A stretch of 64,000 nucleotides of DNA, taken from Candidatus Gastranaerophilales bacterium (GTDB lineage Bacteria > Cyanobacteriota > Vampirovibrionia > Gastranaerophilales > Gastranaerophilaceae). Position numbers and translations under genes: made by a program. This document shows positions 1 through 64,000 of this stretch, piece after piece. The DNA is taken from the NCBI GenBank assembly GCA_944323155.1, contig CALURL010000012.1:1-64000 (forward strand), in the 5' to 3' direction. Position 1 is the stretch's first letter; every line of letters begins with the position of its first letter. Under the pieces are notes generated by a model. It worked only from the letters and a program-made list of their open reading frames with translations, did not search any database and was not told where the DNA came from.

Positions 1-335
1 TGGGAGAAGGTGGCTGTAAGCCGGATGAGGGGAAGTAGAAATGTTGTTTACATATTGCCATATAATTTGTTGGGCAGGTATACCCAACCTACACAGAATG
101 TCATTCCGAACTTGTTTCGGAATCTTACCCTTTGAAATGAAAACATTAAATCGCTAAGAAGCACCAGTCTTACTTGTTGGGGTAGAAACCACAACTTATA
201 ATTTTTTTAAGTCTTTTGAATATTGATACAGGTTCCTACGTGCTAGCACCCCTCACCCACCCTTCGGGCACCCTCTCCCATTAGGAGAGGGAAAAAGTTT
301 ATTTGTTGGGGTGGAAACCACAACCTACAATTTTT
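1..335. repeat. Cluster of interspersed palindromic repeats
   Basis: Gene-free stretch made of short palindromic modules that recur across the left half of the window. A composite unit at about 1-95 (GGCTGTAAGCCGGATGAGG, a spacer, then a TTGGGCA/TACCCAA-type hairpin) returns nearly unchanged at about 5090-5185 and inverted near 15080-15170 and 29385-29475. A second palindrome, ATTCCGAACTTGTTTCGGAAT, is at about 103-123. A module with CCTACGTGC is near 235-245, a CCCTCTCCC/GGGAGAGGG hairpin is near 270-292, and a GTTGGGGT hairpin follows. No open reading frame is convincing here. Confidence 0.8.
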
Positions 336-382
336 TGTTGCACTGGCTACATATAAGTATGAAAGAATGCTAATATGCATAG

Positions 383-413
383 AAAAAAACTCCCGAATAG
401 GGAGTTTTTCTTT
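383..413 (-). terminator. Intrinsic terminator of the dnaG-rpoD operon
   Basis: A ten-pair stem AAAAACTCCC / GGGAGTTTTT with a five-base loop lies three bases beyond the rpoD stop codon. Read on the minus strand it is followed by an A/T-rich tail that ends in T residues. It can act in both directions. Confidence 0.8.
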
Positions 414-415
414 AA

Positions 416-1516
416 TTATGATTCTACATATTCTCTTAGTCGTTTGCTTCTGTTCGGGTGACGTAATTTTCTTAAAGCTTTTGCTTCAATTTGTCTGATA
501 CGTTCACGTGTTACGCCGAACAATTGTCCGACTTCTTCTAATGTTCTCTGGCGTCCGTCGTCCATACCAAAACGAAGTCTTAATACATCACGTTCTCTAG
601 GTGACAATGTACATAGAACTTCTGCAAGATCTTCTCTTAAAAGTTCTGAAGCAACTGTTTTTATAGGAGCGTCAGCTTCTTTGTCTTCTATAAAGTCGCC
701 TAATCTTGAATCTTCTTCTTTACCGATTGGTGTTTCTAAAGATAAAGGCTCTTGAGCAATTTTAATAATTTCACGAAGTTTCGGGATTGAAACATTCATT
801 TCAATAGCAAGTTCATCTTCGGTCGGTTTTCTTGAAAGTTCTTGAGCAAGGCGTCTTGTAACTTTTTTCAATTTGTTAATTGTTTCAACCATATGAACAG
901 GAATTCTAATAGTTCTAGCCTGATCAGCAATTGCTCTTGTAATAGCCTGTCTAATCCACCATGTTGCATATGTTGAAAATTTGAAGCCTCTTTCATGGTC
1001 AAATTTTTCTGCTGCACGGATTAAACCTAAGTTACCTTCTTGAATAAGGTCTAAAAATAACATTCCGCGGCCGACATATTTTTTAGCGATACTTACAACC
1101 AAACGCAAGTTTGCTTGAACGAGTTTTCTTTTAGCGATAGCGCCAGGTGTTCCGCCTTCAAGAATTTTTCTTGCTAATTCTATTTCTTCATTTGCTGATA
1201 ATAGTTTTATTCTTCCGATTTCACGTAAATACAATCTTACCGGATCATCTACAGCTATACCTTTTGGAAGTTCAATATCAGTTTCTTCTTCTTCATGAGA
1301 AGAGTTCATCATGTAAATATCTTCAAGATTAACTTTACTTCCCATTTTTTCGGTAACAATATCCTCAATATTATCTGTGCTGATGTCCATATTCATATAA
1401 TTGACACCATCAGCATCTTGAGCAAGAGCGGCATCATCTTCGATATCATGCAAATCAATATTTTCATCATCCATAATGCTTACAATAGAAGAACCTGTTT
1501 GTCTTTTTTTACTCAT
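416..1516 (-). CDS. rpoD: Primary sigma factor RpoD/SigA (sigma-70)
   Basis: Housekeeping sigma factor that directs RNA polymerase to -35/-10 promoters. The 366-residue protein has a short acidic N-terminus in place of a full region 1.1, then region 1.2 ([11 protein letters not shown], about residue 90). Region 2 contains [13 protein letters not shown] and [15 protein letters not shown] (about 155-195). Regions 3 and 4 follow, with the HTH around [18 protein letters not shown] (about 325-345). It starts inside the end of dnaG (8-bp overlap) behind a GGAG-type ribosome site, so the two are co-transcribed, as in the classical dnaG-rpoD operon. The length is typical of cyanobacterial and Gram-positive primary sigma factors. 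Confidence 0.97.
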
Positions 1517-3404
1517 TCATTTTCTCCAATTTTAGTCTATTATTTATTCTATCTCTAAGCTGCATTTGAATTTTAAGGGCTTCTGTTTCGTTATCATTTG
1601 CGCTTTTATATAAATTTCGTATTTTTTCCTTTTCTTCTTCTGACTGACATTGATTTAATTTATTAATGTTTTCTTGAATTGCCGTTAGAAAATCTTTGTC
1701 ATCCAGATTTTTAAATGTTTCAGAAATACTTATCAAATCGGTTATCAGGTTTTGTATTTCCGGCTCTTGAATGAATGCTGTGTATAGCTGTTCAATCAAT
1801 TCTTTCACATTATTTACGGTACATGTTAATTTGTCAATTGTAGATTTTACATTTATTAACGTTTCGTCCGTAAACGGGGTATTGCCTATAATTTCTTTGA
1901 TTTGTTCAAAGGAAAAATGACTGTCGGTTACAAGAAAAACACTCAACAAATTTTTTTGCGCTCTTTGGGCAATTGTTAAGTTTTTTGTTACAATTTTTTT
2001 TATTCCGCTATCGGTAACTGTGTTTACTGCGGCGATTTGAGAAGCTTTTCGCACTTCTCTTGAAAGTGCAGTTTCATCTATCGAAAGTGTATTAGCAACC
2101 ATTTTTATGTATTCAGACTGAACAATGGCATTTTGAATTTCTTCAAGAAGCGGAATAATTTGTTTAATTAATCTGGTTTTGTCAAGCGGAGTTTTTACAT
2201 TGTAGCGCTCTTTGAGAATACTGTTGATTTGAAAATCCAATAAAAGCGGGGCGTTTTGCATATATTCTCTGTAACTTTCTGCGCCGACTGAACGAATAAA
2301 TTCATCAGGATCTTTGCCTTCAGGAGGGCAAATTACACGTATCTCGCAGGAATATTTGTCATTTGCGGCTGACATGTAGCTTTCGTCAAATTGTTTAATG
2401 TTGCCTAGTCCTGAGAAAGCTTCTTTTATTAACTCTGCGTTTCTATTTGTTGCTTTCTGGCCTGCATTATCTGTATCAAATGACAGATAAATTTTTCTTG
2501 ATTGGGTGTATCTGGATAAAAGTTTTATGTGATCTGGTGTTAAAGCTGTTCCGCAAGAACCTACTGCATTTTCTATTCCGTTTGCCTGAGCGGAGATTAC
2601 ATCAAAATATCCTTCCATTAATATTACGCTATCATATTTTTTTATGGCCTCTTTGGCGCTGAATAGGCCGTATAAAAGTTTACTTTTGTTATAAATCAAA
2701 GAATCTGATGAGTTTAAGTATTTTGGATTTTGGTCTTTTTCAACAGCTCTTGCACCAAATGCGACGTAATCTCCAAATTCATTTTGAATTGGAATTATTA
2801 CTCTGTGTCTGAATCGGTCTATAAATTTATTATCTTTTCCGCGGCTTATGAGTCCTGCTTTTTCTAGAACTTCATCTGTGAATTCATTTTTATATCTGTC
2901 ATAGAATGCAGTATATGATTTGGGAGCATAGCCGAGGGAATATTTTTCTATGATATCTTTTGTAATTCCCCTGTCTGTAAGGTATTGTAATACCTTTGTA
3001 ACCTCAGGAGATTTGTCCTGTAAAAGCCTGAGGTTGTAAAATTCAGCGGCCTTTGTGCAGGCTTTTACCATATCTTCTTTCAAGCCTTTTGATTGGTCTT
3101 TTGCAAAATTCTTAGGCATTTCAAGACCAAAACGTTCGGCAAGTTCTTTTATTACTTCAAAAAACTCTTTGTTTTCTGTTTTCATAATAAAAGTTAAAGC
3201 ATCGCCTCCCTCGCCGCAGCCAAAACATTTAAAAATTCCTAAACTTGGATTGACTGAAAAAGAAGGTGTTTTTTCTTTGTGGAAAGGGCATAAGCCCCAA
3301 TAATGCCCGCCTGATTTTTTCAATATTACTTTTTCTGAGACGACATCTACAATATCAAGCCGGTCTTTTATTTGAGCGATTAATTCTTCCAACGTGTTTG
3401 CCAT
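1509..3404 (-). CDS. dnaG: DNA primase DnaG
   Basis: Synthesises RNA primers at the replication fork and interacts with the replicative helicase. The protein has 631 residues. The N-terminal zinc finger reads [11 protein letters not shown] ... CFGCGEGG (about residues 39-66). The catalytic core contains the Toprim region with the glutamate motif LMEGYFDVI and the [11 protein letters not shown] acidic motif. The C-terminal helicase-binding part is poorly conserved, as is usual. A -10 box ends exactly 6 nt before the ATG, so the transcript is probably leaderless. It is the first gene of an operon with rpoD. Confidence 0.97.
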
Positions 3405-3410
3405 AATTTC

Positions 3411-3438
3411 ATTTTAGCATTAAAAAATCATAATTCAA
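3411..3438 (-). promoter_or_regulatory. Leaderless-type promoter of dnaG-rpoD
   Basis: On the minus strand TTGAAT, 16 nt and TAAAAT end 6 nt before the dnaG ATG. Transcription is expected to start at or within a base or two of the start codon. There is no Shine-Dalgarno sequence in between. Confidence 0.6.
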
Positions 3439-3538
3439 AAGATTTCATTTATATGCATTACTCATTTATATAATAAGGATATAAATAGCCTGATAGGGTA
3501 ATTGTTATCATAAAATCAATATATAACATATTTTATAT

Positions 3539-4945
3539 ATGCAAGAGTTATTTAGCAGGGCAGAAAACGAAAAAATTATTTTTGTTGAGGATTTTAGGGA
3601 ACTTAAAGGGGTTAAAAATCTTGCTCTTAAAAAACTTTGCATAATTAAAACTGATTTTAAAAATATTAATCAGATAAAAAAATTTTGCAAAACTCATCCA
3701 AGTTTAGAGGTTTGGATAGCTTCTGAGGAAGTGTCACGAAAAAACATTCTTTTTGCTAATTCCTGCGGTGTAAAAAATGTTATTCAATATCCGGTTGATA
3801 CAAAGATTATCCATGAGTTTTTTAAAAGAAAAGACAGAACACAGGATGTTCGAAAAGAACCTGCAGCAAGCTATTTTTTAAAAGGTCTTAAAGTCATGAT
3901 TGTGGACGACAATCAGATGAATATTGATTTACTTGTTGAAACTTTATCTGATATGGGATTGGAGATTAAAACATTTACAAAACCCAAAGATGCCTGTGAT
4001 AATGCGCAGCATAACAAATATGATTTATTCTTAATAGATATAATGATGCCTGAAATGTCAGGATTTGATTTTACCGAGATTATAAAGACTACTAAAATAA
4101 ACTTTGACACTCCAATAATGTTTATTTCTGCATTAAACGATCCTGAAACTAAAATCAGAGGTTTTGATTTGGGGTCTTGTGCTTATATAGAAAAACCTTT
4201 TAATGTAAGTGTTGTAAGGTCGCAAGTGTATAATGTCTTAAAGACAAAATGTTTACGTGAAGCTTTGAATGACAGAAAAGAAACCTTTCTTGCAATGGTT
4301 ACTCATGATTTGAAAACGCCTGTTAATGCAGAGATTTGTGCATTGGAATTTTTGCTTAAAAATAACGGGCTTGAGCTTAATTCTGTACAAAATGAAATTA
4401 TAAAAGATATTCTCGGCGCTGCAAAATATATGAAGAGTTTAGTTGATAATATTTTGCATAAGTATAAGTTTGATAATGAAAGTTTAAATCTTAATAAAAA
4501 ACATGTATCGCTGAAACTTCTTATTGCCGAGTGTATTGAAGAAACTAAGTATCTTTTTGAAGAGCGAAATCAGCAGTTAATATTTAATTGCAGTGTAAGA
4601 AACAGTGACGCAGTTGTTGATTGTCTTGAGATTAAAAGAGTGGTGCATAATCTTTTGTTTAACGCTATAGAATATGGTTTTAAAAATTCAAAAATAACAA
4701 TAGAGCTTTACGAAACAAAAACGGAATATGTTTTTGGAATAAAAAATTTTGGGCACGGAATAGATTTGGCAAACCCTGATGAAGTTTTTGAAAAGTTTGT
4801 AACCCTTGCAAAGCAGAATAAAAAAGGTGGCACCGGATTAGGATTGTATATTTGTAAAAGAATTGTAGAAGCGCATGGTGGAAAGATTTGTGCAGAAAGT
4901 AAGGTTGATGATTATACCAAAATAACATTTACCCTTCCCAAATAG
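3539..4945 (+). CDS. Receiver-histidine kinase hybrid signalling protein
   Basis: Two-component signalling protein of 468 residues with no membrane segment, so probably cytosolic. Residues 1-110 look like a degenerate receiver-like domain. A full receiver follows, with acidic pair D123/D124, phospho-acceptor D167 in LIDIMMPEMSG, and a lysine in IEKPF. A HisKA domain has its phospho-histidine at H256 (MVTHDLKTP). The HATPase domain ends with the G-box GGTGLGLYICKR. The receiver precedes the kinase, the reverse of common hybrid kinases, so intramolecular control by D167 is plausible. It stands alone, divergent from dnaG, with no partner regulator beside it. The ligand is unknown. Confidence 0.85.
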   Translation: MQELFSRAENEKIIFVEDFRELKGVKNLALKKLCIIKTDFKNINQIKKFCKTHPSLEVWIASEEVSRKNILFANSCGVKNVIQYPVDTKIIHEFFKRKDRTQDVRKEPAASYFLKGLKVMIVDDNQMNIDLLVETLSDMGLEIKTFTKPKDACDNAQHNKYDLFLIDIMMPEMSGFDFTEIIKTTKINFDTPIMFISALNDPETKIRGFDLGSCAYIEKPFNVSVVRSQVYNVLKTKCLREALNDRKETFLAMVTHDLKTPVNAEICALEFLLKNNGLELNSVQNEIIKDILGAAKYMKSLVDNILHKYKFDNESLNLNKKHVSLKLLIAECIEETKYLFEERNQQLIFNCSVRNSDAVVDCLEIKRVVHNLLFNAIEYGFKNSKITIELYETKTEYVFGIKNFGHGIDLANPDEVFEKFVTLAKQNKKGGTGLGLYICKRIVEAHGGKICAESKVDDYTKITFTLPK

Positions 4946-4978
4946 AAGTTTGTTATGACGAAAGTTCTGTTATATTGT

Positions 4979-5330
4979 ATTGTTGGGCAGGTATGCCCAA
5001 CCTACAAATTTACAAATCGTGTTGGGGTAGAACCCCCAACTTACAATAACTCTCCCCTAAATGGCGAGAGGATATTTATTCCCTTCTCCCATAGGGAGAA
5101 GGTGGCTGTAAGCCGGATGAGGGGAAGTAGAAATGTTGTTTACTAATTGCCATATAATTTGTTGGGCAAGTATGCCCAACCTACAAAATTTCACCAAAAC
5201 CTTTAAAGGTTTTTGAATATTTGCACAGGTTCCTACGTGCGTAGTACCCCTCACCTGCCCTTCGAGGCACTCTCTCCCATAAGGAGAGGGGATAAGATAT
5301 TAAAGTCTTTCAAATATTGACCGTAGCACA
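4979..5330. repeat. Palindromic repeat cluster
   Basis: Contains a TTGGGCAGGTATGCCCAA hairpin (about 4983-5000), a GTTGGGGT/ACCCCCAAC hairpin, CTCCCATAGGGAG, the composite unit also seen at 1-95, a second TTGGGCA hairpin near 5161-5181, a TTCCTACGTGCGTAG module near 5230-5245, a CTCTCCC/GGGAGAG hairpin and a partial module (AAAGTCTTTCAAATATTGA) ending near 5330. It directly abuts the candidate toxin-antitoxin locus. Confidence 0.75.
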
Positions 5331-5331
5331 C

Positions 5332-5360
5332 TTGAAATTTGCAAAGAAATGATTTATAAT
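5332..5360 (+). promoter_or_regulatory. Promoter of candidate antisense RNA
   Basis: TTGAAA (5332-5337), a 17-nt spacer and TATAAT (5355-5360) form an almost perfect sigma-70 promoter. Transcription should begin near 5367-5371. No plus-strand gene starts nearby, so it is expected to drive an RNA antisense to the small minus-strand ORF at 5410-5478. Confidence 0.6.
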
Positions 5361-5366
5361 AAATAT

Positions 5367-5459
5367 ATAAGGGCGAGAGGATTGCCGTCCTCTCTTTAAA
5401 AGCCCAGGTTTAGTGTTTAAGTGCTAGCACTATCAATAAGATAAGTACTAGCGCTTTTT
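5367..5459 (+). ncRNA. Candidate antisense antitoxin RNA
   Basis: Predicted transcript of roughly 90 nt from the promoter at 5332-5360. It contains a GAGAGGA/TCCTCTC hairpin (5375-5394). It ends in a 12-pair stem with two G-U pairs (AGTGCTAGCACT at 5420-5431 against AGTACTAGCGCT at 5444-5455) followed by TTTTT, a terminator-like end. It is fully complementary to the 3' UTR and most of the small ORF on the other strand, the arrangement expected of a type I antitoxin. The function is inferred from architecture only. Confidence 0.4.
5375..5394 (-). terminator. Hairpin downstream of the small hydrophobic ORF
   Basis: On the minus strand GAGAGGA-loop-TCCTCTC follows the small ORF stop by 15 nt. 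It is then followed by GCCCTTATATATTT, a T-rich but not perfect tail. It is probably the 3' end of the toxin-like mRNA. Confidence 0.4.
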
Positions 5460-5478
5460 CAGTTACACTGAAATCCAC
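5410..5478 (-). CDS. Candidate 22-residue hydrophobic type I toxin peptide
   Basis: A 22-codon ORF with a GTG start preceded by a perfect GGAGGTGAT ribosome site 8 nt upstream. The peptide begins MDFSVTEK and continues with the hydrophobic stretch ALVLILLIVLALKH, which could form one short membrane helix. It has its own promoter (5568-5596), a hairpin after the stop and an antisense transcript. These features match type I toxins such as the Ibs, TisB or BsrG groups in architecture, but I see no sequence identity to any family. It is too short for ordinary gene finders. It could also be a non-toxic small membrane protein. Confidence 0.45.
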   Translation of the reverse strand: MDFSVTEKALVLILLIVLALKH

Positions 5479-5567
5479 TATTATCACCTCCTTTCCTTTG
5501 TGTTTAATCAAATTTGTAGTTTGTGCCACACAGGTCAGTTGATGATTTAGGGCTTACCCCAAACATA

Positions 5568-5596
5568 ATAATAAAATAAAACTTCAGATAAATCAA
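5568..5596 (-). promoter_or_regulatory. Promoter of the small hydrophobic ORF
   Basis: On the minus strand TTGATT, 17 nt and TATTAT. The start is expected near 5561, giving a leader of about 80 nt. The leader begins with a segment (minus strand of 5550-5555, AAGCCC) complementary to GGGCTT just after the stop codon (minus strand of 5400-5405). Such 5'-3' end pairing keeps several type I toxin mRNAs inactive. Confidence 0.5.
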
Positions 5597-5635
5597 TAAA
5601 GAACGGAAATAAAATTAAAATAATCTAACAAGTTG

Positions 5636-5925
5636 AGCAAATTTACCCAACCTACATTTGCTAAAGTCTCTCGAAGATTGATACAAATATCTACGTGCGT
5701 AGCACCCCTGACCAAAACCTTTAAAGTCTTTCGGATATTGATACAGGTTCCTACGTGCGTAGCACACCTCTCCTGATGGGGGAGCGGATTGCGAGCAGAG
5801 GGCGAAGACGGTGCGCAGGCGACGGCGTTGCAGACCTGTTTAACGCGAACAACCAAGCAGAGCTAGGGTGGGTGAACAGTCATAGTTTTACTTGTTGGGG
5901 GTTCTACCCCAACAATGTAACTTTC
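5636..5925. repeat. Palindromic repeat cluster with a GC-rich module
   Basis: Contains two tandem copies of the module ending in CTACGTGCGTAGCAC (near 5691-5705 and 5751-5765). A GC-rich segment at about 5772-5860 (CGGATTGCGAGCAGAGGGCG ... GCGTTGCAGACCTG) recurs inverted near 36003-36085. A GTTGGGG/CCCCAAC hairpin lies near 5893-5913. The GC content contrasts sharply with the surrounding genes. Confidence 0.7.
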
Positions 5926-5930
5926 ATTTC

Positions 5931-5958
5931 TTGCAATCATCCTTTTTTTGCTTATAAT
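5931..5958 (+). promoter_or_regulatory. Leaderless-type promoter of lepA
   Basis: TTGCAA (5931-5936), 16 nt, TATAAT (5953-5958), then 6 nt to the ATG. No ribosome-binding site is present, so lepA is probably translated from a leaderless message. Confidence 0.6.
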
Positions 5959-5964
5959 TGAATT

Positions 5965-7767
5965 ATGAAGTATAGAGAAAACGTAAGAAACTTTTGTATA
6001 ATTGCCCACATTGACCACGGAAAATCAACATTGGCTGACCGTTTGCTTGAACAAACAGGTACTGTTGCACAGCGCGATATGCAAAATCAAATTCTTGATT
6101 CTATGGATATTGAGCGTGAAAGAGGGATTACAATTAAGCTTAATGCCGCCAGAATGAATTATAAATCTAAAAACGGCAAAGATTATATTCTAAATTTGAT
6201 TGATACTCCGGGGCACGTTGATTTTTCTTACGAAGTTTCACGTTCTCTTGCCGCGTGTGAAGGTGCTTTGCTAATTGTAGATGCCACTCAAGGCGTTGAG
6301 GCGCAAACGCTTGCAAATGTTTATCTTGCAATGGAACAAGAATTGGAAATTATACCGGTAATTAATAAAATAGATTTACCTTCCGCAGATGTAGAAAGGG
6401 TTAAAGCTGAAATTGAAGAGGTTTTAGGTATCGATGCATCTCTGGCTATTCCTGTAAGTGCAAAAACCGGTGAAGGCATTCAGGATGTTTTGGAAGCTGT
6501 TGTTGATTTAATTCCGCCTCCTGTTGATACGACTGAAAAACCTTTACGAGCACTTGTTTTTGACAGCGCTTATGATCAATATCTGGGAACTCTTTGTTTC
6601 TTTAAAATTGTCGACGGTAAAATGAGACTTGGTGATAAAGTTAAGTTTATGGCTTCCGGCAAAGAGTATGAAATTGTAGAACTCGGTTATCTAACCCCAA
6701 CACGTGTTCAGGTTGATGAACTTGTTTGCGGTGATGTTGGATACTTTGCAGCGTCTATCAAGGAACTTACACGATTTGTGGGTGATACGATTACACATAT
6801 TGAGGCGCCCGCAACAGAACCATTACCTGGCTACAAGGAAGCCTTGCCAATGGTTTATTCTGGTTTGTACCCTGTGGATAATGATGAATATCAAGATTTG
6901 AAAGAAGCTTTAGAAAAATTGAAACTTAACGACAGCAGTATAACTTTTGAACCTGAAACTTCTTCTGCATTGGGTTTTGGCTTTAGATGCGGATTTTTGG
7001 GCATGCTGCATATGGAAATTGCTCAGGAAAGGTTAGAACGTGAATATAATCTTTCACTTGTCACAACTGCACCTTCTGTTGTGTATAAAGTTTACAAAAC
7101 AAACGGCGAAATGGTAGAAATTGACAACCCTGCAAATCTTCCGCCGCCGCAGGTTAGAGATTATATAGAAGAACCTTATGTTAAAGTTCAGATTATTACT
7201 CCAAACGATTATGTCGGAACATTGATGGATTTGTGCCAGACAAAACGCGGAATTTTCAAGAATATGGCTTATATTGATAAAGTCCGCGCAACTCTGGAAT
7301 ATGAAATACCTTTAAGTGAAGTTATTACTGACTTTTATGACCAGTTGAAATCGCGTACAAAAGGTTATGCAAGTATGGATTATGAATTTAAAGATTACAA
7401 GCGTTCAAAACTTGTTAAACTTGATATTATGCTTGCAGGTGAAGTGGTTGACGCATTGTCTGTAATTTGTCATGAAGACAGTGCATTTTATATTGGACAA
7501 AAACTTACAACAAAATTGAAAGATATTATTCCCCGCCAGTTGTTTGAAGTTCCTATTCAAGCGGCAGTCGGCGGCCGTGTAATTGCAAGAACAAACATTA
7601 AAGCTCTTAGAAAAAATGTGCTTGATAAATGTTACGGCGGTGATATTTCACGTAAACGCAAACTTCTTGAAAAACAGAAGAAAGGTAAAAAACGTATGAA
7701 ATCTGTCGGACGCGTTGATGTTCCGCAAGAAGCATTTATGGCTGTCTTAAGTTTGGATGAAGAATAA
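5965..7767 (+). CDS. lepA: Elongation factor 4 (LepA), back-translocating GTPase
   Basis: Ribosome-bound GTPase that acts on the translocation step during stress or initiation. The protein has 600 residues, the usual family length. GTPase motifs are AHIDHGKST (G1), the [14 protein letters not shown] region (G3) and NKIDLP (G4, about residue 132). EF-G-like domains II, III and V follow. The LepA-specific C-terminus ends in lysine/arginine-rich [16 protein letters not shown]. It is a single gene that stops 14 bp before the convergent LuxR-type regulator. Confidence 0.97.
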
Positions 7768-7781
7768 TTGTTATTGTAACT

Positions 7782-8012
7782 TTATACAATACCTTTATCT
7801 TTTGCCTGCATTGCAGCTTCAATTCTGCTTTCAACATTCAATTTTCTGTAAATAGAACTGGCATGAGCCTTTACTGTATGTGTGCTTATGAACAATTCTT
7901 TTGCAATTTCTTTGTTAGTTAAACCTTCTGTAATTTTAACCAAAACTTCCAACTCTCTTTTTGTCAATTCAGTATTCTTATTTATCCCATAAGTGGTGCT
8001 GTAACCTGTCAT
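7782..8012 (-). CDS. LuxR/GerE-type HTH protein without receiver
   Basis: A 76-residue DNA-binding-only regulator. After a short N-terminus comes the complete GerE domain LTKRELEVLVKITEGLTNKE ... STHTVKAHASSIYRKL. There is no receiver or sensor domain, so its control must be transcriptional or through partners. It faces lepA (14-bp gap). A long AT-rich leader separates it from the divergent gene at 8374. A second protein of the same design lies at 8841-9095. The targets are unknown. Confidence 0.8.
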   Translation of the reverse strand: MTGYSTTYGINKNTELTKRELEVLVKITEGLTNKEIAKELFISTHTVKAHASSIYRKLNVESRIEAAMQAKDKGIV

Positions 8013-8373
8013 CTGACTCCTTTCAGATTTTATTTACATTTTTATGGTAACAAATATCATCAACATAGATATTAGCCACTTGTCTGGTTTTTTTCCAAAA
8101 GCTTATAAAAAGAGTTATTATATATTATATTAATATACTTTATATAAAATATATATTAAGAAATATTACATATTATGTAAAAAATATATAGATTAACGCA
8201 ATTTTGAAAAATGAAATTACTTTATATAAATATGGAAATCAATTTAAGAGGATAAAAAGAGTATAATAATGTAAACTATTGTAACAAAAACGGTAATAAA
8301 TATGCTTTTTAATTAAAGTTTATTAAACAAGTAACCGATGTATACAATGTGAGTAAATATGGAGAACTAAAAA
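8013..8373. other. Long AT-rich divergent intergenic region
   Basis: These 361 bases separate the LuxR-type gene from the small protein gene at 8374. I see no ORF or hairpin, only runs of TATATA and AATATAT that could be bent DNA or several weak promoters. A TATAAT-type box lies near 8261-8267 (GTATAATAATG), over 100 nt before the downstream start. Confidence 0.4.
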
Positions 8374-8787
8374 ATGGTTGATGGAATCAATGGAAAATTT
8401 AACAAAAGCTTGAACTTTTTTACACAAAAAGAGTTAACAAAGGGTGAAGAAGCTAAAGAAGTCAAAAAAGATGTACCTGTTGGAAAACAGGGTGAAACAA
8501 AAGAAGTTGGCGACGAACTTCTTGATCCTAGATATTTTGCAAATGCTCTCGGTTTTGTAAGACAAACTTCTGCATTGCCAAAAGCAGATGCTGCAGAATT
8601 ATCAGAAATGTATCAAATGGCTGGCATAAAAGCTCCGCTTCCAACAGCCGCTCAGTATGCTAGTGTTGCAAATATTACTACTTCATTCCAAAGAGGTATT
8701 GATACATTGTCAACAACAAATAATGCAGAAAGATTATTTGATTCAGAAGAATTTAAGGAATTAAACAAACAATTTGGTATTTCATAA
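8374..8787 (+). CDS. Uncharacterised 137-residue protein
   Basis: Unrecognised protein, mostly soluble and rich in Lys, Glu, Ala and Thr, with no signal peptide or membrane segment. The first 50 residues are highly charged and probably disordered. The rest (from DPRYFANALGFVRQ) looks helical. It has a GGAG ribosome site before the ATG and a bidirectional terminator after it. It lies between two GerE-domain regulators and may be one of their targets, which is only a guess from position. Confidence 0.75.
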   Translation: MVDGINGKFNKSLNFFTQKELTKGEEAKEVKKDVPVGKQGETKEVGDELLDPRYFANALGFVRQTSALPKADAAELSEMYQMAGIKAPLPTAAQYASVANITTSFQRGIDTLSTTNNAERLFDSEEFKELNKQFGIS

Positions 8788-8825
8788 ACCAAAAAACTTA
8801 TAAGTAAACATTTACTCACACATTT

Positions 8826-8852
8826 AAAGAGCTGAAATTTTCAGCTCTTTTT
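8826..8852. terminator. Bidirectional intrinsic terminator
   Basis: Stem AAAGAGCTGAAA / TTTCAGCTCTTT, flanked by A residues on the left and T residues on the right. It serves the 8374 gene on the plus strand. The last codons of the convergent 8841 gene lie inside it. Confidence 0.8.
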
Positions 8853-9095
8853 ATTTTCATCTTTAGGGTCTAAATATTCTGTTTTGAGATAACCCATACT
8901 TAACATGTTATAAACGGCATTTATCCTGTTTCTTGAATTGCTTTTATAGACAATATTACGAATATCTTGTTTTATTGTGTTATAGCTGAATTTTAAAATT
9001 TCGGCTATTTCTCTGTTAGAAAAACCTTCTGCGACAAGCTGAATTACTTTAAGTTCACGGGGTTTAAAATTTATGAATTCTTTTTTCTCGTTCAT
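8841..9095 (-). CDS. LuxR/GerE-type HTH protein without receiver
   Basis: An 84-residue DNA-binding-only protein with the GerE helix-turn-helix (FKPRELKVIQLVAEGFSNRE, then a KFSYNTIKQDIRNIV recognition helix). It resembles the 7782-8012 protein in design but is clearly diverged. A TGAGGT ribosome site precedes the ATG. It is divergent from the XRE gene at 9174. The shared intergenic region holds two nested palindromes, so the two regulators may cross-control each other. Confidence 0.75.
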   Translation of the reverse strand: MNEKKEFINFKPRELKVIQLVAEGFSNREIAEILKFSYNTIKQDIRNIVYKSNSRNRINAVYNMLSMGYLKTEYLDPKDENKKS

Positions 9096-9107
9096 AATAT
9101 ATACCTC

Positions 9108-9151
9108 AAAATTTATACTACATCTTATCGCGTTCGCGATAGTATAAATTT
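9108..9151. promoter_or_regulatory. Nested palindromic operator between divergent regulators
   Basis: The inner palindrome is TATCGCG-TT-CGCGATA (9126-9141). The outer inverted repeat is AAATTTATACT (left) and AGTATAAATTT (right). The core CGTTCGCGA recurs 33-40 bp upstream of the paralogous XRE gene at 50739, which suggests an operator for this XRE family. Confidence 0.55.
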
Positions 9152-9173
9152 ATGATACATACAAAATAAATAT

Positions 9174-9434
9174 ATGCAAGAGAAAAAGAAACAATTGATA
9201 TGTTCATCTGTTGGAATTGTATATAAAGATTTACGTGGAAAGAAAAGTCAATACATAATCGGTGCAGAATATGGAATTCCCAGTTCTGTAATTAGCGAGT
9301 TGGAGCGTGGTAAGAAAGATCCACAATTGACTACAATTTTTAAACTTGCAGAAAGCTGTGGTATAAAACCGTCTCAATTGTTAGCTAAAGTTGAGGAATT
9401 ATTACCTGATGACTTTAGTGTCTGTGATGATTAA
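9174..9434 (+). CDS. XRE-family HTH regulator
   Basis: An 86-residue Cro/CI-type repressor: an HTH with YIIGAEYGIPSSVISELERG followed by KDPQLTTIFKLAESCGI, and a short acidic tail. It is a paralogue of the protein at 50739, sharing DLRG, SSxI, ERGxKDPQxTT and FKLAE. Both genes have the palindrome core CGTTCGCGA upstream, so autoregulation is likely. The stop overlaps the end of the convergent tdk gene by 4 bp. Confidence 0.85.
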   Translation: MQEKKKQLICSSVGIVYKDLRGKKSQYIIGAEYGIPSSVISELERGKKDPQLTTIFKLAESCGIKPSQLLAKVEELLPDDFSVCDD

Positions 9435-10048
9435 TGTTCAAAACTTAGAAGTTTAAGTGTTCTTTTTTGTTTTTCGTGTTTAACATCTGGAAGTTCATAG
9501 CATTTAATACATCTGGCTTCGTAAGTTTCATCACCGCCTATCATAATCAGTGGAGAATTTTTATCAGCAGGTTTGCCATCAATAAGTCTTTGTGTACGTG
9601 TTGCATTTTCACAGCCGCATTTCATGCATACGGCATGCAGCTTATCAACTTCTGTTGCAATACACATTAACTGTGGCATGCTGCCGAATGGTTCTGCTTT
9701 AAAATCAAGTTCTAAGCCTGTTCCGATTACTTTTTTGCCTTCTTCCATCAACTTTGAAATTACTTTAACAATATTACTGTCAAAAAATTGAAGTTCGTCA
9801 ATTGCAACAACTTCATCCTCTGGCTTTACTACGCTGAGAATTTGGATTGAATGTTTAACTTTAATAGCATCAAGCCACAGACCATTTCTTGATTCTATGT
9901 AATCTCCTTTTGCACGGGTATCAACATCCGGTGATATTACTTTAACCTTTTTTTTCGCAATAATACAACGTTTAATTCTTCTTAACAACTCTTCGGTTTT
10001 GCCGCAGCTCATAGGGCCTGTGATTAACTCGAAAGAATACCCGTACAT
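9431..10048 (-). CDS. tdk: Thymidine kinase (type II)
   Basis: Phosphorylates thymidine to dTMP with ATP in pyrimidine salvage. The P-loop GPMSCGKTEELL lies near the N-terminus, DELQFF is the Walker B/lid region, and a structural zinc site is formed by CMKCGC and CIKCYE. I prefer the ATG at 10048 (about 205 residues, AGGGG ribosome site about 10 nt upstream). A TTG 24 bp earlier would add eight residues. It is convergent with the XRE gene at 9174. Confidence 0.93.
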   Translation of the reverse strand: MYGYSFELITGPMSCGKTEELLRRIKRCIIAKKKVKVISPDVDTRAKGDYIESRNGLWLDAIKVKHSIQILSVVKPEDEVVAIDELQFFDSNIVKVISKLMEEGKKVIGTGLELDFKAEPFGSMPQLMCIATEVDKLHAVCMKCGCENATRTQRLIDGKPADKNSPLIMIGGDETYEARCIKCYELPDVKHEKQKRTLKLLSFEH

Positions 10049-10141
10049 AACTTTTATCCCCTGTTTTCCCAAAATTTTTACTATAATTATTTTACATCTG
10101 TGAATGTGATTTTGAAAGTAAAATTTTGTAAAAAGTTGAGA

Positions 10142-10936
10142 TTAGTGTAAAATTTTGTCGCGAAGTTTTTTTAATCCTGCGCCATAGAAATATCTAAGCT
10201 GTTCAGGGAAATGGTCTTCTATATCAATGAGGAACATGTCACGTGCAATGAAAGCTTTTATAAGATAAACAATTTCGGGATTTTTTGACCAAAGTGCGTC
10301 TGCTTCTATATTTTTTCTGGGTTCAACTTTACCAAAAATACCTTCTTCATTGTCTGCTGTCATGAATATAAACCTTTCACCTGAGTAATGTTCAAGCATT
10401 CTTGAGGTGTCGTTTTTAAAAACAGTTCCAAAGTTTGATGAAAAATTATCATAGCCGACTATTTTAATATCGAGACCTCTGTTATATGCATCAAGCAAAT
10501 GACTTTCTATGTATTTGTAATCTTGAGACCAGATTTCAAGATATATATTTTTGCGTGCGTTGTTAATTATTTCAATAACTTTGTTAATAATTTTTGCTCT
10601 GCCGTTAATTGTGAGTATAGGTTCAGAGTAATTTTCTTTTACGTTAGGGAGTTTTTTTTCAAGGAAATCAATAGTAGAGTCTATTTTTCTTTTAAATCTT
10701 TTTGTTAAATCTTTAGGTTTTATAGGAGAATATGTAACCGGTTTTTCGCCGGATGATGTTACGATATGCTGAATTTCTAAAGCCTTGAGGGTATCATAAG
10801 CTCTTGCCTGTGGAATATCTGCAATTTTGCTTATTTCGTAACCTGTTGCGGGGTATTTTTTCAGAAGTGCAAGATATACTTTTGCTTCGTAACTATTCAG
10901 ACCTAATTCTTTCAATTTTTCTACAATTTCTTCCAT
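10142..10936 (-). CDS. TrmB-family transcriptional regulator
   Basis: A 264-residue regulator with an N-terminal winged helix typical of TrmB (LGLNSYEAKVYLALLK, then ARAYDTLKALE). The C-terminal half resembles the PLD-like effector domain of TrmB proteins (GRAKIINKVIEIINNARKN and onwards). Such proteins usually sense sugars or metabolites. No transport operon adjoins it, so the regulon is unknown. Its -10 box (TACAAT) ends 6 nt before the ATG, indicating a leaderless message. Confidence 0.8.
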   Translation of the reverse strand: MEEIVEKLKELGLNSYEAKVYLALLKKYPATGYEISKIADIPQARAYDTLKALEIQHIVTSSGEKPVTYSPIKPKDLTKRFKRKIDSTIDFLEKKLPNVKENYSEPILTINGRAKIINKVIEIINNARKNIYLEIWSQDYKYIESHLLDAYNRGLDIKIVGYDNFSSNFGTVFKNDTSRMLEHYSGERFIFMTADNEEGIFGKVEPRKNIEADALWSKNPEIVYLIKAFIARDMFLIDIEDHFPEQLRYFYGAGLKKLRDKILH

Positions 10937-10942
10937 AGGCTG

Positions 10943-10971
10943 ATTGTAGCAAATTTTAAGTATATTGGCAA
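10943..10971 (-). promoter_or_regulatory. Leaderless-type promoter of the TrmB gene
   Basis: Minus strand: TTGCCA, 17 nt, TACAAT, then 6 nt to the ATG at 10936. Confidence 0.55.
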
Positions 10972-10972
10972 A

Positions 10973-11194
10973 CTATTTGAATGTATTTTCAAATTCTGTT
11001 AAAAATTTTGCTGGAGTTGTACCAAAACCTTTTGCAATTTTAATTAGAGTTTCTACTTTTACTCCTTGTTTTAAATTTTCTATACGACTAAGTGTTGCAG
11101 GTTCAATATTATTAGCCAGAGCAAATTTATTCAAAGAGACTTTCAAGCTTTCTCGCTTATCAAATATAAATCTTCCTAACTTAGTGTATTGCAT
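10973..11194 (-). CDS. XRE-family HTH regulator
   Basis: Small Cro/CI-type repressor of about 73 residues from the ATG at 11194. The longer reading from 11230 adds a hydrophobic 12-residue extension and lacks a ribosome site, whereas a CATAAT box lies 7 nt before the inner ATG. The HTH spans SLNKFALANNIEPATLSRIE, then VETLIKIAKGFGTTPAKFL. It is divergent from the small protein at 11276, so it may repress that gene. Confidence 0.75.
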   Translation of the reverse strand: MQYTKLGRFIFDKRESLKVSLNKFALANNIEPATLSRIENLKQGVKVETLIKIAKGFGTTPAKFLTEFENTFK

Positions 11195-11275
11195 ATTTGT
11201 AATTATGCGGTATGCTAAAATAAAAATCATTGATATTTATCAATAGTTTTTGATTATGATTTATAAGGACAAAAT

Positions 11276-11434
11276 ATGAATGACAAAATAAAAAAAGAAC
11301 AACTTAATCAGCTAGAGTTAATGAAAGAGATTTTAGTTCAAAATATGCAAGTAAATTATCAAACATATAGCGAAATATTATCTAAATTAGATATTCTTTC
11401 ATATTTAATTTTAAGAACTAATGAAAAAGAGTAA
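11276..11434 (+). CDS. Small 52-residue coiled-coil-like protein
   Basis: ATG start after an AAGGA ribosome site. The 52-residue product is almost entirely helical and charged (NQLELMKEILVQN, then YSEILSKLDILSYLIL). Leu/Ile spacing suggests a short coiled coil. It is divergent from the XRE repressor gene, with starts only about 80 bp apart, so the two may form a regulator/effector pair. I recognise no family. Confidence 0.5.
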   Translation: MNDKIKKEQLNQLELMKEILVQNMQVNYQTYSEILSKLDILSYLILRTNEKE

Positions 11435-11439
11435 TTCAG

Positions 11440-11822
11440 TTACTTAGTTTGGCAGGTATGCCCAACCTACATTTTTGTTGGGGTGGAAACCCCAACTTAC
11501 AACTTTCAGTTACTATCAAAGGGATAAAAAATTCCCTCTCCCAGGGAGAGGACTTGTGTCAATCTAAGCATTTTTTGTTGGGGTGGAAACCTACAACTTG
11601 ATTGATAAATAGAACATGTGAGTAACAAACAGGATGACCTGGTGGCAGGACTTATATTTGGTTAGATCCCGAAATAAATTCGGGATGACATTATTGTAGG
11701 TTGGGGTTTCCACCCCAACAAGTAAAACTAGAAAATATCCTCTCACCCCTTGGGGAGAGAGTTAGAGAGAGGGGCTAATGTTGTTTAATTGTAGGTTGGG
11801 CATACCTGCCAAACAAAATTCT
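11440..11822. repeat. Palindromic repeat cluster
   Basis: Several GTTGGGGTGGAAACCCCAAC-type hairpins, GGCAGGTATGCC and GGCATACCTGCC modules in both orientations, CCTCTCCC/GGGAGAGG hairpins, and an ATCCCGAAATAAATTCGGGAT palindrome near 11665-11685 related to the one at about 103-123. No gene is seen between 11435 and 11826. Confidence 0.75.
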
Positions 11823-11826
11823 TTCT

Positions 11827-12741
11827 TTATGCTCTTGGATGTGCTTCATTGTAAACGTCTTTCAAATGCTGGGTTGATACGTGGGTGTAAATTTGTGTGT
11901 TTGAAATGCTGGCATGCCCCAAAAGCTCCTGCACAACACGTAAATCAGCGCCGTTTTCAATCAGGTGAGTTGCAAAGCTGTGACGGAAAACGTGAGGGGT
12001 TACGTGTTTGGGAAGATTTATTTTTTCAACAATTTCATTAATAACATTTCTTATTGTGCGTGTCTGGAGCCGGTATCCGGTATTATTGATAAATACCGGA
12101 GAATCTTCCGTTGGTTCTTCTACCGGAAACCCTTTGGGAATTAACGATCTTGCCGTTTCTATATAACGCTCCAGATATGATTTTGCCCTGTCTGTTACAA
12201 GAATAATTCTTTCTTTAGCGCCTTTACCAAAAACCCTGATTTCGTTATTTTCAAGGTTCAAATCTCCAAAGTTTAGCCCTGACAATTCAGAAACACGCAT
12301 TCCTGTAGCCCACAAAAGTTCTAAGATAGTACGGTTACGGTAGCCGGATGGCGTTTCGATTTTTGTATTATTCAAAATTTGCTCAACTTCATCAGGTGTC
12401 AAAAATTTCGGCAATGATTTCGGTCGTTTAGGAGTGTTTAAGTTCATTGCAGGATTAGAGTCAATTTTTCTCTCACGATACAAAAATTTATAAAATGTTC
12501 TTATACTAGCAATTTTTCTTGCGATTGTGTTTTTCTTATAATTGAATTTCTGAATGAAGTGTAAATAATCTCTGATCTTTGAAAAGTTAACATCCTCGCA
12601 AGATTGCTCGTCCATCCAGACAAGGTAACTTAAAATGTCGCTGCAATAAGCTTTTGCAGTATGAGAAGAAAAATTTTTCTCAACAATTATATATGATTTA
12701 AAGTCCTCTAAATCTTGTTTTGATTGTGTGTTAATACTCAT
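11827..12741 (-). CDS. Tyrosine recombinase XerC/XerD
   Basis: Site-specific recombinase, most likely the chromosome dimer resolution enzyme acting at dif. The protein has 304 residues, typical of Xer. The N-terminal SAM-like core-binding domain is followed by a catalytic domain with all six residues: R149 (GMRVSEL), K173, H250 and R253 (HVFRHSF), H276 (LLGHAS) and Y285 (IYTHV). It is a single chromosomal gene bordered by repeats on its 3' side, with no sign of an associated element. XerC versus XerD cannot be decided here. Confidence 0.9.
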   Translation of the reverse strand: MSINTQSKQDLEDFKSYIIVEKNFSSHTAKAYCSDILSYLVWMDEQSCEDVNFSKIRDYLHFIQKFNYKKNTIARKIASIRTFYKFLYRERKIDSNPAMNLNTPKRPKSLPKFLTPDEVEQILNNTKIETPSGYRNRTILELLWATGMRVSELSGLNFGDLNLENNEIRVFGKGAKERIILVTDRAKSYLERYIETARSLIPKGFPVEEPTEDSPVFINNTGYRLQTRTIRNVINEIVEKINLPKHVTPHVFRHSFATHLIENGADLRVVQELLGHASISNTQIYTHVSTQHLKDVYNEAHPRA

Positions 12742-12851
12742 TTATCTACACCATTCATATTATTGCTTTTTGATAAAAGATATTATACAATACTTTTGTA
12801 AGAATTAGAATAGTACAACTCTAATCAACTTAAAAAATCTCAGGAGATGAC

Positions 12852-14696
12852 ATGAAATACAACAAAATATTAATAGCATCATTAATTACATCATTGGCAT
12901 TTTCTGCCACATCCGGCGTCTATGCAAAAGAACTGCAGGCACAGGTTCAAAAAACAACACCTAAAACTGCAAAAACTGTTGCTGCAGCCCATGCTAAATA
13001 TCCGGAAATTACTAAACTTATTGAATACAACAGATATTCAGAAGCTGATGCTAAATTAAAAGATATTTTGAACAAAGATCCTGATGATGTTACAGCACTT
13101 GCTCTAAGAGCTGTATCTTTAGCTAAACAATATAAACTTCAGCCTGCACAGCAGGAAATTGATAAGTTGATTAAGAAATATCCTAATAATCCTGATTTAC
13201 ACTATGCTCAAGGTATTGTTTATATGATGAGACAGACATCTTCTGACGTTGATTATATTAAAAATACCAGAGGTTTGATTAATTCTGCGATTAGAGAATT
13301 TGTAAAAACTGTTAACTTAGATACAAATTACTACACTGCATATAACGCAATGGGTGTTGCAACTTTGAAATTGGGTAACAGAAAAGACGCAAGAGATTTG
13401 TTTAACGCTTCTTTGAAAATAAATCCTTCTTACGCTGTTGCTTATGATAATTTAGGTGTTCTTGAAATGATGGGCGGAAACCTTGACGGGGCTGAAGCTT
13501 ATTTCAAAAAAGCAATGCAGCATAATTCCCACAACCCGACAGCATGGTATCACATGGCTCAGGTTGAAACAAGACGAGGTAATTATTCAAATGCCTTAAC
13601 CTGGATTAACCACTCAGTTCATGTTAACCCGAATTCTTCACCAGCTTTGAATTTGCAGGGTGAACTTTATTTGAAGCAGGGTAATCAGGCTGCGGCTATA
13701 AATTCATTTAAAAAAGCTGTTACTGTTAAACCGGAAAACTCCCGTCCATATTTAAATCTGGCTAATATTTATGAAAATAGAGCCGATGAAGAGTTTGCTA
13801 TGGAACAGCTAAAAACAGTTCTTGCAATTAACCCGAATTATCAGGAAGGCAAGCTGAAAATAGCTAACCTTGCACTTCATACAAGAAAATATGAACAGGC
13901 TTTGGATTATTATTCAAGACTTCTTGGCGATGAAAATTACAATGAAGACGCAATAATCGGTCTTGCAAATACATATTACGAAATGTCAAAAGATAGAGCA
14001 AGCAAAGAAGGTATTACAACTAACAAAGAAATCTATCTTGCTTATGACTACGTAAATAAAGCTATTGAAAAATGTCCGGAAGATTTGGAACTTCACCTTG
14101 CAAAACTAAAACTTGCAAGCCTTACCCACCAGGCTGCTTTATCTAAAGACAGTTTGAACTATATTATTCAAGCTGCCGGTAATAATTTAATGGACAGCAT
14201 TATCAAAGGTGAAGCTTATCTTGCTCTTGGCAGAGAAAAAGATGCTGTTTATACTTTTGAAAATGCAATTAATTTCTCAAACAGTATTGACGATGATTTA
14301 TACTTAGCAGAAATTCTTGTTCACCACAAACAGTTCAGAACAGCAAGAACTGCTTTGAAAAAAGCCTTGATGAAAGATCCTGATAACGTTATTGCGAAAA
14401 ACGGTATTGGGTATATTGATTTGTGCGAAATTAAATCAAATGAATTCTTTGATGTTGCTCAGCGTCAATTCAAAGAAAAGAATTACGCTTCAACAATCGA
14501 ATACTGTAACCGTGCAATCGACTTTTATCACAACAGCCCTGCAATTGCTAAGCTGAAAGCTCAATCTTACGAAAAAGAATTGAACTACAGAGGCGCTGTT
14601 AAATATTATCAACAATATTTAGCAATGAACCCTAATGCATCTGACAAAGATCAGGTGTTGAAAAAAATTAATAAGTACAAACGTAAAGCACAGTAA
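12852..14696 (+). CDS. Secreted tetratricopeptide repeat protein
   Basis: A 614-residue protein. Residues 1-25 form a Sec signal peptide (KILIASLITSLAFSATSGVYA). The remainder is a long TPR array of 34-residue units, for example YNAMGVATLKLGNRKDARDL and YDNLGVLEMMGGNLDGAEAY. It probably works as a periplasmic or surface scaffold for protein complexes. A CAGGAG ribosome site precedes the ATG. An 85-residue ORF follows after 8 bp, likely co-transcribed. The partner proteins are unknown. Confidence 0.85.
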   Translation: MKYNKILIASLITSLAFSATSGVYAKELQAQVQKTTPKTAKTVAAAHAKYPEITKLIEYNRYSEADAKLKDILNKDPDDVTALALRAVSLAKQYKLQPAQQEIDKLIKKYPNNPDLHYAQGIVYMMRQTSSDVDYIKNTRGLINSAIREFVKTVNLDTNYYTAYNAMGVATLKLGNRKDARDLFNASLKINPSYAVAYDNLGVLEMMGGNLDGAEAYFKKAMQHNSHNPTAWYHMAQVETRRGNYSNALTWINHSVHVNPNSSPALNLQGELYLKQGNQAAAINSFKKAVTVKPENSRPYLNLANIYENRADEEFAMEQLKTVLAINPNYQEGKLKIANLALHTRKYEQALDYYSRLLGDENYNEDAIIGLANTYYEMSKDRASKEGITTNKEIYLAYDYVNKAIEKCPEDLELHLAKLKLASLTHQAALSKDSLNYIIQAAGNNLMDSIIKGEAYLALGREKDAVYTFENAINFSNSIDDDLYLAEILVHHKQFRTARTALKKALMKDPDNVIAKNGIGYIDLCEIKSNEFFDVAQRQFKEKNYASTIEYCNRAIDFYHNSPAIAKLKAQSYEKELNYRGAVKYYQQYLAMNPNASDKDQVLKKINKYKRKAQ

Positions 14697-14704
14697 CCAG
14701 ACTA

Positions 14705-14962
14705 ATGAAAAAATTTGATATACGAAAATCATTCGAGATTTTTTGGAGAGAGCCCTTAAGCGTATTGACTGAGGGCTTGTTCCAACTTGTTAATGTCGAA
14801 GATAATATTTTTTCTAAAAAACCGTCGGTTAATGTTGATTTTGTTAACAAAAAAACACAAATTACAGTTGTCAATAGCGAGAAAATGTATAATATTTTTC
14901 AAAATGTCTTGTTTAAAAATAAACTGAAAGAACAAAAAGACAAAACGCTTATTACAAAGTAA
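14705..14962 (+). CDS. Uncharacterised 85-residue protein
   Basis: Starts 8 bp after the TPR gene and is probably in the same operon. It is a basic soluble protein (RKSFEIFWREPLSVLTEGLF, and a KNKLKEQKDKT tail) with no signal peptide, metal motif or membrane segment. I do not recognise a family. Its coupling to the TPR gene is the only functional hint. Confidence 0.55.
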   Translation: MKKFDIRKSFEIFWREPLSVLTEGLFQLVNVEDNIFSKKPSVNVDFVNKKTQITVVNSEKMYNIFQNVLFKNKLKEQKDKTLITK

Positions 14963-14984
14963 ATCCGTACGACATTAAGTGACT

Positions 14985-15250
14985 TGTGCCAGTGTTCGAA
15001 AAATTTAAGAGAATATATTCTCTCGCCCCTTGTGGCGAGAGTTAGAGAAGGGGCTAATGTTGTTTTATTGTCGGTTGGGATACCTGCCCAACAAATGCTA
15101 TGGCAATAAATAAACAATATTTGTACTTCCCCTCATCCGGCTTACAGCCACCTTCTCCCATAGGGAGAAGGGAGTAATTGTAGGTTGGGGTTTCCACCCC
15201 AACACGATTTGTAAATTTGTCGGTTTGGCAGGTATACCCAACCGACAAAT
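14985..15250. repeat. Palindromic repeat cluster
   Basis: Contains an inverted copy of the composite unit (CTTCCCCTCATCCGGCTTAC near 15125-15144 with its TTGGGATACCTGCCCAA hairpin), CTCCCATAGGGAG, GTTGGGG/CCCCAAC and GGCAGGTATACC modules. It fills the gap between the 85-residue gene and the ferritin gene. Confidence 0.7.
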
Positions 15251-15328
15251 TAGTATCCAAAATTAATGTCTTTTATTTCTTTTTTTACGTGGTAAACTGT
15301 AATCGAAGAAATATGAAGGGAGTATAAA

Positions 15329-15838
15329 ATGATTAACGAAAAAATGGAAAAAGCATTTAATGACCAAATTAACAAAGAACTTTATTCAGAATACCTTTAT
15401 CTTTCAATGCAGGCTTATTTTGAAAGATTAAATCTTAAAGGTTTTGTAAACTGGATGCAGGTTCAGGTACAGGAAGAACACGCTCATGCTTTGGGAATGT
15501 TTGATTATCTTAACCAAAGAGGCGGAAATGTTGTTCTTGAAGCAATTGACAAACCTCAAACAGATTGGGAAAGCCCGCTTGCTGTTTTTGAACACGTACT
15601 TGAACATGAAGAATATGTTACTTCTAGAATTAATGCATTAATGGATGTTGCAGAAGAAGTTAAAGATAGAGCTGCTATGTCATTCTTGAACTGGTATTTG
15701 AAAGAACAGGTTGAAGAAGAAGATAATGTAGGTAATGTTTTGGCAACATTAAAACTTATCGGTGATGACAAAAAAGCACTGCTTATGCTTGACAAAGAAC
15801 TTGCTACAAGAACTTTTGTTGCTCCTGTTATTGGTTAA
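15329..15838 (+). CDS. ftnA: Ferritin (FtnA type)
   Basis: Iron-storage ferritin that oxidises Fe2+ and stores ferric mineral in a 24-subunit shell. The 169 residues carry the whole ferroxidase centre in E. coli FtnA positions: E17, E50, H53, E94, Q127 and E130. No haem-binding bacterioferritin methionine pattern is evident. AAGGGAG precedes the ATG and a strong terminator follows. Iron control is plausible, but no Fur box is obvious. The region also holds a DtxR/MntR-type regulator 3 kb away. Confidence 0.95.
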   Translation: MINEKMEKAFNDQINKELYSEYLYLSMQAYFERLNLKGFVNWMQVQVQEEHAHALGMFDYLNQRGGNVVLEAIDKPQTDWESPLAVFEHVLEHEEYVTSRINALMDVAEEVKDRAAMSFLNWYLKEQVEEEDNVGNVLATLKLIGDDKKALLMLDKELATRTFVAPVIG

Positions 15839-15859
15839 ATAGATAATAAAATTCAACAT

Positions 15860-15889
15860 AAAAAAGGAGGTATCAACCTCCTTTTTTTT
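15860..15889 (+). terminator. Intrinsic terminator of the ferritin gene
   Basis: AAAAAAGGAGGT / ACCTCC followed by eight T residues, with a short TATCA loop. It overlaps the end of the convergent gene at 15888. Confidence 0.9.
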
Positions 15890-17066
15890 AATCCCACTGT
15901 TTTGAATTCAATTCTTCACGAAGAAGTCCATTCTCATTCAAATAGTCAAGAATTCTGAAATTCAAAAGATTTCTGTAATCCCTCATTGCAGGAGTAAAGT
16001 TAGATGCACTTCTCGGACATTTTTTACGAAGTTCACCAAGTTTTTTATCAGTGATTATACCTGTTTTATATCTGTTTGGCTGGTATACAGTCCATGCATC
16101 ATGCGGATAGTATGTTGCACGGCATTCATTTGTATTTTCATTAATCAGCATTTGCTCAAAAACCGCAAGAGGCATATTATGAAATTCTTGTTTTATCTCC
16201 TTTTTGTATGGCCATAATCTTTCAGGGAGCGGAACAGAAGGTTCTGAAACTTCTTCATCATCATAATGTCTGCTTTCAATATATTCCATAGAACCTATTC
16301 CTACAATTCTTATTGATTTGGCGAATTCTTCCAATACACCTTCCTGTTCAGCGATTTGAGACATTAAATCGAGAAACGAACAAGCTCCTTTTCCAGTATC
16401 TATATAATCCGTTATAATGACTTTTTTGCCTGTTTTTTTATGAACATCTACAATATGTTTTGGGTCAGCTTGAATATTTTTCAGATAACGTTTGTAAGAT
16501 TTTATTTCTTCTTTTGTTGGTGCTATAGAATTAATCCTAACCATCCCTTCATCTGGATCATGCCTATACCAGTATTTCGAAAATGCAACAAATTTATAAT
16601 CATCAATACCGCCTTTCATCCATAAGGCAGTGTTTAAAAACCACTTAGGACTTCTACCTAAACACAAAATAGGCTCATTACGCAAATTACAATATACTTT
16701 ACAAACGTCAACAAACTGTTTCATGGAACGATCGTCCATTAAAGGTAAATACTTTTTATTTGCATTTTTGAGTTCAGAAGCATCAACCTTTTTATTAAAT
16801 TCATTACATTTTTTTCTCATTAATCTTTTCATTGGCTCTGACATATTTTTGTAAGCAAAATAATCAATATCAGGAACAGTGCGTGATTCATGGTTCTTAC
16901 CGGTAAAATTAACGCCTGATAATTGTTGTAGTAAAGATAATGAGAACTTTTTGTTGTTGACTTGTTTGTACTCTTGATTTATTTGAACAGGTGCTTTTAT
17001 ATCCCGCGAAATAAGAGTTTGACTTGAATTATACCCCCTCCCTGACATTATACTGTATACTTGCAT
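15888..17066 (-). CDS. Phosphoribosyltransferase-like protein of unknown function
   Basis: A 392-residue protein. The middle contains ILCLGRSPKWFLNTALW and then VIITDYIDTGKGACS, resembling a PRTase fold with its PRPP-binding loop, although the first acidic residue of the usual DD pair is replaced by Thr. The N-terminal 55 residues are disordered and carry SGVNFTGK, a short motif also seen near the N-termini of the genes at 22707, 23088 and 24230. A GGAG site precedes the ATG. It lies convergent with ferritin. The substrate is unknown, and it may not be catalytic. Confidence 0.6.
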   Translation of the reverse strand: MQVYSIMSGRGYNSSQTLISRDIKAPVQINQEYKQVNNKKFSLSLLQQLSGVNFTGKNHESRTVPDIDYFAYKNMSEPMKRLMRKKCNEFNKKVDASELKNANKKYLPLMDDRSMKQFVDVCKVYCNLRNEPILCLGRSPKWFLNTALWMKGGIDDYKFVAFSKYWYRHDPDEGMVRINSIAPTKEEIKSYKRYLKNIQADPKHIVDVHKKTGKKVIITDYIDTGKGACSFLDLMSQIAEQEGVLEEFAKSIRIVGIGSMEYIESRHYDDEEVSEPSVPLPERLWPYKKEIKQEFHNMPLAVFEQMLINENTNECRATYYPHDAWTVYQPNRYKTGIITDKKLGELRKKCPRSASNFTPAMRDYRNLLNFRILDYLNENGLLREELNSKQWD

Positions 17067-17164
17067 TTTGTACTCCTTTTATTTTTGTACGCAGATAATT
17101 ACTTACATGAAAACTAAACATAAATAAATTTGCCACATGAAATCATTTATTATAAAATTTGTCT

Positions 17165-17650
17165 ATGCAAAGTATCGAAAAAGTTGAAAATATAAAGCAA
17201 TTGGCCAGCCTTGCAAAAGAAATTTGGTTTGAATACTGGCCTGGAACACTTTCTAACGAGCAGATTGAATATATGGTAAAAAAATTCCAGTCACAAAAAG
17301 CTATCCAAAATCAAATTGATAATGAAAATTACACATACTATTTTATAAATGTTAATAATGAAAACGCGGGATACTTTGGCGTTTCCGACAAAAAAGAATA
17401 TCTTTTTTTATCTAAAATATACATTAAGAAATCTTATAGGCATAAAGGAATTGGGACAAAAACTTTTAATGAAATTATAAAAATTGCGAAATCAATAAAT
17501 CTTAATAAAATTAGACTTACAGTAAACAAACATAATATAAATTCCATAAACGCTTACAATAAATGGGGCTTCAAAACTATAGATTCAGTTGTCGAAAATA
17601 TTGGAAATGGTTTTGTTATGGACGATTACATTATGGAATACCAGATTTAG
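17165..17650 (+). CDS. GNAT-family N-acetyltransferase
   Basis: A 161-residue acetyltransferase. The acetyl-CoA-binding motif A reads IYIKKSYRHKGIGTKTFNEI (the R/Q-x-x-G-x-G/A loop as YRHKGIG). Motif B is NSINAYNKWGFK. I prefer the ATG at 17165: a TAAAAT box ends 6 nt before it. The TTG two codons upstream would lie on top of the transcription start. The substrate (small molecule or protein) cannot be told. A terminator follows. Confidence 0.85.
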   Translation: MQSIEKVENIKQLASLAKEIWFEYWPGTLSNEQIEYMVKKFQSQKAIQNQIDNENYTYYFINVNNENAGYFGVSDKKEYLFLSKIYIKKSYRHKGIGTKTFNEIIKIAKSINLNKIRLTVNKHNINSINAYNKWGFKTIDSVVENIGNGFVMDDYIMEYQI

Positions 17651-17662
17651 TAAAAAAATAAA

Positions 17663-17697
17663 CCCTCGTTATTTATTGTACAGTATGCGAGGGCTTT
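17663..17697 (+). terminator. Intrinsic terminator of the GNAT gene
   Basis: CCCTCG (17663-17668) pairs with CGAGGG (17688-17693), followed by CTTTT. Confidence 0.65.
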
Positions 17698-17734
17698 TAA
17701 ATATAATATAAGAAGGTGTAGAAAAGTCTTTATT

Positions 17735-18793
17735 CTAAATATTTACTGTATTTTTTTTACGACTATTGTTATTTCTATAACCAATTCCTGCACGGTAGCC
17801 AGATATAAAGTACATAAATGGTAAAGCTGGTTCTATCCACTTAAATCCAGATAAGATACCGGCAGTTGCAATATCATCAACATGCAAAGCTATATCAAGA
17901 GGTTCAGGTTTACGTTCGCTGTATAGACCTTTTTTATTCTTTTTTTCTCCAAACAATGGATTTATACACTTTTTACTTACATAATTCGCAATATAACTTC
18001 CTCCGACAATCCCTGTTGAAGTTATTCCTGCAAGAATTACAAATAATTTTTGTGCAGGCTTTAAGGGGTTTATTACTTTATTTTTCTCTAGTTGTTCTGA
18101 AAAAAATAAGGCTGTACCTGCACCGACATTACATAGGAAGATATTTGCAAGATACTGATACAGCCCTTCTTTGACCTTATTGGCCGTCCTTTTTTTAGTG
18201 TTTGTATGTGTAGAAAAATCTGCTATTAAACCTCCTGATATTCCTCCTAAAACAGGAATTAAACCGAGTAATGACAATCTGCCTATTTCCGCGAAAATTT
18301 CCTTGGAATTTAAATTTTTCTTTTTCGGCAAAATAACATCAAATAAATCATTTTTATTATTATTATCAGCTAATTTATCTATTAACAACTGAATTTGTTT
18401 AGGAGAAAGTTCTTTGGTCTTAGCTGTTTGTAAGGCATTTATAACTTCTGCGTTATTTAAATTAGAATTAGCTAAATATCTGTCCACTGCATTAGCTTGT
18501 TTAACCTGTAACTCTTTTAACGGTATATTTCCCATCAATCCATTAAAAATCTTTTTACCATTAATCTTTAATCCTCTTGTACCCAGCAATGAAGCACCAA
18601 TTGTTGAAGAAATTACAACTGTATTACGTATAAAATGAGTTTTTCTGTTTCGTTTATGTTTTTTAGCATATTTGCAATAATCGGAAATGCCAAAAGCAGT
18701 ACCTGAAGCGACAAGTAAATGAGGCATCTTCTTATGAAGTTTAGCCAAAACTATTGGTTGATCAACGTATTTTGCAATTGTTGCAATTTTCAT
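17735..18793 (-). CDS. Uncharacterised multi-spanning membrane protein
   Basis: A 352-residue protein of no family I can name. Several hydrophobic segments are visible: NTVVISSTIGASLLG, LSLLGLIPVLGGISGGLIAD, YLANIFLCNVGAGTALFF, LFVILAGITSTGIVGGSYIA and a C-terminal LPFMYFISGYRAGIGY. They are separated by lysine-rich loops. A cytoplasmic or periplasmic insert (about residues 80-160) is hydrophilic. It stands alone between the GNAT and DtxR-type genes. Confidence 0.65.
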   Translation of the reverse strand: MKIATIAKYVDQPIVLAKLHKKMPHLLVASGTAFGISDYCKYAKKHKRNRKTHFIRNTVVISSTIGASLLGTRGLKINGKKIFNGLMGNIPLKELQVKQANAVDRYLANSNLNNAEVINALQTAKTKELSPKQIQLLIDKLADNNNKNDLFDVILPKKKNLNSKEIFAEIGRLSLLGLIPVLGGISGGLIADFSTHTNTKKRTANKVKEGLYQYLANIFLCNVGAGTALFFSEQLEKNKVINPLKPAQKLFVILAGITSTGIVGGSYIANYVSKKCINPLFGEKKNKKGLYSERKPEPLDIALHVDDIATAGILSGFKWIEPALPFMYFISGYRAGIGYRNNNSRKKNTVNI

Positions 18794-18874
18794 AAATATA
18801 ATTAACCCTATTTGTTAGCCTAAACTAACTTTATAAGAAAAAATATTTTTTGTCAAGCCATAACTCAAATGATA

Positions 18875-19279
18875 TTAATATAGATTTTTTATATTAAAGT
18901 TTCCCGATTTGACAAAATCTGTAAGTTTAGTCATATTTTCAAACACCTTTTCAGAGACAATATGTTCCATTTTACAAGCAATTTCAACTGCTTCTTTGTT
19001 ATCCAGACCAAGAATTTCCGTAAAAAATTCTGCAATTTTTTCATGTTTTTCCAAGACAGATTTTGCGATTTTTTCGCCCTTAACAGTAAGTGTAATAGGA
19101 GAATATGGAGCGTAATTAATCAATTTCTTTTCTGCAAGAACATTCAAAGCACCTGTAACAGAGGCCTTTCTAACATTCAAAGATTTTGCAATATCAGTAA
19201 CTTTTGCATTACCATTTTTCAAAACCTGCGAATAAATTTCTTCTATATAATCTTCAAGGCTGACTGATAATTTTTCCAT
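18875..19279 (-). CDS. DtxR/MntR-family metal-dependent regulator
   Basis: A 134-residue repressor of the DtxR/MntR group. The N-terminal winged helix includes AKVTDIAKSLNVRKASVTGA. The dimerisation part carries metal ligands in the ACKMEHIVSEKV region (Cys, Glu, His). The short length without an SH3 domain fits MntR more than DtxR. It starts 3 bp after the HAD phosphatase gene (AAGGA site overlapping its end), so they are co-transcribed. Whether it senses Mn or Fe is undecided. Confidence 0.85.
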   Translation of the reverse strand: MEKLSVSLEDYIEEIYSQVLKNGNAKVTDIAKSLNVRKASVTGALNVLAEKKLINYAPYSPITLTVKGEKIAKSVLEKHEKIAEFFTEILGLDNKEAVEIACKMEHIVSEKVFENMTKLTDFVKSGNFNIKNLY

Positions 19280-19282
19280 ATT

Positions 19283-19933
19283 CTACAATTCCTTAATCTT
19301 CTTTATTATATCACATGGTTTATCAACAATCGTATAACATCCTGCATTTTTTAAAACATCTTTAGACCTGAAACCCCAGCTTACACCAATACATGGCAAT
19401 TGAGAATTTTTTGCAGTCATAACATCAACATCAGAATCGCCAATATACACACAATTTTCTTTTTTAGAATTTAGAATTCTAATGGCTTTCAAAACACCGT
19501 CTGGTGCAGGCTTTTGGGGAATATTATTCATTTGGCCGACCGCGGCATCGACTAAACCAGAAAAATATTTGTTACACAATTCTTTTACGGCAGAATCAAA
19601 TTTATTAGATACAACAGCAATCTTGCAGCCTGCGAATTTAAGTTCACGAAGCATATCCAAAATACCGTCATAAGGTGCTGTTTTATTATACATATTTTTA
19701 GAATAATTAACCTTAAAAATCTCGAGGCATTTTTCAAAATTAGGGTTATTAATCCCTTGCGGAATAGCTCTTTCTATAAGTTTAGCCACACCGTTACCAA
19801 CGAATTCTCTGACCTCTTCCAGAGTTCTCAAGGGATAACCAAATTCAGATAATGCAAAATTTGTACTATTCTTTAAATCTTCCAGCGTATTTAATAAAGT
19901 TCCATCTAAATCAAAAATAACAGTATTAATCAT
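19283..19933 (-). CDS. HAD-family phosphatase (phosphoglycolate phosphatase-like)
   Basis: A 216-residue HAD hydrolase with motif I FDLDGTLLNT (nucleophile D8, D10), motif II VVSNK (Ser), a lysine in PQKPAPDG and motif IV YIGDSDVDV. The helical cap type resembles Gph/PGP-like phosphatases. It is the first gene of an operon with the DtxR-type regulator. The -10 box TAATAT ends 6 nt before the ATG with TTGTTA 17 nt upstream, implying a leaderless mRNA. The substrate is not determined. Confidence 0.87.
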   Translation of the reverse strand: MINTVIFDLDGTLLNTLEDLKNSTNFALSEFGYPLRTLEEVREFVGNGVAKLIERAIPQGINNPNFEKCLEIFKVNYSKNMYNKTAPYDGILDMLRELKFAGCKIAVVSNKFDSAVKELCNKYFSGLVDAAVGQMNNIPQKPAPDGVLKAIRILNSKKENCVYIGDSDVDVMTAKNSQLPCIGVSWGFRSKDVLKNAGCYTIVDKPCDIIKKIKEL

Positions 19934-19939
19934 GAAATG

Positions 19940-19968
19940 ATATTATCACATGTATAATTCAATAACAA
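19940..19968 (-). promoter_or_regulatory. Leaderless-type promoter of the HAD-dtxR operon
   Basis: Minus strand: TTGTTA, 17 nt, TAATAT, 6 nt, ATG at 19933. Confidence 0.5.
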
Positions 19969-20016
19969 TAGTTCGTGTGAAACCTTAACTTACAGGTTTG
20001 TTTATTTATTGTCATA

Positions 20017-20080
20017 ATTTTGTTGGGCAGGTATGCCCAACCTACATTTTTTGTTCGGGTAGAAGCCCAACTTATATTTT
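20017..20080. repeat. Short palindromic repeat pair
   Basis: A TTGGGCAGGTATGCCCAA hairpin followed by a degenerate GTTCGGGTAGAAGCCCAAC hairpin, about 60 bp in all, between the HAD gene and the gene at 20134. Confidence 0.7.
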
Positions 20081-20133
20081 TTAAATTAATTTGGGTGAAA
20101 GCAAATCTACAGCTAAAAAATATCAGCCTTTGT

Positions 20134-20664
20134 TTAGTCAACGAACTTTCTTGTCATAATTACATTTCCAAGCTCATCATAGCCATTTGTGCCTATCCAG
20201 TGCGCAATTAATTTGCCTTCCGGTGTATAGATGAAGGTTTCTTCTTTTGATATTCGTAAACTCATATTTACAAGCTTACCGGATGTATCATATTTATAAG
20301 CCTTGAATGGATAATCAAGAGATTTCTTTTCTTCTACATACATTAAACTTCCGTCGCTTTTGTAATAATAAACATGGTATTCGTCTTTCAAATACATCAC
20401 AGCATATGTAAAATCGGAAAACATCGCAAGCGTTCTGTCTTTTAATTCGGTTTTGCCGTTTAGCAAATATTTCATGTGTGAACGGTGTCTGAAATCGTAA
20501 CTATGACTTCTGATTAATTTTTTATCAATACCTGTTTGTTCTGTTGTCAAAAGTTCGCTTCTTGCAGAATTCACGTCATAAGTTACGCCGCCTGTTATTA
20601 CGGTTTCTGCAAAGGCGTTCTGGATGCACAAAAGTAAGACCGTTAAAATAATACATTTTTTCAT
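20134..20664 (-). CDS. Secreted protein of unknown function
   Basis: A 176-residue protein with a clear signal peptide (KKCIILTVLLLCIQNAFA, cleavage after A). The mature part is beta-rich with tyrosine pairs and short repeated turns (YYYKSDGSLMYVEE, YKYDTSGKLVNMS, IYTPEGKLIAH) resembling MORN-type units. It starts 3 bp after the 20667 gene stop with a GGAG site inside that gene's end, so the two are co-translated. It may act outside the membrane as a partner of the upstream product. Confidence 0.7.
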   Translation of the reverse strand: MKKCIILTVLLLCIQNAFAETVITGGVTYDVNSARSELLTTEQTGIDKKLIRSHSYDFRHRSHMKYLLNGKTELKDRTLAMFSDFTYAVMYLKDEYHVYYYKSDGSLMYVEEKKSLDYPFKAYKYDTSGKLVNMSLRISKEETFIYTPEGKLIAHWIGTNGYDELGNVIMTRKFVD

Positions 20665-20666
20665 AC

Positions 20667-22529
20667 TTAATTCTCCGTGTTATATAATCTTATAAAAAAG
20701 CAGGCTACGTGTTGAATTGTATCTACTCTAATCCATTGTCTCGTTGCTTTAAAGCGGATTGTACGCATAGAACGTTGAGGATTTTTGTGAGCGTAACTGT
20801 TTTTTTCATTTACGTATAATGAAAATTGGCTTTTTGCTGCGCGCTTACAGGCAGAAAGAATTTCTTTGGCGAGTTCTTCTTCTCCAAGTTTTTTTGCAAG
20901 ATAGTATGATGCGATTAAACCTTCAGAGCGTGCGCCGTCAGGAAAATAATGGTCGCCATAGTCGTAAAAATATCCGCCGTCATAATCAAGATATGGTGTA
21001 TCATCTGATGAATACATTTTTTCTATCATTGTTTTGGCGTCATTAAAAACAAAATTAATTAAATTTTCTTGTCTAAAGCTTTCATCCTCGCACCATTCTT
21101 CTATTGCCTGCATTAACCATGCGTCTGAAGGCAGTGCTGTGAAAAGTTCTTGATAAAATTTCGGGCGTTCATCAACAATCCAGTTTAAGGCTTTTCTTGC
21201 GCGTTTTCTCACATCATCGACGAATTTTTTGTTTTTATCATAGTGGTTGCAGAATAAGGCAAGTCCTAAAAGCGCTTCTCCCGGATAATAGAAGGAAAAC
21301 ATTTCTTTTCTGTCTTTGTCGCTTACCTTTAATAGGGGTTTACCGTCGTTGTATTTCGGGTGAATATAGTACCCCATAAGTTCGCCGGATTTTGTCATGC
21401 GGCTTAGAAGATGATTTACATAGCCTTCAATATAGTTGTCATAACTTGTATCACCTGTTGCTATTCTGTATTTCATCATTGAGGCTGCAAAAAGCCCTGT
21501 TGCACCAAGTTTTGCCTTGTTATTTAAAAATGAATAGTATGCAGGTCTTTTTTCAAATTCATGTTCTTGTGTGATTTCTACGCAGTAATCCAAAGCTTTT
21601 TTGGCTGATTGCAGAAATTTTTCATCCTTTGTTAAATTATATGCGTGCAAAAGTGTAATAATTCCGCCGCAATGCCGTAAGTCATTGTAATATAAATCAT
21701 CTTCTTTTCTATTCGGGTGTTCGTGGTCTACAAAGTTATCTTCTTTGCAATCGTAGTAGTATAAAAACTGGCCATTGTCATGCATATTATCAATAAGCCA
21801 TTCTGCCGAGTTTATGAAAATATTTCTCACGGTGTCATAGCTGAATTCCGGATATAAAACATTCCCGCGGTATAGCGGAACAATTTCGTCTTTGTATGTT
21901 ATGAATGCATGACTTTTAAGTAAAAAATATTCAAATCCTGGAGTAGTTCGGAGTATTTCAAGTCTTTCTGGAATTTTATCTGTCATTTTTTTTATAAAAG
22001 TTTTTCTGACAACTCCATTCAATGCCTGTTTTAATCCAAGGTGGCTGAGCGTAAATCCGTCTGTCGGCATATAGTAATAGGATACACCGTCTTTTTTTAA
22101 TTCTATGCCGTTAATTCCGATTTCAAATCTGTCTTCGCTAAATTCTTTTGTTTGAAGCCTTCTGAATGTTGTTTGAATTCTTTCGGTTGAAAATTCAATC
22201 ATAATACGGCATTCGTTTTCATCTGCTACATTGAATTTGTCAAATCGTTTGTTTGCTCGAAGCATTTCTATATTACGATTTAAAGATTCATCTAGACTTT
22301 TTCTTATACTGCCGTATTTGATGAAATCTTCTCCGGCCTGAAAAAGTGAAATATAAAGGATTGTATTAGACGGTTTATAATCAAGAATTCCATTAAGATT
22401 CAAGTCTTTAGTTTTAACGGCCTTTCCTGAAACTAAACATTCTCTAACACGTTTGAGAAGGACATTCATTTCTGTGAAGTCCTGTTTAAAATATTCTCTT
22501 TCTTTGTCGTTTTGAATTTTAAAATCCAT
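20667..22529 (-). CDS. Alpha/alpha-barrel (six-hairpin glycosidase-like) protein
   Basis: About 620 residues from the ATG at 22529 (AAAGG 6 nt upstream). A TTG reading from 22547 adds six residues. Residues 1-200 form an unknown N-terminal domain. Residues from about 240 onward show repeated helical hairpins with aromatic/acidic motifs (DNGQFLYYYDC, DLRHCGGIITLLHAYN, FSFYYPGEALLGLAL, GGYFYDYGDHYFPDGARSEG), typical of (alpha/alpha)6 toroids in glycosidases and epimerases. No signal peptide, so cytoplasmic. The substrate is unknown. Confidence 0.65.
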   Translation of the reverse strand: MDFKIQNDKEREYFKQDFTEMNVLLKRVRECLVSGKAVKTKDLNLNGILDYKPSNTILYISLFQAGEDFIKYGSIRKSLDESLNRNIEMLRANKRFDKFNVADENECRIMIEFSTERIQTTFRRLQTKEFSEDRFEIGINGIELKKDGVSYYYMPTDGFTLSHLGLKQALNGVVRKTFIKKMTDKIPERLEILRTTPGFEYFLLKSHAFITYKDEIVPLYRGNVLYPEFSYDTVRNIFINSAEWLIDNMHDNGQFLYYYDCKEDNFVDHEHPNRKEDDLYYNDLRHCGGIITLLHAYNLTKDEKFLQSAKKALDYCVEITQEHEFEKRPAYYSFLNNKAKLGATGLFAASMMKYRIATGDTSYDNYIEGYVNHLLSRMTKSGELMGYYIHPKYNDGKPLLKVSDKDRKEMFSFYYPGEALLGLALFCNHYDKNKKFVDDVRKRARKALNWIVDERPKFYQELFTALPSDAWLMQAIEEWCEDESFRQENLINFVFNDAKTMIEKMYSSDDTPYLDYDGGYFYDYGDHYFPDGARSEGLIASYYLAKKLGEEELAKEILSACKRAAKSQFSLYVNEKNSYAHKNPQRSMRTIRFKATRQWIRVDTIQHVACFFIRLYNTEN

Positions 22530-22706
22530 ATTCCACCTTTTATTCAAATAATATCATAATTTTAAAATCTTTGTATCGTTAGAATATTGTATATAAATAA
22601 GAAAAGATAAGAAAATTTTTTGAAAAGAAATATAAACTTATTGTGTATATGCTTTAGGGTAATTAAGTCTGTTTCATTTTTTATAATAATATTTTAGGAG
22701 ACATTT

Positions 22707-22982
22707 ATGAGAATATATGCTTTACCCGTTTATAATAACAATTTTTCTACTGTAAAATATCGGAAAAATGCTGCGCAGCAACAAATTAATTTTTCTGCTT
22801 TGCCGAAAATTAATGAAAATGTAAAAAAAGAAGCCGGTGTGATAGGCGCAATTGCCTGCCTTGTCGGAATTCCGTTTTTATTCTGTATGGTATTAAAGAA
22901 TTTGTGTTCTAAAAAAAATAGCAATGAGCATATTTTTTTGAGTGACGGAACTTATTTGGGAACACCAGATGAATTTAAATAA
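22707..22982 (+). CDS. Small single-pass membrane protein with INFS motif
   Basis: A 91-residue protein after a TAGGAG ribosome site. Residues 1-45 are polar and contain QQINFSALPKI. One transmembrane helix follows (GVIGAIACLVGIPFLFCMVL), then a short polar tail. The N-terminal motif matches those of the next two genes (RVSFGG, NINFGR), so the three may share a targeting or processing step. I know no family for it. Confidence 0.6.
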   Translation: MRIYALPVYNNNFSTVKYRKNAAQQQINFSALPKINENVKKEAGVIGAIACLVGIPFLFCMVLKNLCSKKNSNEHIFLSDGTYLGTPDEFK

Positions 22983-23087
22983 CTACTACAATTGTAACAG
23001 TTTGTAAATATCTATATGAATTAACCTTAACAGTTATTGCCAAAAAATATTTACGTTTTATAATAAGTGTACTTAAGGCACTTATTA

Positions 23088-24224
23088 ATGATAAACACTA
23101 ACTATTTAATAAAAACAGGGAATTACTATAATACATCACTACAGAGAGTTTCATTCGGGGGACATGGTTACAAGATTAAGCAGGACTACGGTCGTGACGA
23201 GTTTGTTTCTTTAACTCCAAAGATAAGCAAAAAAGATGTTTCAGCTTTAAACAAACACGTTGCATTGTTTCCTCTAGATATATCTTATAAAAAGTCAATG
23301 CTTGTAAATATGGGAGAAAACCCTAAAAATACTTACAGGTTAAATTCTATAGCCGGACCGCAGGAATTTAACAGCTTTTTGTCAGAGCATAATAATCATG
23401 AATATATTTATAAACCAGGTGATAGACCGTTTTTGAGACAGCATGAAGTTGATTCTCACACAATGGAGAATGTTGAAACCGGCAGGTATGGCGCGAATTT
23501 ACATATTCATTCAGTACATTCAGACGGCCAGCTTACTATTCAGGAAATTTTAGATCAGGCTGTAGCTTATGCTGACAAAAGAGTTGAGAAAAATGGCGCT
23601 CATGAACCTTTTTATATTGCTATTACCGATCATAATACTGCGGAAGGTTCAAAAGAAGCTTTGAAATTAATTTATGAAAATCCTAAAAAATATCAGAATT
23701 TGAGGGTAATTTTAGGGGCAGAGATTTCTGCTAAGATGCCTGAAGTCAGAGGGTTTCAGTTTAAAAAGCCAAGGCCTGTTCATATTCTTATGATGTGTAT
23801 GGATCCGAACAGTGAAGCTGTCCAAAATTATGTTAAAAGTCTGAGTGAAGAAAGCCATAATGTTATGTTTGCGAGGTACACAACTCTTGAAGAAATGACT
23901 GAGGCTTTGAAAGATGAAAAGAGTATAAGATATGGTTTTGCTCATCCGGCTTATCCTGATATGAAAAATTTTCTTAAATCTTCAAACAGATATAAGGCTG
24001 CTGTACTTGAATCTATCCAACATTTTCAAAATGTCACTAAAGATAAAGGCTTGTTTGTTGAAGGCTATTATCAGGGTTATATGAATGAACTGGCTACTGA
24101 TAAAAAGCTTTTGAAGTTAATCAGAAGATTTTGTGATTACCTTGATCTGTTGAAGGACGGCGGAATGGACACTCATATGAGGAACATTTTTCAGTCAGGC
24201 GCAAAACTTGTTAAGAAAAAATAA
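23088..24224 (+). CDS. PHP-domain metal-dependent phosphoesterase
   Basis: About 378 residues from the ATG at 23088 (AAGG 10 nt upstream). A GTG at 23067 would add seven residues. The PHP fold shows metal ligands in ANLHIHSVHSDGQLT, IAITDHNTAEG and ILGAEIS. A late FAHPAYPDM supplies another histidine. N-terminal residues up to about 110 are a lineage-specific extension with LQRVSFGGHGY. Likely a hydrolase of phosphate esters or nucleotides. It is convergent with the GH77-like gene (5-bp gap). Confidence 0.75.
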   Translation: MINTNYLIKTGNYYNTSLQRVSFGGHGYKIKQDYGRDEFVSLTPKISKKDVSALNKHVALFPLDISYKKSMLVNMGENPKNTYRLNSIAGPQEFNSFLSEHNNHEYIYKPGDRPFLRQHEVDSHTMENVETGRYGANLHIHSVHSDGQLTIQEILDQAVAYADKRVEKNGAHEPFYIAITDHNTAEGSKEALKLIYENPKKYQNLRVILGAEISAKMPEVRGFQFKKPRPVHILMMCMDPNSEAVQNYVKSLSEESHNVMFARYTTLEEMTEALKDEKSIRYGFAHPAYPDMKNFLKSSNRYKAAVLESIQHFQNVTKDKGLFVEGYYQGYMNELATDKKLLKLIRRFCDYLDLLKDGGMDTHMRNIFQSGAKLVKKK

Positions 24225-24229
24225 TTTTC

Positions 24230-26227
24230 TTAAGCTGTTTTTTGAACGTTATTTTGTTGTTTGCGGTTTTGCAAATATATGTATAATCCGCTTCCTATAG
24301 CTGCGGCTGCAAATGTTATTCCTATGAGAGCTTTTGTGAATTTATTGTTTTTAGAACCCGTTTTGCTTTCTTGCATAACCACTTCTGTAATTTCTTCTGA
24401 ATTTGTTATTATATCAGGTTTATACATCTCGTCGCGGTAGTAAACAATTTTGTCATAGAGCTGTTTTTGAGTTTTATCTAATCCTGCAAGTTTGAACAGT
24501 TTTTCAAGGCTGTCCATAAGGTTGTAGCCGTAACCGGATTGAAGCGCTTTGTTGAATGCTGTTTCGTAATCATACGGCACACCATAACCCCAGTTTCTTA
24601 CACCGTTGAAAGATTCATGTTGAAAACGTTCTCTTCTTCCGAAAATATTCATAAAGAAATGCATATGGTTTTTGGCGGAAGTTATTTCCGCAAATTTAGC
24701 TTTCATAAACTCAACAGGAGAATTTATTGCACTTTCATCTACATTAAAGAATTTTGCAAGTACTTCAAGATGATTTTTCCTATTATAAATTTTGGCAGAA
24801 GGCAAATCTTCTGCAAGGTCTATAAGATTAACAGGATCATGGTTTAGACCGATAACAAATTTGTCTTCCCCGAATATTTTTGTAAAATAACTGCTTGTTC
24901 CCCAGTTTTTGCTTGAATAAGTTGCGTTATAGACTTTTACAACTTTTTTTGCGGCAGGTGTAAGCGTGTGTTTTTTATCAACAAAGGGTGTGAATTCTTC
25001 CGGTCCTGCGTCAAATTCATATAAAATATCGTTTGGATCAAAGTTTTCGCCTTTAACTTTTTTTACGGTTTTTTCTATACGGTTAACCAGTATATCTGTA
25101 AAATTTATTTTATCTATTTTACCATTAGGAAAATGTGCTGCTGATTGAAGATATTGCCAGCCTACATCAAGTCTTATTACGTCTCCTAACTCTGCTGTTC
25201 TTTCAATTTTTCGCATAAGAAGTTTTGATGCGATTGAGTCGGGATTTGATATCTCATCATGGTTAAACATTGGAAGTCCGAAGCAGGATTCTGCAGGATA
25301 TGGCATGAAAGCTTTCGGGAAAGCATGTACCAGTGCGTCATCAAAGTTTATCGGGCAATCGGTAATTAATTTTTTGCCAAGTTTATTTACATTAGCTTTT
25401 CCTATGAGAAAATGTTTCTCTGCAATAAACTGTTTAAATTTGTAGAATTCAAGGTCGTCTTTGTGTTCTGTTTTAATCTGATTTAACCGTTTTTCACGAA
25501 GTTCTTTTGGAAATTCCGGATTATAAAGATTTCTGTCAACGCCGTCTTTATCCCAGTTTCTAAACCAGCGATTATTGTGCTCTTTTTTGAGCACTCCGTA
25601 ATATATGCTGTAAATATCAAGCCAGTCTTTGTTTTTGGTTTTAAAGTTTTCAAAATCTTTTTTTAATGTGTCAATATTCGGGTGGGTTGAGGTTTTGAAA
25701 CGTTCGTATGCTTGTCTTAAAGCTTTGTCCTGCGGGCTGTTATCGTCCATTACATTATGGAAATTTATCAGAGTTTTTTGTGTTTGTTCATTTTGGGTTA
25801 ACTGATTTTGTTTTACAACTTGTTGAAACTCTTCTTCTGTTAAGATATTGCCAAACTCATCATTTTTGAGAAGTTCAAGGTTAATGTGCTGGACTCCCGG
25901 TGACATAACAGTGCCTTTGTAGTTACAGTAAAAATCTTTGTATCCGTCAGGCTGTCCGAATGGAAGAATTTTTAAGTGTGTATAATTTATGTAATCATCC
26001 ATAAATTTCAGGTATTCTTTTGTTTCATCTGATGATAAAATTCCTATACCAGTGTCGGTATTTGTGGATTTTGGCATACAGGTGTCCGGCATGACAAAAA
26101 TGCGTTTCCCGTCTTTGTGTCCGAGAACTTCAAACGCTTTACTGCTTGTCTCTTTCATGTCCTTGCGTTCTTCTGTATTAAGTTTTCTGCCAAAATTAAT
26201 ATTATGGCTTGCAGGATGAATTCTCAT
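24230..26227 (-). CDS. Divergent GH77-like 4-alpha-glucanotransferase with C-terminal anchor
   Basis: A 665-residue protein. Motifs parallel those of amylomaltase/MalQ: LITDCPINF (compare IIGDIPIFV), RLDVGWQYLQ (nucleophile Asp region), ILYEFDAGPEEFTPF (acid/base Glu region), VIGLNHDPVNL (third Asp) and NWGYGVPYDYE. All three expected acids are present. It differs from MalQ in a long N-terminal insert, the starting motif NINFGRKLN, and a C-terminal helix (ALIGITFAAAAIGSGLYIYL) that would anchor it in the membrane. If active, it would act on alpha-glucan. The assignment rests on motif order only. Confidence 0.55.
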   Translation of the reverse strand: MRIHPASHNINFGRKLNTEERKDMKETSSKAFEVLGHKDGKRIFVMPDTCMPKSTNTDTGIGILSSDETKEYLKFMDDYINYTHLKILPFGQPDGYKDFYCNYKGTVMSPGVQHINLELLKNDEFGNILTEEEFQQVVKQNQLTQNEQTQKTLINFHNVMDDNSPQDKALRQAYERFKTSTHPNIDTLKKDFENFKTKNKDWLDIYSIYYGVLKKEHNNRWFRNWDKDGVDRNLYNPEFPKELREKRLNQIKTEHKDDLEFYKFKQFIAEKHFLIGKANVNKLGKKLITDCPINFDDALVHAFPKAFMPYPAESCFGLPMFNHDEISNPDSIASKLLMRKIERTAELGDVIRLDVGWQYLQSAAHFPNGKIDKINFTDILVNRIEKTVKKVKGENFDPNDILYEFDAGPEEFTPFVDKKHTLTPAAKKVVKVYNATYSSKNWGTSSYFTKIFGEDKFVIGLNHDPVNLIDLAEDLPSAKIYNRKNHLEVLAKFFNVDESAINSPVEFMKAKFAEITSAKNHMHFFMNIFGRRERFQHESFNGVRNWGYGVPYDYETAFNKALQSGYGYNLMDSLEKLFKLAGLDKTQKQLYDKIVYYRDEMYKPDIITNSEEITEVVMQESKTGSKNNKFTKALIGITFAAAAIGSGLYIYLQNRKQQNNVQKTA

Positions 26228-26454
26228 GTTAGTTCTTTTAAAACTCCTAAAAAATTTTTTTGCTATTTGTTATTATTTATTTTATTTTGATTATCCCAAT
26301 TATAACAGCAATATTTGCCATCTAAATGACGTATTGCGTTTCTGTAGAATTATAATAGAATAATCTTAAGGAATGTTAACTCTTGGTTAACTATTCGGCA
26401 AAAAAATATTGTTATGTGTTTTATAAAACATGTGTAAGTAGGTGGAATTAAATT

Positions 26455-28398
26455 TTGAACGATAATAAAGAGTTATTAGATAAAATACAGACAGGTAAGA
26501 AATCGGCTGCAAAATCTGACCGTGTTTCTAATCCGATTTCAAAAAAAGGTGTTAAAACACCGTCTGTTAAACCTGCAAAAAAAGCTGAAACCAAATCTCA
26601 AATTCCAGTTACTGATCCTGTTGCTGTTCAGCCCGATAATATCGTCGCACGTATAAATAATTTTAATACCAAAAAATCCTCAAATAGGTTGTATGCCGGA
26701 TATTTAAATAATGTTAAAACGAATAAAATAATTGATTATGCCGATCTTTTTCAAGCGTTAAGTGTTTCTTTAAATGAACAAAATAATTTACATAATTTAT
26801 TCTCCACTATACACAATATTTTTACTGACAAATTGAGTAGTCTATACACGGCTTTCGGGGTTTTTCATGAAAAGTCGAAATGTATTAACATGAAATTGTT
26901 CAGTTCAACAGGAAGTGCCTATACATCAAAAATTTTCTTGTCTGATGAAACAAATCCGGTTATTGAATGTTTCAAGAATGGTGTACCGGTGATTAAGGAT
27001 GATAATAAATTTTTGAATATTCCTTACCTTAATGATTCGTCATCGTTAATTCTGCCTATGATTTCTGTGAATCAATGTAAGGGAGTTATGATTATCGGCA
27101 AAGATAATCTGGATTCTAATATCAATTTGTTTACTCTTATTGCAAATTACTGTGCTCTGTTTCTTCATAATACAGAACTTTTAGAGCAGACAAATAAATA
27201 CGCTAACACAGATACACTTACTACACTATACAATCACAGAGGCTTTCAAGAAGTCCTTTCTGCTGAACTTCAAAAGGCTGAAGACAATCACACAAACCTT
27301 TCTATAATAATGTTTGATGTGAATAATATTTCTAAAATTAATAAAGAATTCGGACACGCCAAGGGTGATGAAGTTATAAAACTTCTGGCGGAAAAAGTTA
27401 AGCAAAATATCAGAAGCAATGATAAAGCAGGTAGATACGGCGGGGATGAAATAGCTGTAATTCTTCCTGATACAAACACCGCTGATGCAAAATACCTTGC
27501 AGAATATATTACATATTGTCTGTCTTGTTGTTTTGTTGACGATGTCGGGCCTGTTAAAGTTTCTGTTGGTATTGCGACTTATCCTGAATGCTCAAGGGAT
27601 CAGGAAAAACTTCTTATATTAGCAGAACAAGCAATGTATATTTCTCAGGCAAAAGGTTATAAAGAAGGTATGTCTGCAATAATAAGTTCTGCTGATTTCA
27701 ATTTCTGGGACGATGCCGCATTGAATTCTTTTGCAGAAATTGTTGCGAAACGCCACGCTCAGCTTGGTATAAATTTTGAAGAAGAACTTGTCCATAAATT
27801 TAATAACGAAAAAATTATTTCTCAAAACCACCTGTGGGAAATGGCAAATTCTCTTGCTGCTGCAATTGATGCAAAAGATCCTTATACAAAAGGACATTCA
27901 ACATCTGTTTCCAGATACTCAGAAGCCCTTGCCCGTGCAATTAATCTACCGGAAGACGAAGTTCAAAGAATTTCTCTTGGTGCTCTGCTTCATGACGTTG
28001 GAAAAATCGGAATTCCTGAGAATGTGCTGAAAAAACCTGGAAAACTCGACGATGATGAATGGCAAATTATGAAACAACACCCCGTAATTGGTGCGGAAAA
28101 GGTTTTGGCACCAAATGAAGCTTTGCGTGATTTGATTCCTATGGTTAAATACCACCATGAACACGTTGATGGCAGCGGATATCCTGAAAAGCTAAAAGGT
28201 GAAGAAATTCCACTTGCCGCAAGAATTGTTGCCGTTGCAGATACATTCCACGCGCTTATATCCGATAGACCTTACCGTAAGGGAATGAGTGTTGAAAAGG
28301 CTTGCGAAATTTTGAAGGAAGGTGCCGGTAAATACTGGGATAGTGATTTAATTCGTCATTTTATAGCTATTGCTCCTTCGCTTTCTACTATTATATAG
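26455..28398 (+). CDS. GAF-GGDEF-HD-GYP cyclic-di-GMP enzyme
   Basis: A 647-residue protein with both synthesis and breakdown domains for c-di-GMP. It starts at TTG behind an AGGTGG site. Residues 1-75 are disordered and basic. A GAF-like sensor spans about 95-235. A GGDEF domain follows with an intact active site (TLTTLYNHRGF, GRYGGDEIAV). The HD-GYP domain is complete: GALLHDVGKIGIP, MVKYHHEHVDGSGYP, ISDRPYRKGMS. Both halves look catalytically competent, so the GAF domain may switch between opposing activities. It is cytosolic, and no membrane segment is seen. Confidence 0.92.
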   Translation: MNDNKELLDKIQTGKKSAAKSDRVSNPISKKGVKTPSVKPAKKAETKSQIPVTDPVAVQPDNIVARINNFNTKKSSNRLYAGYLNNVKTNKIIDYADLFQALSVSLNEQNNLHNLFSTIHNIFTDKLSSLYTAFGVFHEKSKCINMKLFSSTGSAYTSKIFLSDETNPVIECFKNGVPVIKDDNKFLNIPYLNDSSSLILPMISVNQCKGVMIIGKDNLDSNINLFTLIANYCALFLHNTELLEQTNKYANTDTLTTLYNHRGFQEVLSAELQKAEDNHTNLSIIMFDVNNISKINKEFGHAKGDEVIKLLAEKVKQNIRSNDKAGRYGGDEIAVILPDTNTADAKYLAEYITYCLSCCFVDDVGPVKVSVGIATYPECSRDQEKLLILAEQAMYISQAKGYKEGMSAIISSADFNFWDDAALNSFAEIVAKRHAQLGINFEEELVHKFNNEKIISQNHLWEMANSLAAAIDAKDPYTKGHSTSVSRYSEALARAINLPEDEVQRISLGALLHDVGKIGIPENVLKKPGKLDDDEWQIMKQHPVIGAEKVLAPNEALRDLIPMVKYHHEHVDGSGYPEKLKGEEIPLAARIVAVADTFHALISDRPYRKGMSVEKACEILKEGAGKYWDSDLIRHFIAIAPSLSTII

Positions 28399-28566
28399 CC
28401 GCGTATCCTTGATTTATGCCTCGTTTGATAATCTCCTATTGCATAATTTCGATAAATAGTATATAATCAAGTGATTAAAGAAATTTTGCAAAAGATTTCT
28501 TGTGGGTTTAAAGGCGAAATACTCTCATTTGAGCCCGAAAGTACAAATTAAATCAGGAGAAAGACA

Positions 28567-28845
28567 ATGTATCAAGACGAAAAACTTGTATGTGAAGATT
28601 GCGGAGCAGAATTCATCTTCACAGCGGGTGAACAAGAATTCTACGCAGAAAAGGGACTTGTAAACAAACCAAAAAGATGCCCTGAATGTAGAAAAAAACG
28701 CAGACAAAACAACAGAAGACATCGCAGAATGTATGATGCTGTTTGTTCAAAATGCGGGGCGCAAACTCAGGTGCCGTTTAAGCCTATTCCCGGAAAAGAA
28801 GTCTATTGCAAAGATTGCTTTAATAAAGAGAATGAAGCTGTATAA
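28567..28845 (+). CDS. Zinc-ribbon protein with two CxxC pairs
   Basis: A 92-residue protein with two zinc knuckles: CEDCGAEF plus CPECRKKRR in the first half and CSKCGAQ plus CKDCF in the second. The pattern FTAGEQEFYAEKGLVNKPKR is characteristic of a widespread small probable zinc-ribbon family. A central run of arginines (KKRRQNNRRHRR) suggests nucleic acid binding. A CAGGAG site precedes the ATG and a terminator follows. The role is unknown. Confidence 0.85.
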   Translation: MYQDEKLVCEDCGAEFIFTAGEQEFYAEKGLVNKPKRCPECRKKRRQNNRRHRRMYDAVCSKCGAQTQVPFKPIPGKEVYCKDCFNKENEAV

Positions 28846-28870
28846 TTAAAATTAAATATTTATCTTAATT

Positions 28871-28902
28871 AAAAAGACTGCCTGAATTTGGCAGTCTTTT
28901 TG
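28871..28902 (+). terminator. Intrinsic terminator
   Basis: AAAAAGACTGCC / GGCAGTCTTTTT with a seven-base loop. It lies between the zinc-ribbon gene and the convergent gene at 28909 and can serve both. Confidence 0.85.
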
Positions 28903-28908
28903 GTTTTT

Positions 28909-29217
28909 CTAAACACTGATGCAACTGTTAAGATATTCAATCGTGCTTATTTTTTCGTCATAAAGATATTTTATAAAGTTAAGATAAGCATTATCATAAG
29001 AAGTAATTACTAAGTTAATTTCAAATCCGTCGGTGCAGAATGGTTCGTAATCATAAACTACATAACTGTTATATTTACTTTTCCACTCTTTTCTTTCTAT
29101 TCGGCTGTTGTTTTCTTCAATGATATCTTCTAACCATTCTAAGATATCTTTATTAACGTTCTTCATTTCCAGACGATTGTATTTGTTGCAATCGTGACAA
29201 TCATTTCCCATTAACAT
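28909..29217 (-). CDS. Uncharacterised 102-residue protein
   Basis: Small acidic soluble protein with an N-terminal GNDCHDCNKYN that could bind metal. The rest (ILEWLEDIIEENN, then YVVYDYEPFCTDG) is unrecognised. A GGAG site precedes the ATG. It is convergent with the zinc-ribbon gene and is followed upstream by a repeat cluster. Confidence 0.6.
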   Translation of the reverse strand: MLMGNDCHDCNKYNRLEMKNVNKDILEWLEDIIEENNSRIERKEWKSKYNSYVVYDYEPFCTDGFEINLVITSYDNAYLNFIKYLYDEKISTIEYLNSCISV

Positions 29218-29339
29218 GTTAAATTACTCCACAAAATGTTATATAGAAATTGTAAATGTATTTAGAATTAAAATAATCCCCTTTAGGTATAAGACTATAT
29301 TAGAGGATATGTTAATTTATATTTAAAGATCTTTAAAAC

Positions 29340-29490
29340 TGTAAGTTGGTGTTTCTACCCCAACAGGATTTGTAAATTTGTAGGTTTGTTATACCTGCCC
29401 AACAAATTCAATGTCAATAAATAACACAGGTACTTCCCCTCATCCGGCTTACAGCCACCTTCTCCCAATGGGAGAAGGGAGAAAATATCT
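29340..29490. repeat. Palindromic repeat cluster
   Basis: Contains an inverted copy of the composite unit (CTTCCCCTCATCCGGCTTAC near 29434-29453), CTCCCAATGGGAG and a degenerate GTTGGTGTTTCTACCCCAAC hairpin. It fills most of the 369-bp gap before the phase-variable gene. Confidence 0.7.
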
Positions 29491-29586
29491 CCTGTAGAGG
29501 GTTTAACAAAAAAACGTTATATCCTATTGCGAAAAATAAAAACATATATTATAATAATAATATAGATAAGCAAAAGGAGTGGAAGC

Positions 29587-31934
29587 ATGAATATTAAGAA
29601 ATATGAAGTTCGGGGGGGGGGCAACCTCAAGGCTTAAATAGCAAGGGTTTCGCGCCTTTATTAACTCCTTCCCAAATTAGTAAACGTTTCGGTTTTACGC
29701 TAGCTGAAATGATGGTTGTAATGCTCATAATGAGTATAATCATGGCCGCCTTTGCGCCTGTTGTTACAACTCGAAACAAAAGTGGCGACAATTCCGAGCG
29801 TTGGCGCTGGGCAAGAAACAGATCTGACATTTATTATGGTATAGCAGACACACAGGTAGCCATGATAGGTCAGAATGAACGTGAAGCGACGGATCCTTCA
29901 AGTAAATTATTAATCAGTACCATAGAAGACGGCCAAAATCATATATTGTTTAAACATGCAACAAGTGCCGGTGCCGGCACGATTTTAGGTCGTTTATACA
30001 TGGATGACAAAGGTAATTATGGTTTAAGTAATTCTCAATTAAAAGGCGAACAAAATACTGCTTTTGGCTATAATACTTTAACCAACATAAGCCCGAGTGC
30101 CACGAGTGATTCCGGCAATAAAAATACCGCTATCGGTTATGAAGCATTAAAAAGCAATACTAGTGGCTATTATAATACAGCCGTAGGCGAATTAGCTTTA
30201 ACTGACAACACCAGCGGTTGGCGAAATGTCGCTATTGGTAATAGTGCAATGCGCAACAATCTGACCGGAGAACAGAATGTAGGATTGGGTGCAAATGCTA
30301 TAGAACAAAATCTAAGTGGCAGTGATAACACTGCAGTGGGACAAAGTTCTCTTGCATTAAACAAGACCGGCAATAACAATACCGCTGTTGGGCAAGCATC
30401 CTTGTATAGTAATGACAGCGGCTACAACAATGTAGCTGTCGGTAAACATGCTTTATTCAAGAACACTACCGGCTATTATAATGTAGCAGTAGGTTTATCT
30501 GCCTTATCCTCAGTAACAGACGGAGTTAATAATACAGCAGTAGGCTATGAAGCCTTAGCAGCTAATACAGCGAGTACGAACACGGCCGTTGGCGAAAGTG
30601 CCTTAAAAACAACTACGAGCGGAGACGGAAACTCAGCTTTAGGTAATTCGGCCTTACGTTTGAATACAACAGGGACTTATAATACCGCTTTAGGAGTTGA
30701 TTCTTTTTACAGTAATACAACTGGCAGCTATAATATTGGTATTGGTCATCAATCCGGTTATTATAATACCACAGGTTCAAATAATATTGCAATCGGACAT
30801 CAGGCTTTGCGAGATAATACAACCAGCAGTGAAAATACTGCTATTGGTTACCATGCCTTAGCTCAGACGACGAGCAGTAATAACGTGGCAATTGGTAATT
30901 ACTCCTCTCGAGATAATGTAAGTGGCAGCAAGAATACCTCTGTAGGATATGACAGTTTGCGAGATAATACCGGCAGTAATAATGTGGCGATTGGTTTTCG
31001 CGCAAACATGTCTGATGATGGCAGTACCGTCTCTTTATATAATACAACTGCTGTTGGAAGTTATGCAAAGGCTCTAGATTATTATTCAACCGCATTAGGT
31101 TCTAATGCAAAAGCTACAGGAAGCTATTCAACTGCATTAGGTTATAATGCAACAGCTGCAGGTAAATTTAATGTAGCACTGGGTTATAATGCATGTCAAT
31201 TTACTAAGGGATCTAATAAGATATGTATTGGTGCCTTTGCTGGCCCTCGCTCAGATTCAAGTTTTGCCAGTGAGTCAGATGATGAAGAGCGTATATTTAT
31301 TGGTGGCAGACCAAGGTCATTAAACCCTCTTGTAAAAATTTCTAAGGACGACGGTAATGCTACACTAGAGATACATAATATTTCCGGTAAAAACTCAAAA
31401 GTTATAATTAATGGTGATTTAATAATTCGTGGAAATTTAGCTTTTATTCCGACAGATATTTATGATCAGATAAGAACAGTCGGCACAGGTGGTGCTTCCG
31501 GTGATTCTCAGTTTCAAGGAAGTGGCGGACTAGGCATGAATAATGCTGAATATTTAGATAAAAATCATTTTTATACTGATGGACGTGTTCCTTCTGACCG
31601 CCGTCTGAAATACGTTGGCAGTGAAAATAAAAACGGCTTGGCTAAAATCCGTGAACTAAAGATATTTAATTATACCTTCAAGAAGGATAGATCTAAAACT
31701 CCACATGTTGGTGTCATTGCTCAGGATTTGCAGAAAGTCTTCCCAGATGCTGTAACCAAAGGTGAAGACGGTTTCTTGAGAATTCGTTTGGAAGATATGT
31801 TCTACGCAGCAATCAATGCAATAAAGGAACTTGCAACTCGCATGGATAGAAATGAGCAAAAAATAAAACAACTAGAACAAGAAAATAAAGAGTTAAAAGC
31901 TCGTCTAGAGCGTTTAGAAAAAGCATTGAAATAA
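29587..31934 (+). CDS. Pilin-like surface protein with YadA-type head repeats and S74 C-terminus, out of frame at a G10 tract
   Basis: As sequenced, translation from the ATG at 29587 (AGGAG site) reaches a stop at 29635 after ten G residues (29612-29621). With 11 or 8 G the frame runs on for about 782 residues. The joined leader ends SKRFG and is followed by FTLAEMMVVMLIM, a perfect class III prepilin cleavage site (G36/F37, Glu at +5). Then come about 30 short head repeats of the YadA/Hia kind (NTAVG, NNVAIG). The C-terminus is an intramolecular-chaperone-like domain (SDRRLKY, FNYTFKKD, HVGVIAQDLQKVFPDAV) and a coiled coil. It is probably exported by a type IV pilus-like system and trimeric. 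A 741-residue ORF from 29709 lacks the leader. Confidence 0.75.
29612..29621 (+). repeat. G10 homopolymer tract (candidate contingency tract)
   Basis: Ten consecutive G residues at codons 9-12 of the pilin-like gene, in an AT-rich genome. One inserted G or two lost G restore the reading frame. Confidence 0.8.
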
Positions 31935-31984
31935 ATTTCATACTAAAAAGCTATAAGCCCCCTTGGCTTATACTTTCATTCCTT

Positions 31985-32010
31985 CTCCCGCAAAACATGC
32001 GGGAGTTTTC
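31985..32010 (+). terminator. Intrinsic terminator of the pilin-like gene
   Basis: CTCCCGC / GCGGGAG with loop AAAACAT, followed by TTTTCTTT. Confidence 0.8.
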
Positions 32011-32029
32011 TTTAATATAACAGTTACGA

Positions 32030-32147
32030 TGTTGGGCAAGTATGCCCAAACTACATTTTTGTTGGGGTGGAAACCCCAACCTACAAAATTTTACCAAAAC
32101 CTTTAAAATCTCTCGAATATTGACACAAGTACCTACGTGCGTAGCAT
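32030..32147. repeat. Palindromic repeat cluster
   Basis: A TTGGGCAAGTATGCCCAA hairpin, a GTTGGGGTGGAAACCCCAAC hairpin and a CTACGTGCGTAG module preceded by CCTTTAAAATCTCTCGAA. Confidence 0.7.
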
Positions 32148-32154
32148 AAAAATA

Positions 32155-32180
32155 AAGCGGGAGTATAAAATCCCGCTTTT
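32155..32180 (-). terminator. Intrinsic terminator downstream of the hisS operon
   Basis: AAAGCGGGA / TCCCGCTTT with an eight-base loop. On the minus strand it is followed by ATTTTTA. It lies 25 bp beyond the last gene of the hisS cluster. Confidence 0.7.
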
Positions 32181-32204
32181 GTTTAATTTTTTTTATATTT
32201 TTTA

Positions 32205-32396
32205 TTAACTTTTTTTCACATCATCTTTTATTACAATAAGATTGTTAATTATTTTCATGGCGCAGGTTGGCAAAACTACATCATTTAAGCCATTTGCGAT
32301 ACTGATGATTTTTCCTGCTCCCAAAACTACTTCGTCTCCTTTGTAGAAGAATTTGTAATCGTCTTTTCTGTCTGAACGTATTGTTACTTTGTCCAT
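32205..32396 (-). CDS. Uncharacterised 63-residue protein
   Basis: Small beta-rich protein (KVTIRSDRKDDYKFFYKG, then IANGLNDVVLPT). It has no signal peptide or known motif. It is downstream of the nucleotidyltransferase-like gene and ends before a terminator. AAAGGAAAC precedes the ATG. It could be a small SH3-like fold, but that is only an impression. Confidence 0.5.
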   Translation of the reverse strand: MDKVTIRSDRKDDYKFFYKGDEVVLGAGKIISIANGLNDVVLPTCAMKIINNLIVIKDDVKKS

Positions 32397-32472
32397 TTCT
32401 GTTTCCTTTTCTAATTATAACGCGACAAATATTATATAATATTTTTTATCATAAATCAACCCACAAGACTAA

Positions 32473-32802
32473 TTATTCTTTAATTCCAAGCTTGTTATAA
32501 AAAATTCCTTCTTCCATAACTTCATTGTAAATTTCTTCATCAGCTTTGAATTGTTCTTGTGTGTAGGGGTATAAATCTATACATATATTCATTTCTGTTT
32601 CAATTTTCCCGATAATAGGCCAAATTTGTTCGCGTTTTGATTTGTCTTCACAGCTAAATATCGCAACAAGCTCAATGTCTTCATCCTCATGAACTTCCCC
32701 GTCAAGGCTTGCTCCAAACAGGTATAGGCCTTTAAAATCATCGAATGTTTTATTGAATTCTTTTGCCAACTTAAGTATTACTGTATCAACTGTGTTTGCC
32801 AT
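32473..32802 (-). CDS. Nucleotidyltransferase-like protein (MNT-type)
   Basis: A 109-residue protein with the signature region GLYLFGASLDGEVHEDEDIE. This corresponds to the GSxARGxxxxxSDxD motif of minimal nucleotidyltransferases, with the metal-binding acids present as DEDIE. MNT proteins often pair with HEPN partners, but none adjoins. It starts 17 bp after hisS ends and is probably in the same operon. It may be an inactive or specialised member. Confidence 0.65.
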   Translation of the reverse strand: MANTVDTVILKLAKEFNKTFDDFKGLYLFGASLDGEVHEDEDIELVAIFSCEDKSKREQIWPIIGKIETEMNICIDLYPYTQEQFKADEEIYNEVMEEGIFYNKLGIKE

Positions 32803-32819
32803 AGTATGCCTTGATTTTA

Positions 32820-34064
32820 TTAAATTTTGGATAATGTTGTTTTTAACTCACTTCTTTTTACTGTAATTTGATTAGAAGTTGCAAGATTTTTTATAGAAAC
32901 TTCGTTGTTGTTAATTTCGTCTTCTCCGAGTATTACTGCATAATCTGCAACTTTTGAAGCTTTTTCGAGTTGTTTTGTGAATTTCTTATTAGTCAAATCG
33001 AATTCAACAGAAATTCCTTGATTTCTCATTTCTTCAGCCAGAACGAACGCATCAGCCGGTGAATTTGAGACGATATAAGCTTGTAATTTTTTAGGTTCAA
33101 CCGGCTCAAGCAGTGAGTTTAATCTTTCCATACCCATAGCCCAGCCGACTGCTGGAGTGTCATCACCGCCAAGGTTTTTGACTAAACTATCATAGCGTCC
33201 GCCGCCGCATACTGCGTTTTGAGAACCCAGATTATTTGATTTAATTTCAAATACTGTTCTGTTATAATAGTCTAAACCCCTGACAAGAAGCTTGTTTTCT
33301 GTATATGGAATATTGAGTTTGTCTAAGTATGTTTTTAATTCTTTGTAATGTTCGGCACATTCTTCACAAATGAAATCTGATTGGATAACTTTTTGAATTT
33401 CAGGTTTTGCAAAGATAGCTTTGCAAGATTCAACTTTGCAGTCAAGAAGTCTTAGCGGATTTTTTTCGTACCTTGTTTGACAGTCTTCGCAAAGGTTATC
33501 GAATTCCGGTTTTAGAGCTTTTTTAATTGCCTTTTTGTAATCCTCACGGCATTTTGGGCAGCCAAGAGAGTTAATTTCGACTTCAAGATTATTAAGTCCA
33601 AGTGATTTAAGGTAATTAACAGCAAGTAAAATCACTTCTGCATCTGCGGTTGGTTGTTTAACGCCAAACATTTCAACGCCAACCTGATGGAATTGTCTTT
33701 GTCTGCCAGCTTGCGGACGTTCATATCTAAACATAGGTCCTTTGTACCAGAGTTTTACAGGTGGTGAAAGTCTAGACATACCGTTTTCAATGAATGAACG
33801 GACAACTCCTGCTGTGTTTTCTGGACGAAGTGTTAAAGAACGATCACTTTTTTCAAACGTATACATTTCTTTGTTAACAATATCAGTAGTGTCGCCTACT
33901 CCGCGTGCAAATAATTCTGTTGCTTCAAAGATTGGGGTTCTGATTTCTTTGTATCCGTATTTTGAAAAAACTTCTAAAGCTTTTTCTTCTAACCTGTGCC
34001 ACTGCTCTATATCTTGTGGCAAAATATCTTTTGTTCCTTTAATAACGTTAATAATCTTAGCCAT
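32820..34064 (-). CDS. hisS: Histidine-tRNA ligase
   Basis: Class II aminoacyl-tRNA synthetase that charges tRNA-His. The 414 residues contain motif 2 (YKGPMFRYERPQAGRQRQFH), the histidine-binding regions ENKLLVRGLDYYNRTVFE and GGGRYDSL, motif 3 (AVGWAMGMERL) and a C-terminal anticodon-binding domain. TTGACA-17 nt-TAAAAT ends 6 nt before the ATG, so the mRNA is leaderless. It heads a cluster with the nucleotidyltransferase-like and 63-residue genes. Confidence 0.97.
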   Translation of the reverse strand: MAKIINVIKGTKDILPQDIEQWHRLEEKALEVFSKYGYKEIRTPIFEATELFARGVGDTTDIVNKEMYTFEKSDRSLTLRPENTAGVVRSFIENGMSRLSPPVKLWYKGPMFRYERPQAGRQRQFHQVGVEMFGVKQPTADAEVILLAVNYLKSLGLNNLEVEINSLGCPKCREDYKKAIKKALKPEFDNLCEDCQTRYEKNPLRLLDCKVESCKAIFAKPEIQKVIQSDFICEECAEHYKELKTYLDKLNIPYTENKLLVRGLDYYNRTVFEIKSNNLGSQNAVCGGGRYDSLVKNLGGDDTPAVGWAMGMERLNSLLEPVEPKKLQAYIVSNSPADAFVLAEEMRNQGISVEFDLTNKKFTKQLEKASKVADYAVILGEDEINNNEVSIKNLATSNQITVKRSELKTTLSKI

Positions 34065-34070
34065 ACGACA

Positions 34071-34099
34071 ATTTTATTATGGCGGTTATTAATTGTCAA
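34071..34099 (-). promoter_or_regulatory. Leaderless-type promoter of hisS
   Basis: Minus strand: perfect TTGACA, 17 nt, TAAAAT, then 6 nt (TGTCGT) to the ATG. It is the clearest leaderless promoter in the window. Confidence 0.7.
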
Positions 34100-34117
34100 A
34101 TAGAAGTAAAACAAATT

Positions 34118-34210
34118 CCCTCCCCAAAGGGCGAAGTACTACGTACGTAGAGACCTTTGCCAATATTCGGGAGTAATTGTAGGTTGGGCATACCTGCCCA
34201 ACCTACAATT
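34118..34210. repeat. Palindromic repeat cluster
   Basis: A CTACGTACGTAG palindrome (near 34140), then TTGGGCATACCTGCCCAA near 34182-34201. It lies between hisS and aroB. Confidence 0.65.
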
Positions 34211-34264
34211 TTAAAGTTTTCTGAACACAATGTACTTTGCTTATGCAGGATTCAACAAAGCAAT

Positions 34265-35332
34265 TTAGCTAATAAGTTCTTCTTCTGATATCTCAAAGGC
34301 TTTTACTATTGAATAGTCTGTAGGTAAAATAAAAACTATTTTGTCTGATGTTGCTTTCTTATCCATTTTCATTAGTTCAATAATTTTATTGAGTGGGAAT
34401 TGAGGAATTGCTCTGAAATTAAATTTTTTCATTACATCATCAGCAAAGTATTTGTAATTTTTATCAATTAAATTCTTTTTGACCGCAAGGTTAAACGCAA
34501 AATGTATTCCTTCAACGACTGCTTCTCCGTGAGTAAATTTTTTATATCCGGTAATCTGTTCTATTGCGTGCCCGTAAGTGTGTCCAAAGTTCAAAATTCT
34601 TCTTAATCCATTTTCTTTTTCGTCTTTTTCCACAACAGAAATTTTTAGTTTTATACACATTTGTATCAGGCTGCTGAGTGTTAAGTTGTCTTTATTGAGT
34701 ATTTTTTCACAATTTTCGCTGATAAAATTTGTCAGGTTAAATTCTTCATTATTCATACAGCTTTTCTCTATAAAGGCGTATTTAACCACTTCACCAAGGC
34801 CTGTCTTTAATTGTCTTTCGTCAAGAGTTTTCAAAAAGTTTGTATTAATAAGAACAGCTTTTGGCTGATAAAAAACACCAACAAGGTTTTTTCCGAACTT
34901 TGTATCAATTCCTGTTTTCCCACCTACAGACGAATCAACGCATGCAAGCAGAGTTGTTGGAACTTGAATAAAATCAATTCCGCGCATATAAGTTGAAGCC
35001 GCAAAACCTGCCAAATCTCCGACAACACCGCCGCCAATTGCAATTATCGCGTCTTTGCGGGTTAACTGCATTTTTAATGCCAGGTTAAGGATTTTTTCGT
35101 AATTCTTAAAATTCTTTTGTTTTTCACCGTCTTTTAGTATAAATTTTTCTTCTTTTGTAAATCCGAGTTCTTTACCGTAAAGCTTTTCAACTTTTTCAGA
35201 AATTACAACCAGAAATTTTTTGCCCTGAACATAAGACAATATTTTTTCTCGCATAGAAGAAATAGAATCCCATTCAATATTTATAGGATAAGACTTTTGA
35301 GCTTCCGAAATATTTACAGAAAGGCTAATCAT
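34265..35332 (-). CDS. aroB: 3-dehydroquinate synthase
   Basis: Second step of the shikimate pathway: converts DAHP to 3-dehydroquinate using NAD+ and a divalent metal. The 355 residues contain the NAD-binding region AIGGGVVGDLAGFAASTYMR, VPTTLLACVDSSVGGKTGID and metal-ligand histidines in LNFGHTYGHAIE and FTHGEAVVEG. The start overlaps the end of aroK by 8 bp, so the two are translationally coupled. Confidence 0.97.
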   Translation of the reverse strand: MISLSVNISEAQKSYPINIEWDSISSMREKILSYVQGKKFLVVISEKVEKLYGKELGFTKEEKFILKDGEKQKNFKNYEKILNLALKMQLTRKDAIIAIGGGVVGDLAGFAASTYMRGIDFIQVPTTLLACVDSSVGGKTGIDTKFGKNLVGVFYQPKAVLINTNFLKTLDERQLKTGLGEVVKYAFIEKSCMNNEEFNLTNFISENCEKILNKDNLTLSSLIQMCIKLKISVVEKDEKENGLRRILNFGHTYGHAIEQITGYKKFTHGEAVVEGIHFAFNLAVKKNLIDKNYKYFADDVMKKFNFRAIPQFPLNKIIELMKMDKKATSDKIVFILPTDYSIVKAFEISEEELIS

Positions 35333-35834
35333 TCAAAACTCCCAAAATTTCTTTAACGATATTATATGGAGTTTTGCCTGTTGTGTCAATTGTGAAGCTG
35401 GCTTTTTCGTAATTTTTCTTTCTTTTATCCATAATTTCTTTAATTTTTTCAACAGAAAAATCTCGTCTTAAAAGCGGTCTGTGGGTTTCTGACTTTATTC
35501 TGTCAAAAATAGCCTGTGGAGAGGCTTTTAGATAAATTACCGTGGAATTTTTTAGGAGTAAATTTCTATTTTCTTCATTTTCAAAAGCCCCGCCGCCAAG
35601 AGAAATTATTTGATTTTGTTTTTTTATAACGGCTTTAATCTTGTCATTTTCAAGAATTCTAAAATGATGTTCACCGTATTTCAGAAAAATTTCAGATATT
35701 TTTTTCTGCGTGCTTTTTTCAATAAGTTCATCAACATCAACATAATCAAATTCCGGCAGAGACTTTTGTAATTCTGCCCCGACAGTTGTTTTTCCTGAAC
35801 CCATCATTCCAATTAGTGCGATATTGGTTTTCAT
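35325..35834 (-). CDS. aroK: Shikimate kinase
   Basis: Phosphorylates shikimate at the 3-hydroxyl with ATP. The 169 residues contain the P-loop GMMGSGKTTVG, the shikimate-binding DVDELIEKSTQ and ISLGGGAFE motifs and the lid arginine region THRPLLR. It is the first gene of the aroK-aroB pair. A TAAAAT box lies 7 nt before the ATG. Confidence 0.96.
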   Translation of the reverse strand: MKTNIALIGMMGSGKTTVGAELQKSLPEFDYVDVDELIEKSTQKKISEIFLKYGEHHFRILENDKIKAVIKKQNQIISLGGGAFENEENRNLLLKNSTVIYLKASPQAIFDRIKSETHRPLLRRDFSVEKIKEIMDKRKKNYEKASFTIDTTGKTPYNIVKEILGVLND

Positions 35835-35874
35835 AAGAATTATTTTACAATAAATATGTCAAAAATACGTAACT

Positions 35875-36135
35875 TTTTTGTTGGAGTGGAAACCTCAACA
35901 TATACCTGCCCAACCTACAGTTATATTCTTACCAAAATCTTTAAAGTTTTTCGAAGATTGGTAAAGTTACCTACGTGCGTAGCACCCCTCACCCTATCCC
36001 TGCTTGGTTGCTCGCGTTAAACAGGTCTGCAACGCCGTCGCCTGCGCGCCGCCGTTTCGCCCTCTGCTCGCAATCCGCTCTCCCATGGAGAGGGGATTTG
36101 TTTTACTTGTTGGGCAAGTATACCCAACCGACAAC
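35875..36135. repeat. Palindromic repeat cluster with a GC-rich module
   Basis: GTTGGAGTGGAAACCTCAAC, TACCTGCCCAACCTAC, the CTACGTGCGTAGCACCCCTC module, then an inverted copy (about 36003-36085) of the GC-rich segment at 5772-5860, and a TTGGGCAAGTATACCCAA hairpin. This is the last repeat cluster in the window; none is seen to its right. Confidence 0.7.
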
Positions 36136-36142
36136 CTCAAGC

Positions 36143-36275
36143 CCTCATGTATAAGAGTAGGCTTCTTTCTTTAGCCAAATCCTTTGAAATCTATTCAACC
36201 CCCTATGTATAAGAGTCGGCTTCTCTCTTTAGCCAAACTCTTTAAATTCAATCCAATAACCTATGTATAAGTGAC
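36143..36275. repeat. 58-bp tandem repeat, about 2.3 copies
   Basis: Units begin at the ATGTATAAGAG-type motif at 36147, 36205 and 36263, exactly 58 bp apart, each with GGCTTCT, TTTAGCCAAA and a T/A-rich end. The third copy is cut off as the DciA-like gene ends at 36276. Confidence 0.75.
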
Positions 36276-36602
36276 TTAGTCACCCCAGCGCTTGGGGTCA
36301 AATCGTAAGTCTGTTACTTTTATTTTTAGTGATTTTAAATATGGTTCGAATTTCGCAAGTAATTGAAATTTTCTTAAAGTTAATTCCTGTGCAACAATTG
36401 CGTTTTCGCAGGCAATTACCATTACTCCGCCAGGCATCATTGAATATGGTTTGGATTTTTCTGCAAATTTTTTGCCCGCAACTTTATTCCAAAATTTGTA
36501 CAGATTGCTTCTCGTAATTGCTTTTTTTATCTCCTTTTTATCAAGCAATTCCTCAACAAGAGACCCGGTTGTTACAAAATCTGTATATAGTACCTTTTTC
36601 AA
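36276..36602 (-). CDS. DUF721/DciA-like protein
   Basis: About 108 residues. The DUF721 pattern is present: NLYKFWNKVAGKKFAEKSKP, then GVMVIACENAIVAQEL. Members such as DciA load the replicative helicase in bacteria lacking DnaC. I start at TTG 36602, which has AGGA 8 nt upstream. The longer ATG reading (36701) would overlap the divergent nrnA gene by 63 bp. It may act with DnaG in replication. Confidence 0.7.
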   Translation of the reverse strand: MKKVLYTDFVTTGSLVEELLDKKEIKKAITRSNLYKFWNKVAGKKFAEKSKPYSMMPGGVMVIACENAIVAQELTLRKFQLLAKFEPYLKSLKIKVTDLRFDPKRWGD

Positions 36603-36604
36603 TT

Positions 36605-36632
36605 TTGAATTCCTGACGTTTTGTGTTAAAGT
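36605..36632 (+). promoter_or_regulatory. Leaderless-type promoter of nrnA
   Basis: TTGAAT (36605-36610), 16 nt, TAAAGT (36627-36632), 6 nt, ATG at 36639. It overlaps the upstream region of the divergent DciA-like gene. Confidence 0.45.
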
Positions 36633-36638
36633 AAGTAA

Positions 36639-37604
36639 ATGGATTATTCTATTATTAATGATATCATAAAATCTTCTAAAAATATACTTATTATCTCCCA
36701 TATTAACCCTGATGGCGATACTTTGGGGTCTATGTGTGGGCTTTATTGCGCGATTAAAGATAATTTTAAGAAAAGCTGCGAAATGCTTGCTATTTCAAAA
36801 ATTCCATCTGTTTATGAGTTTTTGCCAAATATTTTGCAGGTTAAACAGCCTGAGGACATTGATAAATCACGTGAATATGATTTAGTGATTAATGTTGATG
36901 TCGCATCTTTAGATAGAATTTGTGATGCGAAAATTCTTTTTGACAAAGCAAAGAAAACCATAAATTTTGATCACCATAAGACAAATAATTCTTACGGCGA
37001 AATAAATCTTATTAATGCTGATGCAAGTTCAACCGGTGAAGTTTTGTATTATTTTATGAAAGAGCAGGGATGGAAAATTAATCTTGATACTGCAAACTGT
37101 TTATATACTGCAATTTTGACAGATACAGGATCTTTCAGATTTAATAATACAAAGCCGGAAACTTTGAATGCGGCAGCGGATTTGGTTGAAATCGGGGTTG
37201 ATCCAACAGATGTTTATAAAAAGGTTTATGAATCAGATAGTAAGACGCTTGTAATGTTTCAGGCATATTGTATAAGTAAGGCGGAATTTTTGGACAATGA
37301 TAAAATAGCTTATACAATTGTTTATAAAAAAGATATGGAAAGGTTTGGGGCGAACGAAGAATGTATGGAGGGTTTGACAGAAAAACTCCGTGCAATTGTG
37401 ACAACACGTGTGGCTTTTGTTGCAAAGGAGATGAAATCCGGCGCTACAAAGTTTTCTATGAGAAGTAAGTTTGTTGATGTTGCTGAAATTTGTGAGGTTT
37501 TCGGCGGCGGCGGACACAGGTTTGCGGCTGGTTGTACTATAAAAGCTCATCCTGAGGATGCGGTTAAAAAGATTTTAAAGGAAATTAAGAAACGCGAGAT
37601 ATAA
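36639..37604 (+). CDS. nrnA: Bifunctional oligoribonuclease/PAP phosphatase (NrnA-type DHH)
   Basis: DHH/DHHA1 phosphoesterase of 321 residues that degrades nano-RNA and pAp. DHH motifs are HINPDGDTLGS, the VNVDVASLDR region, NFDHHKTNN and ADASSTGEVL. The C-terminal DHHA1 substrate-binding loop is GGGGHRFAAGC. It is the first gene of a pair with the YihY/BrkB gene (4-bp gap). Confidence 0.93.
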   Translation: MDYSIINDIIKSSKNILIISHINPDGDTLGSMCGLYCAIKDNFKKSCEMLAISKIPSVYEFLPNILQVKQPEDIDKSREYDLVINVDVASLDRICDAKILFDKAKKTINFDHHKTNNSYGEINLINADASSTGEVLYYFMKEQGWKINLDTANCLYTAILTDTGSFRFNNTKPETLNAAADLVEIGVDPTDVYKKVYESDSKTLVMFQAYCISKAEFLDNDKIAYTIVYKKDMERFGANEECMEGLTEKLRAIVTTRVAFVAKEMKSGATKFSMRSKFVDVAEICEVFGGGGHRFAAGCTIKAHPEDAVKKILKEIKKREI

Positions 37605-37608
37605 ACTT

Positions 37609-38517
37609 ATGAGTTTTAAAGGATTTTTCAAAGCTTTAAAAAGATTAGTTATGTCAGTAATAGATAATGATTTCTTCGGTATGGCCGCGGAAATGGGATT
37701 TATGATGGTTATTGGCGTATTTCCGTTTATGTTGTTTCTTATGGCAGTTTTTGGCTGGATGGGGAATAAAGAATTAATCGCGCCTGTTCTAAAATTTTTA
37801 GCGACTTTTATGCCTGAACAGGCTATGGATTTGATTTTAACTGTTTTGTCTGAAGTTATGATATTTTCGCAAGGCGGAGTTATGGCTATTGTAGGCTTTT
37901 GCGTTACATTATTTTTGTCTACTAATGCTATTGCTGTTGTGCTGAAAGGTTTAAACAGAGCTTATAAGGTTACGGAAACTAGAAATTTTATTTATACAAG
38001 GTTTTTGTCATTGTTAATGGTGTTTGTGGATACTATGGTTATGTTTTTGAGCATTAACTTAATTATTTTTGGCAAGGCGATTATTCATTTAATGGTATCA
38101 CATTTTCATATGTCTGTCGGGGTTGCGATAACTTTATTAACCTTGCGTTGGCCAGTTGCGTTTGCGGCGTTGTATTTGATGGCATTTTTAAGTTATTATA
38201 TTCTTCCTGATTTGCGCGGTAATGACAAATTCAAGAGAGAAAGCGCGCTTCCTGGAACTTGGTTTTTCTGTACATTCTGGTTAATTGGGTCGTGGGGATT
38301 TTCTTTGTATGTAAATAATCTTAGAACATACAATATGGTTTATGGTACAATTGGTGCGTTTGCAGTTCTTATGGTGTGGTTTTATTATACATCAATACTG
38401 ATTTTGATAGGCGGTGAGATTAATTCTCAAGTGTATAACAGGCTTGAGGCAAAGGCGGCTGAGATTAAAGCAAGTTTTGCAGCTTTGCAGAGATTTAATG
38501 TTGATGCGGAAGATTAG
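37609..38517 (+). CDS. YihY/BrkB family inner-membrane protein
   Basis: A 302-residue membrane protein of the YihY/virulence factor BrkB family (once annotated as RNase BN, wrongly). Six hydrophobic segments are visible, with family marks near MAAEMGFMMVIGVFPFMLFL, LSTNAIAVVLKGLNRAY, LLTLRWPVAFAALYLMAFL and YGTIGAFAVLMVWFYYTS. It is co-transcribed with nrnA. The stop overlaps the convergent HAD-like gene by 4 bp. The function is unknown. Confidence 0.9.
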   Translation: MSFKGFFKALKRLVMSVIDNDFFGMAAEMGFMMVIGVFPFMLFLMAVFGWMGNKELIAPVLKFLATFMPEQAMDLILTVLSEVMIFSQGGVMAIVGFCVTLFLSTNAIAVVLKGLNRAYKVTETRNFIYTRFLSLLMVFVDTMVMFLSINLIIFGKAIIHLMVSHFHMSVGVAITLLTLRWPVAFAALYLMAFLSYYILPDLRGNDKFKRESALPGTWFFCTFWLIGSWGFSLYVNNLRTYNMVYGTIGAFAVLMVWFYYTSILILIGGEINSQVYNRLEAKAAEIKASFAALQRFNVDAED

Positions 38518-38852
38518 GCTTTGTACCAGACTTCAAAATTTGTAATTTGGTCTATGAGGTTGTTGTAATTCCCGTCAAATTTTATGCATCTGTCATCAAT
38601 CTGGATATAGGCAGGTTCTTTTGTGTTCGTTATGCCTGAAATGTACTGTTGTAAATCATTTTCTTCAAGCCATTTTTGTGTAGAGACTTTATTTCTTGAG
38701 GTGAAGATTTTTATTTTGAAATCTTTTGAAAGTTTGATTAACAGTTCTTGTGCGCCGTCTTTTACCGGAGGAATGAAATTTTCGTCATAATTGCCTGTAT
38801 ATTGATTAAGGACTCCGTCGAGGTCTAATAAAATTGTCTTTTTGAATTTCAT
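38514..38852 (-). CDS. Small HAD-superfamily hydrolase-like protein
   Basis: A 112-residue protein with HAD motif I ILLDLDGVLNQY and motif II FTSRNK. IQIDDRCIKFDG is in the motif III/IV position. It has no cap domain, and the length fits minimal HAD phosphatases. It is tail-to-tail with the YihY gene. The substrate is unknown. Confidence 0.75.
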   Translation of the reverse strand: MKFKKTILLDLDGVLNQYTGNYDENFIPPVKDGAQELLIKLSKDFKIKIFTSRNKVSTQKWLEENDLQQYISGITNTKEPAYIQIDDRCIKFDGNYNNLIDQITNFEVWYKA

Positions 38853-38916
38853 TCTATTCTCCTGAATTGGACTGTCAATCCTGTTAATATGTAATCTTAA
38901 ATTATATAGTTAGTTT

Positions 38917-39126
38917 ATGGAATCAGATATAAAGAAAAGATTATCTTGTAATGTAAAATTTTTTCGATGTAGCAGAGGTTTTACAACAAAAGAACTTTCG
39001 TTATTGTCAGGATTAAATCACTCTTATATAAGTAAATTAGAACGCAAATCGCTCAATATTACAATAGACAGAGTGGCTATAATTGCAAAAGCCCTCGGGG
39101 TCGAAGTTTATCAGCTTCTTGAATAA
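38917..39126 (+). CDS. XRE-family HTH regulator
   Basis: A 69-residue Cro/CI-type protein, HTH FTTKELSLLSGLNHSYISKL followed by RVAIIAKALGVEVYQLL. A TATAGT box ends 6 nt before the ATG, so the message is leaderless. It is a lone small regulator between the HAD-like gene and rseP. Confidence 0.8.
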   Translation: MESDIKKRLSCNVKFFRCSRGFTTKELSLLSGLNHSYISKLERKSLNITIDRVAIIAKALGVEVYQLLE

Positions 39127-39133
39127 TTATTGG

Positions 39134-40507
39134 CTAAAATTTGTGTGTGATAAGCGCATATATGTCGTTAAATACAACAAGTATCATAAGGATTATCAGA
39201 AACATAAATCCTATATTTGCAACCATATTCACTTTTTCTTCATCAAGCGGACGTCCGCGGAGTTTTTCGATTACAAGGAACAAGAAATGTCCGCCGTCCA
39301 ATGCAGGAATTGGTAAAAAGTTTACTATTGCCAGATCCATAGAGATTATTGCAGTTAGAAGCAAGCCGTAAAATATTCCGTCTTGAGCTTTGCCTATTGT
39401 ATCTCCGCCTATTTTTGTTATAGCTACAATTCCGTGAAGCTCTTTTAGAGGTATTTGACCTGTGAAAATTTGCTTTAACCCGTAAAGAAGAAGGTATGTC
39501 TGGTCTGTGAGGTATTTTGTACTTAAAACAACTGCGGATTTAGCCCCTTTTACAGGCATTAGAACTTCTTTTGCGCTGAATTCTACCCCGATTTTTCCGT
39601 TTTTGTCGGGATAAACTGGTTTTAGATTAATTGTTTTTCCGTCACGCAAAACTTTTATGTAAATAGGTCTTGCAGTATCTGAGATTGCGTATGCTATGTC
39701 ATTAAGGGTTGCTGTGCCGTCAGATTCATAGATTTTTTTATCTACAATTGAATCTCTTATTTTCTTTTGTTCATCTGTTAATTCTACCTGTGTATCTTTT
39801 ATTTTTTGAAGTCCTACGATTTCGTTTTTGCTTAATTTAACTTCTTTTTCTGAAATTTTAGCAGGAAGTTCTATTACTGCACCTTGTGGAATAGTTTCGT
39901 CCTGAGTGTATGCAGGATTAATTTTTTTCAATCTTTCATAGTTTTGTTGTGCAATAGCATCATCAATTTTACCGTCATGTTTTTTACTTTTTTGAGCAAA
40001 GATTAAAAGAGTTTCGCCTCTGTCTGTCGGTGTGCCGTTAATTTCAAGTATTTTATCTCCTGCTTTTAGTCCGGAATTCCATACTGATTCACCTTTAGGA
40101 GCTACGATTTTGTTTATGTAAATATCGTATTTGCCGGATGGAATATTTCCCCATAAAAATGCTGTTAAAAGTACAAGAACAAATGCACAAATAATATTTG
40201 CGATTACACCTGCAGAGATTACGACCATTCTCTGATAAATTGGTTTGTTTGCAAATCTGTCCGGAGAGTTTTTAGGTAAGTCGCTGTCCTGCTCGTCGTC
40301 AGGAAATGATACATAGCCGCCAAGCAAAAATGCGTGTACAAGAATTGTTAAATCGCCGACTTTTTTTTCGTATAAAGTCGGGCCTATAGGAAGGCCGAAG
40401 CCGAATTTTTCAACTTTCATTCCGAACATTCTTGCTGCAAAGTAGTGACCTGCCTCATGTACAAGGACTAATATACTTAAAAGCAGTATCATTATGATTA
40501 TTGACAT
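39134..40507 (-). CDS. rseP: RseP-type site-2 intramembrane metalloprotease
   Basis: Zinc protease that cleaves anti-sigma factors or signal peptides within the membrane. The protein has 457 residues. HEAGH (about residues 17-21) lies in the first membrane helix, and the second active-site motif is NFLPIPALDGGHFLF near the C-terminus. A PDZ domain follows the second helix region (GLKAGDKILEINGTPTD). There is an unusually long polar insert (about 160-260) in the periplasmic part. AAGGAGAGAG precedes the ATG. Confidence 0.93.
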   Translation of the reverse strand: MSIIIMILLLSILVLVHEAGHYFAARMFGMKVEKFGFGLPIGPTLYEKKVGDLTILVHAFLLGGYVSFPDDEQDSDLPKNSPDRFANKPIYQRMVVISAGVIANIICAFVLVLLTAFLWGNIPSGKYDIYINKIVAPKGESVWNSGLKAGDKILEINGTPTDRGETLLIFAQKSKKHDGKIDDAIAQQNYERLKKINPAYTQDETIPQGAVIELPAKISEKEVKLSKNEIVGLQKIKDTQVELTDEQKKIRDSIVDKKIYESDGTATLNDIAYAISDTARPIYIKVLRDGKTINLKPVYPDKNGKIGVEFSAKEVLMPVKGAKSAVVLSTKYLTDQTYLLLYGLKQIFTGQIPLKELHGIVAITKIGGDTIGKAQDGIFYGLLLTAIISMDLAIVNFLPIPALDGGHFLFLVIEKLRGRPLDEEKVNMVANIGFMFLIILMILVVFNDIYALITHKF

Positions 40508-40554
40508 TTATATCTCTCTCCTTAAAAACTGTTTAGTGAGAAAATTGTAGCATA

Positions 40555-40600
40555 AAAAATAGTTACTTAAAAGTTTGTGAACTTTAAGTAACTATTTTTA
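40555..40600 (-). terminator. Long-stem terminator of speE
   Basis: ATAGTTACTTAAAAGTTT pairs with the inverted AACTTTAAGTAACTAT. On the minus strand it ends in T residues. It separates speE from rseP. Confidence 0.75.
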
Positions 40601-40618
40601 CTATTTTTGTTTAATTAT

Positions 40619-41470
40619 TTATAACAATTCTTTCAGATAATTTGGAAGTGCAAAACGCGCCATATGGTAATCTTTGTTATAAATTTTGCAAGTTTTTACG
40701 ATATCTTCGTATCTTTCTTGAGCGAAATATGAAAGCGGCTGAACAGATTCTGAACAGAACGCCCAAGCCCAGTAGCCGCCGGGATATGTCGGAATATTTG
40801 AAGTGTAGGTTGAACATATCGGGAATACTTTTTTCAATAGATTATACATTTTTTTGATTTCTTCTTTGTTAACAAACGGGCTTTCTGACTGTGCAGCTAC
40901 AATTCCGCCTTCTTTTAGAGAATTCTTTACATTTGTGTAGAATTCTTCTGTAAACAAGCCTTCTCCAGGCCCCATCGGGTCTGTTGAATCAATTAAAACT
41001 ATATCATATTCATTTTTTTTGTCTTTAATAAATTCAATTGCATCTTCGACTTTAATTTCAACCCTCGGGTCTGAAAGTCCGCAGGATATTGTCGGAAGAA
41101 ATTCTTTGCAGGCGTCGATTACCATACCGTCAATTTCGCATAATACAACTTTCTTGACTGATTTATGTTTGAGAACTTCTCTAACTGTTCCGCCGTCGCC
41201 GCCGCCGATTACAAGAACTGATTCGGGATTTTTGTGGTGCATCATAGGAATGTGAGAAATCATTTCGTGGTAATGGAATTCATCACCTTCTGTTGTCATC
41301 ATCAAATCATCAAGAGTAAGAACACGGCCTAGTGTACTTTCTGTTTCAAAAACTTCTACCTTTTGGAAGTCTGATTGTTTTGAAAATAATACTTTTCCGG
41401 CTTTGATTGCAAGACCGAAACCTGAGGGTGTAATTTCGTGGTAATATCCGTTTTCTATTCCGTTTTTCAT
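40619..41470 (-). CDS. speE: Spermidine synthase (polyamine aminopropyltransferase)
   Basis: Transfers aminopropyl from decarboxylated SAM to putrescine. The 283 residues contain the signature VLVIGGGDGGTVREVLKH, LCEIDGMVIDAC, and the catalytic region VLIDSTDPMGPGEGLF. AAAGGAAG precedes the ATG. It is a single gene with a strong terminator. Confidence 0.96.
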   Translation of the reverse strand: MKNGIENGYYHEITPSGFGLAIKAGKVLFSKQSDFQKVEVFETESTLGRVLTLDDLMMTTEGDEFHYHEMISHIPMMHHKNPESVLVIGGGDGGTVREVLKHKSVKKVVLCEIDGMVIDACKEFLPTISCGLSDPRVEIKVEDAIEFIKDKKNEYDIVLIDSTDPMGPGEGLFTEEFYTNVKNSLKEGGIVAAQSESPFVNKEEIKKMYNLLKKVFPICSTYTSNIPTYPGGYWAWAFCSESVQPLSYFAQERYEDIVKTCKIYNKDYHMARFALPNYLKELL

Positions 41471-41590
41471 TGTTTCTTCCTTTCTTTTTAACTGATTTTT
41501 GCCATTCCAGATTTATGTTATTAAATCCGAAATGGCAAATTTCTAAAAAAGTTATGTGAAAATTATACAATAAAAATGATAGAATTAAAT

Positions 41591-43947
41591 TTACATTTTA
41601 AAGTCCGGGATAAATACCTGTGCATTTACATATAGGAATTTATTACCTTTCCAGGCTTGTTTTTTACCGTTGTATGTCTGGACGGCATCAGGGTTTGCCT
41701 GTTCAAATTGCGCTTTTGCTTTTTGAATATTTTCTTTTGTTGGGTCAATTCCTTGTTTGATTAATGCATTTTTAATTATTGCTGTATAGCCCATACCTTT
41801 TGGAACGGTGTAATTAGGTTTGTTTGTGTTATTTGTTGGTTTATCGTTATTTGCCTGTGCCTGCTGTCCGTTAGGCGGGGTAGTGTGTATGCCCTGTGAA
41901 GTGTTTGATTGACTGCTTTGTACCGGTTTGTTGTCTATTTGTGTTAAAGACAGGTGATACGCTGCTTTTTTGAAATCACTAATCGGCATTTCAAATGTAT
42001 CTTCTGGGCTCCATGGGTTTGAGAGGGTTACTGTTTTATCTGTGACTTTTAGTATGTTAAGCGCATGACCTCCGCCGCCAATTATTTTACCGTTTACTTC
42101 CTGACTTGAAACTTTCATGCCTGCTATTGCGGCATAGTTATCTACTTTGCCGTCTTTTGAATCTGTACGTAGTTTATTTAGAAGTTTATCTAAATTATCT
42201 CTTCTTCCGACTCCGTTTATGGATGTATACATTGCTTTTGCATTTACAGTATTATTTTCATCAGGTAAGTGCATGTTGAATTCAGAATCGACATAACAAG
42301 TAGGGGCATTCTTGTTATTTCCATTGAAAGATTCTGCTTGTTTGCCTGTAATTATAAATAATGCAGATTCTCCTTTGCCGCTGCTTAAATAGTCGCCTCT
42401 ATCAGTATAGGGTTCTAGACCCATATCAAGTCCTGCTATAAGGAGTGTATCTTTCTGTTTTATATTGTTATCTTTAATCGTATCCATTACTTCGCCTCTG
42501 TATTTTTCGTAGGCAAGTTCAAGGAGCAGAACATCTTTGTCTCCTGATGAGTACCTTTTACCTGCAAGTTTAGAGGCTTTTTCCAATTCTTCTGCTGTTA
42601 TTGTGTAATTTCCTGTCAGATAAACTTTATCTTCTGGAAGTTTATCAAGGTTTTTTCCGTCTTCTGTTGGAATTTTTGCTCCGCCTTCGCCGCTGATTAA
42701 GGTTTTGCGGGCTGTTGATACACCGGGGAAGGTAATTGTGTAAGATCCGTCATTGTTTTTCTTGACATTTTGCTGAAGAAGTTTTTCACCTGCTTCTGTC
42801 TCGCTTAAACTGTTTATTGCTGCAAGAAGGTAGCAGTCGCCTCTTCCTCCCTGATATGAGGTGTCAAAATGACCGTCGACTTTAGAGAAATCTTTTTTAT
42901 CAACAAGTTTTCCGTCTTTGTTGTATTCTTCGCGTCCTATTAAGATGCCGTTTTCATTAAATTGGTTTTTAATAACCTGTTTAATGGTTTTTCCGTCATT
43001 TTCATATGCTATTCTTTCAGAAGGCAGATAGCCAAGTCTGTTTTTGAGATTTGCCCCTTCGTAATGATCTTTATAAATGGCTCCTCTTCTGTAATAAGTT
43101 TTGTCCAGCGTTTTTAGAGTTTTGCCGTCTGCTTCGTAGGTTTGTATTGTCTGAGATTTTTTTCCTGCCTTGTCAATTTCATTTTTAGTTGCTTTAGAAA
43201 GTTTTCCATTTACATATTCATTTTTCTGATTCATAATAGTTTTGCCTGATGAATCTTTTTGTTCTGAACTCCTTGTTATGAGTTCATTATTTTCATTGTA
43301 TTCAAGTTTTTGAACTATTGTTGAGGTAATTTTGCCTTTAGTATCTTGTAACGTCTGGTTAATTATTGATGGTTTTTTATTTTCGCCGTAGGTGTAATCA
43401 TTTGTTAATGTTCCTGTGGCATTCTGTCTAACCATTTTTTCAAGCAGATGTCCTTTACCGAAGGTGTATGTTTGTTTTATTTCTTTACCGTCTTTATCTT
43501 TTCCGATTACTACTCTTGTTCCTGAACCGTCTGCATTAAAACTGTTTGTAATAGTTTCTCCGTTTTCTGTTGTTGTAGTCGTTTGAGAAGAACCGGTTGC
43601 TGCTCTTTGAACAATACTTTGAAACTGTTCAACAATTTTATCTGCGTTTTTTGACTGCGGGGTAAGACCAAAAATTTGCAAAAGTTCATTTTTATCAAGA
43701 ACTTTGTCTTTACCGGCATAGTCATTTAATACTTTTTTTAGTGTAACAATTTCTTTTTCGTCAATTGTACCGTCTTTTTTTGAATCGAAAAAAGAAAGAA
43801 AATCTTTAATATCATCTGTTACTGTTAAACCAGCCTGAAATACGCTCAGTGTAAGCTTTTTGCCTGTCGGGGGGGGGGTAATTCTTTTCCCAGCTCAATA
43901 GTTTTTTTGTCTAACCTTGTACCTAACATGTTAATGTCTTTTACCAT
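41591..43947 (-). CDS. EF-hand/calpain-like cysteine protease with LysM-like tail, out of frame at a G10 tract
   Basis: The true start is likely ATG 43947 (AAAGGAG site). On the minus strand a C10 run (43869-43878) throws the frame out at codon 24, and 11 or 8 would restore about 785 residues. As given, only a 696-residue ORF from 43681 is open. Domains: EF-hand-like DSKKDGTIDEKE and a second at KDKVLDKNE, just after the tract; MORN/YD-like repeats; a calpain-type protease with Cys (GGRGDCYLLAA, codon 42833-42835), His (GGGGHALNI, 42065-42067) and Asn (LSNPWS, 42017-42019); a Gln/Asn/Pro-rich linker; a LysM-like C-terminus (YTVPKGMGYTAIIKNAL). No Sec signal is seen. Ca2+ activation is an inference. 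Confidence 0.7.
43869..43878 (-). repeat. G10/C10 homopolymer tract (candidate contingency tract)
   Basis: Ten G on the plus strand (ten C in the gene) at codons 24-27 of the calpain-like gene. One more base, or two fewer, restores the frame. It has the same length and the same phase defect as the tract at 29612-29621. Confidence 0.8.
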
Positions 43948-44091
43948 AAATACTCCTTTTCTTTGTTGTGTTACAAGTTCGTATTACGGTTAGAAATTTT
44001 TTTTCTTTAACGATATTCGATACAAGTTAAAATTTCGTTACATTAAATTTTTTATTAGACAAAATTTATTTAATATTCAACTGGGATACTT

Positions 44092-44403
44092 TTAGTCTGC
44101 AAGAATATGTAAGTGTAAGTGAAATACTTCCTGACCTGCTTCTTTGCCGGTATTTATCAGGGTTTTGTAAGATTTTATCCCTAGCTTTTTAGTTGTTTCT
44201 CTAACTGCAGATAAAAGTTCTCCCATAAGATTTTTATCTTCAAGCTCGTTCAATGAGGCTACATGAGTTCTTGGGACAACCAGAAGATGTATGCGTGCTT
44301 TTGGATTAATATCTTTGAACACAACAACGTAATCATTTTCGTAAACAAATTCCGTATTGAAATCCCCGTTAATTATTTTGCAGAATATACAATCATTATT
44401 CAT
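44092..44403 (-). CDS. HIT-family nucleotide-binding protein
   Basis: A 103-residue HINT-type purine nucleoside phosphoramidase. It has a zinc-type CIFCKIINGD start, an RIHLLVVPRTHV strand and the histidine triad HLHLHI at the very C-terminus. It ends two residues after the triad and so is slightly shorter than most members. AGGAGAAAAT precedes the ATG. Confidence 0.92.
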   Translation of the reverse strand: MNNDCIFCKIINGDFNTEFVYENDYVVVFKDINPKARIHLLVVPRTHVASLNELEDKNLMGELLSAVRETTKKLGIKSYKTLINTGKEAGQEVFHLHLHILAD

Positions 44404-44533
44404 TTTATTTTCTCCTATACTATCTATGTTAATTATTATAACTTAAAAAAATGTAACTAACTTGCCAATTGAGTATTGATATTATAAAATAATATTATTA
44501 TCTTGGGGAAGTCTTTGGAGGAATTTACCATAA

Positions 44534-45757
44534 ATGCCGAAAGTAGCAAGACAATACAGAGAACAAAACCAATATAATTATGAAAGTTATTATAGTTCAT
44601 CTGAAAGGTATTACAGAACTTACACTGCCGCCCCGCAAAGTAAGCCGTATTCAAATACAAATGCAGACTTTTCAAAACGTCCGAGACAGTATGTAAGACA
44701 TACGGTTGATACTAAAAAAGTTCAGAGAAACAATTTTATTCATAGAGTAATTTCTATTTCTCTTGTTTTGCTTATGGGGATTTTTATTTTGCCCAAAGGC
44801 TTTGAAAAAGTTACTAAACCCTTGTTTACAGGAACTCCTTATAAAGATATAAAAGTAGATTTTAGAGATTTACGTTTTCCGACTGTAAATTATCTTTCAA
44901 ACCACTGGTTTTTGGGAGAACATTCTTTGCAAGGGGCTGAAACTAAGAAACCTCAAATGGCTTTTTTAACAGAAGGGCAAAGATTAACAGGACTGGAAAA
45001 CCAGTTACAGAATTTGGCTTCATTATATCCGTCAATACATCCGGGAATTTACGTTTGGGATTATCAAACAGGCGATTACGCAGATATTAATGCTGATGAA
45101 ATTTTTGCAACTGCAAGTATTATTAAACTTCCTGTTCTTGCTGAACTATTCCGTTCTATAGAACAGAATGAACTTACAATTTATGATGAAATGCCTTTGA
45201 CTGAATATTACAGGACAGAAGGTTCAGGCAGTTTACAGTTTAAGGCTGCAAATTCAAGATATACAATTGATACGCTTGCAAGAATGATGATTACGGAATC
45301 TGACAATTCTGCAACCAATATGCTAATGGCAAAATTGGGTTCAATGACAGATATCAACAGAGCAATAAGAAATTGGGGGCTGAAACATACCGGTGTTCAA
45401 ACCTGGCTTCCGGATCTTGATGGCACTAATCATACAACTGCCCGTGATATGGCGACAATTTTGTATAACCTTGATAATCCGAATTTTTTGAGTGTAAGTT
45501 CTCGTGAACGAATTTTTGATTATATGGGACATGTTCACAATAACCGTTTAATTCAGGCCGGATTACCGCAAGGTACTGTGTTTATGCATAAAACCGGCGA
45601 TATCGGTAAGATGCTCGGCGATGCCGGAATTGTGTTTATGCCAAACGGTAAAAAATATATTGTTGTAATTCTTGCAAACCGCCCGCATAATTCTCCTCTT
45701 GGAAAAGAATTTATTGTAAAAGCTTCTGAAATTATTTACAACAATATGGTGAGATAG
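44534..45757 (+). CDS. Membrane-anchored class A beta-lactamase-fold serine hydrolase
   Basis: A 407-residue protein: a tyrosine-rich cytoplasmic N-terminus (1-75), one transmembrane helix (VISISLVLLMGIFILP) and an extracytoplasmic beta-lactamase-type domain. Active-site motifs are SIIK (S195, K198), SDN (256-258) and KTG (353-355). The omega-loop Glu of true lactamases is not in place (PDLDGTN instead). It may therefore be a peptidoglycan-related hydrolase rather than a resistance enzyme. GGAGG lies 12 nt before the ATG. It is followed 1 bp later by ldpA. Confidence 0.8.
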   Translation: MPKVARQYREQNQYNYESYYSSSERYYRTYTAAPQSKPYSNTNADFSKRPRQYVRHTVDTKKVQRNNFIHRVISISLVLLMGIFILPKGFEKVTKPLFTGTPYKDIKVDFRDLRFPTVNYLSNHWFLGEHSLQGAETKKPQMAFLTEGQRLTGLENQLQNLASLYPSIHPGIYVWDYQTGDYADINADEIFATASIIKLPVLAELFRSIEQNELTIYDEMPLTEYYRTEGSGSLQFKAANSRYTIDTLARMMITESDNSATNMLMAKLGSMTDINRAIRNWGLKHTGVQTWLPDLDGTNHTTARDMATILYNLDNPNFLSVSSRERIFDYMGHVHNNRLIQAGLPQGTVFMHKTGDIGKMLGDAGIVFMPNGKKYIVVILANRPHNSPLGKEFIVKASEIIYNNMVR

Positions 45758-45758
45758 T

Positions 45759-46730
45759 ATGTTGAAGGACTTACTTGAAGCTGGAAAATGTTTCAAATTG
45801 GTTTGCGGAGCAGGAAATGAAGATGCAAAAGAGGTTGAAAAACTTGTTGCTTTGTATTCCGCTGCAGGCTGTAAATTCTTTGATTTGTCTGCAAAAGAAG
45901 AAGTTGTGGAAGCAGCAAAAAAAGCCCTTGGCGATAAAGAAGGATATTTGTGCGTAAGTGTCGGGATTAAAGGTGATCCGCATGTTAGAAAAGCCCAAAT
46001 TGATTATGAAAAATGCGTTGGATGCCATAAGTGTGAAGAGATTTGTCCGCAAAAAACAATTCATCATTGTAAAGTTAAACAATTCCGCTGCATAGGCTGC
46101 GGCAAATGCTATTCTGTATGTAAACACGGTGCGATTTCATATATTTCTGAAAGCAAGAATTTGCGTGAAGTTTTGCCGCCACTGATTGCAAAAGGTATTG
46201 ATTGTATTGAACTTCATGCAATGGGGAAAAGCGTTATGAATGCAAGCGGGCAGGATTTAGAAAACGACGATTATGAAACTTTTGAAAAATGGAATTGTAT
46301 AAATGAATTGTACAATGGAATGTTGAGTATTTGTACAGCGCGTCAATATTTAAGCGATGAAAAAATGCTTGAAAGAATAAAATTAATGCTAAAAAACCGT
46401 TCGCCATATTCAACGATAATTCAAGCAGACGGTTATCCGATGAGCGGTTCAAAAGATGACTACAAAACAACATTGCAGGCTGTTGCAACAGCAGAAATCG
46501 TGCAGAATGAGAAATTGCCTGCTTATTTAATGCTTTCCGGCGGCACAAATTCCAAAACTGCTGAACTTGCAAAAATGTGTGGAATTAATTACAACGGAAT
46601 TGCTATAGGTACTTTTGCAAGAAAAATTGTCAGACAATACATTGATAGAGAAGATTTTTTGACGAATAAATATGCGTTTAATTCTGCTTTGGAAATTGCA
46701 AAAAATCTGGTTAAATCTATAGAAAATTAA
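45759..46730 (+). CDS. ldpA: LdpA-like iron-sulfur protein
   Basis: A 323-residue homologue of cyanobacterial LdpA, a two-cluster ferredoxin-like protein that relays redox state to the circadian clock. CVGCHKCEEICP and CIGCGKCYSVC bind two 4Fe-4S clusters (about residues 86-125). The C-terminal LdpA domain shows IIQADGYPMSGSKDDYKTTL and LMLSGGTNSKTAELA. The start GKCFKLVCGAGNEDA also matches the family. It is the strongest lineage marker here. It is in operon with the beta-lactamase-fold gene; its role without kai genes is unknown. Confidence 0.85.
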   Translation: MLKDLLEAGKCFKLVCGAGNEDAKEVEKLVALYSAAGCKFFDLSAKEEVVEAAKKALGDKEGYLCVSVGIKGDPHVRKAQIDYEKCVGCHKCEEICPQKTIHHCKVKQFRCIGCGKCYSVCKHGAISYISESKNLREVLPPLIAKGIDCIELHAMGKSVMNASGQDLENDDYETFEKWNCINELYNGMLSICTARQYLSDEKMLERIKLMLKNRSPYSTIIQADGYPMSGSKDDYKTTLQAVATAEIVQNEKLPAYLMLSGGTNSKTAELAKMCGINYNGIAIGTFARKIVRQYIDREDFLTNKYAFNSALEIAKNLVKSIEN

Positions 46731-46780
46731 TTGTTTTTATAAGTAATAAAGAAAAAATATTTCCGTGTTAAAATATTTGT

Positions 46781-47578
46781 ATGACAAAGATTTTAGACTG
46801 CACACTCAGAGACGGCGGGCATGTAAATAATTGGAAATTTAGTGATGAATGTATTATTGCATCTTTAAAAGCTGCTGAATTAGCAGGCGTTGACTTTTTT
46901 GAGGTCGGGTATTCGTTTCCTGAATGTCTGAAAAGCGTTTACGAAAATACTAATTTAGTCATAATGAGGAATGCTTCAGGGCAATTGCTTTTTGATTATG
47001 GCAACGCTGAATATATACGTGTTGCAGCCTATCCTGATGAGATTAAGAAAGCAATTTATGATTGCGAATTTTATTTAAGCCGAGATTTGAATGTATTTTT
47101 GCATTTAATGACAGCAGACAAACTCGGGGAAAAACATTATAAAATTTTGTCAGGCTGGGAAAATAAAAACATTTTGACTTCTTTGTATTTTGCTGACAGT
47201 TTTGGAACTTTTACACCAAACACCGTGGAGAGTATTTTTGAAAACCTCAAAGGCTGCGGCTTTGAAAAAATTAGTTTTCATGCGCATAACAATTTACAGC
47301 TTGCGTTTGCTAATACTTTAAAAGCAATAGAACTTGGTGCATATAGTGTTGATGGTTCAATATACGGCATCGGACGCGGAGCAGGGAATTTGCCGGTTGA
47401 ACTTCTTGCCTGGGCTATGGGAAAAAATAATAAACCTTATCTTGATGTGATAAAAAAATATTATATTGATTTGCACAAAAATTACCAATGGGGTTACGAT
47501 TACAAAAATCTAATCGGCGGGTTATATAATCTTCATCCTAATGAAATTGACAAATTTTTAAGTCAAGCAAACGTATGA
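46781..47578 (+). CDS. DRE-TIM metallolyase (HMGL/4-hydroxy-2-oxovalerate aldolase-like)
   Basis: A 265-residue TIM-barrel enzyme. The family signature LDCTLRDGGHVNNWKF (metal/substrate Asp-Arg-Asp) is followed by ISFHAHNNLQLAFANTLKAI (metal-binding His-x-His) and SIYGIGRGAGNLPVE. It likely carries out aldol-type cleavage or condensation of a 2-oxo acid. It is shorter than isopropylmalate synthase and lacks a regulatory domain. TAAAAT ends 6 nt before the ATG (leaderless). Confidence 0.85.
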   Translation: MTKILDCTLRDGGHVNNWKFSDECIIASLKAAELAGVDFFEVGYSFPECLKSVYENTNLVIMRNASGQLLFDYGNAEYIRVAAYPDEIKKAIYDCEFYLSRDLNVFLHLMTADKLGEKHYKILSGWENKNILTSLYFADSFGTFTPNTVESIFENLKGCGFEKISFHAHNNLQLAFANTLKAIELGAYSVDGSIYGIGRGAGNLPVELLAWAMGKNNKPYLDVIKKYYIDLHKNYQWGYDYKNLIGGLYNLHPNEIDKFLSQANV

Positions 47579-47636
47579 TGGCAACTTTCGCCTCTAAATT
47601 TATAATATAAAAAATATATAAAAAAGAGGAATTTAT

Positions 47637-50258
47637 ATGCTTTTAACCGAACATGTTCAAGCCATAATAAAAAGTGCGAAATCAATTGTTGTTGCAAGAA
47701 ATTATCCTGAGGTCGGACCAGAACAGGTAATGCTTGCTTTGATGCTTGATCAGAACGATTTGCCAAAAATTCTGCTTGAACGTATAGGGCTTGATAATCC
47801 TGAAATAACAGATAGATTAAACAGTTATATTTCTAAACGTGCTTATATGGCGCGTGGAAAGTTTTCTGATGTAAGACTTTCATCAGAAACCATAAAGATG
47901 ATGAAAGTCGCACAGAATGAAGCTGAAAAGTTTAATGACGCGCAAATAAGTATTGAACATGTTTTCCTTGCGCTTTTTAGAATTGATAATAAAACGCTTA
48001 ATTTTCTCTGGGAGCAAAGCGGCATAAATAAACTTGAACTGTATGAAAAAATGACAGAAGAAGTTAAAAATATTACCACAGTTGAAATTAGTCCTGATAA
48101 AGAAAATTCTGGAACAAAAGATTCTGCCTCTGCCGCTAAAACAGACAGAAAAGAAGCTTTTGAAGAAGAAGCGCTAAAAAAATATACAACAGATTTAACA
48201 GCAATTGCCGCCTCAAACAGATTAGACCCTGTTATTGGCAGAGACGAAGAAATTAGGCGCGTAATTCAAATTCTTAACCGCCGTTCAAAGAATAATCCAG
48301 TTATTATCGGTGAACCCGGGGTTGGAAAAACTGCAATTATTGAAGGTTTGGCTCAGAGAATTGTTTGCGGCGATGTCCCGGAAAGCTTGCGAAACGACAA
48401 AATTCTTGCACTAGATTTAGGTGCACTGCTTGCGGGAGCCTCATACCGCGGAGAATTTGAAGAACGTTTGAAAGCTGTATTAAAAGCGATTGAAGCAAAA
48501 TCAGATGATTTAATGCTTTTTATAGATGAAATTCATACTATTATTGGTATGGGGTCATCTGACGGTGCCGGTGATGCCGGAAATTTACTAAAACCAATGC
48601 TTGCAAGAGGAACTGTACGTGTTATTGGCGCAACTACGACTGATGAATATAAACAATATATTGAAAAAGATAAAGCTTTAGAAAGACGTTTTCAACCGGT
48701 TGCTGCCGATGAACCTTCTGTTGAAACAACAATAAGTATTCTTCGAGGTTTAAAAAATAAATACGAAGGCTATCACGGTATTAAAATAATGGACAGTGCA
48801 ATAACAGAAGCAGTAAAGCTTTCGCACAGATATATTTCTGACAGGCACCTTCCTGATAAAGCTATTGACCTTATTGATGAAGCCGCCTCAGCACTCAGAA
48901 TTGAAATTGATACAATGCCGGAAGAAATTGACTCCTTTATCCGTGAGAAAATTCAACTGGAAATGGATAAGAAAGCTCTTGAAGAAGACGGTAATAACGA
49001 TTGTGAAAATAAAATTGCAAAAATTTCAAAAAAAATAGCAAATCTCGATGCCAAAATTACAAAACTGAAAACTCAGTGGCTTAAAGAAAAGAAAATTATT
49101 GAAAGCGTTGCAACTGTAAAGCGTAATATTGAAAAACTAAAAGCCCAGATAGAAATGGCAAAGAAAAATCCGACAATGGCTGTATCTCTGGAATTACGGT
49201 ATTCTCAAATGGTTGAAATGGAGAAAAAACTGAAAGAGTTACAAAAAGTCGCTCCCAAACATCCATTGCTAAAAGAGGAAATTGACGGAAATGATATAGC
49301 AGAAATTGTTGCAAAATGGACAGGAATTCCTGTTAACCGTTTGAACGAAGATGAATCCAAAAAACTTATTGGAATGGAAGAGGTTATGCACAAACGCGTA
49401 ATCGGACAGGATGAAGCGATTACAAAAATTGCAAACGCAATTCGTCTGGCTCGTTCAGGTTTGAAAGACCCGAAAAGACCTATCGGAACATTTTTATTCT
49501 TAGGGCCTACGGGTGTCGGCAAAACTGAACTTGGCAAAACTCTGGCAGAAATTCTTTTTAATGATGAAGATGCACTTATTCGTATTGATATGAGTGAATT
49601 CATGGATAAACATAATATTTCACGTCTTGTAGGTTCAACAGCGGGTTTTGTGGGATATGAAGAAGGCGGACAGCTTACAGAGGCGGTCAGGAGAAAACCT
49701 TATTCTGTAGTGCTTTTTGATGAAGTTGAGAAAGCTCATCCTGATGTTTTCAATATAATGCTCCAGATGTTTGATGACGGAAGGCTTACGGACGGGCAGG
49801 GAAGATTAATTGACTTTAAAAATACCGTGCTTATTATGACAAGTAACCTCGGAAGTGATGTCATCTTAAATAAAAATTTAACAGATGATGAACGTCAGCA
49901 AGCTTTGGATAAGGCTTTGAGGGAAAAGTTCAAACCTGAATTTATAAACAGAATTGATGAAATTATTAAATTTAATGCCTTAACACTTGATGAATTAACT
50001 AAAATTGTTGATATTCAGGCTGCTTCTTTGAAAAAACGTCTTGCTGATCAGGAAATTGAACTTGTTATAACTGATAATGCCAGAAAACATCTTGCTGATG
50101 AGGGTTATGAGCCTCTTTACGGAGCAAGACCTTTACGCCGTGTAATAAGAAATCTTGTTGAAATTCCTCTGTCAATGAAAATTCTTGAACAGGAATTTGT
50201 AAAGGGCGACAAAGTCACAGTTGATTTTAACGGAAATGAATTAGTGTTTACAAAGTAA
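47637..50258 (+). CDS. clpB: ClpB-type disaggregase ATPase
   Basis: Hexameric AAA+ chaperone of 873 residues that resolubilises protein aggregates with DnaK. It has an N-terminal Clp_N repeat domain, a first Walker A GEPGVGKTA, and a middle coiled-coil domain of about 115 residues (from EEIDSFIREKIQLEMDKK). The second Walker A is GPTGVGKTELGK and the C-terminus reads YEPLYGARPLRRVIRN. The full-length M-domain identifies ClpB rather than ClpC. AGAGGAA precedes the ATG. The N-domain is diverged. Confidence 0.93.
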   Translation: MLLTEHVQAIIKSAKSIVVARNYPEVGPEQVMLALMLDQNDLPKILLERIGLDNPEITDRLNSYISKRAYMARGKFSDVRLSSETIKMMKVAQNEAEKFNDAQISIEHVFLALFRIDNKTLNFLWEQSGINKLELYEKMTEEVKNITTVEISPDKENSGTKDSASAAKTDRKEAFEEEALKKYTTDLTAIAASNRLDPVIGRDEEIRRVIQILNRRSKNNPVIIGEPGVGKTAIIEGLAQRIVCGDVPESLRNDKILALDLGALLAGASYRGEFEERLKAVLKAIEAKSDDLMLFIDEIHTIIGMGSSDGAGDAGNLLKPMLARGTVRVIGATTTDEYKQYIEKDKALERRFQPVAADEPSVETTISILRGLKNKYEGYHGIKIMDSAITEAVKLSHRYISDRHLPDKAIDLIDEAASALRIEIDTMPEEIDSFIREKIQLEMDKKALEEDGNNDCENKIAKISKKIANLDAKITKLKTQWLKEKKIIESVATVKRNIEKLKAQIEMAKKNPTMAVSLELRYSQMVEMEKKLKELQKVAPKHPLLKEEIDGNDIAEIVAKWTGIPVNRLNEDESKKLIGMEEVMHKRVIGQDEAITKIANAIRLARSGLKDPKRPIGTFLFLGPTGVGKTELGKTLAEILFNDEDALIRIDMSEFMDKHNISRLVGSTAGFVGYEEGGQLTEAVRRKPYSVVLFDEVEKAHPDVFNIMLQMFDDGRLTDGQGRLIDFKNTVLIMTSNLGSDVILNKNLTDDERQQALDKALREKFKPEFINRIDEIIKFNALTLDELTKIVDIQAASLKKRLADQEIELVITDNARKHLADEGYEPLYGARPLRRVIRNLVEIPLSMKILEQEFVKGDKVTVDFNGNELVFTK

Positions 50259-50387
50259 AATAGGCAAAATAATAGGCCGGCTTTTGGCTGACCTTAGTGT
50301 AGTAGTAGTAATTAGTAAAAGTAGTAGGAAAATAATGTAAACACATATCTTTAATCAACAGACTATGCTGTTTAAAGGATTTCATCA

Positions 50388-50418
50388 GGGCGCGGCACAA
50401 AGGCTGCGCCCGAAACTT
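50388..50418 (+). terminator. Possible terminator after clpB
   Basis: GGGCGC / GCGCCC hairpin (50388-50411) followed by GAAACTTTTT, about 130 bp beyond the clpB stop. Confidence 0.45.
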
Positions 50419-50419
50419 T

Positions 50420-50548
50420 TTAATCCTCTGTCTCTTCAATCTTTTTCATAATATCGTCAATTTCTTCTTTTATATATTCAAGAAATAAACTTATTTCGTT
50501 TTTAAAGCTGTAAGCACCTGGCCACATCATATATTCATAATTGTTCAT
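50420..50548 (-). CDS. Small acidic 42-residue protein
   Basis: A short ORF missed by length cut-offs. GGAG stands 11 nt before the ATG. The product begins MNNYEYMMWPGAYSFKN and continues as an acidic helix (LEYIKEEIDDIMKKIEETED). It lies divergent from the XRE gene at 50739 with a palindrome between them, the same layout as around 9108-9151. No family is recognised. Confidence 0.45.
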   Translation of the reverse strand: MNNYEYMMWPGAYSFKNEISLFLEYIKEEIDDIMKKIEETED

Positions 50549-50685
50549 AAGTTTGTACACTCCGTATTGACTAACCACATTTTTGTTATCGGTTTTGTTT
50601 AATTAAAACTTTAATGAAAATAATAAAATATTAACAATTTTTAATATGATATTATAAATTTGATAAAGGCTGGATACAAAATTTT

Positions 50686-50701
50686 ATTCACGTTCGCGAA
50701 T
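50686..50701. promoter_or_regulatory. Candidate XRE operator
   Basis: Imperfect palindrome ATTCACG-TT-CGCGAAT sharing the 9-bp core CGTTCGCGA with 9131-9139. It lies about 37 bp before the XRE start at 50739. Confidence 0.5.
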
Positions 50702-50738
50702 GTAATAATTATAAGTTTTAATTATTATTTAATTGATT

Positions 50739-51014
50739 ATGAATTATAAAAAATATGTTGAACAAAATAAGAAAACATTACTTGAATGCCTTTCACACAC
50801 TGTAAAAGATTTAAGAGGAGACTTAAGTCAATCTATAATTGCAGCGAAAGGTGATTTGTCAAGTTCAACAATTAACTTGATAGAACGTGGTATAAAAGAT
50901 CCGCAGTTTACAACTTTGTTTAAGCTTGCAGAAACATTTGAAATGAAATTGTCTGATTTTATAAAATGCATAGAAAAAGAAATTCCTGAAAACTTAACAT
51001 TAATTGACAAATGA
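50739..51014 (+). CDS. XRE-family HTH regulator
   Basis: About 91 residues from the ATG at 50739; a TTG two codons upstream is also possible. The HTH spans SIIAAKGDLSSSTINLIERG, then KDPQFTTLFKLAETFEM. It is a paralogue of the 9174 regulator, with a similar upstream palindrome. It is probably autoregulatory and may control the divergent small ORF at 50420-50548. Confidence 0.82.
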   Translation: MNYKKYVEQNKKTLLECLSHTVKDLRGDLSQSIIAAKGDLSSSTINLIERGIKDPQFTTLFKLAETFEMKLSDFIKCIEKEIPENLTLIDK

Positions 51015-51085
51015 TAATTCTTAATAAAATGTCAGTAAATTATATTTTATGATAAAATTATCTGGAAGGTCAGGAGTTTATGGTT

Positions 51086-51829
51086 ATGCAAAAAGAGCGT
51101 GTTTTTACTGAAAAGGTAAATGTAAAATATTCCGAAATGGATTATCAGCTTACATTAAAACCTTCTTCTTTATTGAATTATTTACAGGATTTGGCCAGCG
51201 CAAACGCTGAGAATTTGGGGTTTGGATATTCATACATTACAAAACAGAACTTGATGTGGTTTATTATAAAATATCGGATGGAATTTGCTGATTATCCGCA
51301 ATCTGTTTATAATCTGACATTAAAAACCGAACCAAGAGGATGTAATAAATTATTTGCTTATCGTGATTTTTATATTTACGATGATGACAAAATGCTTGGC
51401 AAAATAGCTAGTGTATGGTCACTTGTTGATATTGATACAAAAAATATTGTGCCGGCGCAAAAAGCTTTAGATAATGAGTATATGCCATTATTTGAAAAAC
51501 GAGAAGATGATTTGATTTATAAAAAAATCAAACCAATTGAAAAAGTTGATGCCTCAAAGATTTTTGAAATAAGATATGAAGATATTGATGTGAATTGTCA
51601 TGCCAATAACTGTAATTATATTATCTGGGCATTTGAACCGTTAGACTTTGGTTTCAGGAGTACTCATAAGCTTAAAACTCTTGATATTCAATTTAAAAAA
51701 GAAATCAAATACGGCGGCAGTGTTTTATCTGAACTTGAGTTTAAAGATGAAAAAACAACAGTTCATGTAATAAAAAATGCACAAACAAATGAAGAATTAT
51801 GTCTTTTGGAAGCAGAATGGGTTAATTAA
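51086..51829 (+). CDS. Acyl-ACP thioesterase (FatA/FatB-like)
   Basis: About 247 residues with two hotdog domains. The first contains VNVKYSEMDYQLTLKPSSLL. The catalytic second half has DIDVNCHANNCNYIIWAFEP, the DxNxHxN-type signature of the family. It would release free fatty acid from acyl carrier protein. GGAG is 9 nt before the ATG at 51086 and only 3 nt before the alternative at 51080, so I prefer 51086. Confidence 0.87.
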   Translation: MQKERVFTEKVNVKYSEMDYQLTLKPSSLLNYLQDLASANAENLGFGYSYITKQNLMWFIIKYRMEFADYPQSVYNLTLKTEPRGCNKLFAYRDFYIYDDDKMLGKIASVWSLVDIDTKNIVPAQKALDNEYMPLFEKREDDLIYKKIKPIEKVDASKIFEIRYEDIDVNCHANNCNYIIWAFEPLDFGFRSTHKLKTLDIQFKKEIKYGGSVLSELEFKDEKTTVHVIKNAQTNEELCLLEAEWVN

Positions 51830-51954
51830 TTTAACAAATGCGCAAATTTTATTATTTTTGAATTTTAGTAATATTACTTAAAATAATGTTGAGGTTAAGG
51901 CTCATCACGATTATAATATTTCATGCGCCGGAAGAAAAGAAAGGATTTTGAATA

Positions 51955-52968
51955 ATGGTTTTAGAAGCAACATTTCCGCAGTTAGAACGTGCAATTAATC
52001 CGACTCACGATATAAAACTTTTTGCCGGACGTTCTAATACAAAGCTCGCTCAGGAAATTGCAGAATATTTAGGAACATCAATTGGACCTATGGTAGTTAA
52101 AAATTTTGCCGATGGCGAAATTTATGTTCAGGTAAAAGAAAGCGTCAGAGGTGATGATGTTTTTATAATCCAGCCATTGTGTAATCCTGTAAATGAAAAT
52201 TTGATGGAATTGCTAATTATTATTGATGCTTTTAAACGTGCCAGCGCAAAAACAATTACAGCAGTAATTCCATATTACGGCTATGCAAGACAGGATAGAA
52301 AAACTTCCGGACGTGAAGCGATTACGGCTAAACTTGTTGCTGATTTGCTGACAACTGCCGGTGCAAATAGAGTTCTTGCAATGGATTTGCATACAGGACA
52401 AATTCAAGGATTTTTTAATATTCTTGTTGACCACATTTTTGCAACGTCTATTCTGGTAAATTATATTAAAGATTTGAATATAAATCCTGATGAAATGGTT
52501 GCAGTAAGCCCTGATACAGGCGGTGTTCAAAGAACAAGACATTTTGCAAAAGCAATCGGCTGCTCTCTTGCGATTATTGATAAACGCCGCGATAAACATA
52601 ACGAAGCTATTGCAAGCCATGTTATTGGTGAAGTAAAAGATAAAGTTTGTGTAATGTTTGATGATATTATTGATACGGCAGGAACTATTTGCGAAGCGTC
52701 AAAATTGTTAAAACGCGAAGGGGCAAAAGAAATTTATGTATGCGCAGTTCATCCTGTTTTCTCAGGGCCGGCGCTTGAAAGACTTGCTAATGCTCCTATC
52801 AAAGAATGCATTGTAACAAATACAATTCCTCTTGATATGGAAAAAATGCCTCATAATATTAGACAACTTTCTGTTGCTCCACTGCTCGGTGCTGCTATTG
52901 CAAGAATTCATGATGATGAATCTGTAAGTTCTTTATTTGGTTTTGAAAAAGAAATGCAGGTGCAATAA
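51955..52968 (+). CDS. prs: Ribose-phosphate pyrophosphokinase
   Basis: Makes PRPP from ribose 5-phosphate and ATP. The 337 residues contain IPYYGYARQDRK, the catalytic flexible loop region, MDLHTGQIQGFFN and the PRPP-binding MFDDIIDTAGTICEA. The N-terminus LFAGRSNTKLAQEIA is typical. GAAAGGA precedes the ATG and a terminator follows. Confidence 0.97.
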   Translation: MVLEATFPQLERAINPTHDIKLFAGRSNTKLAQEIAEYLGTSIGPMVVKNFADGEIYVQVKESVRGDDVFIIQPLCNPVNENLMELLIIIDAFKRASAKTITAVIPYYGYARQDRKTSGREAITAKLVADLLTTAGANRVLAMDLHTGQIQGFFNILVDHIFATSILVNYIKDLNINPDEMVAVSPDTGGVQRTRHFAKAIGCSLAIIDKRRDKHNEAIASHVIGEVKDKVCVMFDDIIDTAGTICEASKLLKREGAKEIYVCAVHPVFSGPALERLANAPIKECIVTNTIPLDMEKMPHNIRQLSVAPLLGAAIARIHDDESVSSLFGFEKEMQVQ

Positions 52969-53003
52969 TAGAGAGTTTGAAAAATTTTATATTAAAAATA
53001 TAG

Positions 53004-53037
53004 AAACCCGTTTTGTATAATTCAAAGCGGGTTTTTC
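53004..53037 (+). terminator. Intrinsic terminator of prs
   Basis: AAACCCGTTTTG / CAAAGCGGGTTT with a seven-base loop, followed by TT and C. Confidence 0.8.
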
Positions 53038-53109
53038 TACATCATTTGGAGGATATTTATAAACTTTTATCAAGTTTAAGATTTTTACTGTCGTATAAAA
53101 AATTATTAG

Positions 53110-53190
53110 ATATGAAAAACTCTTATGGTTTTTCATACCTCCTCCCCAAGTCTGGTAGCCGTTCTTCTAAAAGAATGGCTTTTTTTTGTG
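53110..53190 (+). ncRNA. Candidate small RNA with a C-rich unpaired segment
   Basis: Between prs and the kinase lie a TATGAAAAAC / GTTTTTCATA hairpin (53110-53138), an unpaired CCTCCTCCCC segment, and a terminator-like AGCCGTTCTT / AAGAATGGCT stem followed by eight T (to about 53189). A C-rich loop plus a terminator is the pattern of trans-acting sRNAs that target ribosome sites. A weak TTTACT-17 nt-TAGATA box lies upstream. It may instead be attenuation in the kinase leader. Confidence 0.3.
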
Positions 53191-53216
53191 TGTATTATAA
53201 ATTAATAATTAATTTT

Positions 53217-53246
53217 TTCACAAAAGATATAAAAATTTGTTATAAT
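53217..53246 (+). promoter_or_regulatory. Leaderless-type promoter of the histidine kinase
   Basis: TTCACA (53217-53222), 18 nt, TATAAT (53241-53246), 6 nt, ATG at 53253. It decides the start: the longer reading from 53013 would cross two terminator-like hairpins. Confidence 0.55.
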
Positions 53247-53252
53247 AATTCT

Positions 53253-53978
53253 ATGAATGATAAAAATTATGAAGATTTTATATCCACGGTAAGCCACGAA
53301 TTGAGAACTCCTCTAACTTCTATCAGAGGATTTTCTCAGACAATGCTTGCTTCCTGGGACAAACTTGATGATGACAGCAAAAAGAAATTTTTGAAAATTA
53401 TTGAAGAACAGTCAAATAGATTAATTAATCTTGTAGAAAATATGCTGTCTGTAACAAAATTACAGTCAGCAAGAGACACAATAATTTTGAAAGAAATTAA
53501 TATAAAACCTGTAATTGAAACAATAGTTTCGATTGTAAAAAGCCAGTATAATAGCAGGAATTTTAAAATAGATATTAATCCTAATACATCGCCAATTCTT
53601 GTTGACAAAGATAAATTTCAGCAGATAATGACAAATTTAGTTGAAAACGCGGCAAAATATTCAGACGAGAATTCTACAATTACTGTAACAACAAATTCTT
53701 GTAACAACTGCGAGTTTGTTTCTATCAAAGTTACTGATAAAGGATTAGGAATTAAAGAAGAAGATTATGACAAAATTTTTAATAAATTTTCCCGTATAGA
53801 TAATCCTCTTACAAGAAAAGTTCAGGGCAGCGGTTTAGGATTATATATAACAAAAAATTTGGTTGAAAAAATGGGCGGAAAAATTTCGGTATCTTCTAAA
53901 GATAATTTGACAACATTTGAAATATTATTACCGTCTGCAAATATCGAACGGCAAGCGAGGGTAAAATGCAGTCAGTAA
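53253..53978 (+). CDS. Sensor histidine kinase (soluble core)
   Basis: About 241 residues: a HisKA domain with the phospho-histidine in FISTVSHELRTPLTS and a complete HATPase domain (QIMTNLVENAAKYS, DKGLGI, GSGLGLYITKNLVEKMGG). There is no sensor or membrane domain, so a partner must supply the signal. It overlaps the response regulator gene by 13 bp, so the two are co-expressed and probably work together. Confidence 0.87.
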   Translation: MNDKNYEDFISTVSHELRTPLTSIRGFSQTMLASWDKLDDDSKKKFLKIIEEQSNRLINLVENMLSVTKLQSARDTIILKEINIKPVIETIVSIVKSQYNSRNFKIDINPNTSPILVDKDKFQQIMTNLVENAAKYSDENSTITVTTNSCNNCEFVSIKVTDKGLGIKEEDYDKIFNKFSRIDNPLTRKVQGSGLGLYITKNLVEKMGGKISVSSKDNLTTFEILLPSANIERQARVKCSQ

Positions 53979-55273
53979 CTTTGATTATAGATAGACGAAA
54001 AGAGCTTTCCATAAAGTATAAAAAACTTTTGGAGAGTAAAAATAATAAGGTTATTATTTCTAAAAATCTTATTTCTGCTATGAAATTAATTCAAGATTTG
54101 GAACCTGATTTAATAATAGTTTCTGATAGTGTTGACAAAGACTTATCTGATTACTGTAAAAAAATACGTGCCTTAACTTATAATATGCGTCCGATTATTA
54201 TAGCTACTTCAAAATCTGCAGAACTTGAAGATAAAATTAATGTTCTGGCAAACGGTGCTGATGATTTTATATCAGAGCCGGTTAATTCGGAGGAGTTTGT
54301 AATGCGTATGAAAGCGCATTTAAGACGAGAATTGGAGTCTAATCTTGATATAAAAACAATGCTTCCTAATCAAAATTATTCTAAGCGTGCCTTAAAACGT
54401 ATTGTAAATCAACATTATCCATGGGCTTGTCTTTTGATTAGTATTGAAAATTTTAACAGTTATAAGGAAAATTATACAGAACTGGCTTCTGATAAACTTG
54501 TCCAGACATACTGTGCAATAATTCGTTCTGCATTGTCTGAAAATGATTACCTTGGCAGTATTTCTGATAATGAATTTCTTGTTATCACTGACATGATAAA
54601 GGCAGAAAAAATCGCTAATTATTTAACATTTGCTTTTGACTCTGTTGCTTCAAAATTTTATTCACCGCAAGACAACAGGCGCGGTTTTATGCTAATGCAG
54701 GGAGATGAATTTGCCGGCAGACGTTCGAATTTAGTCCATACAACAATTGGTGTTGTGACAAATGAATTTATAAACTATCAAAATTCATCAATGCTTATGA
54801 ATGCACTTATTCAGATTCATAATATGGCTGAAAATCCACACAAATCAAATTATCTTATAGAGCGCCCGAGGATTAGTGCAGAAGATGCTGTAAGCAAGGA
54901 TGTTTTTAATAAAAATGTTTTGATTGTAGAAGCGGACGATTCTATGGCTTTACTATTAACAACTATCCTAAATCTTCAAGGATATGAAACAGATGTTATT
55001 AATGATTATACAAAATTCCCTTTTGATAACATAAATCCTGCTGTTATTATAATTGACGCCGGAGATATTGAAAAATTAACCGGAATTGAGTTGTGCAAAA
55101 ACATAAGAAGTAATGATAAATTTATTAGAGCAAAAATAATAGTCACTTCAATTTTTCATGACAAAGAATTGATATTAAGTTCCGGAGCAGACTTATATAT
55201 TCCAAAACCATATGAGTTGTCAAATCTTGTCAAATGGGTTGAAACATTTATAAAAGAAGTCAACAATATTTAA
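53966..55273 (+). CDS. Response regulator with two receivers and a degenerate GGDEF domain
   Basis: A 435-residue protein. The first receiver (1-120) has a changed phosphorylation loop (LIIVSDSVDKD). The middle (about 140-300) resembles GGDEF, but the signature is replaced by GSISDNEF, so no diguanylate cyclase activity is expected. The second receiver (315-435) begins NVLIVEADDSMALLL and has IIIDAGD at the acceptor position. It is the probable output of the overlapping kinase, perhaps through protein contacts. It is convergent with the RHH gene (4-bp overlap). Confidence 0.8.
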   Translation: MQSVTLIIDRRKELSIKYKKLLESKNNKVIISKNLISAMKLIQDLEPDLIIVSDSVDKDLSDYCKKIRALTYNMRPIIIATSKSAELEDKINVLANGADDFISEPVNSEEFVMRMKAHLRRELESNLDIKTMLPNQNYSKRALKRIVNQHYPWACLLISIENFNSYKENYTELASDKLVQTYCAIIRSALSENDYLGSISDNEFLVITDMIKAEKIANYLTFAFDSVASKFYSPQDNRRGFMLMQGDEFAGRRSNLVHTTIGVVTNEFINYQNSSMLMNALIQIHNMAENPHKSNYLIERPRISAEDAVSKDVFNKNVLIVEADDSMALLLTTILNLQGYETDVINDYTKFPFDNINPAVIIIDAGDIEKLTGIELCKNIRSNDKFIRAKIIVTSIFHDKELILSSGADLYIPKPYELSNLVKWVETFIKEVNNI

Positions 55274-55458
55274 CCTAATAATTCTTCAAGTTTAGCTGCA
55301 TTTTCAGAAGCTTTTTGTGTATCTTTAATGCCGGTGCGTTTCATATACGTTCTGAGTGCTTCTCTAATAAGTTCGCTTCTTGTACGTTGTTCAATAGATG
55401 CAACACCATCAATCTTATGTAAAAACTCATCAGGCATAGTAACCAAAATTTTAGCCAT
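55270..55458 (-). CDS. Ribbon-helix-helix (CopG-type) regulator
   Basis: A 62-residue protein with a beta-strand AKILVTMPDEFLHKID and helices QRTRSELIREALRTYMKR, the RHH DNA-binding fold used by antitoxins and plasmid repressors. There is no partner toxin gene next to it: the upstream neighbour is 150 bp away on the other strand. It is therefore probably a free-standing regulator. Confidence 0.8.
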   Translation of the reverse strand: MAKILVTMPDEFLHKIDGVASIEQRTRSELIREALRTYMKRTGIKDTQKASENAAKLEELLG

Positions 55459-55635
55459 TTAAATTTATCCTTATCCTTAACCCAAACACTACGTGACATG
55501 TATCATATCATGTTTTTTTAATTTTTTCAAGCATATTGAAAATTTTGTGAAAATGAATTAGACTAATTAGGCTATAGACATGTTGCAGTTATTTGAAATA
55601 CTAAAATGGTAATAGTAAAAGAAAGGAGTTTTGTA

Positions 55636-56193
55636 ATGGAAGATAACAATTACAGACATGAAGAATTCGACAACTGTTTTATGTGTAATCATCCAATTCT
55701 AAAACATGTACTTGCAGGTTTATTAATATTTTTGGGAGCCTTTGCTGCTTTTTATGTAGTATCAGACTGGCATTTTAAACGTATGATGGATCCTGCTTTG
55801 CAAATGCGTAAATTTGATCGTGCAATGATGAGAGAGCAGCATAAAATAGACAGAGATTTAATGAAACAGCAATATCGTATGGATAAAATGGCCAGAAAAG
55901 AAATGGCACGTCAACAGCAAATTGGTGCAGATTTCATCCATATGGACAAGACTGATGATGCTTACAAGATAATTATTGATCTTAGACCATTTGATAATGA
56001 TGAAAAAAATATTGAAACAAGGATTAATGGCAAGTCTTTATCAATAACTGCAGCAGGAGAAAACACTACCAGACATAAAAAAGAAATTATCAGATATAGC
56101 CAAAATTTCACATTTGGGGATGATGTAGATCTTGGCAAAATGTCGAAAGTTCGTGAAGGTGACAAGTATATAATAACAGTTCCGATAGATTAA
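55636..56193 (+). CDS. Membrane-anchored Hsp20/alpha-crystallin-like protein
   Basis: About 185 residues from the ATG at 55636 (AAAGGAG site); the reading from 55606 is less likely. An N-terminal CNHPILKHV and one membrane helix (VLAGLLIFLGAFAAFYVV) precede a charged amphipathic helix with repeated methionine and basic residues (about 55-95). The C-terminal domain has alpha-crystallin character (YKIIIDLRPFDNDEKNIETR, KSLSITAAGE). It may be an envelope stress chaperone. Confidence 0.65.
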   Translation: MEDNNYRHEEFDNCFMCNHPILKHVLAGLLIFLGAFAAFYVVSDWHFKRMMDPALQMRKFDRAMMREQHKIDRDLMKQQYRMDKMARKEMARQQQIGADFIHMDKTDDAYKIIIDLRPFDNDEKNIETRINGKSLSITAAGENTTRHKKEIIRYSQNFTFGDDVDLGKMSKVREGDKYIITVPID

Positions 56194-56209
56194 CACAAGA
56201 TAAAGATAC

Positions 56210-56251
56210 ACACAAACGGTTTTGGAAATTATATCTGAAACCGTTTTTTGT
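56210..56251 (+). terminator. Intrinsic terminator
   Basis: ACACAAACGGTTT pairs with AAACCG...TTTTTTGTGT around a 15-base loop, 17 bp past the Hsp20-like gene. Confidence 0.75.
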
Positions 56252-56265
56252 GTTAATATTTATTT

Positions 56266-56646
56266 ATGAAAAAAGTTCTTATTGTAGATGATTCATCAAA
56301 ATGGGTTTCTTATCATAAAGAAGTAATAGAAGAAATTTTTGCTAATGAAGTAACAATTGATGTAGCGTATTCTGCGAAACAGGCTTTAGAGAAAATAACA
56401 GCCTCAATAGATAAGCCTTATGACATAATTTTAACTGATATGCAAATGGAGCCTGACTTTATTCCTCTTTATGCTGGAGAATGGTTTATAAAACAGGTTC
56501 AATTTTTTAACGAATATAAAAATACTAAAATTATAATAATATCAGCAACAAGTAATATTAAACAGATAGCAGAAAAATACGGAGTTGATTATATTCCAAA
56601 ATATAAATGCAATGATATTTCTAGTTATACTGTTGTTATTCATTGA
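56266..56646 (+). CDS. Single-domain response regulator
   Basis: A 126-residue receiver-only protein (CheY-type): KKVLIVDDSSKWVSYHK (acidic pair), IILTDMQME (phospho-Asp), IIIISATS and the late lysine region IPKYKC. It lacks an output domain, so it acts through protein contact. A TAATAT box ends 6 nt before the ATG. The nearest kinase is the one at 53253. Confidence 0.82.
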   Translation: MKKVLIVDDSSKWVSYHKEVIEEIFANEVTIDVAYSAKQALEKITASIDKPYDIILTDMQMEPDFIPLYAGEWFIKQVQFFNEYKNTKIIIISATSNIKQIAEKYGVDYIPKYKCNDISSYTVVIH

Positions 56647-56702
56647 TGGATTTTGAATACAAGTGGTATAATATACAGGTGCAGTATAAATAAGGGATAT
56701 TT

Positions 56703-56807
56703 ATGAAAAAGTGTATCATAGTATTAATGTGTTTATTATTAGCTCAGCTTGTATTTGCATTCGGCGCATATAAAAAACTAGATTTTGCAAGTGGAAAATC
56801 AATTTAA
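56703..56807 (+). CDS. Small secreted 34-residue peptide
   Basis: ORF with AAGGG 6 nt before the ATG and a TATAAT box at about 56669-56674 with TTGATG 18 nt upstream. It starts KKCIIVLMCLLLAQLVFAFG, a signal peptide resembling that of the 20134 protein, and has only 14 further residues (YKKLDFASGK and so on). It could be a genuine small exported peptide or a truncated remnant. Confidence 0.45.
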   Translation: MKKCIIVLMCLLLAQLVFAFGAYKKLDFASGKSI

Positions 56808-56847
56808 TATTTACCAAATCAGGGAAAAATTGTGGTAGAATAACTTT

Positions 56848-57264
56848 ATGAATACAGATATAAAAGGACTACTAATATATATATTTCTAATACTAATAGT
56901 TTGGCTTTTACCAATAGCAATATTGTATTGTGGATTACTAGCATATGGTTTAAGTGATCATTATAATGATTATATAGCAATGGTAGTTTTATTATTAACG
57001 GTAGTCCTTTTTCTTTTATATATCCTCTTGCCAGAAATCATAACATACAAAGCCATGAAACACCAATGGAGTAAATATTTGGATAAATTCTTTTACAATA
57101 ACTGGTTTCCAACAATAATATTATTTATATTAATAGGATTAAATTTTGTATTATCCCCTCTCATGTATGAATGGATATTATTTTATTTTCTACCGTATTA
57201 TTGTATGATATATCTTACAATCGTTATTGTACGACTAATAAATTGGTATAAAAATAAATATTGA
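56848..57264 (+). CDS. Uncharacterised four-helix membrane protein
   Basis: A 138-residue very hydrophobic protein with four membrane helices (LLIYIFLILIVWLLPIAIL, MVVLLLTVVLFLLYILLPE, IILFILIGLNFVLSPLM, YYCMIYLTIVIVRLI). A TAGAAT box ends 6 nt before the ATG. No family is recognised. It is the last gene before the tRNA-derived junction. Confidence 0.6.
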   Translation: MNTDIKGLLIYIFLILIVWLLPIAILYCGLLAYGLSDHYNDYIAMVVLLLTVVLFLLYILLPEIITYKAMKHQWSKYLDKFFYNNWFPTIILFILIGLNFVLSPLMYEWILFYFLPYYCMIYLTIVIVRLINWYKNKY

Positions 57265-57332
57265 TAAGAGCATTAATTTTATTATAAATATTATAAAGGA
57301 GTAGTTTTTAACCTGATTGTAATTCATGTATC

Positions 57333-57376
57333 TGGGCCGCAGTGGACTCGAACCACCGACCTCACCCTTATCAGGG
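57333..57376 (-). other. attL-like site: 3' half of tRNA-Ile(GAT)
   Basis: On the minus strand, a 44-nt match to the 3' half of a tRNA-Ile gene: anticodon arm CCCTGATAAGGG (anticodon GAT), then GAGGTCGGTGGTTCGAGTCC (T arm) and the acceptor strand ending GCGGCCCA. The 5' half (acceptor 5' strand and D arm) is missing above 57376. This is the displaced end left when an element inserts into a tRNA gene. The element must lie to the right, with the rebuilt tRNA outside the window. Confidence 0.75.
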
Positions 57377-57521
57377 ATAATGGGATTTTTGATTGGGTTT
57401 GATTTTTTCTTATTATTCTTGCTTTTGAGGCTATTTTTAAAATTAATAAAACTCAATCAAATTAGTTAAAATTACACAAAACTACACAAATATTACACAA
57501 GAAGTTTCAAGAATTAATATT

Positions 57522-57550
57522 TTGCCATGCTAGGTCTTATATCATATAAT
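57522..57550 (+). promoter_or_regulatory. Leaderless-type promoter of the RhuM-Fic gene
   Basis: TTGCCA (57522-57527), 17 nt, TATAAT (57545-57550), 6 nt, ATG at 57557. The ATG at 57527 lies between the promoter boxes and cannot be used from this start. Confidence 0.65.
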
Positions 57551-57556
57551 TGCACT

Positions 57557-58552
57557 ATGACAATTCAAGATAACTTAGATAACCAAATAGTAATTTATCA
57601 AACAGCAGATGGTCAAACACAGATAGATGTCAAAATGCAAGAAGAAACTGTATGGCTTACTCAGGATATGATAGTTAAACTATTTAACTCAAGTAAAGCC
57701 AATATTAGTGAACATATTAAACATATTTATGAAGAAGGAGAACTTGATAAAATTTCAACTGTTCGGAAATTCCGAACAGTTCGACAAGAAGGTAAAAGAC
57801 AGGTTTCGAGGGAGTTAGAATATTACAATCTTGATTTAATATTATCTGTCGGTTATCGTGTAAAATCTAAAACAGCAACTCAATTCCGTATTTGGGCTAA
57901 TAAAATTCTGAAAGAGTACTTAATTAAGGGTTATTCTATCAACGAACAGCTTTTATTAAAGCAGCAGCAACAGTTGGAAACATTACAGAATACAATTAGT
58001 CTTTTGACCAGAAGTCTTACAAATCAGGTAGAAACAGTTGAACAAGCTCAATCCGTTGCAAAAATTCTTGAAACCTTTGCACATGGTTTGAATTTACTTG
58101 ATAATTTTGACCATAAAAAACTTGATAGAAAAGGGAATACTAGAAAAGAAGCCATCCGAATTTCGAAGGAAGAATTTCTAGAAGTTATTAATGCAATGAA
58201 ATCAGATTTTGAAAGCGATTTATTTGCAGTTCCAAAAGATGAAAGTTTTTCCAGTTCTGTCAACCAGATTTATCAAACATTTGACGGGAAAGAGCTATAT
58301 CCTACCTTAGAGGAAAAAGCTGCAATGTTGCTATATCTTATAGTCAAAAATCACAGCTTTGCAGATGGCAATAAGAGAATTGGTGCAAGTTGCTTTCTTT
58401 ATTTCATGAGCAAAAACGGAATACTTTACAATGATGGGTTTTCAATAATTGACAACGCAACGCTTTTTGCCCTAACGCTTTTGATAGCAGAAAGCAATCC
58501 TGCTGAAATGGAAATAATAAAGCAGGTAGTGATTAGCGTCTTGAATAAATAG
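57557..58552 (+). CDS. RhuM-family protein with C-terminal Fic/DOC domain
   Basis: About 331 residues. The N-terminal part is the RhuM/virulence DNA-binding-like domain (VWLTQDMIVKLFNSSKANIS, then YYNLDLILSVGYRVKS). A coiled-coil linker of glutamines follows. The C-terminal Fic domain carries HSFADGNKRIGAS, the HxFx(D/E)GNxR AMP-transfer motif, intact. The protein may modify a target when a phage or plasmid invades, or act as a toxin. It is the first gene inside the mobile element; 17 bp separate it from the DUF4917 gene. Confidence 0.82.
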   Translation: MTIQDNLDNQIVIYQTADGQTQIDVKMQEETVWLTQDMIVKLFNSSKANISEHIKHIYEEGELDKISTVRKFRTVRQEGKRQVSRELEYYNLDLILSVGYRVKSKTATQFRIWANKILKEYLIKGYSINEQLLLKQQQQLETLQNTISLLTRSLTNQVETVEQAQSVAKILETFAHGLNLLDNFDHKKLDRKGNTRKEAIRISKEEFLEVINAMKSDFESDLFAVPKDESFSSSVNQIYQTFDGKELYPTLEEKAAMLLYLIVKNHSFADGNKRIGASCFLYFMSKNGILYNDGFSIIDNATLFALTLLIAESNPAEMEIIKQVVISVLNK

Positions 58553-58569
58553 TAAGTGCGGAGGTAATT

Positions 58570-59441
58570 ATGGAACTTAATTGGGATGATGTAAAAGAAG
58601 AATTAGAAAAGTGTTCCTGTTCAAAATCTGTTTTACTTGGAAATGGTTTTTCTATTGCATGCATAAATGACAAAAATTTTAATCAAAAAAAATAATAGAT
58701 AAAGTTCACAAATATTTTAAAAATCGCAAGTCGACAAGAAAAATTACGAATATTGAAGATTATGTTTCAGAGGTAGAAAAAGAATTCATTAAACAATTGT
58801 ATGAAATACTACCTGAAGAAAAAATTAATAAATTACTTGGAACTAATTTAGTTACACCATTTTTAGATAAATTTGATAGTTTTTATACATTAAATTATGA
58901 CCATGTTTTGTATTACCTTCTTATGGGTATGCTAGATTCAAAATATACAACAGATGGTTTTTGGGGCGAATGCTCCCAACCTAAAAGATGGGATAGTAAA
59001 AATAAACAATGTGTTTACTACTTACATGGTGCTTTTCATCTAAAAATTTCTGATGACAGAATAGTGGAGAAAATTACTAGTGATCAAAATTTAAATTTGT
59101 TTAAAAAAATCCGAGAAGAATGGGATAAAGGGGTGAAATCACACTTAGTTATTGCATCTGATTATAAAACAAAAGAGTTGAAATTAACGTCGGATTATTC
59201 TCCATACCTTAGCCACTGTTTTAATAAATTTAAACAAATTGATGGAATTTTGGTCACACATGGTGTATCTTTTTCTAAAAGTGATACGCATATTGTTGAA
59301 GCTATTAAAAGTAATAGTAATTTGAGTAAAGTTTATGTAGGATATTTCAAACCTGCTGAACTTAAGCATTTTGAAGAAATTTTTCAGTATAATAATAAAG
59401 TAGAATATTTTTGTACAAAAAATATGTTTACCGTTAGCTAA
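58570..59441 (+). pseudogene. DUF4917/SIR2-like protein, frameshifted at an A8 run
   Basis: The ATG at 58570 (GGAGG site) opens MELNWDDVKEELEK and SVLLGNGFSIAC. It stops at 58693 after CAAAAAAAA. One extra A continues the frame as IIDKVHKYFKNR into the 214-residue ORF at 58797 (FYTLNYDHVLYYLLM, CVYYLHGAFHL, VTHGVSFSKSDTHIVEAI), giving about 290 residues. This matches DUF4917, a SIR2-like nucleotide-binding fold often seen among accessory genes. The break may be real decay, slippage or a miscalled homopolymer. Confidence 0.7.
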
Positions 59442-60576
59442 TCTAAAATATTTTCCCTATACACATAATTCGATAATATTTCTAAAGCTTCTTCCTTTTG
59501 TTCTCGCATTGTGTGTACATAACGCATAGTTGTATTTATGCTTGCATGATTTAATATTTCTTTTACGGTAGGCAATGGAATGTTACAAGAGGCCATTCTG
59601 GTACCTGCTGTGTGTCTTAAATCATGGAATCGAAGCTTGTCAACGTTTGCCAATTTGCAGACAGTTTTAAAAGCCTTTTTAAAGTCTACATATCTATTAG
59701 CTGTTTCCGGATTAGTAAAAACATATTTGTTCCGATATTCAGATTTATATTTCTCACTTAAAACAGTTTTCACCTTGTGATTCATTGGAATAATATTTTT
59801 TTACTATTTTTAGTACATAATACTGTAATTTCATTTGTCTCAAAATTAATACAATCCCAAGTTAAATTAAGTATTTCACTTTTACGCATACCTGTATTAA
59901 GTGCAATAGTTAAAATCGGTTTCAGATAAGAATATTTGTTTGCACATTTGATTTTTAATTTGTTCTGTGCCTCCTCGGTTATATCCAAAAAAGAAAAATT
60001 ATTATCACATACTTTATACATTCTTAATTCTTCTTCTGGTGTCAAGTGTCTTTCAATTTTATTTTTCACAGGGAGTTTTCTTACATGTTTTAAAGGATTT
60101 TCACGTAACATTCCGTTAGATACTGCTATCGAAAAGATTTTGCTTAAGACATTTAATTCTCTATTGATTGTTGCTGCTGATACATATTGAGGTATTTCTT
60201 TCCCATTATCAATTTTAGTATGCCATACGGTTTTGCTTCTTGTTGATTTATATTTTTCAATTTCTTTGGGTGTGATATCTTTCAGTTGTTTATTCCCCCA
60301 AATTTCTGAAAATCTTTTTGCAATCCGTTCAGCTGTATCTATTGACCTTAAATTAGCGTGAGCATACTTTATATACAAATCAATAACTTCTTTAAGTTGA
60401 GTACACCCTATATCCTCAACTAAATCAAGTTTACCTCTAAGCAGGTCAGCTTTAAAAATATTCATGTAATTTTCAGCATCTTTTTTAGTAACTGCTTCAG
60501 GAATTGATTTATGAAATCTTTTTTTTCGTATCATTCCTTCAAGGTACCATCTTCCATTTTTTTGGTAAGTTCTCAT
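59438..60576 (-). pseudogene. int: Tyrosine integrase of the element, frameshifted at an A7 run
   Basis: The N-terminal part (59782-60576) holds the arm/core-binding domains and the first catalytic Arg (LNTGMRKSEILNLTW). The C-terminal part (59438-59785) holds HDLRHTAGTRM, LNHASINTTMRYVH and the Tyr nucleophile. The two frames meet at seven A (minus strand of 59796-59802). An eighth would read SKKNIIPMNHKVK, a natural integrase join. So about 378 residues are intact apart from one base. It lies 2 kb from the left junction and is expected to act at tRNA-Ile. Confidence 0.8.
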
Positions 60577-60791
60577 GTAATCTCCTTTTTGTCTGGTTCA
60601 TAAATAAGTATATCTGCAGGTGTTAAATCCAATACTTCGCAGATTTTATTTAGTACTGTGTAATTTACAGAATTGTTATTTTTCTTAATAAAAGTGTATA
60701 AAGTTGCATATCTTATACCTGTCATTTCTGCAAGTTTTTTAATAGATAAATCTTTTTCGGCTAATATCAATTTCAGATTATTTTTTATCAT
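60573..60791 (-). CDS. XRE-family repressor of the element
   Basis: A 72-residue Cro/CI-like protein (KLAEMTGIRYATLYTFIKKN, then LNKICEVLDLTPADIL). It overlaps the integrase start by 4 bp, so the two are expressed together. It is divergent from the replication side, with an operator pair in between. It is likely the lysogeny-type switch of the element. Confidence 0.82.
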   Translation of the reverse strand: MIKNNLKLILAEKDLSIKKLAEMTGIRYATLYTFIKKNNNSVNYTVLNKICEVLDLTPADILIYEPDKKEIT

Positions 60792-60831
60792 TTTTGATTT
60801 ACTTTGTTGCTATTTGATTTAATTTTATATA

Positions 60832-60863
60832 TTATAGTATAAATTATACGATTTATAGTATAA
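60832..60863. promoter_or_regulatory. Operator pair of the element's repressor
   Basis: TTATAGTATAA occurs at 60832-60842 and again at 60853-60863, starts 21 bp apart (two helical turns). TTATAC (60844-60849) also pairs with GTATAA of the second copy. Both sites lie between the divergent repressor and the 60902 gene. Confidence 0.6.
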
Positions 60864-60901
60864 CAAAAAATATAATTTTGCAAGTTATAAGGAGAGAGTT
60901 T

Positions 60902-61789
60902 ATGAAAAAAAATGATGCTATTAATGATATAATAGCTCCTGATGTGAAAATAAAAATAAGAAAAACAAGAAAATCGTTTTTTGATTATTTTTTAGAATTA
61001 TCAAATTCTGCATTTGCTAATAAAGTTAATTCTTGTTTCCCTTCATTTTATGCATTTAAAAAATACTGTAGTTTATTAAAAAAACAAGATGAAGAAGATT
61101 TGGTTTATAACTACTACAAGTATGTAAATGAAATTAATTCTTCATTAAAGAATTATATGAATAGAAATGATCTTATAGAATTTTGTGATAATTTTTTAGA
61201 TCATGGGTTAGATAAACTGATAGTTCCAGATAAATTCCCTAAAAATACAGATGAAAAGGGTATCATAACTCTAAAATTCATAAAAAATCCTACTGAATGG
61301 AAATTATATTATTTTAAATTACCAGATCAAAATAATTTTAAAGCCTTTTTGTTGAGGGATAGTAAATGTTTATCGGATATGTTTAATGTAAGTGAAATTG
61401 TGAATAATTTTGTGGATAATAAAATTTCAAATAAAAAGTTTGTTGAGGAAATCTTACAAGAAATAACTACATTAAATTATCCTAGGCGAAACTTAGATAA
61501 AAATATTAGCCCCTGCATAGTCTGTGGAAGAAAGGAAAAAAATCCCTATTATAAATTACATTTATGTTTTTACTGCTGGGTGATTTGTGAGTATCTTAAT
61601 GCAAATCTTGGATTGAAGATATCCTCTATTGAACGATTTGTAAAAAAATGTAAACATGAATTTGATGGAGGAAAATCTGATTTGAAAAAATACTTTAATT
61701 CTAGAATTTATAGCAGCAGAGAAAATCCAAGATTTCCTCTAACCGATACTCATATAGAGTATTGTTTAAAAAAAATGTTTGAAGAATAA
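60902..61789 (+). CDS. Uncharacterised element protein with a Cys-cluster
   Basis: About 295 residues from the ATG at 60902, which has AAGGAGAG directly upstream (a TTG reading from 60878 is less likely). The N-terminal two thirds are helical and lysine-rich. Near residue 210 lies CIVCGRKEKNPYYK followed by LCFYCWVIC, a probable zinc site. No known family. It is the first gene of the rightward transcript of the mobile element and ends before a terminator. Confidence 0.6.
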   Translation: MKKNDAINDIIAPDVKIKIRKTRKSFFDYFLELSNSAFANKVNSCFPSFYAFKKYCSLLKKQDEEDLVYNYYKYVNEINSSLKNYMNRNDLIEFCDNFLDHGLDKLIVPDKFPKNTDEKGIITLKFIKNPTEWKLYYFKLPDQNNFKAFLLRDSKCLSDMFNVSEIVNNFVDNKISNKKFVEEILQEITTLNYPRRNLDKNISPCIVCGRKEKNPYYKLHLCFYCWVICEYLNANLGLKISSIERFVKKCKHEFDGGKSDLKKYFNSRIYSSRENPRFPLTDTHIEYCLKKMFEE

Positions 61790-61847
61790 AATATTATTCC
61801 AAATTAAGAAGTAAGATTTTATGTATTAAAGATCCGAGATTAAAAAA

Positions 61848-61890
61848 GGGTTAAAACAGTTGAAAATTGACAGTTTTAACTCTTTTTTTG
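61848..61890 (+). terminator. Intrinsic terminator
   Basis: GTTAAAAC / GTTTTAAC stem with internal CAGTT...ATTGACAG, followed by TCTTTTTTT. Confidence 0.75.
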
Positions 61891-61931
61891 TATATGTATT
61901 TTGTACATAAGGAATAAAAAAAGGAAAGAAA

Positions 61932-62159
61932 ATGCTAACAACTGAAAATATTTTTTTATCTTGCGATGATATCGCTAAATTACTAACAATCAAGGTTAGT
62001 ACTATATATGCTTGGATCCATTTTGAACAGCTTCCAAAAGGCATATATGTGAAATTGGGTCGTAAACCAATATTTTTTAAAGAGAAAGTTATTAATTGGA
62101 TAATGTCCGGTGCAAATCTCAATCCCAAAGTTAAAAAAGGAAATAGAAAAAATGTATAA
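61932..62159 (+). CDS. AlpA/excisionase-type HTH protein
   Basis: A 75-residue MerR-like winged-helix protein (LSCDDIAKLLTIKVSTIYAW, then LPKGIYVKLGRKPIFFKE), typical of phage excisionases and AlpA regulators of satellite elements. AAAGGAAAG precedes the ATG. It sits just upstream of the replication genes and may control excision or activate them. Confidence 0.78.
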   Translation: MLTTENIFLSCDDIAKLLTIKVSTIYAWIHFEQLPKGIYVKLGRKPIFFKEKVINWIMSGANLNPKVKKGNRKNV

Positions 62160-62283
62160 AAATTTCAAACTAAATTGGCAAGGGAAAAGTGTTGTTGCAT
62201 TACATTTAATGAATTTTATAAAAAAGAGAATTAATTCTCAAAATAAAGAAAAGAAAGGAAAGAAAAATGAACTTAAATTATGA
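62152..62283 (+). CDS. Small basic 43-residue ORF
   Basis: Starts inside the end of the AlpA-type gene (8-bp overlap) behind AAGGAAAT and ends inside the primase gene start. The product is very basic (NFIKKRINSQNKEKKGKK). It is possibly a coupling leader for the primase gene; it could also be fortuitous, since the region is only A-rich. Confidence 0.3.
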   Translation: MYKNFKLNWQGKSVVALHLMNFIKKRINSQNKEKKGKKNELKL

Positions 62284-63283
62284 AAATATTCCTGCTCAAA
62301 TGCGGAAAGCTCCTTGTGTACTTACTAAAAATAAAATTCCAATGAATTTTAAAACAGGAAAACCTGCAAGTTTTAAAGATACTCAGAACCAGATTTGTTT
62401 TGAAGAAGCTATAAGAATAGCCGCAGAAAAAAATTTTGAAATAGGACTAGTATTGCTTGAAGAAAACAACTTGACCTGTATTGATATGGATAATTGTGTT
62501 GCTGATATGGTGAAAATAGCACCGGAAGCAATGAAAATTATTGAACATCTAAACAGTTATACTGAATTCTCAAAAAGTGGAAAGGGAATACATATTTTTG
62601 TTTTAGGTAAGAAAACTCAAGATAAAACTTACAATAAAGATTTAAAATGGTGTAAATGTTTAGAAATTTATGACAAAGATAAGCAAATAGTAATAACTGG
62701 GAATGTACTTCCTGGTTATGAGAAATTAATGGAAAGACCAGATGAGTTAAAGTCAATTGAATTGCAATATTTTGCACCAAAAAAGAATGATGATTATTCA
62801 ATACCTGATAAAGAAATGTCTGATGAAGAATTTATCAAAATAGGACTTAAAAGAGATAAAGTGTTTAGGGAATATTACAACGGTGCAAGAAAAAATAATG
62901 ATGAGAGCAGAGATGACTTTGCTCTAATTGGTAAATGTATGTACTGGGCAAATAACAATACTGCTGTTGCATTAGAAACTTTTTTTCAGAGCCCTCATGT
63001 TCAGCAAAAAGATCCTATACACGTAAAAAAAATTCACCGAGGTCCATATATCTCAAGTATCATAAATAAATTTATCGGTAATAAAACAGCACGAGATGAT
63101 CGGAAATTTTTAACTAAGGATTTTATTGAAAATAAAAATAAAATTTTAATGCAACTTCAAAAATTAAAACCTGAAACATTTGATTTTACAGATGTTGGAA
63201 ATGCAGAATTATTTAATAAAGTGTACGGTGATAGATTACTGTACAATATAACTTCGAAAGGATGGATGTATTATGGAAAATAA
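62267..63283 (+). CDS. Primase-polymerase (AEP-like) of the mobile element
   Basis: A 338-residue protein with archaeo-eukaryotic primase-type motifs: TCIDMDNCV (DxD metal motif), FSKSGKGIHIFVLG (SxGxxxH) and LEIYDKDKQIVITG. The C-terminal part (residues 200-330) resembles the PriCT-type linker found before D5 helicases. It ends inside the helicase gene (11-bp overlap), so the pair would form a two-gene version of the usual fused primase-helicase. It replicates the element. Confidence 0.75.
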   Translation: MNLNYENIPAQMRKAPCVLTKNKIPMNFKTGKPASFKDTQNQICFEEAIRIAAEKNFEIGLVLLEENNLTCIDMDNCVADMVKIAPEAMKIIEHLNSYTEFSKSGKGIHIFVLGKKTQDKTYNKDLKWCKCLEIYDKDKQIVITGNVLPGYEKLMERPDELKSIELQYFAPKKNDDYSIPDKEMSDEEFIKIGLKRDKVFREYYNGARKNNDESRDDFALIGKCMYWANNNTAVALETFFQSPHVQQKDPIHVKKIHRGPYISSIINKFIGNKTARDDRKFLTKDFIENKNKILMQLQKLKPETFDFTDVGNAELFNKVYGDRLLYNITSKGWMYYGK

Positions 63284-64000
63284 AAGATGGATTTTAGAAG
63301 ATGGAAATCAGCAAGCAGAACTGAAAGCTCAAGAACTTCAACAATGCTTACAAGAATATGCGAGCATTAATGTTGAAGATGAAAATCAGCAATTTTTTAA
63401 GAATATAAAACATCTTGGTTCAAATCAGAGACGTAAAGCTATGCTAAAAGATGCGGAAAGTAGAAATTACAAATCTGAAATGGATTTTGATAAAGATAAC
63501 TATTTATATAACTGTTATAATGGCACATTAAATCTTAACACTTTTCAGTTACAGCAACATAATCCACAGGATTTTATTACAAAAATAAGTCCTGTTGTCT
63601 TTAACAAAAATGCAAAATCAGTTGAATTTATGGATTTTATAAAGGCAATTACTTGTGACGATGATGAACTTGCTCGATTCCTTCAAAAAATCTTGGGGTT
63701 AAGTCTAAGTGGCAATATTTATGAAGAATGTTTTTTCATATTTTATGGTCCAAGAGGTAGAAATGGTAAAAGTACATTAATAGAGACAATTTCATATTTA
63801 CATGGTGGTTCAAGTGGATATTCAATTCAAACTGCTGCAGAAACTTTTGCTTTTTCTCCATATAAAAACAGTCGTATAGCTAGTGGAGATATTGCAAGAA
63901 TGACCAAATATAGATTCATAAGCACAACAGAACTTCCAGCAGGACTTAATATGGATACCTCCTTATTAAAAAGTTTAACAGGGGGTGATACAATCGTTGC
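63273..64000 (+). CDS. D5/P4-type SF3 helicase (partial, runs off the window)
   Basis: ATG 63273 overlaps the primase stop. About 242 residues are visible: the D5_N region (NCYNGTLNLNTFQLQQHNPQ), then the P-loop FYGPRGRNGKSTLIE and the start of the SF3 core (STTELPAGLNM, LLKSLTGGDTIV). This is the replicative helicase of phage satellites and plasmids. In relatives it is often fused to the primase. A single base less in the A-run before the junction would fuse them here (YYGNKRWILED), so a split or frameshift is possible. Confidence 0.8.
   Translation, partial: MENKRWILEDGNQQAELKAQELQQCLQEYASINVEDENQQFFKNIKHLGSNQRRKAMLKDAESRNYKSEMDFDKDNYLYNCYNGTLNLNTFQLQQHNPQDFITKISPVVFNKNAKSVEFMDFIKAITCDDDELARFLQKILGLSLSGNIYEECFFIFYGPRGRNGKSTLIETISYLHGGSSGYSIQTAAETFAFSPYKNSRIASGDIARMTKYRFISTTELPAGLNMDTSLLKSLTGGDTIV

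Follow-up and report, generated by a model that had tools for sequence, protein, structure and literature searches.

A previously unlisted multi-copy family of apparent type I toxin-antitoxin loci in Gastranaerophilales genomes

We found that a short intergenic locus of a Candidatus Gastranaerophilales bacterium is best explained as a chromosomal type I toxin-antitoxin module belonging to a new multi-copy Gastranaerophilales family (probability about 0.85), with transcription and toxicity inferred. The locus lies in a stretch of 64,000 nucleotides (hereafter the window), and 104 distinct copies of it were analysed, almost all from Candidatus Gastranaerophilales (Melainabacteria). As far as comparison can show, these copies display an ORF under coding constraint, sequence signals for the two promoters, overlapping predicted transcripts and covarying helices, and they form a multi-copy family. 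A preliminary description of the locus had proposed a type I system, and this proposal is supported by every prediction that comparison could test. It should be noted that the word toxin is an inferred label here, because transcription and toxicity lack experimental data.

In the window, the candidate toxin ORF is located at 5410-5478 on the minus strand; it has 22 codons and a GTG start, and reads VDFSVTEKALVLILLIVLALKH. The ribosome-binding site GGAGGTGAT, at 5491-5483 of the same strand, is conserved in nearly all copies, and the start codon follows 4 nt downstream; the positions of this ORF and its perfect site were already given correctly in the preliminary description. The two promoters described there were recovered by a promoter scan, namely TTGAAA-17-TATAAT on the plus strand (5332-5360, 11/12 match) for the antitoxin and TTGATT-17-TATTAT on the minus strand (5568-5596, 9/12) for the toxin. 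The predicted antisense (antitoxin) RNA of about 92 nt would have two hairpins and cover 5368-5459 on the plus strand, its ends being inferred from the promoter position and from a conserved stem followed by T5. The predicted toxin mRNA of about 195 nt would cover 5368-5562 on the minus strand, an extent that is modelled and not mapped; the covariance model scores it at 187.5 bits, and the window copy is itself a member of that model. At 5371-5394, a GGGC element with a GAGAGGA/TCCTCTC hairpin is shared by the two strands: it would be the 5′ hairpin in the antisense RNA and the 3′ hairpin in the toxin mRNA. The latter is the hairpin that had been placed after the stop codon, and its stem (helix 5) has changes on both sides in 6/6 counted stem pairs across the copies. 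The predicted antitoxin terminator (5420-5459, plus strand) consists of the stem AGTGCTAG...CTAGCGCT and TTTTT, all within the codons of the toxin.

Taken by itself, the window gives modest evidence for the locus. There were 7 promoter-like sites in the 2 kb around it, compared with 5.4 by chance in shuffles, so that the promoter evidence from a single locus is weak. Neither of the proposed terminators was listed by a simple terminator scan of the locus, but the stem with T5 is plainly visible in the sequence. Compared with shuffles, both strands fold far better (z = −5.7 for the minus strand and −4.2 for the plus strand). It is the conservation of the ORF, the plus-strand promoter and the covarying helices over 104 distinct copies that argues against a chance arrangement.

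When 59 related genomes were searched at the DNA level, the genome of the window itself proved to have a second copy (G000:C18:17959-18233, 86% identity), and many copies turned up in other genera, often in tandem. Then 29 full-length copies were aligned to build a covariance model for wider genome searches. The model matches 89 of the 191 genomes of the window's family, in 31/41 genera, and 77/146 sampled genomes of the order, including weaker matches in other families. There are up to 10 copies per genome, and tandem arrangement is frequent. Outside the order, the class sample gave just two weak matches, and all of the 38 positive genomes in the phylum sample belong to the window's family. 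In addition, scanning 84,980 species genomes with a sequence pattern gave 110 stretches; among the matches listed, the record title is mostly Candidatus Gastranaerophilales, Melainabacteria or uncultured bacterium, and the order Gastranaerophilales is placed in Candidatus Melainabacteria in the NCBI taxonomy. The conservation in relatives on which the preliminary description had made its proposal depend was found, for both the ORF and the spacing of its sites. However, the copies share ancestry, and counts of codons and pairings over them are not independent events. About half of the genomes have no detectable copy; thus, by this sequence survey, the locus type is not essential.

Some copies occur in records titled Heliobacteriaceae, Fusobacterium sp. 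or Brachyspira sp. (L096, L122, L151, L170 and L172). These titles are probably misassigned metagenome bins, because the match coordinates of L170 and L096 are identical to those in two genomes of the window's family (G143 and G106). Several copies look decayed: the start codon has apparently been lost in L116 (4406-4610), and the ribosome-binding site is missing in L152 (6834-6992) and L127 (296-485), as expected for ghost toxin loci. One class-level match (L205) was rejected as a family copy, being the start of an HU-like gene.

The hydrophobic core noted in the peptide of the window recurs across the family. A hydrophobic ORF of 19-28 residues is present in 103/104 copies, with ATG, GTG or TTG as start and a ribosome-binding site of mostly 6 to 12 matching bases (the final count accepts sites with GGAGGTGGT besides GTGA). 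The peptide consensus is xxFxIxEKALxIILLIILALKxx. In the 15-codon core, pN/pS was 0.39 over the 84 less redundant copies, whereas the other five frames gave 0.60-2.5. Variation in the core is least at codon position 2, and the substitutions mainly replace one hydrophobic residue by another. Furthermore, 6-nt deletions close to the start preserve the reading frame, and the ribosome-binding site is among the most conserved bases of the alignment. Judged from these substitution patterns, the peptide core is under selection at the protein level.

The antisense promoter, which is located outside the covariance model, scores at least 9/12 in 103/104 copies, compared with 16% of shuffles. On the toxin side, the same threshold is reached in 56/103 copies (again 16% of shuffles). 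The antitoxin promoter is thus the stronger and the toxin promoter the weaker one, as type I logic requires. The layout proposed for the antisense RNA, overlapping the 3′ UTR and the ORF and ending at a stem with T5, is conserved as well: a 5-nt T run follows the terminator stem in 75 of the 84 representatives, and in this stem (helix 3) 93% of cells are paired, with double changes. Codon choice points the same way. The Leu codon of the stem is CTA in 70/83 copies, compared with 6.6% in the long ORFs of the window, and its Ala codon is GCG in 42/66 copies, compared with 9.2%. Such rare, stem-forming synonymous codons in the part encoding the peptide helix reveal selection on the terminator stem, whose pairs also covary, so that the same bases serve both the peptide and the antisense stem. 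The terminal Lys codon is AAA in 54/56; however, AAA already makes up 86% of Lys codons in window genes and is uninformative on the T run. Being situated within the ORF, the conserved terminator leaves a gap of about 24 nt to the ribosome-binding site. Silencing must therefore act through the 3′ end or the ORF, although read-through is not excluded.

The preliminary description had also proposed that AAGCCC near the 5′ end of the toxin mRNA pairs with GGGCTT just after the stop codon and thereby silences the mRNA. On the plus strand, AAGCCC is found at 5400-5405 and GGGCTT at 5550-5555; read on the minus strand, 5400-5405 is the 3′ arm (GGGCTT, helix 2) and 5550-5555 the 5′ arm (AAGCCC). In the five named helices, 88.9% of cells pair, compared with 34-50% when the helices are slid, and 94 cells have changes on both sides, compared with 32.6 in shuffles and 11-22 when slid. 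The 5′ and 3′ arms of the same copy pair at −11.45 kcal/mol, compared with −9.43 kcal/mol for arms taken from other copies (0/5000 permutations), and in the folds the pairing arm is paired with a probability above 0.5 in 88% of copies. The pairing is real and covaries. The silencing role did not hold in the same way, as the folds show no effect of the pairing on access to the ribosome-binding site: the unpaired probability of the site is 0.148 in the full-length mRNA and 0.149 after removal of the 3′ end (thermodynamic folding only). Activation through release of the pairing was not reproduced, since 3′ trimming does not open the site in the folds. By inference, the pairing may shield the mRNA ends against exonucleases or serve in timing while the mRNA is transcribed.

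A stem-loop of the 5′ UTR at 5492-5546 (minus strand) is predicted instead to occlude the ribosome-binding site; it includes CAAACTACAAATTTG (5523-5509), and its arm AUCAUC (5546-5541) pairs with the site in the fold. With a shuffled UTR the unpaired probability rises to 0.280, and the native value is the lower one in 66/77 copies. The arm opposite the ribosome-binding site shows only weak covariation (p = 0.03), because the site itself hardly varies. In the folding model, it is this local stem and not the 5′-3′ pairing that keeps the ribosome-binding site hidden, whether the 3′ end is present or removed.

Together, these features suggest the following mechanism. The strong plus-strand promoter would produce the antisense RNA, with a 5′ hairpin and then a hairpin terminator within the toxin codons, and the weaker minus-strand promoter would produce the mRNA for a peptide forming one membrane helix. 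Both ends of this mRNA would be paired, and its ribosome-binding site would be hidden by the local stem. The antisense RNA would be complementary to the 3′ UTR of the mRNA and to roughly its final 16 codons, and silencing would most likely proceed by duplex formation and decay by RNase III. When the antisense RNA runs short, the peptide would be made and may damage the inner membrane. Transcription, the RNA ends, the silencing route, membrane insertion and toxicity are all inferred. Several points stand against the toxin-antitoxin reading: data on expression and toxicity are lacking, only about one copy in two has a recognisable promoter on the toxin side, the predicted antisense RNA falls short of the ribosome-binding site, the role proposed for the 5′-3′ pairing is absent from the folds, and about half of the genomes carry no detectable copy.

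As toxicity data are lacking, the ORF could also encode a small membrane peptide under antisense control whose function is regulatory and not toxic, for example in modulating a membrane protein or signalling envelope stress. Such a peptide would show the same anatomy, and single-copy stress peptides under antisense control are conceivable. However, the tandem and scattered copies, the absence from half of the genomes and the varied neighbours are less typical of a housekeeping regulator than of selfish or toxin-antitoxin modules, and tight control in several layers, by an antisense RNA, a closed ribosome site and paired ends, suggests a harmful product. We regard a purely regulatory role as unlikely.

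The multiple intergenic copies, the strong structure of both strands and the repeat-rich surroundings might recall a repeated non-coding RNA element, such as a small RNA or a mobile repeat, in which the ORF is incidental. Nevertheless, the ORF is intact in all but one of the copies, the low pN/pS is confined to its frame, indels near the start stay in frame, and the ribosome-binding site is conserved. A pure RNA element was rejected on this coding constraint and seems very improbable. The short ORF followed by a hairpin would also suit a leader peptide with an attenuator hairpin controlling the next minus-strand gene, but the gene past the hairpin varies between copies with mixed orientation, the antisense promoter has no role in attenuation, and the peptide contains no run of regulatory codons, only its hydrophobic core. 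This reading was rejected on context, and hardly any weight can be given to it.

None of the copies overlaps an ORF of at least 100 aa, and all are intergenic; their 196 neighbouring proteins fall into 127 clusters. Judged by inspection of their sequences and not by database comparison, the genes on either side of the window copy are response-regulator/histidine-kinase-like (3539-4945) and LepA-like, for a GTPase (5965-7767). No exact pattern match was found in viral contigs and no match in plasmids, and carriage by phages or plasmids was rejected. A 40-nt promoter-like match in a Lactococcus phage was judged trivial. In addition, the near-palindromic dispersed repeat TTGTAGGTTGGGCATACYTGCCCAACA has eight copies in the window (68-94, 4981-5007, 5160-5186, 11789-11815, 20021-20047, 32030-32056, 34177-34203 and 36108-36134), where none is expected by chance, and two of these repeats flank the locus. 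A second dispersed repeat, CCTACGTGCGTAG, has five copies (5232-5244, 5690-5702, 5750-5762, 32132-32144 and 35970-35982), of which three fall in a span of 550 nt around the locus.

One weak class-level match (L204) shows the layout of the main family, with a hydrophobic ORF of 24 residues. L204 and L219-L229, from another family of the same class (genomes G271 and G284), represent a second multi-copy locus type: the genome of L204 and one relative have about a dozen copies, encoding hydrophobic peptides of about 20 residues such as MDELQKLMSLLIILLLVTKL. Their layout comprises a ribosome-binding site, the hydrophobic ORF, a hairpin and, facing them, a TTGACA-17-CACAAT-like promoter; inside the ORF, a CCTCCTT run is complementary to the ribosome-binding site. 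Two copies look frame-broken or too short. Kinship with the main family is suggested by the layout and the helix sequence, but is not proven. There might even be a class-wide type I superfamily in which the same 40 nt or so specify the toxin membrane helix and the antitoxin terminator, with at least two branches, one in Gastranaerophilales (xxFxIxEKALxIILLIILALK) and one in this other family, and whose members have spread on the chromosomes, many to a genome, as selfish elements or as defence elements; the chance of this falls somewhat short of even.

That no known family was recognised in the preliminary description agrees with our searches. The locus has no Rfam match at the gathering threshold or at a relaxed E-value, and six other loci have none at the gathering threshold; the best sub-threshold match is SIB_RNA (15.2 bits against a gathering score of 56, E 2.2). 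No Pfam, NCBIfam, PHROGs, PADLOC or PDB family fits the peptide, and the best, TatA-like matches (E 0.005, 4/29 members) were dismissed as low-complexity matches that a hydrophobic helix gives by chance. Two general features of type I systems are present at the sequence level, a hydrophobic peptide gene of less than 60 aa with a ribosome-binding site and, as a promoter signal with conserved stem and T run, a predicted antisense RNA complementary to the toxin mRNA.

The new family comes closest to ibs/Sib in the size of the peptide, to aapA/IsoA in the pairing of the mRNA, and to txpA/RatA or yonT/SR6 in the overlap at the 3′ end. Like ibs/Sib, it has a very short hydrophobic peptide as its candidate toxin (IbsC has 19 aa; PMC8309996), several chromosomal copies and a predicted cis antisense RNA. 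However, Sib antisense RNA pairs with the ribosome-binding site (PMC12390103), whereas the antisense RNA here is predicted to end inside the ORF; there is no sequence match or above-threshold Rfam match, and the conserved 5′-3′ pairing and the E-K-A-L peptide start set the new family apart. In aapA/IsoA of Helicobacter and in hok/sok, the mRNA has 5′-3′ long-distance pairing, a hidden ribosome-binding site and an ORF-overlapping antisense RNA, and aapA has several loci per chromosome (PMC6733600). The conserved long-distance pairing is shared, but in aapA and hok it is this pairing that keeps the mRNA silent until 3′ trimming makes it active, whereas in the folds of the new family the local stem occludes the site; the peptides are unrelated, and no Rfam or protein-family model matches. 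In txpA/RatA, yonT/SR6 and bsrG/SR4 of Bacillus, the antisense RNA overlaps the 3′ part of the toxin gene and acts via RNase III or, for SR4, via the 3′ UTR (PMC12390103). The 3′ overlap and the strong ribosome-binding site are similar, but those toxins are much longer (yonT, 58 aa; PMC5848175) and no family model matches. Meanwhile, msoT1/msoA1 is a type I candidate reported in 2025 from Microcystis aeruginosa, of the related phylum Cyanobacteria; msoA1 has two predicted hairpins and binds the ORF at its 3′ end as well as the 3′ UTR (PMC12390103), as predicted for our antisense RNA. The Microcystis candidates are annotated proteins of 39-81 aa, MsoT1 has two predicted membrane helices, and the named relatives are cyanobacteria (PMC12390103), while the peptides of the new family have room for one helix at most (a size-based argument, without alignment to MsoT1). 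The new family is predicted to work like a type I system, and its membership of each named family fails or stays unsettled on at least one feature.

Type I systems have been reported only from Proteobacteria, Firmicutes and Tenericutes, besides the Microcystis candidate, and this narrow range is thought to reflect bias in the search methods (PMC12390103). Our literature search found no report of a type I toxin-antitoxin system for Melainabacteria and, by title and abstract, no toxin-antitoxin work on Gastranaerophilales that addresses such a system; an earlier report is not excluded, as subscription papers and preprints were outside its scope. To our knowledge, no earlier type I family is known in Melainabacteria. 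Thus, about half of the sampled Gastranaerophilales genomes carry what look like RNA-controlled toxin-antitoxin pairs of a previously unlisted family, whose peptides are below the usual limits of gene calling, so that annotation would miss them. To find such a family, with its many copies and its support from covariation, in a gut phylum that is uncultured provides direct evidence for the search-bias view. The family also offers more than 100 natural variants, together with a model for searches and a set of loci ready for testing.

Follow-up and report, generated by a model that had tools for sequence, protein, structure and literature searches.

The prepilin gene and its G tract

Within the window (the whole 64,000-nucleotide stretch of DNA that was analysed), a prepilin-type gene on the forward strand is interrupted close to its 5′ end by a homopolymeric tract. 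A ribosome-binding site in the context AAAAGGAGTGGAAGC (29574–29586, +) precedes an ATG at 29587, from which 25 nt (29587–29611, +), encoding MNIKKYEV and contributing the first base of an arginine codon, lead up to a run of ten G (29612–29621, +); the same 25 nt are present in the copies on contigs C10 and C17. The genome has 91 tracts of this kind, this run included. By direct reading, the frame set by the ATG at 29587 yields MNIKKYEVRGGGNLKA and ends at a TAA stop after 16 codons, confirming the claim of the first-pass annotation that a start with a good ribosome site is thrown out of frame by the tract. With 11 G, the same frame reads MNIKKYEVRGGGQPQGLNSKGFAPLLTPSQISKRFG/FTLAEMMVVML and continues to a total of 782 codons, approximately 770 of which lie past the tract. 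Translation also upheld the proposal that 11 (or 8, and also 14) G would join this ATG to an RFG/FTLAE motif (29685–29708) and to the 741-residue protein behind it. In the open frame, the remainder of the leader (29622–29693, +) ends in RFG (29685–29693), the class III prepilin cleavage motif. Because the stretch between the tract and the motif lacks an in-frame ATG, GTG or TTG, the leader must start upstream of the tract, in line with the earlier suggestion that it would be made only by tract variants; the listed ORF (29709–31934) begins only downstream of the cleavage motif.

The predicted mature protein (29694–31934, +) comprises the hydrophobic pilin helix FTLAEMMVVML, YadA-head repeats, a Peptidase_S74 chaperone domain and a coiled coil. 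A match to PF07963 (1.6e-7, 29679–29750; FTLAEMMVVMLIMSIIMAAFAP) covers the G/F-x3-E motif and the hydrophobic N-terminal helix, while two copies of PF05658 (1.3e-7) and one match to PF13884 (8e-15) correspond to the head repeats and the C-terminal S74 chaperone, respectively. Judged by these sequence features, the product meets the criteria for a type IV pilin-like (class III prepilin) protein, with cleavage and filament assembly being inferred. Its domain content suggests a fibre or adhesin anchored via the pilin helix, and trimerisation is a further inference.

In shuffled sequence, runs of eight or more G are expected 0.12 times per 64 kb, versus two runs of ten in the window. The second tract (43869–43878, −) reads as C10 in the coding strand, follows an ATG at 43947 by 23 codons, and belongs to a gene (41594–43947, −) for a calpain-like protease (Peptidase_C2, below cut-off). 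Closed at C10 and open at C11, where more than 750 codons become readable, it is the same kind of switch in a different, non-prepilin gene class. Its G strand is the same as that of the first tract.

Tracts across the genome and the family

The assembly from which the window derives (G000; 1.79 Mb in 34 contigs, with the window on C12) contains 91 runs of at least nine G, where a few at most would be expected. The surroundings of nearly all 91 were taken, and both strands were translated with the tract as it stands and with one base removed or added. Over 399 kb of this genome, the tract strand carries 42 runs of five G, one of six and none of seven or eight, followed by three runs of nine, 71 of ten, 11 of eleven, two of twelve and one of fourteen; no run of eight or more C occurs on the tract strand in the same 399 kb. 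These stretches were picked for containing tracts, and the counts are hence not genome densities. The lengths are bimodal, and the long runs are therefore not the tail of a random distribution.

Seventy-four tracts sit inside the predicted cleaved leader of a prepilin-type gene (FTLAEVLITLGIIGVVAALTLP and variants). Their placement is regular: the tract lies exactly nine codons past the ATG in 50 of 73 tract genes, and mostly nine to ten codons past it, and a ribosome site with a GGAG, AGGA or GAGG core precedes the ATG in 70 of 73. As scored, 61 of the 74 tracts are one base short of open, four are one base beyond it and nine are open; one locus, L033, was scored from a nearer ATG and is open by frame reading, giving corrected states of 61, 3 and 10. 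Pooled over four genomes, 20 of 149 genes are open, versus the one third expected if all frames were equally likely (p = 4e-8, which is only a guide because related genes are not independent). The PF07963 profile identifies 84 prepilin-type N-termini in this genome, which also encodes a prepilin peptidase (PF01478, 1.2e-8, at C6:49789). The other switched genes mostly encode approximately 220–290 residues with a pilin N-terminus, and no additional domains were found above cut-off in the products searched (three against Pfam, two against NCBIfam). The first-pass annotation, concerned with one gene, was thus correct for that gene and missed a genome-wide system.

The leaders of L033, L046, L079, L084 and others often hold copies of short dispersed repeats (peptides ATHVDICTNVRE.. 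and LPMGEGARRAGEG..), as if a disposable leader tolerates insertions of repeat DNA.

Across 24 genomes of the family, the number of tracts (0–115) tracks the number of prepilins (6–112; Spearman 0.83), and tracts are rare in the other sampled families of the order. One genome from another family of the order (G027) has 88 prepilin-type N-termini and not a single G9 tract, and is a pilin expansion without the switch. In G001, from the same genus as the window, and G129, from another genus, ten G with 11 open is the rule. The genome G011, from a third genus, has 117 tracts of at least eight G, for which 13 is the usual length (14 of 23 tracts) and 12 is open; for both G129 and G011, reading was limited to the first 30 loci. 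The layout therefore recurs across genera with unrelated leaders and with another modal length. The shared flanks AC-G10-CA were considered as a possible mobile DNA element, an idea that was set aside because the tract keeps a constant position relative to the start codon and because the more distant flanking sequence varies from one genus to another.

In G001, G129 and SIG32, the orthologues of the window gene carry tracts of 11, 10 and 9 G, respectively, every one of them one G short of open. Their leaders are 31–45% alike to that of the window gene and their mature starts 63–70% alike. The switch has been retained while its surroundings were rewritten, which points to selection for the switch itself. 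SIG32 (L089) was the single relative from the Cyanobacteriota/Melainabacteria group in a scan of named genomes, the remaining matches of which were only Bacteroidetes-type proteins with the repeats and S74 as common parts. From this one named relative and background knowledge, the window is inferred to come from an uncultured bacterium, probably of the Gastranaerophilales, a gut lineage related to cyanobacteria. The window leader had no match in viral contigs (exact search) or in phages (near search).

Tract length evolves faster than the flanking sequence. Thirteen of 20 within-genome gene pairs with at most nine differences per 90 flank bases differ in tract length, some pairs having members in common. 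The window gene (G10) and its open twin on contig C10 (G11) are separated by two flank differences and a pair in G129 (11 and 10) by one, and the tandem pair at L047 has tracts of 12 and 10. Contigs C17 and C10 share an overlap of exactly 77 nt whose last ten bases are the G10 run; in C10, an eleventh G follows. The simplest reading is that this overlap is a branch of the assembly graph at the tract, which suggests reads of more than one tract length, with repeat structure not excluded. A paralogue on C14 shares the mature start of the window gene and has an intact, non-repetitive, in-frame leader without a tract (MSYELRKAALKKGAAKFAERGFGKLAQKSG). Relatives with such leaders had been named in advance as grounds for refuting phase variation; this same-genome paralogue, which exists alongside the variable copies, is the only one, and the orthologues in three other genomes keep the tract.

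Contigs end at a tract, or no more than a few bases from one, in the assemblies of G000 (C17, C10), G011 (C15, C31) and G016 (C3).

Orientation relative to the replication strand

Of 69 comparisons between adjacent tracts in the window's genome, 66 place both tracts on one strand, and nine tract genes that run in the opposite direction have poly-C in their coding strand. Whole-stretch GC skew was mixed, and skew at third codon positions was therefore used. On the G strand of the tract, this skew is +0.117 in co-directed genes and +0.138 in counter-directed genes, and it is positive at 73 of 79 loci in this genome, 30 of 30 in G001, 26 of 30 in G129 and only 16 of 27 in G011. In the first three genomes, the G-run thus lies on the G-rich strand regardless of gene direction, and that strand is presumably the leading one and thereby the lagging-strand template. 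The label rests on the usual skew rule because the origin was not located; dnaA, at C6:52476 within a stretch without a change of polarity, was uninformative in this respect.

In E. coli, most of the G-rich repeats tested were more mutable when the G-rich strand was the lagging-strand template, and one repeat behaved in the opposite way (PMC10530614). It is conceivable, though we hold the idea tentatively and rate it as somewhat short of probable, that selection or mutation has locked the tracts to the replication strand, with genes on the other strand evolving poly-C. The G-rich strand would thereby serve as lagging-strand template, and the rate of switching would be a tuned property of the genome, whose usual tract length would be set one base from open.

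Proposed slipped-strand switching and its alternatives

We are confident, though short of certain, that the ten G form a slipped-strand (contingency) switch within the disposable leader of a surface protein of the prepilin type, and that approximately 74 prepilin genes share this design. The layout and the frames, their recurrence across the genome and the family, the length differences between copies and the position of the G strand on the G-skewed strand are all observed. At G10, translation would halt after 16 codons, leaving neither leader nor exported protein; one G gained at replication would restore the frame, and prepilin peptidase would then strip the leader, including its Gly stretch. 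Because the leader would be removed together with that stretch, the mature protein should be independent of the route by which the frame was restored. With about one in eight of the approximately 74 genes open in the assembly, and each gene predicted to be able to flip on alone, each cell line may display a small, changing subset of a large pilin or adhesin repertoire. Leader cleavage, surface display and a benefit to the bacterium are inferences.

The tracts satisfy three criteria for an SSR contingency locus, being longer than chance would allow, positioned to switch frame, and different in length among close copies within genomes (rather than among strains). Slipped-strand phase variation, as originally proposed for the window gene, is supported by the 74 prepilin genes of the same design, by the tract-length differences among near-identical copies and by the G11 twin, with reversible switching in living cells inferred. 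Recurrence, copy length differences and the other modal length elsewhere favour slipped-strand phase variation at the DNA level over programmed frameshifting or assembly error. The narrow range of lengths (71 of 88 runs at ten) speaks against slippage, as a wider spread would be expected if it were free and random, and a length-dependent equilibrium therefore has to be assumed. All tract lengths derive from consensus assemblies, without reads or same-species isolates.

Programmed frameshifting or RNA-polymerase slippage, in which a fixed G10 would bring some of the ribosomes (−1) or some transcripts (+1 G) into the open frame and set a low protein level with the DNA unchanged, is unlikely. Most tracts in G000, G001 and G129 do need the same correction (+1 nt), as such a device would require; in G011, however, where 13 G is usual and 12 open, the correction is the opposite one. 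A stop falls within six codons in the modal closed frame in 70/74, 27/27 and 23/25 cases (G000, G001 and G129, respectively) versus 15/74, 16/27 and 11/25 in the other closed frame. Early zero-frame stops are common at known frameshift sites, and those seen here could reflect frameshift design, selection for a tight OFF state or shared ancestry of the flanks. Lengths vary among near-identical copies, some genes are already open, and the poly-C tracts of other-strand genes obey the same rule, all of which count against frameshifting. Given the opposite direction in G011 and the variable copy lengths, the criterion of one conserved shift direction with a fixed slip site is not met.

Very improbable, in our view, is an assembly or sequencing artefact, whereby the real length would be 11 at most loci and the genes simply intact. 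Assemblies are known to be unreliable at homopolymers and several contigs end at or near tracts, where a break could also reflect repeat structure, but the modal length differs between assemblies (10 versus 13), lengths of 9–14 occur within one assembly, and nearly the same closed frame is found throughout the window's genome. A base-calling ceiling at ten is excluded because G11, G12 and G14 are present in the same assembly, and the 61 tracts at one base short of open, together with the 14 of 23 at G13 in G011, make assembly error hard to invoke. It is scarcely credible that the window copy is decaying, permanently silent and only a recombination donor for its twins, in the manner of pilin antigenic variation: there are close copies (C10 with G11, C14 without a tract) and downstream flanks are common to several loci (e.g. 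C29 and L029), but the 741-codon frame past the tract is intact, the ribosome site and start are retained, and a separate start and tract are present at every locus read.

Poly-G and poly-C contingency loci are established in Neisseria, Campylobacter and Helicobacter, with Neisseria pilC carrying poly-G in its signal-peptide region and opa carrying repeats in its leader. Slipped-strand switching as proposed here shares with these loci a 5′ homopolymer or short repeat, frame switching, surface-related genes and a removed leader. It differs in that almost all tracts lie in one gene class (prepilin-type), most of them one base from open, that the G strand follows the replication strand, and that the organism is not among the known pathogens. 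Switching of the reading frame by 5′ homopolymers is well established (PMC2831843; PMC11868660), and such tracts act as a general switch, as in Listeria inlA, where a poly-A tract gives a truncated 8-aa product (PMC2831843). In both cases a 5′ tract halts translation after a few codons and is reversible by one base, whereas the tracts described here are poly-G rather than poly-A, longer, and found at tens of loci with one common layout. For Neisseria meningitidis, phase variation has been predicted or validated in 115 genes (PMC5084427). The number of switched genes per genome is similar, but that phasome mixes repeat types and functions, whereas here a single repeat type and a single gene class predominate. 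Type IV pilin antigenic variation in Neisseria gonorrhoeae proceeds by gene conversion; it likewise draws on a repertoire of related pilin genes with G-rich DNA nearby, whereas in the present system every copy comes with a start, a ribosome site and a switch of its own, and there is no evidence of donor or expression loci (recombination was not examined).

No report of such a system was found in the literature on this lineage in connection with phase variation, pilins or homopolymers, with subscription papers mostly outside the scope of the search. As far as these searches go, the concentration on one gene class, the default of OFF by one base, the strand rule and the lineage are new, and the best reading is of a large pilin phasome, OFF by default and oriented to replication, in an organism other than the known pathogens. 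The family is not known for pathogens, and its genomes carry tens of switched pilin genes each. The set also amounts to a natural experiment in homopolymer slippage: a single genome holds dozens of tracts that agree in length and layout, they occur in genes of either strand, and their orientation to the replication strand is strict and varies from genus to genus.

In the window's genome, a few tracts belong to what appear by eye to be glycosyltransferase-like genes that are open as assembled (L034, C3:19078, n=14; L059, C6:70206, n=11; L087, C24:8251, n=10). Glycosyltransferases are classic targets of phase variation. Elsewhere in the window, integrase pieces, a virulence-protein/Fic-like gene and a primase/helicase-like pair, all recognised by eye between 57500 and 64000, suggest an integrated mobile element.

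Follow-up and report, generated by a model that had tools for sequence, protein, structure and literature searches.

We propose that the calpain-like gene of the window (the whole 64,000-nucleotide stretch of Gastranaerophilales DNA analysed here) is probably a phase-variable, or contingency, gene that is switched by slipped-strand mispairing, and that the assembly shows it in the OFF state. Phase variation by a homopolymer had been suggested in an initial annotation made from the letters alone, and we found it supported by a tract that is conserved in a sister species, by purifying selection on both flanks of this tract, and by a genome-wide set of similar tracts.

The tract and the reading-frame register

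The window has a GC content of 33% and holds two G10 runs, at 29612-29621 and 43869-43878. Since only 0.0018 runs of at least ten G are expected per 64 kb, a chance run at the latter position was ruled out. This run reads as C10 on the coding strand of the calpain-like gene and begins 69 nt after the start codon ATG 43947. Translation from this ATG reads MVKDINMLGTRLDKKTIELGKELPPP and, at tract length 10, stops after 33 codons, out of register with the long frame that follows; the two are joined at length 11 (or 8). The long frame has 758 codons and reaches upstream beyond the TTG at 43681, where the mechanical open-reading-frame call begins. The gene thus has one of the marks of a poly-G/C translational contingency locus, namely a homopolymer of at least eight residues in the 5' coding region that sets the frame, and the assembled genome holds it in the OFF state (C10). 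The observations of the initial annotation were confirmed at this level: the homopolymer lies in the calpain-like gene, the first EF-hand-like loop was found between it and position 43681, and a single post-tract frame, running from 43867 to 41594, links the EF-hand-like stretch to the calpain domain. The features are collected in Table 1.

Table 1 Features of the calpain-like gene and of the second tract in the window.
Feature	Position	Strand	Evidence
Ribosome-binding-site-like AAAAGGAG	43953-43960	-	5 nt before ATG 43947; conserved in sister locus L157
23-codon 5' coding piece MVKDINMLGTRLDKKTIELGKEL ahead of the tract	43879-43947	-	dN/dS 0.18 against the sister species; resembles N-termini of EF-hand relatives (L158, L164-L170)
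C10 homopolymer on the coding strand (G10 on +), putative slipped-strand ON/OFF switch	43869-43878	-	Sequence; also C10, at the homologous base, in sister locus L157
Open frame of 758 codons downstream of the tract, with EF-hand-like pair, RHS/YD-like strips, C2-like protease and LysM-like tail	41594-43867	-
EF-hand loop 1 DSKKDGTIDEKE, with Lys as its third residue	43751-43786	-	PF13499 E=6e-4, below cut-off; comparison with relatives
Internal TTG start of the mechanical call	43679-43681	-	Without a good ribosome-binding site
RHS/YD-like repeat region	42908-43615	-	RHS_repeat in 9 of 18 family members
C2 (calpain-like) peptidase domain	41948-42895	-	PF00648 E=6e-4; residues invariant in 18 family members; family profile against PDB calpain-3
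Predicted catalytic set	Gln339 42851-42853; Cys345 42833-42835; His601 42065-42067; Asn617 42017-42019	-
LysM-like C-terminal tail	41594-41815	-	Conserved in family; L167 has a true LysM here; profile comparison weak
Second G10 tract, 25 nt after ATG 29588, in a prepilin-like/YadA-head/Peptidase_S74 gene (29709-31934)	29612-29621	+	Out of register

The encoded protein

From comparisons of profiles and residues, we judge the protein to be a divergent C2 (calpain-like) homologue and not a confirmed calpain. The Peptidase_C2 profile (PF00648) scored 19.4 bits on the window protein and so missed its curated cut-off of 23.8 bits, whereas a profile of the domain family matched PDB calpain-3 (E=4e-4), with the Cys segment aligned and the segment ending in HAYS...NPW aligned separately. 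The C2 profile check put forward in the initial annotation thus came out borderline, and its reading of Cys, His and Asn was borne out: all three residues, together with Gln339, are invariant in the 18 aligned family members (18 of 18 for Gln339, Cys345, His601 and Asn617). Across the bacterial family, a C2 match with E<=0.001 was obtained in 19 of 60 genomes and exceeded the cut-off in 7 of the 60.

Like the bacterial C2 peptidases surveyed by Rawlings in 2015 (PMC4631099), the window protein has the Gln/Cys/His/Asn set in QGxxGDC, GHA and NPW contexts. It differs from them in its sub-cut-off Pfam score and in the homopolymer within its 5' coding region, and its family differs in carrying an EF-hand-like pair at the N-terminus, followed by RHS-like strips and by a tail that is LysM-like. 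As that survey found an EF-hand domain in no bacterial calpain homologue (PMC4631099), the window family appears, on domain comparison and with loops that are weak, to be an exception. A 2022 survey of cyanobacterial calpains does not name Gastranaerophilales in its main text (PMC9380684).

The EF-hand_7 profile scored 20.5 bits on the window protein against a cut-off of 30. Judged as 12-residue loops with calcium ligands at positions 1, 3, 5 and 12, loop 1 has a Lys in place of the expected ligand at position 3 and loop 2 is degenerate, so that the proposed calcium regulation is weak for this protein, although the loop 1 of several relatives (for example, L158, L167, L169 and L170) follows the canonical pattern. 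The same EF-hand module, with the canonical loop DTDKDGKLDENE and no tract, stands at the N-terminus of a large protein of the same genome (L150, 1-1638; open frame of 1427 aa). This is the one other EF-module protein found in the genome, and the idea that switches control a whole family of EF-module paralogues across the genome was rejected.

The suggestion of a wall-binding tail fared in a similar way. No Pfam match to LysM was obtained in the window protein, and hhalign gave its tail a probability of 5.8% against the LysM of L167; yet that relative, one of the 18 family members, has a true LysM at its C-terminus (1.2e-8). A profile search likewise returned no RHS_repeat match in the window protein itself, whereas 9 of the 18 family members match.

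The RHS-like strips and the cysteine protease fold, together with the presence of more than one diverged paralogue in the genomes of some relatives (several in each), would also suit an effector-like module aimed at other cells in place of an envelope protease. We regard this function as conceivable and rather unlikely. The gene is flanked by a HIT-family gene on one side and a spermidine-synthase-like gene on the other, a neighbourhood also read in L151 of genome G012, and no immunity-like gene is adjacent in the window or at this syntenic locus; nor was a secretion signal recognised by eye in the window protein.

A genome-wide set of poly-G/C tracts

The tract of the calpain-like gene is one of about 90 in its genome, and most of the others lie in the leaders of prepilin-like genes, a setting missed by the initial annotation. 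In the 1.79-Mb Gastranaerophilales genome that contains the window (G000), we counted 91 runs of at least nine G on both strands, against 0.3 expected. Among the 90 tracts that were read, the length was 10 in 73, 11 in 11, 9 in three, 12 in two and 14 in one. The start codon of a prepilin-like gene (motif FTLAEVLITLG... in the post-tract frame) precedes 71 of these 90, usually with the ATG 27 or 30 nt upstream of the tract. With ON and OFF called from assembly consensus sequences and from an ATG picked for its position with the help of a simple rule on the ribosome-binding site, 55 of the 59 prepilin-type G10 tracts were OFF, one was ON and three were ambiguous, and eight of the nine prepilin-type G11 tracts were ON. 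Loss of MutS was rejected as the cause of the tracts because MutS1 is present in this genome.

Most prepilin tracts of the genome (within loci L003-L119) have a common leader cassette, ATGAAAAA...CAC-G10-CACAGGC..., ahead of genes that are otherwise different, which suggests that the cassette may have spread by duplication or gene conversion. In a second, smaller group of about ten mostly prepilin-like genes (L008, L025, L072, L081, L098, L108, L115 and L117), the tract reads as C10 or C11 in the coding direction and lies 28-29 nt downstream of the ATG; these genes, too, are OFF at 10 and ON at 11. The gene at 29588-31934, which holds the second tract of the window, combines a prepilin leader with YadA-head repeats and with the intramolecular chaperone domain Peptidase_S74, as in a tail-fibre-like pilin; the flanks of its tract recur at two places in the genome (contigs C10 and C17) with G11 and G10, and contig C17 ends at the tract. 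Some tracts lie in register (ON) within long frames (L101 2948, L063 502, L093 3005 and L073 2980), in genes named by eye as Mur-ligase-like, nucleotidyltransferase plus kinase-like and, twice, glycosyltransferase-like. A tract within a Mur-ligase-like gene is odd.

Related genomes hold comparable sets. A genome of the same genus (G001) has 30 tracts with lengths from 9 to 12 and the same register rule, and the sister genome G083 has 116, the highest count among the related genomes. In another genus (G011, 115 tracts), the mode of the 29 tracts read is G13, which is OFF, and G12 is mostly ON; the commonest state is thus OFF in both genera, despite their different modal and ON lengths. Length polymorphism was found among related genomes and paralogues of the set: an orthologous prepilin-like pair with 88-90% identity is G10 and OFF in G083 (L285) and G11 and ON in G000 (L083), and paralogues with near-identical flanks differ as G10 and G12, the calpain-like gene itself being C10 in both species.

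These tracts bear on a different account, in which the gene stays unchanged and programmed slippage, by RNA polymerase or as a -1 ribosomal frameshift on C10, yields a small constant fraction of full-length protein. Mechanically, slippage of either kind is plausible at a run of C or G, and it would fit the occurrence of exactly C10 in two species, of G10 in most tracts and of an offset that is nearly always +1. However, the register is not tied to the length, G11 tracts being ON and uncompensated; G011 would need the opposite shift; the tracts of G001 span G9 to G12; and the orthologues L083 and L285 differ by one base. We therefore consider programmed slippage unlikely.

The sister species, relatives and selection

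The sister genome is a Gastranaerophilales assembly whose kinship to the window genome we infer from sequence identity. Its locus L157 has the calpain-like gene at the same place, with blast pieces of 76-85% nucleotide identity, and a C10 tract at the homologous base that is likewise out of register. Between the two genomes, dN/dS was 0.18 for the pre-tract piece (23 codons), 0.33 for the EF part and 0.20 for the remaining frame (495 codons compared). These low values on both flanks indicate that both frames are kept as protein though out of register in both assemblies and, together with the C10 at the same base, that the tract is neither a chance run nor part of a long-dead gene. Both known alleles, in the two species, are C10 and OFF, with no ON allele among them. 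The sister copy has a frame-shifting deletion of ~400 bp and so may be decaying. Both points count against switching of this gene.

It could still be that the OFF state is not silent, with an internal start (ATG 43435 or TTG 43681) giving a protease that lacks the EF part and the tract toggling this N-terminal module alone. The EF part is naturally missing from syntenic, HIT-adjacent relatives of other genera, as this would predict; but neither internal start has a well-spaced ribosome-binding site before it, and purifying selection acts on the EF part and on the 5' piece as well, which makes an internal start quite unlikely. That the gene became a pseudogene recently, or that the assembler miscounted a base, is highly improbable: the gene is out of frame in both assemblies and the sister copy carries an extra deletion, but the same C10 stands in two separate genomes, dN/dS is about 0.2, and 91 tracts follow an orderly register pattern.

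The relatives with an EF-hand N-terminus (L158 and L164-L170) open with a short piece that resembles the 23 pre-tract codons (LDKQTIKFGE in L166, LDKKTIELGKE in the window protein), followed by LSVF or LSIF and the EF stretch. The tract is absent from relatives of other genera, both EF-hand relatives and the syntenic HIT-side ones, which likewise counts against switching, and conservation of the tract in all relatives was rejected. In L159, L161, L162, L171 and L177, the upstream sequence shows where the HIT gene ends, the EF hands and the tract are absent, and the frame is intact. The tract is thus probably an addition in the genus of the window genome or its near relatives. In another genome (G009; L034, 402-2877), two overlapping frames of 371 and 468 codons make up a split calpain-like gene, and no long homopolymer is present.

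Proposed mechanism and comparison with known systems

In the mechanism that we favour, replication slippage at the C10 run would add or remove a base, and a length of 11 would join the start codon to the 758-codon frame and give the full-length calpain-like protein. Tract length would accordingly vary within a population. Across the set of about 90 tracts, the commonest length is OFF and a rarer length ON, so that few cells would make the full-length protein. The prepilin-like surface proteins expressed in any one cell would then be few and drawn at random, with the calpain-like protease occasionally among the products. If the protein is an active protease, it may act on surface proteins, either those of the cell that makes it or those of neighbouring cells, and its tail may bind the wall. 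An action at the envelope or outside the cell would be the simplest one because the protease appears to be switched like pilus-like surface proteins and because of this tail. The interpretation offered in the initial annotation is to this extent partly supported.

Campylobacter, Helicobacter and Neisseria are the best-known cases of large-scale poly-G phase variation. The number of phase-variable genes in a Campylobacter strain is 5-81, and the commonest tracts are 9G and 10G (PMC6321876); deep sequencing of N. meningitidis confirmed variation for 115 genes (PMC5084427). The tract lengths of the window genome lie within the range that switches in Campylobacter (PMC6321876). As in Campylobacter (PMC6321876) and Neisseria (PMC5084427), G/C runs of ~8-14 with peaked lengths lie in 5' coding regions, surface genes are the targets, and there are dozens to about 100 loci per genome. 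The differences are that Gastranaerophilales belong to another phylum, that MutS1 is present in the window genome, and that most of the loci fall into one prepilin-like class with a common register and the commonest length OFF.

Our literature search, incomplete in coverage, found no report of phase variation in Gastranaerophilales. We hold it evenly balanced whether these bacteria have a default-OFF slipped-strand system of some 20-116 tracts per genome, through which every cell would display few prepilin-like surface proteins in a random combination, and whether this switch has come to control a surface protease of EF-hand/calpain-like type as well. Such a system would extend poly-G phase variation to hardly cultured, non-photosynthetic gut relatives of cyanobacteria, in a design with prepilin-like genes as the main target and the commonest tract length OFF. 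The combination of EF-hand-like and calpain-like parts in a bacterium would run against the 2015 statement that bacterial calpains have no EF hands. The predictions of tract-length switching can be directly tested with existing metagenome reads.

The distribution of the tracts in the order is patchy. Apart from G000, G001, G083 and G011, genomes of the family have from 0 to 91 tracts; 89-115 were counted in three genomes of its other genera (G005, G011 and G016) and 0-2 in several sister genera. Genomes of other families in the order have 0-6.
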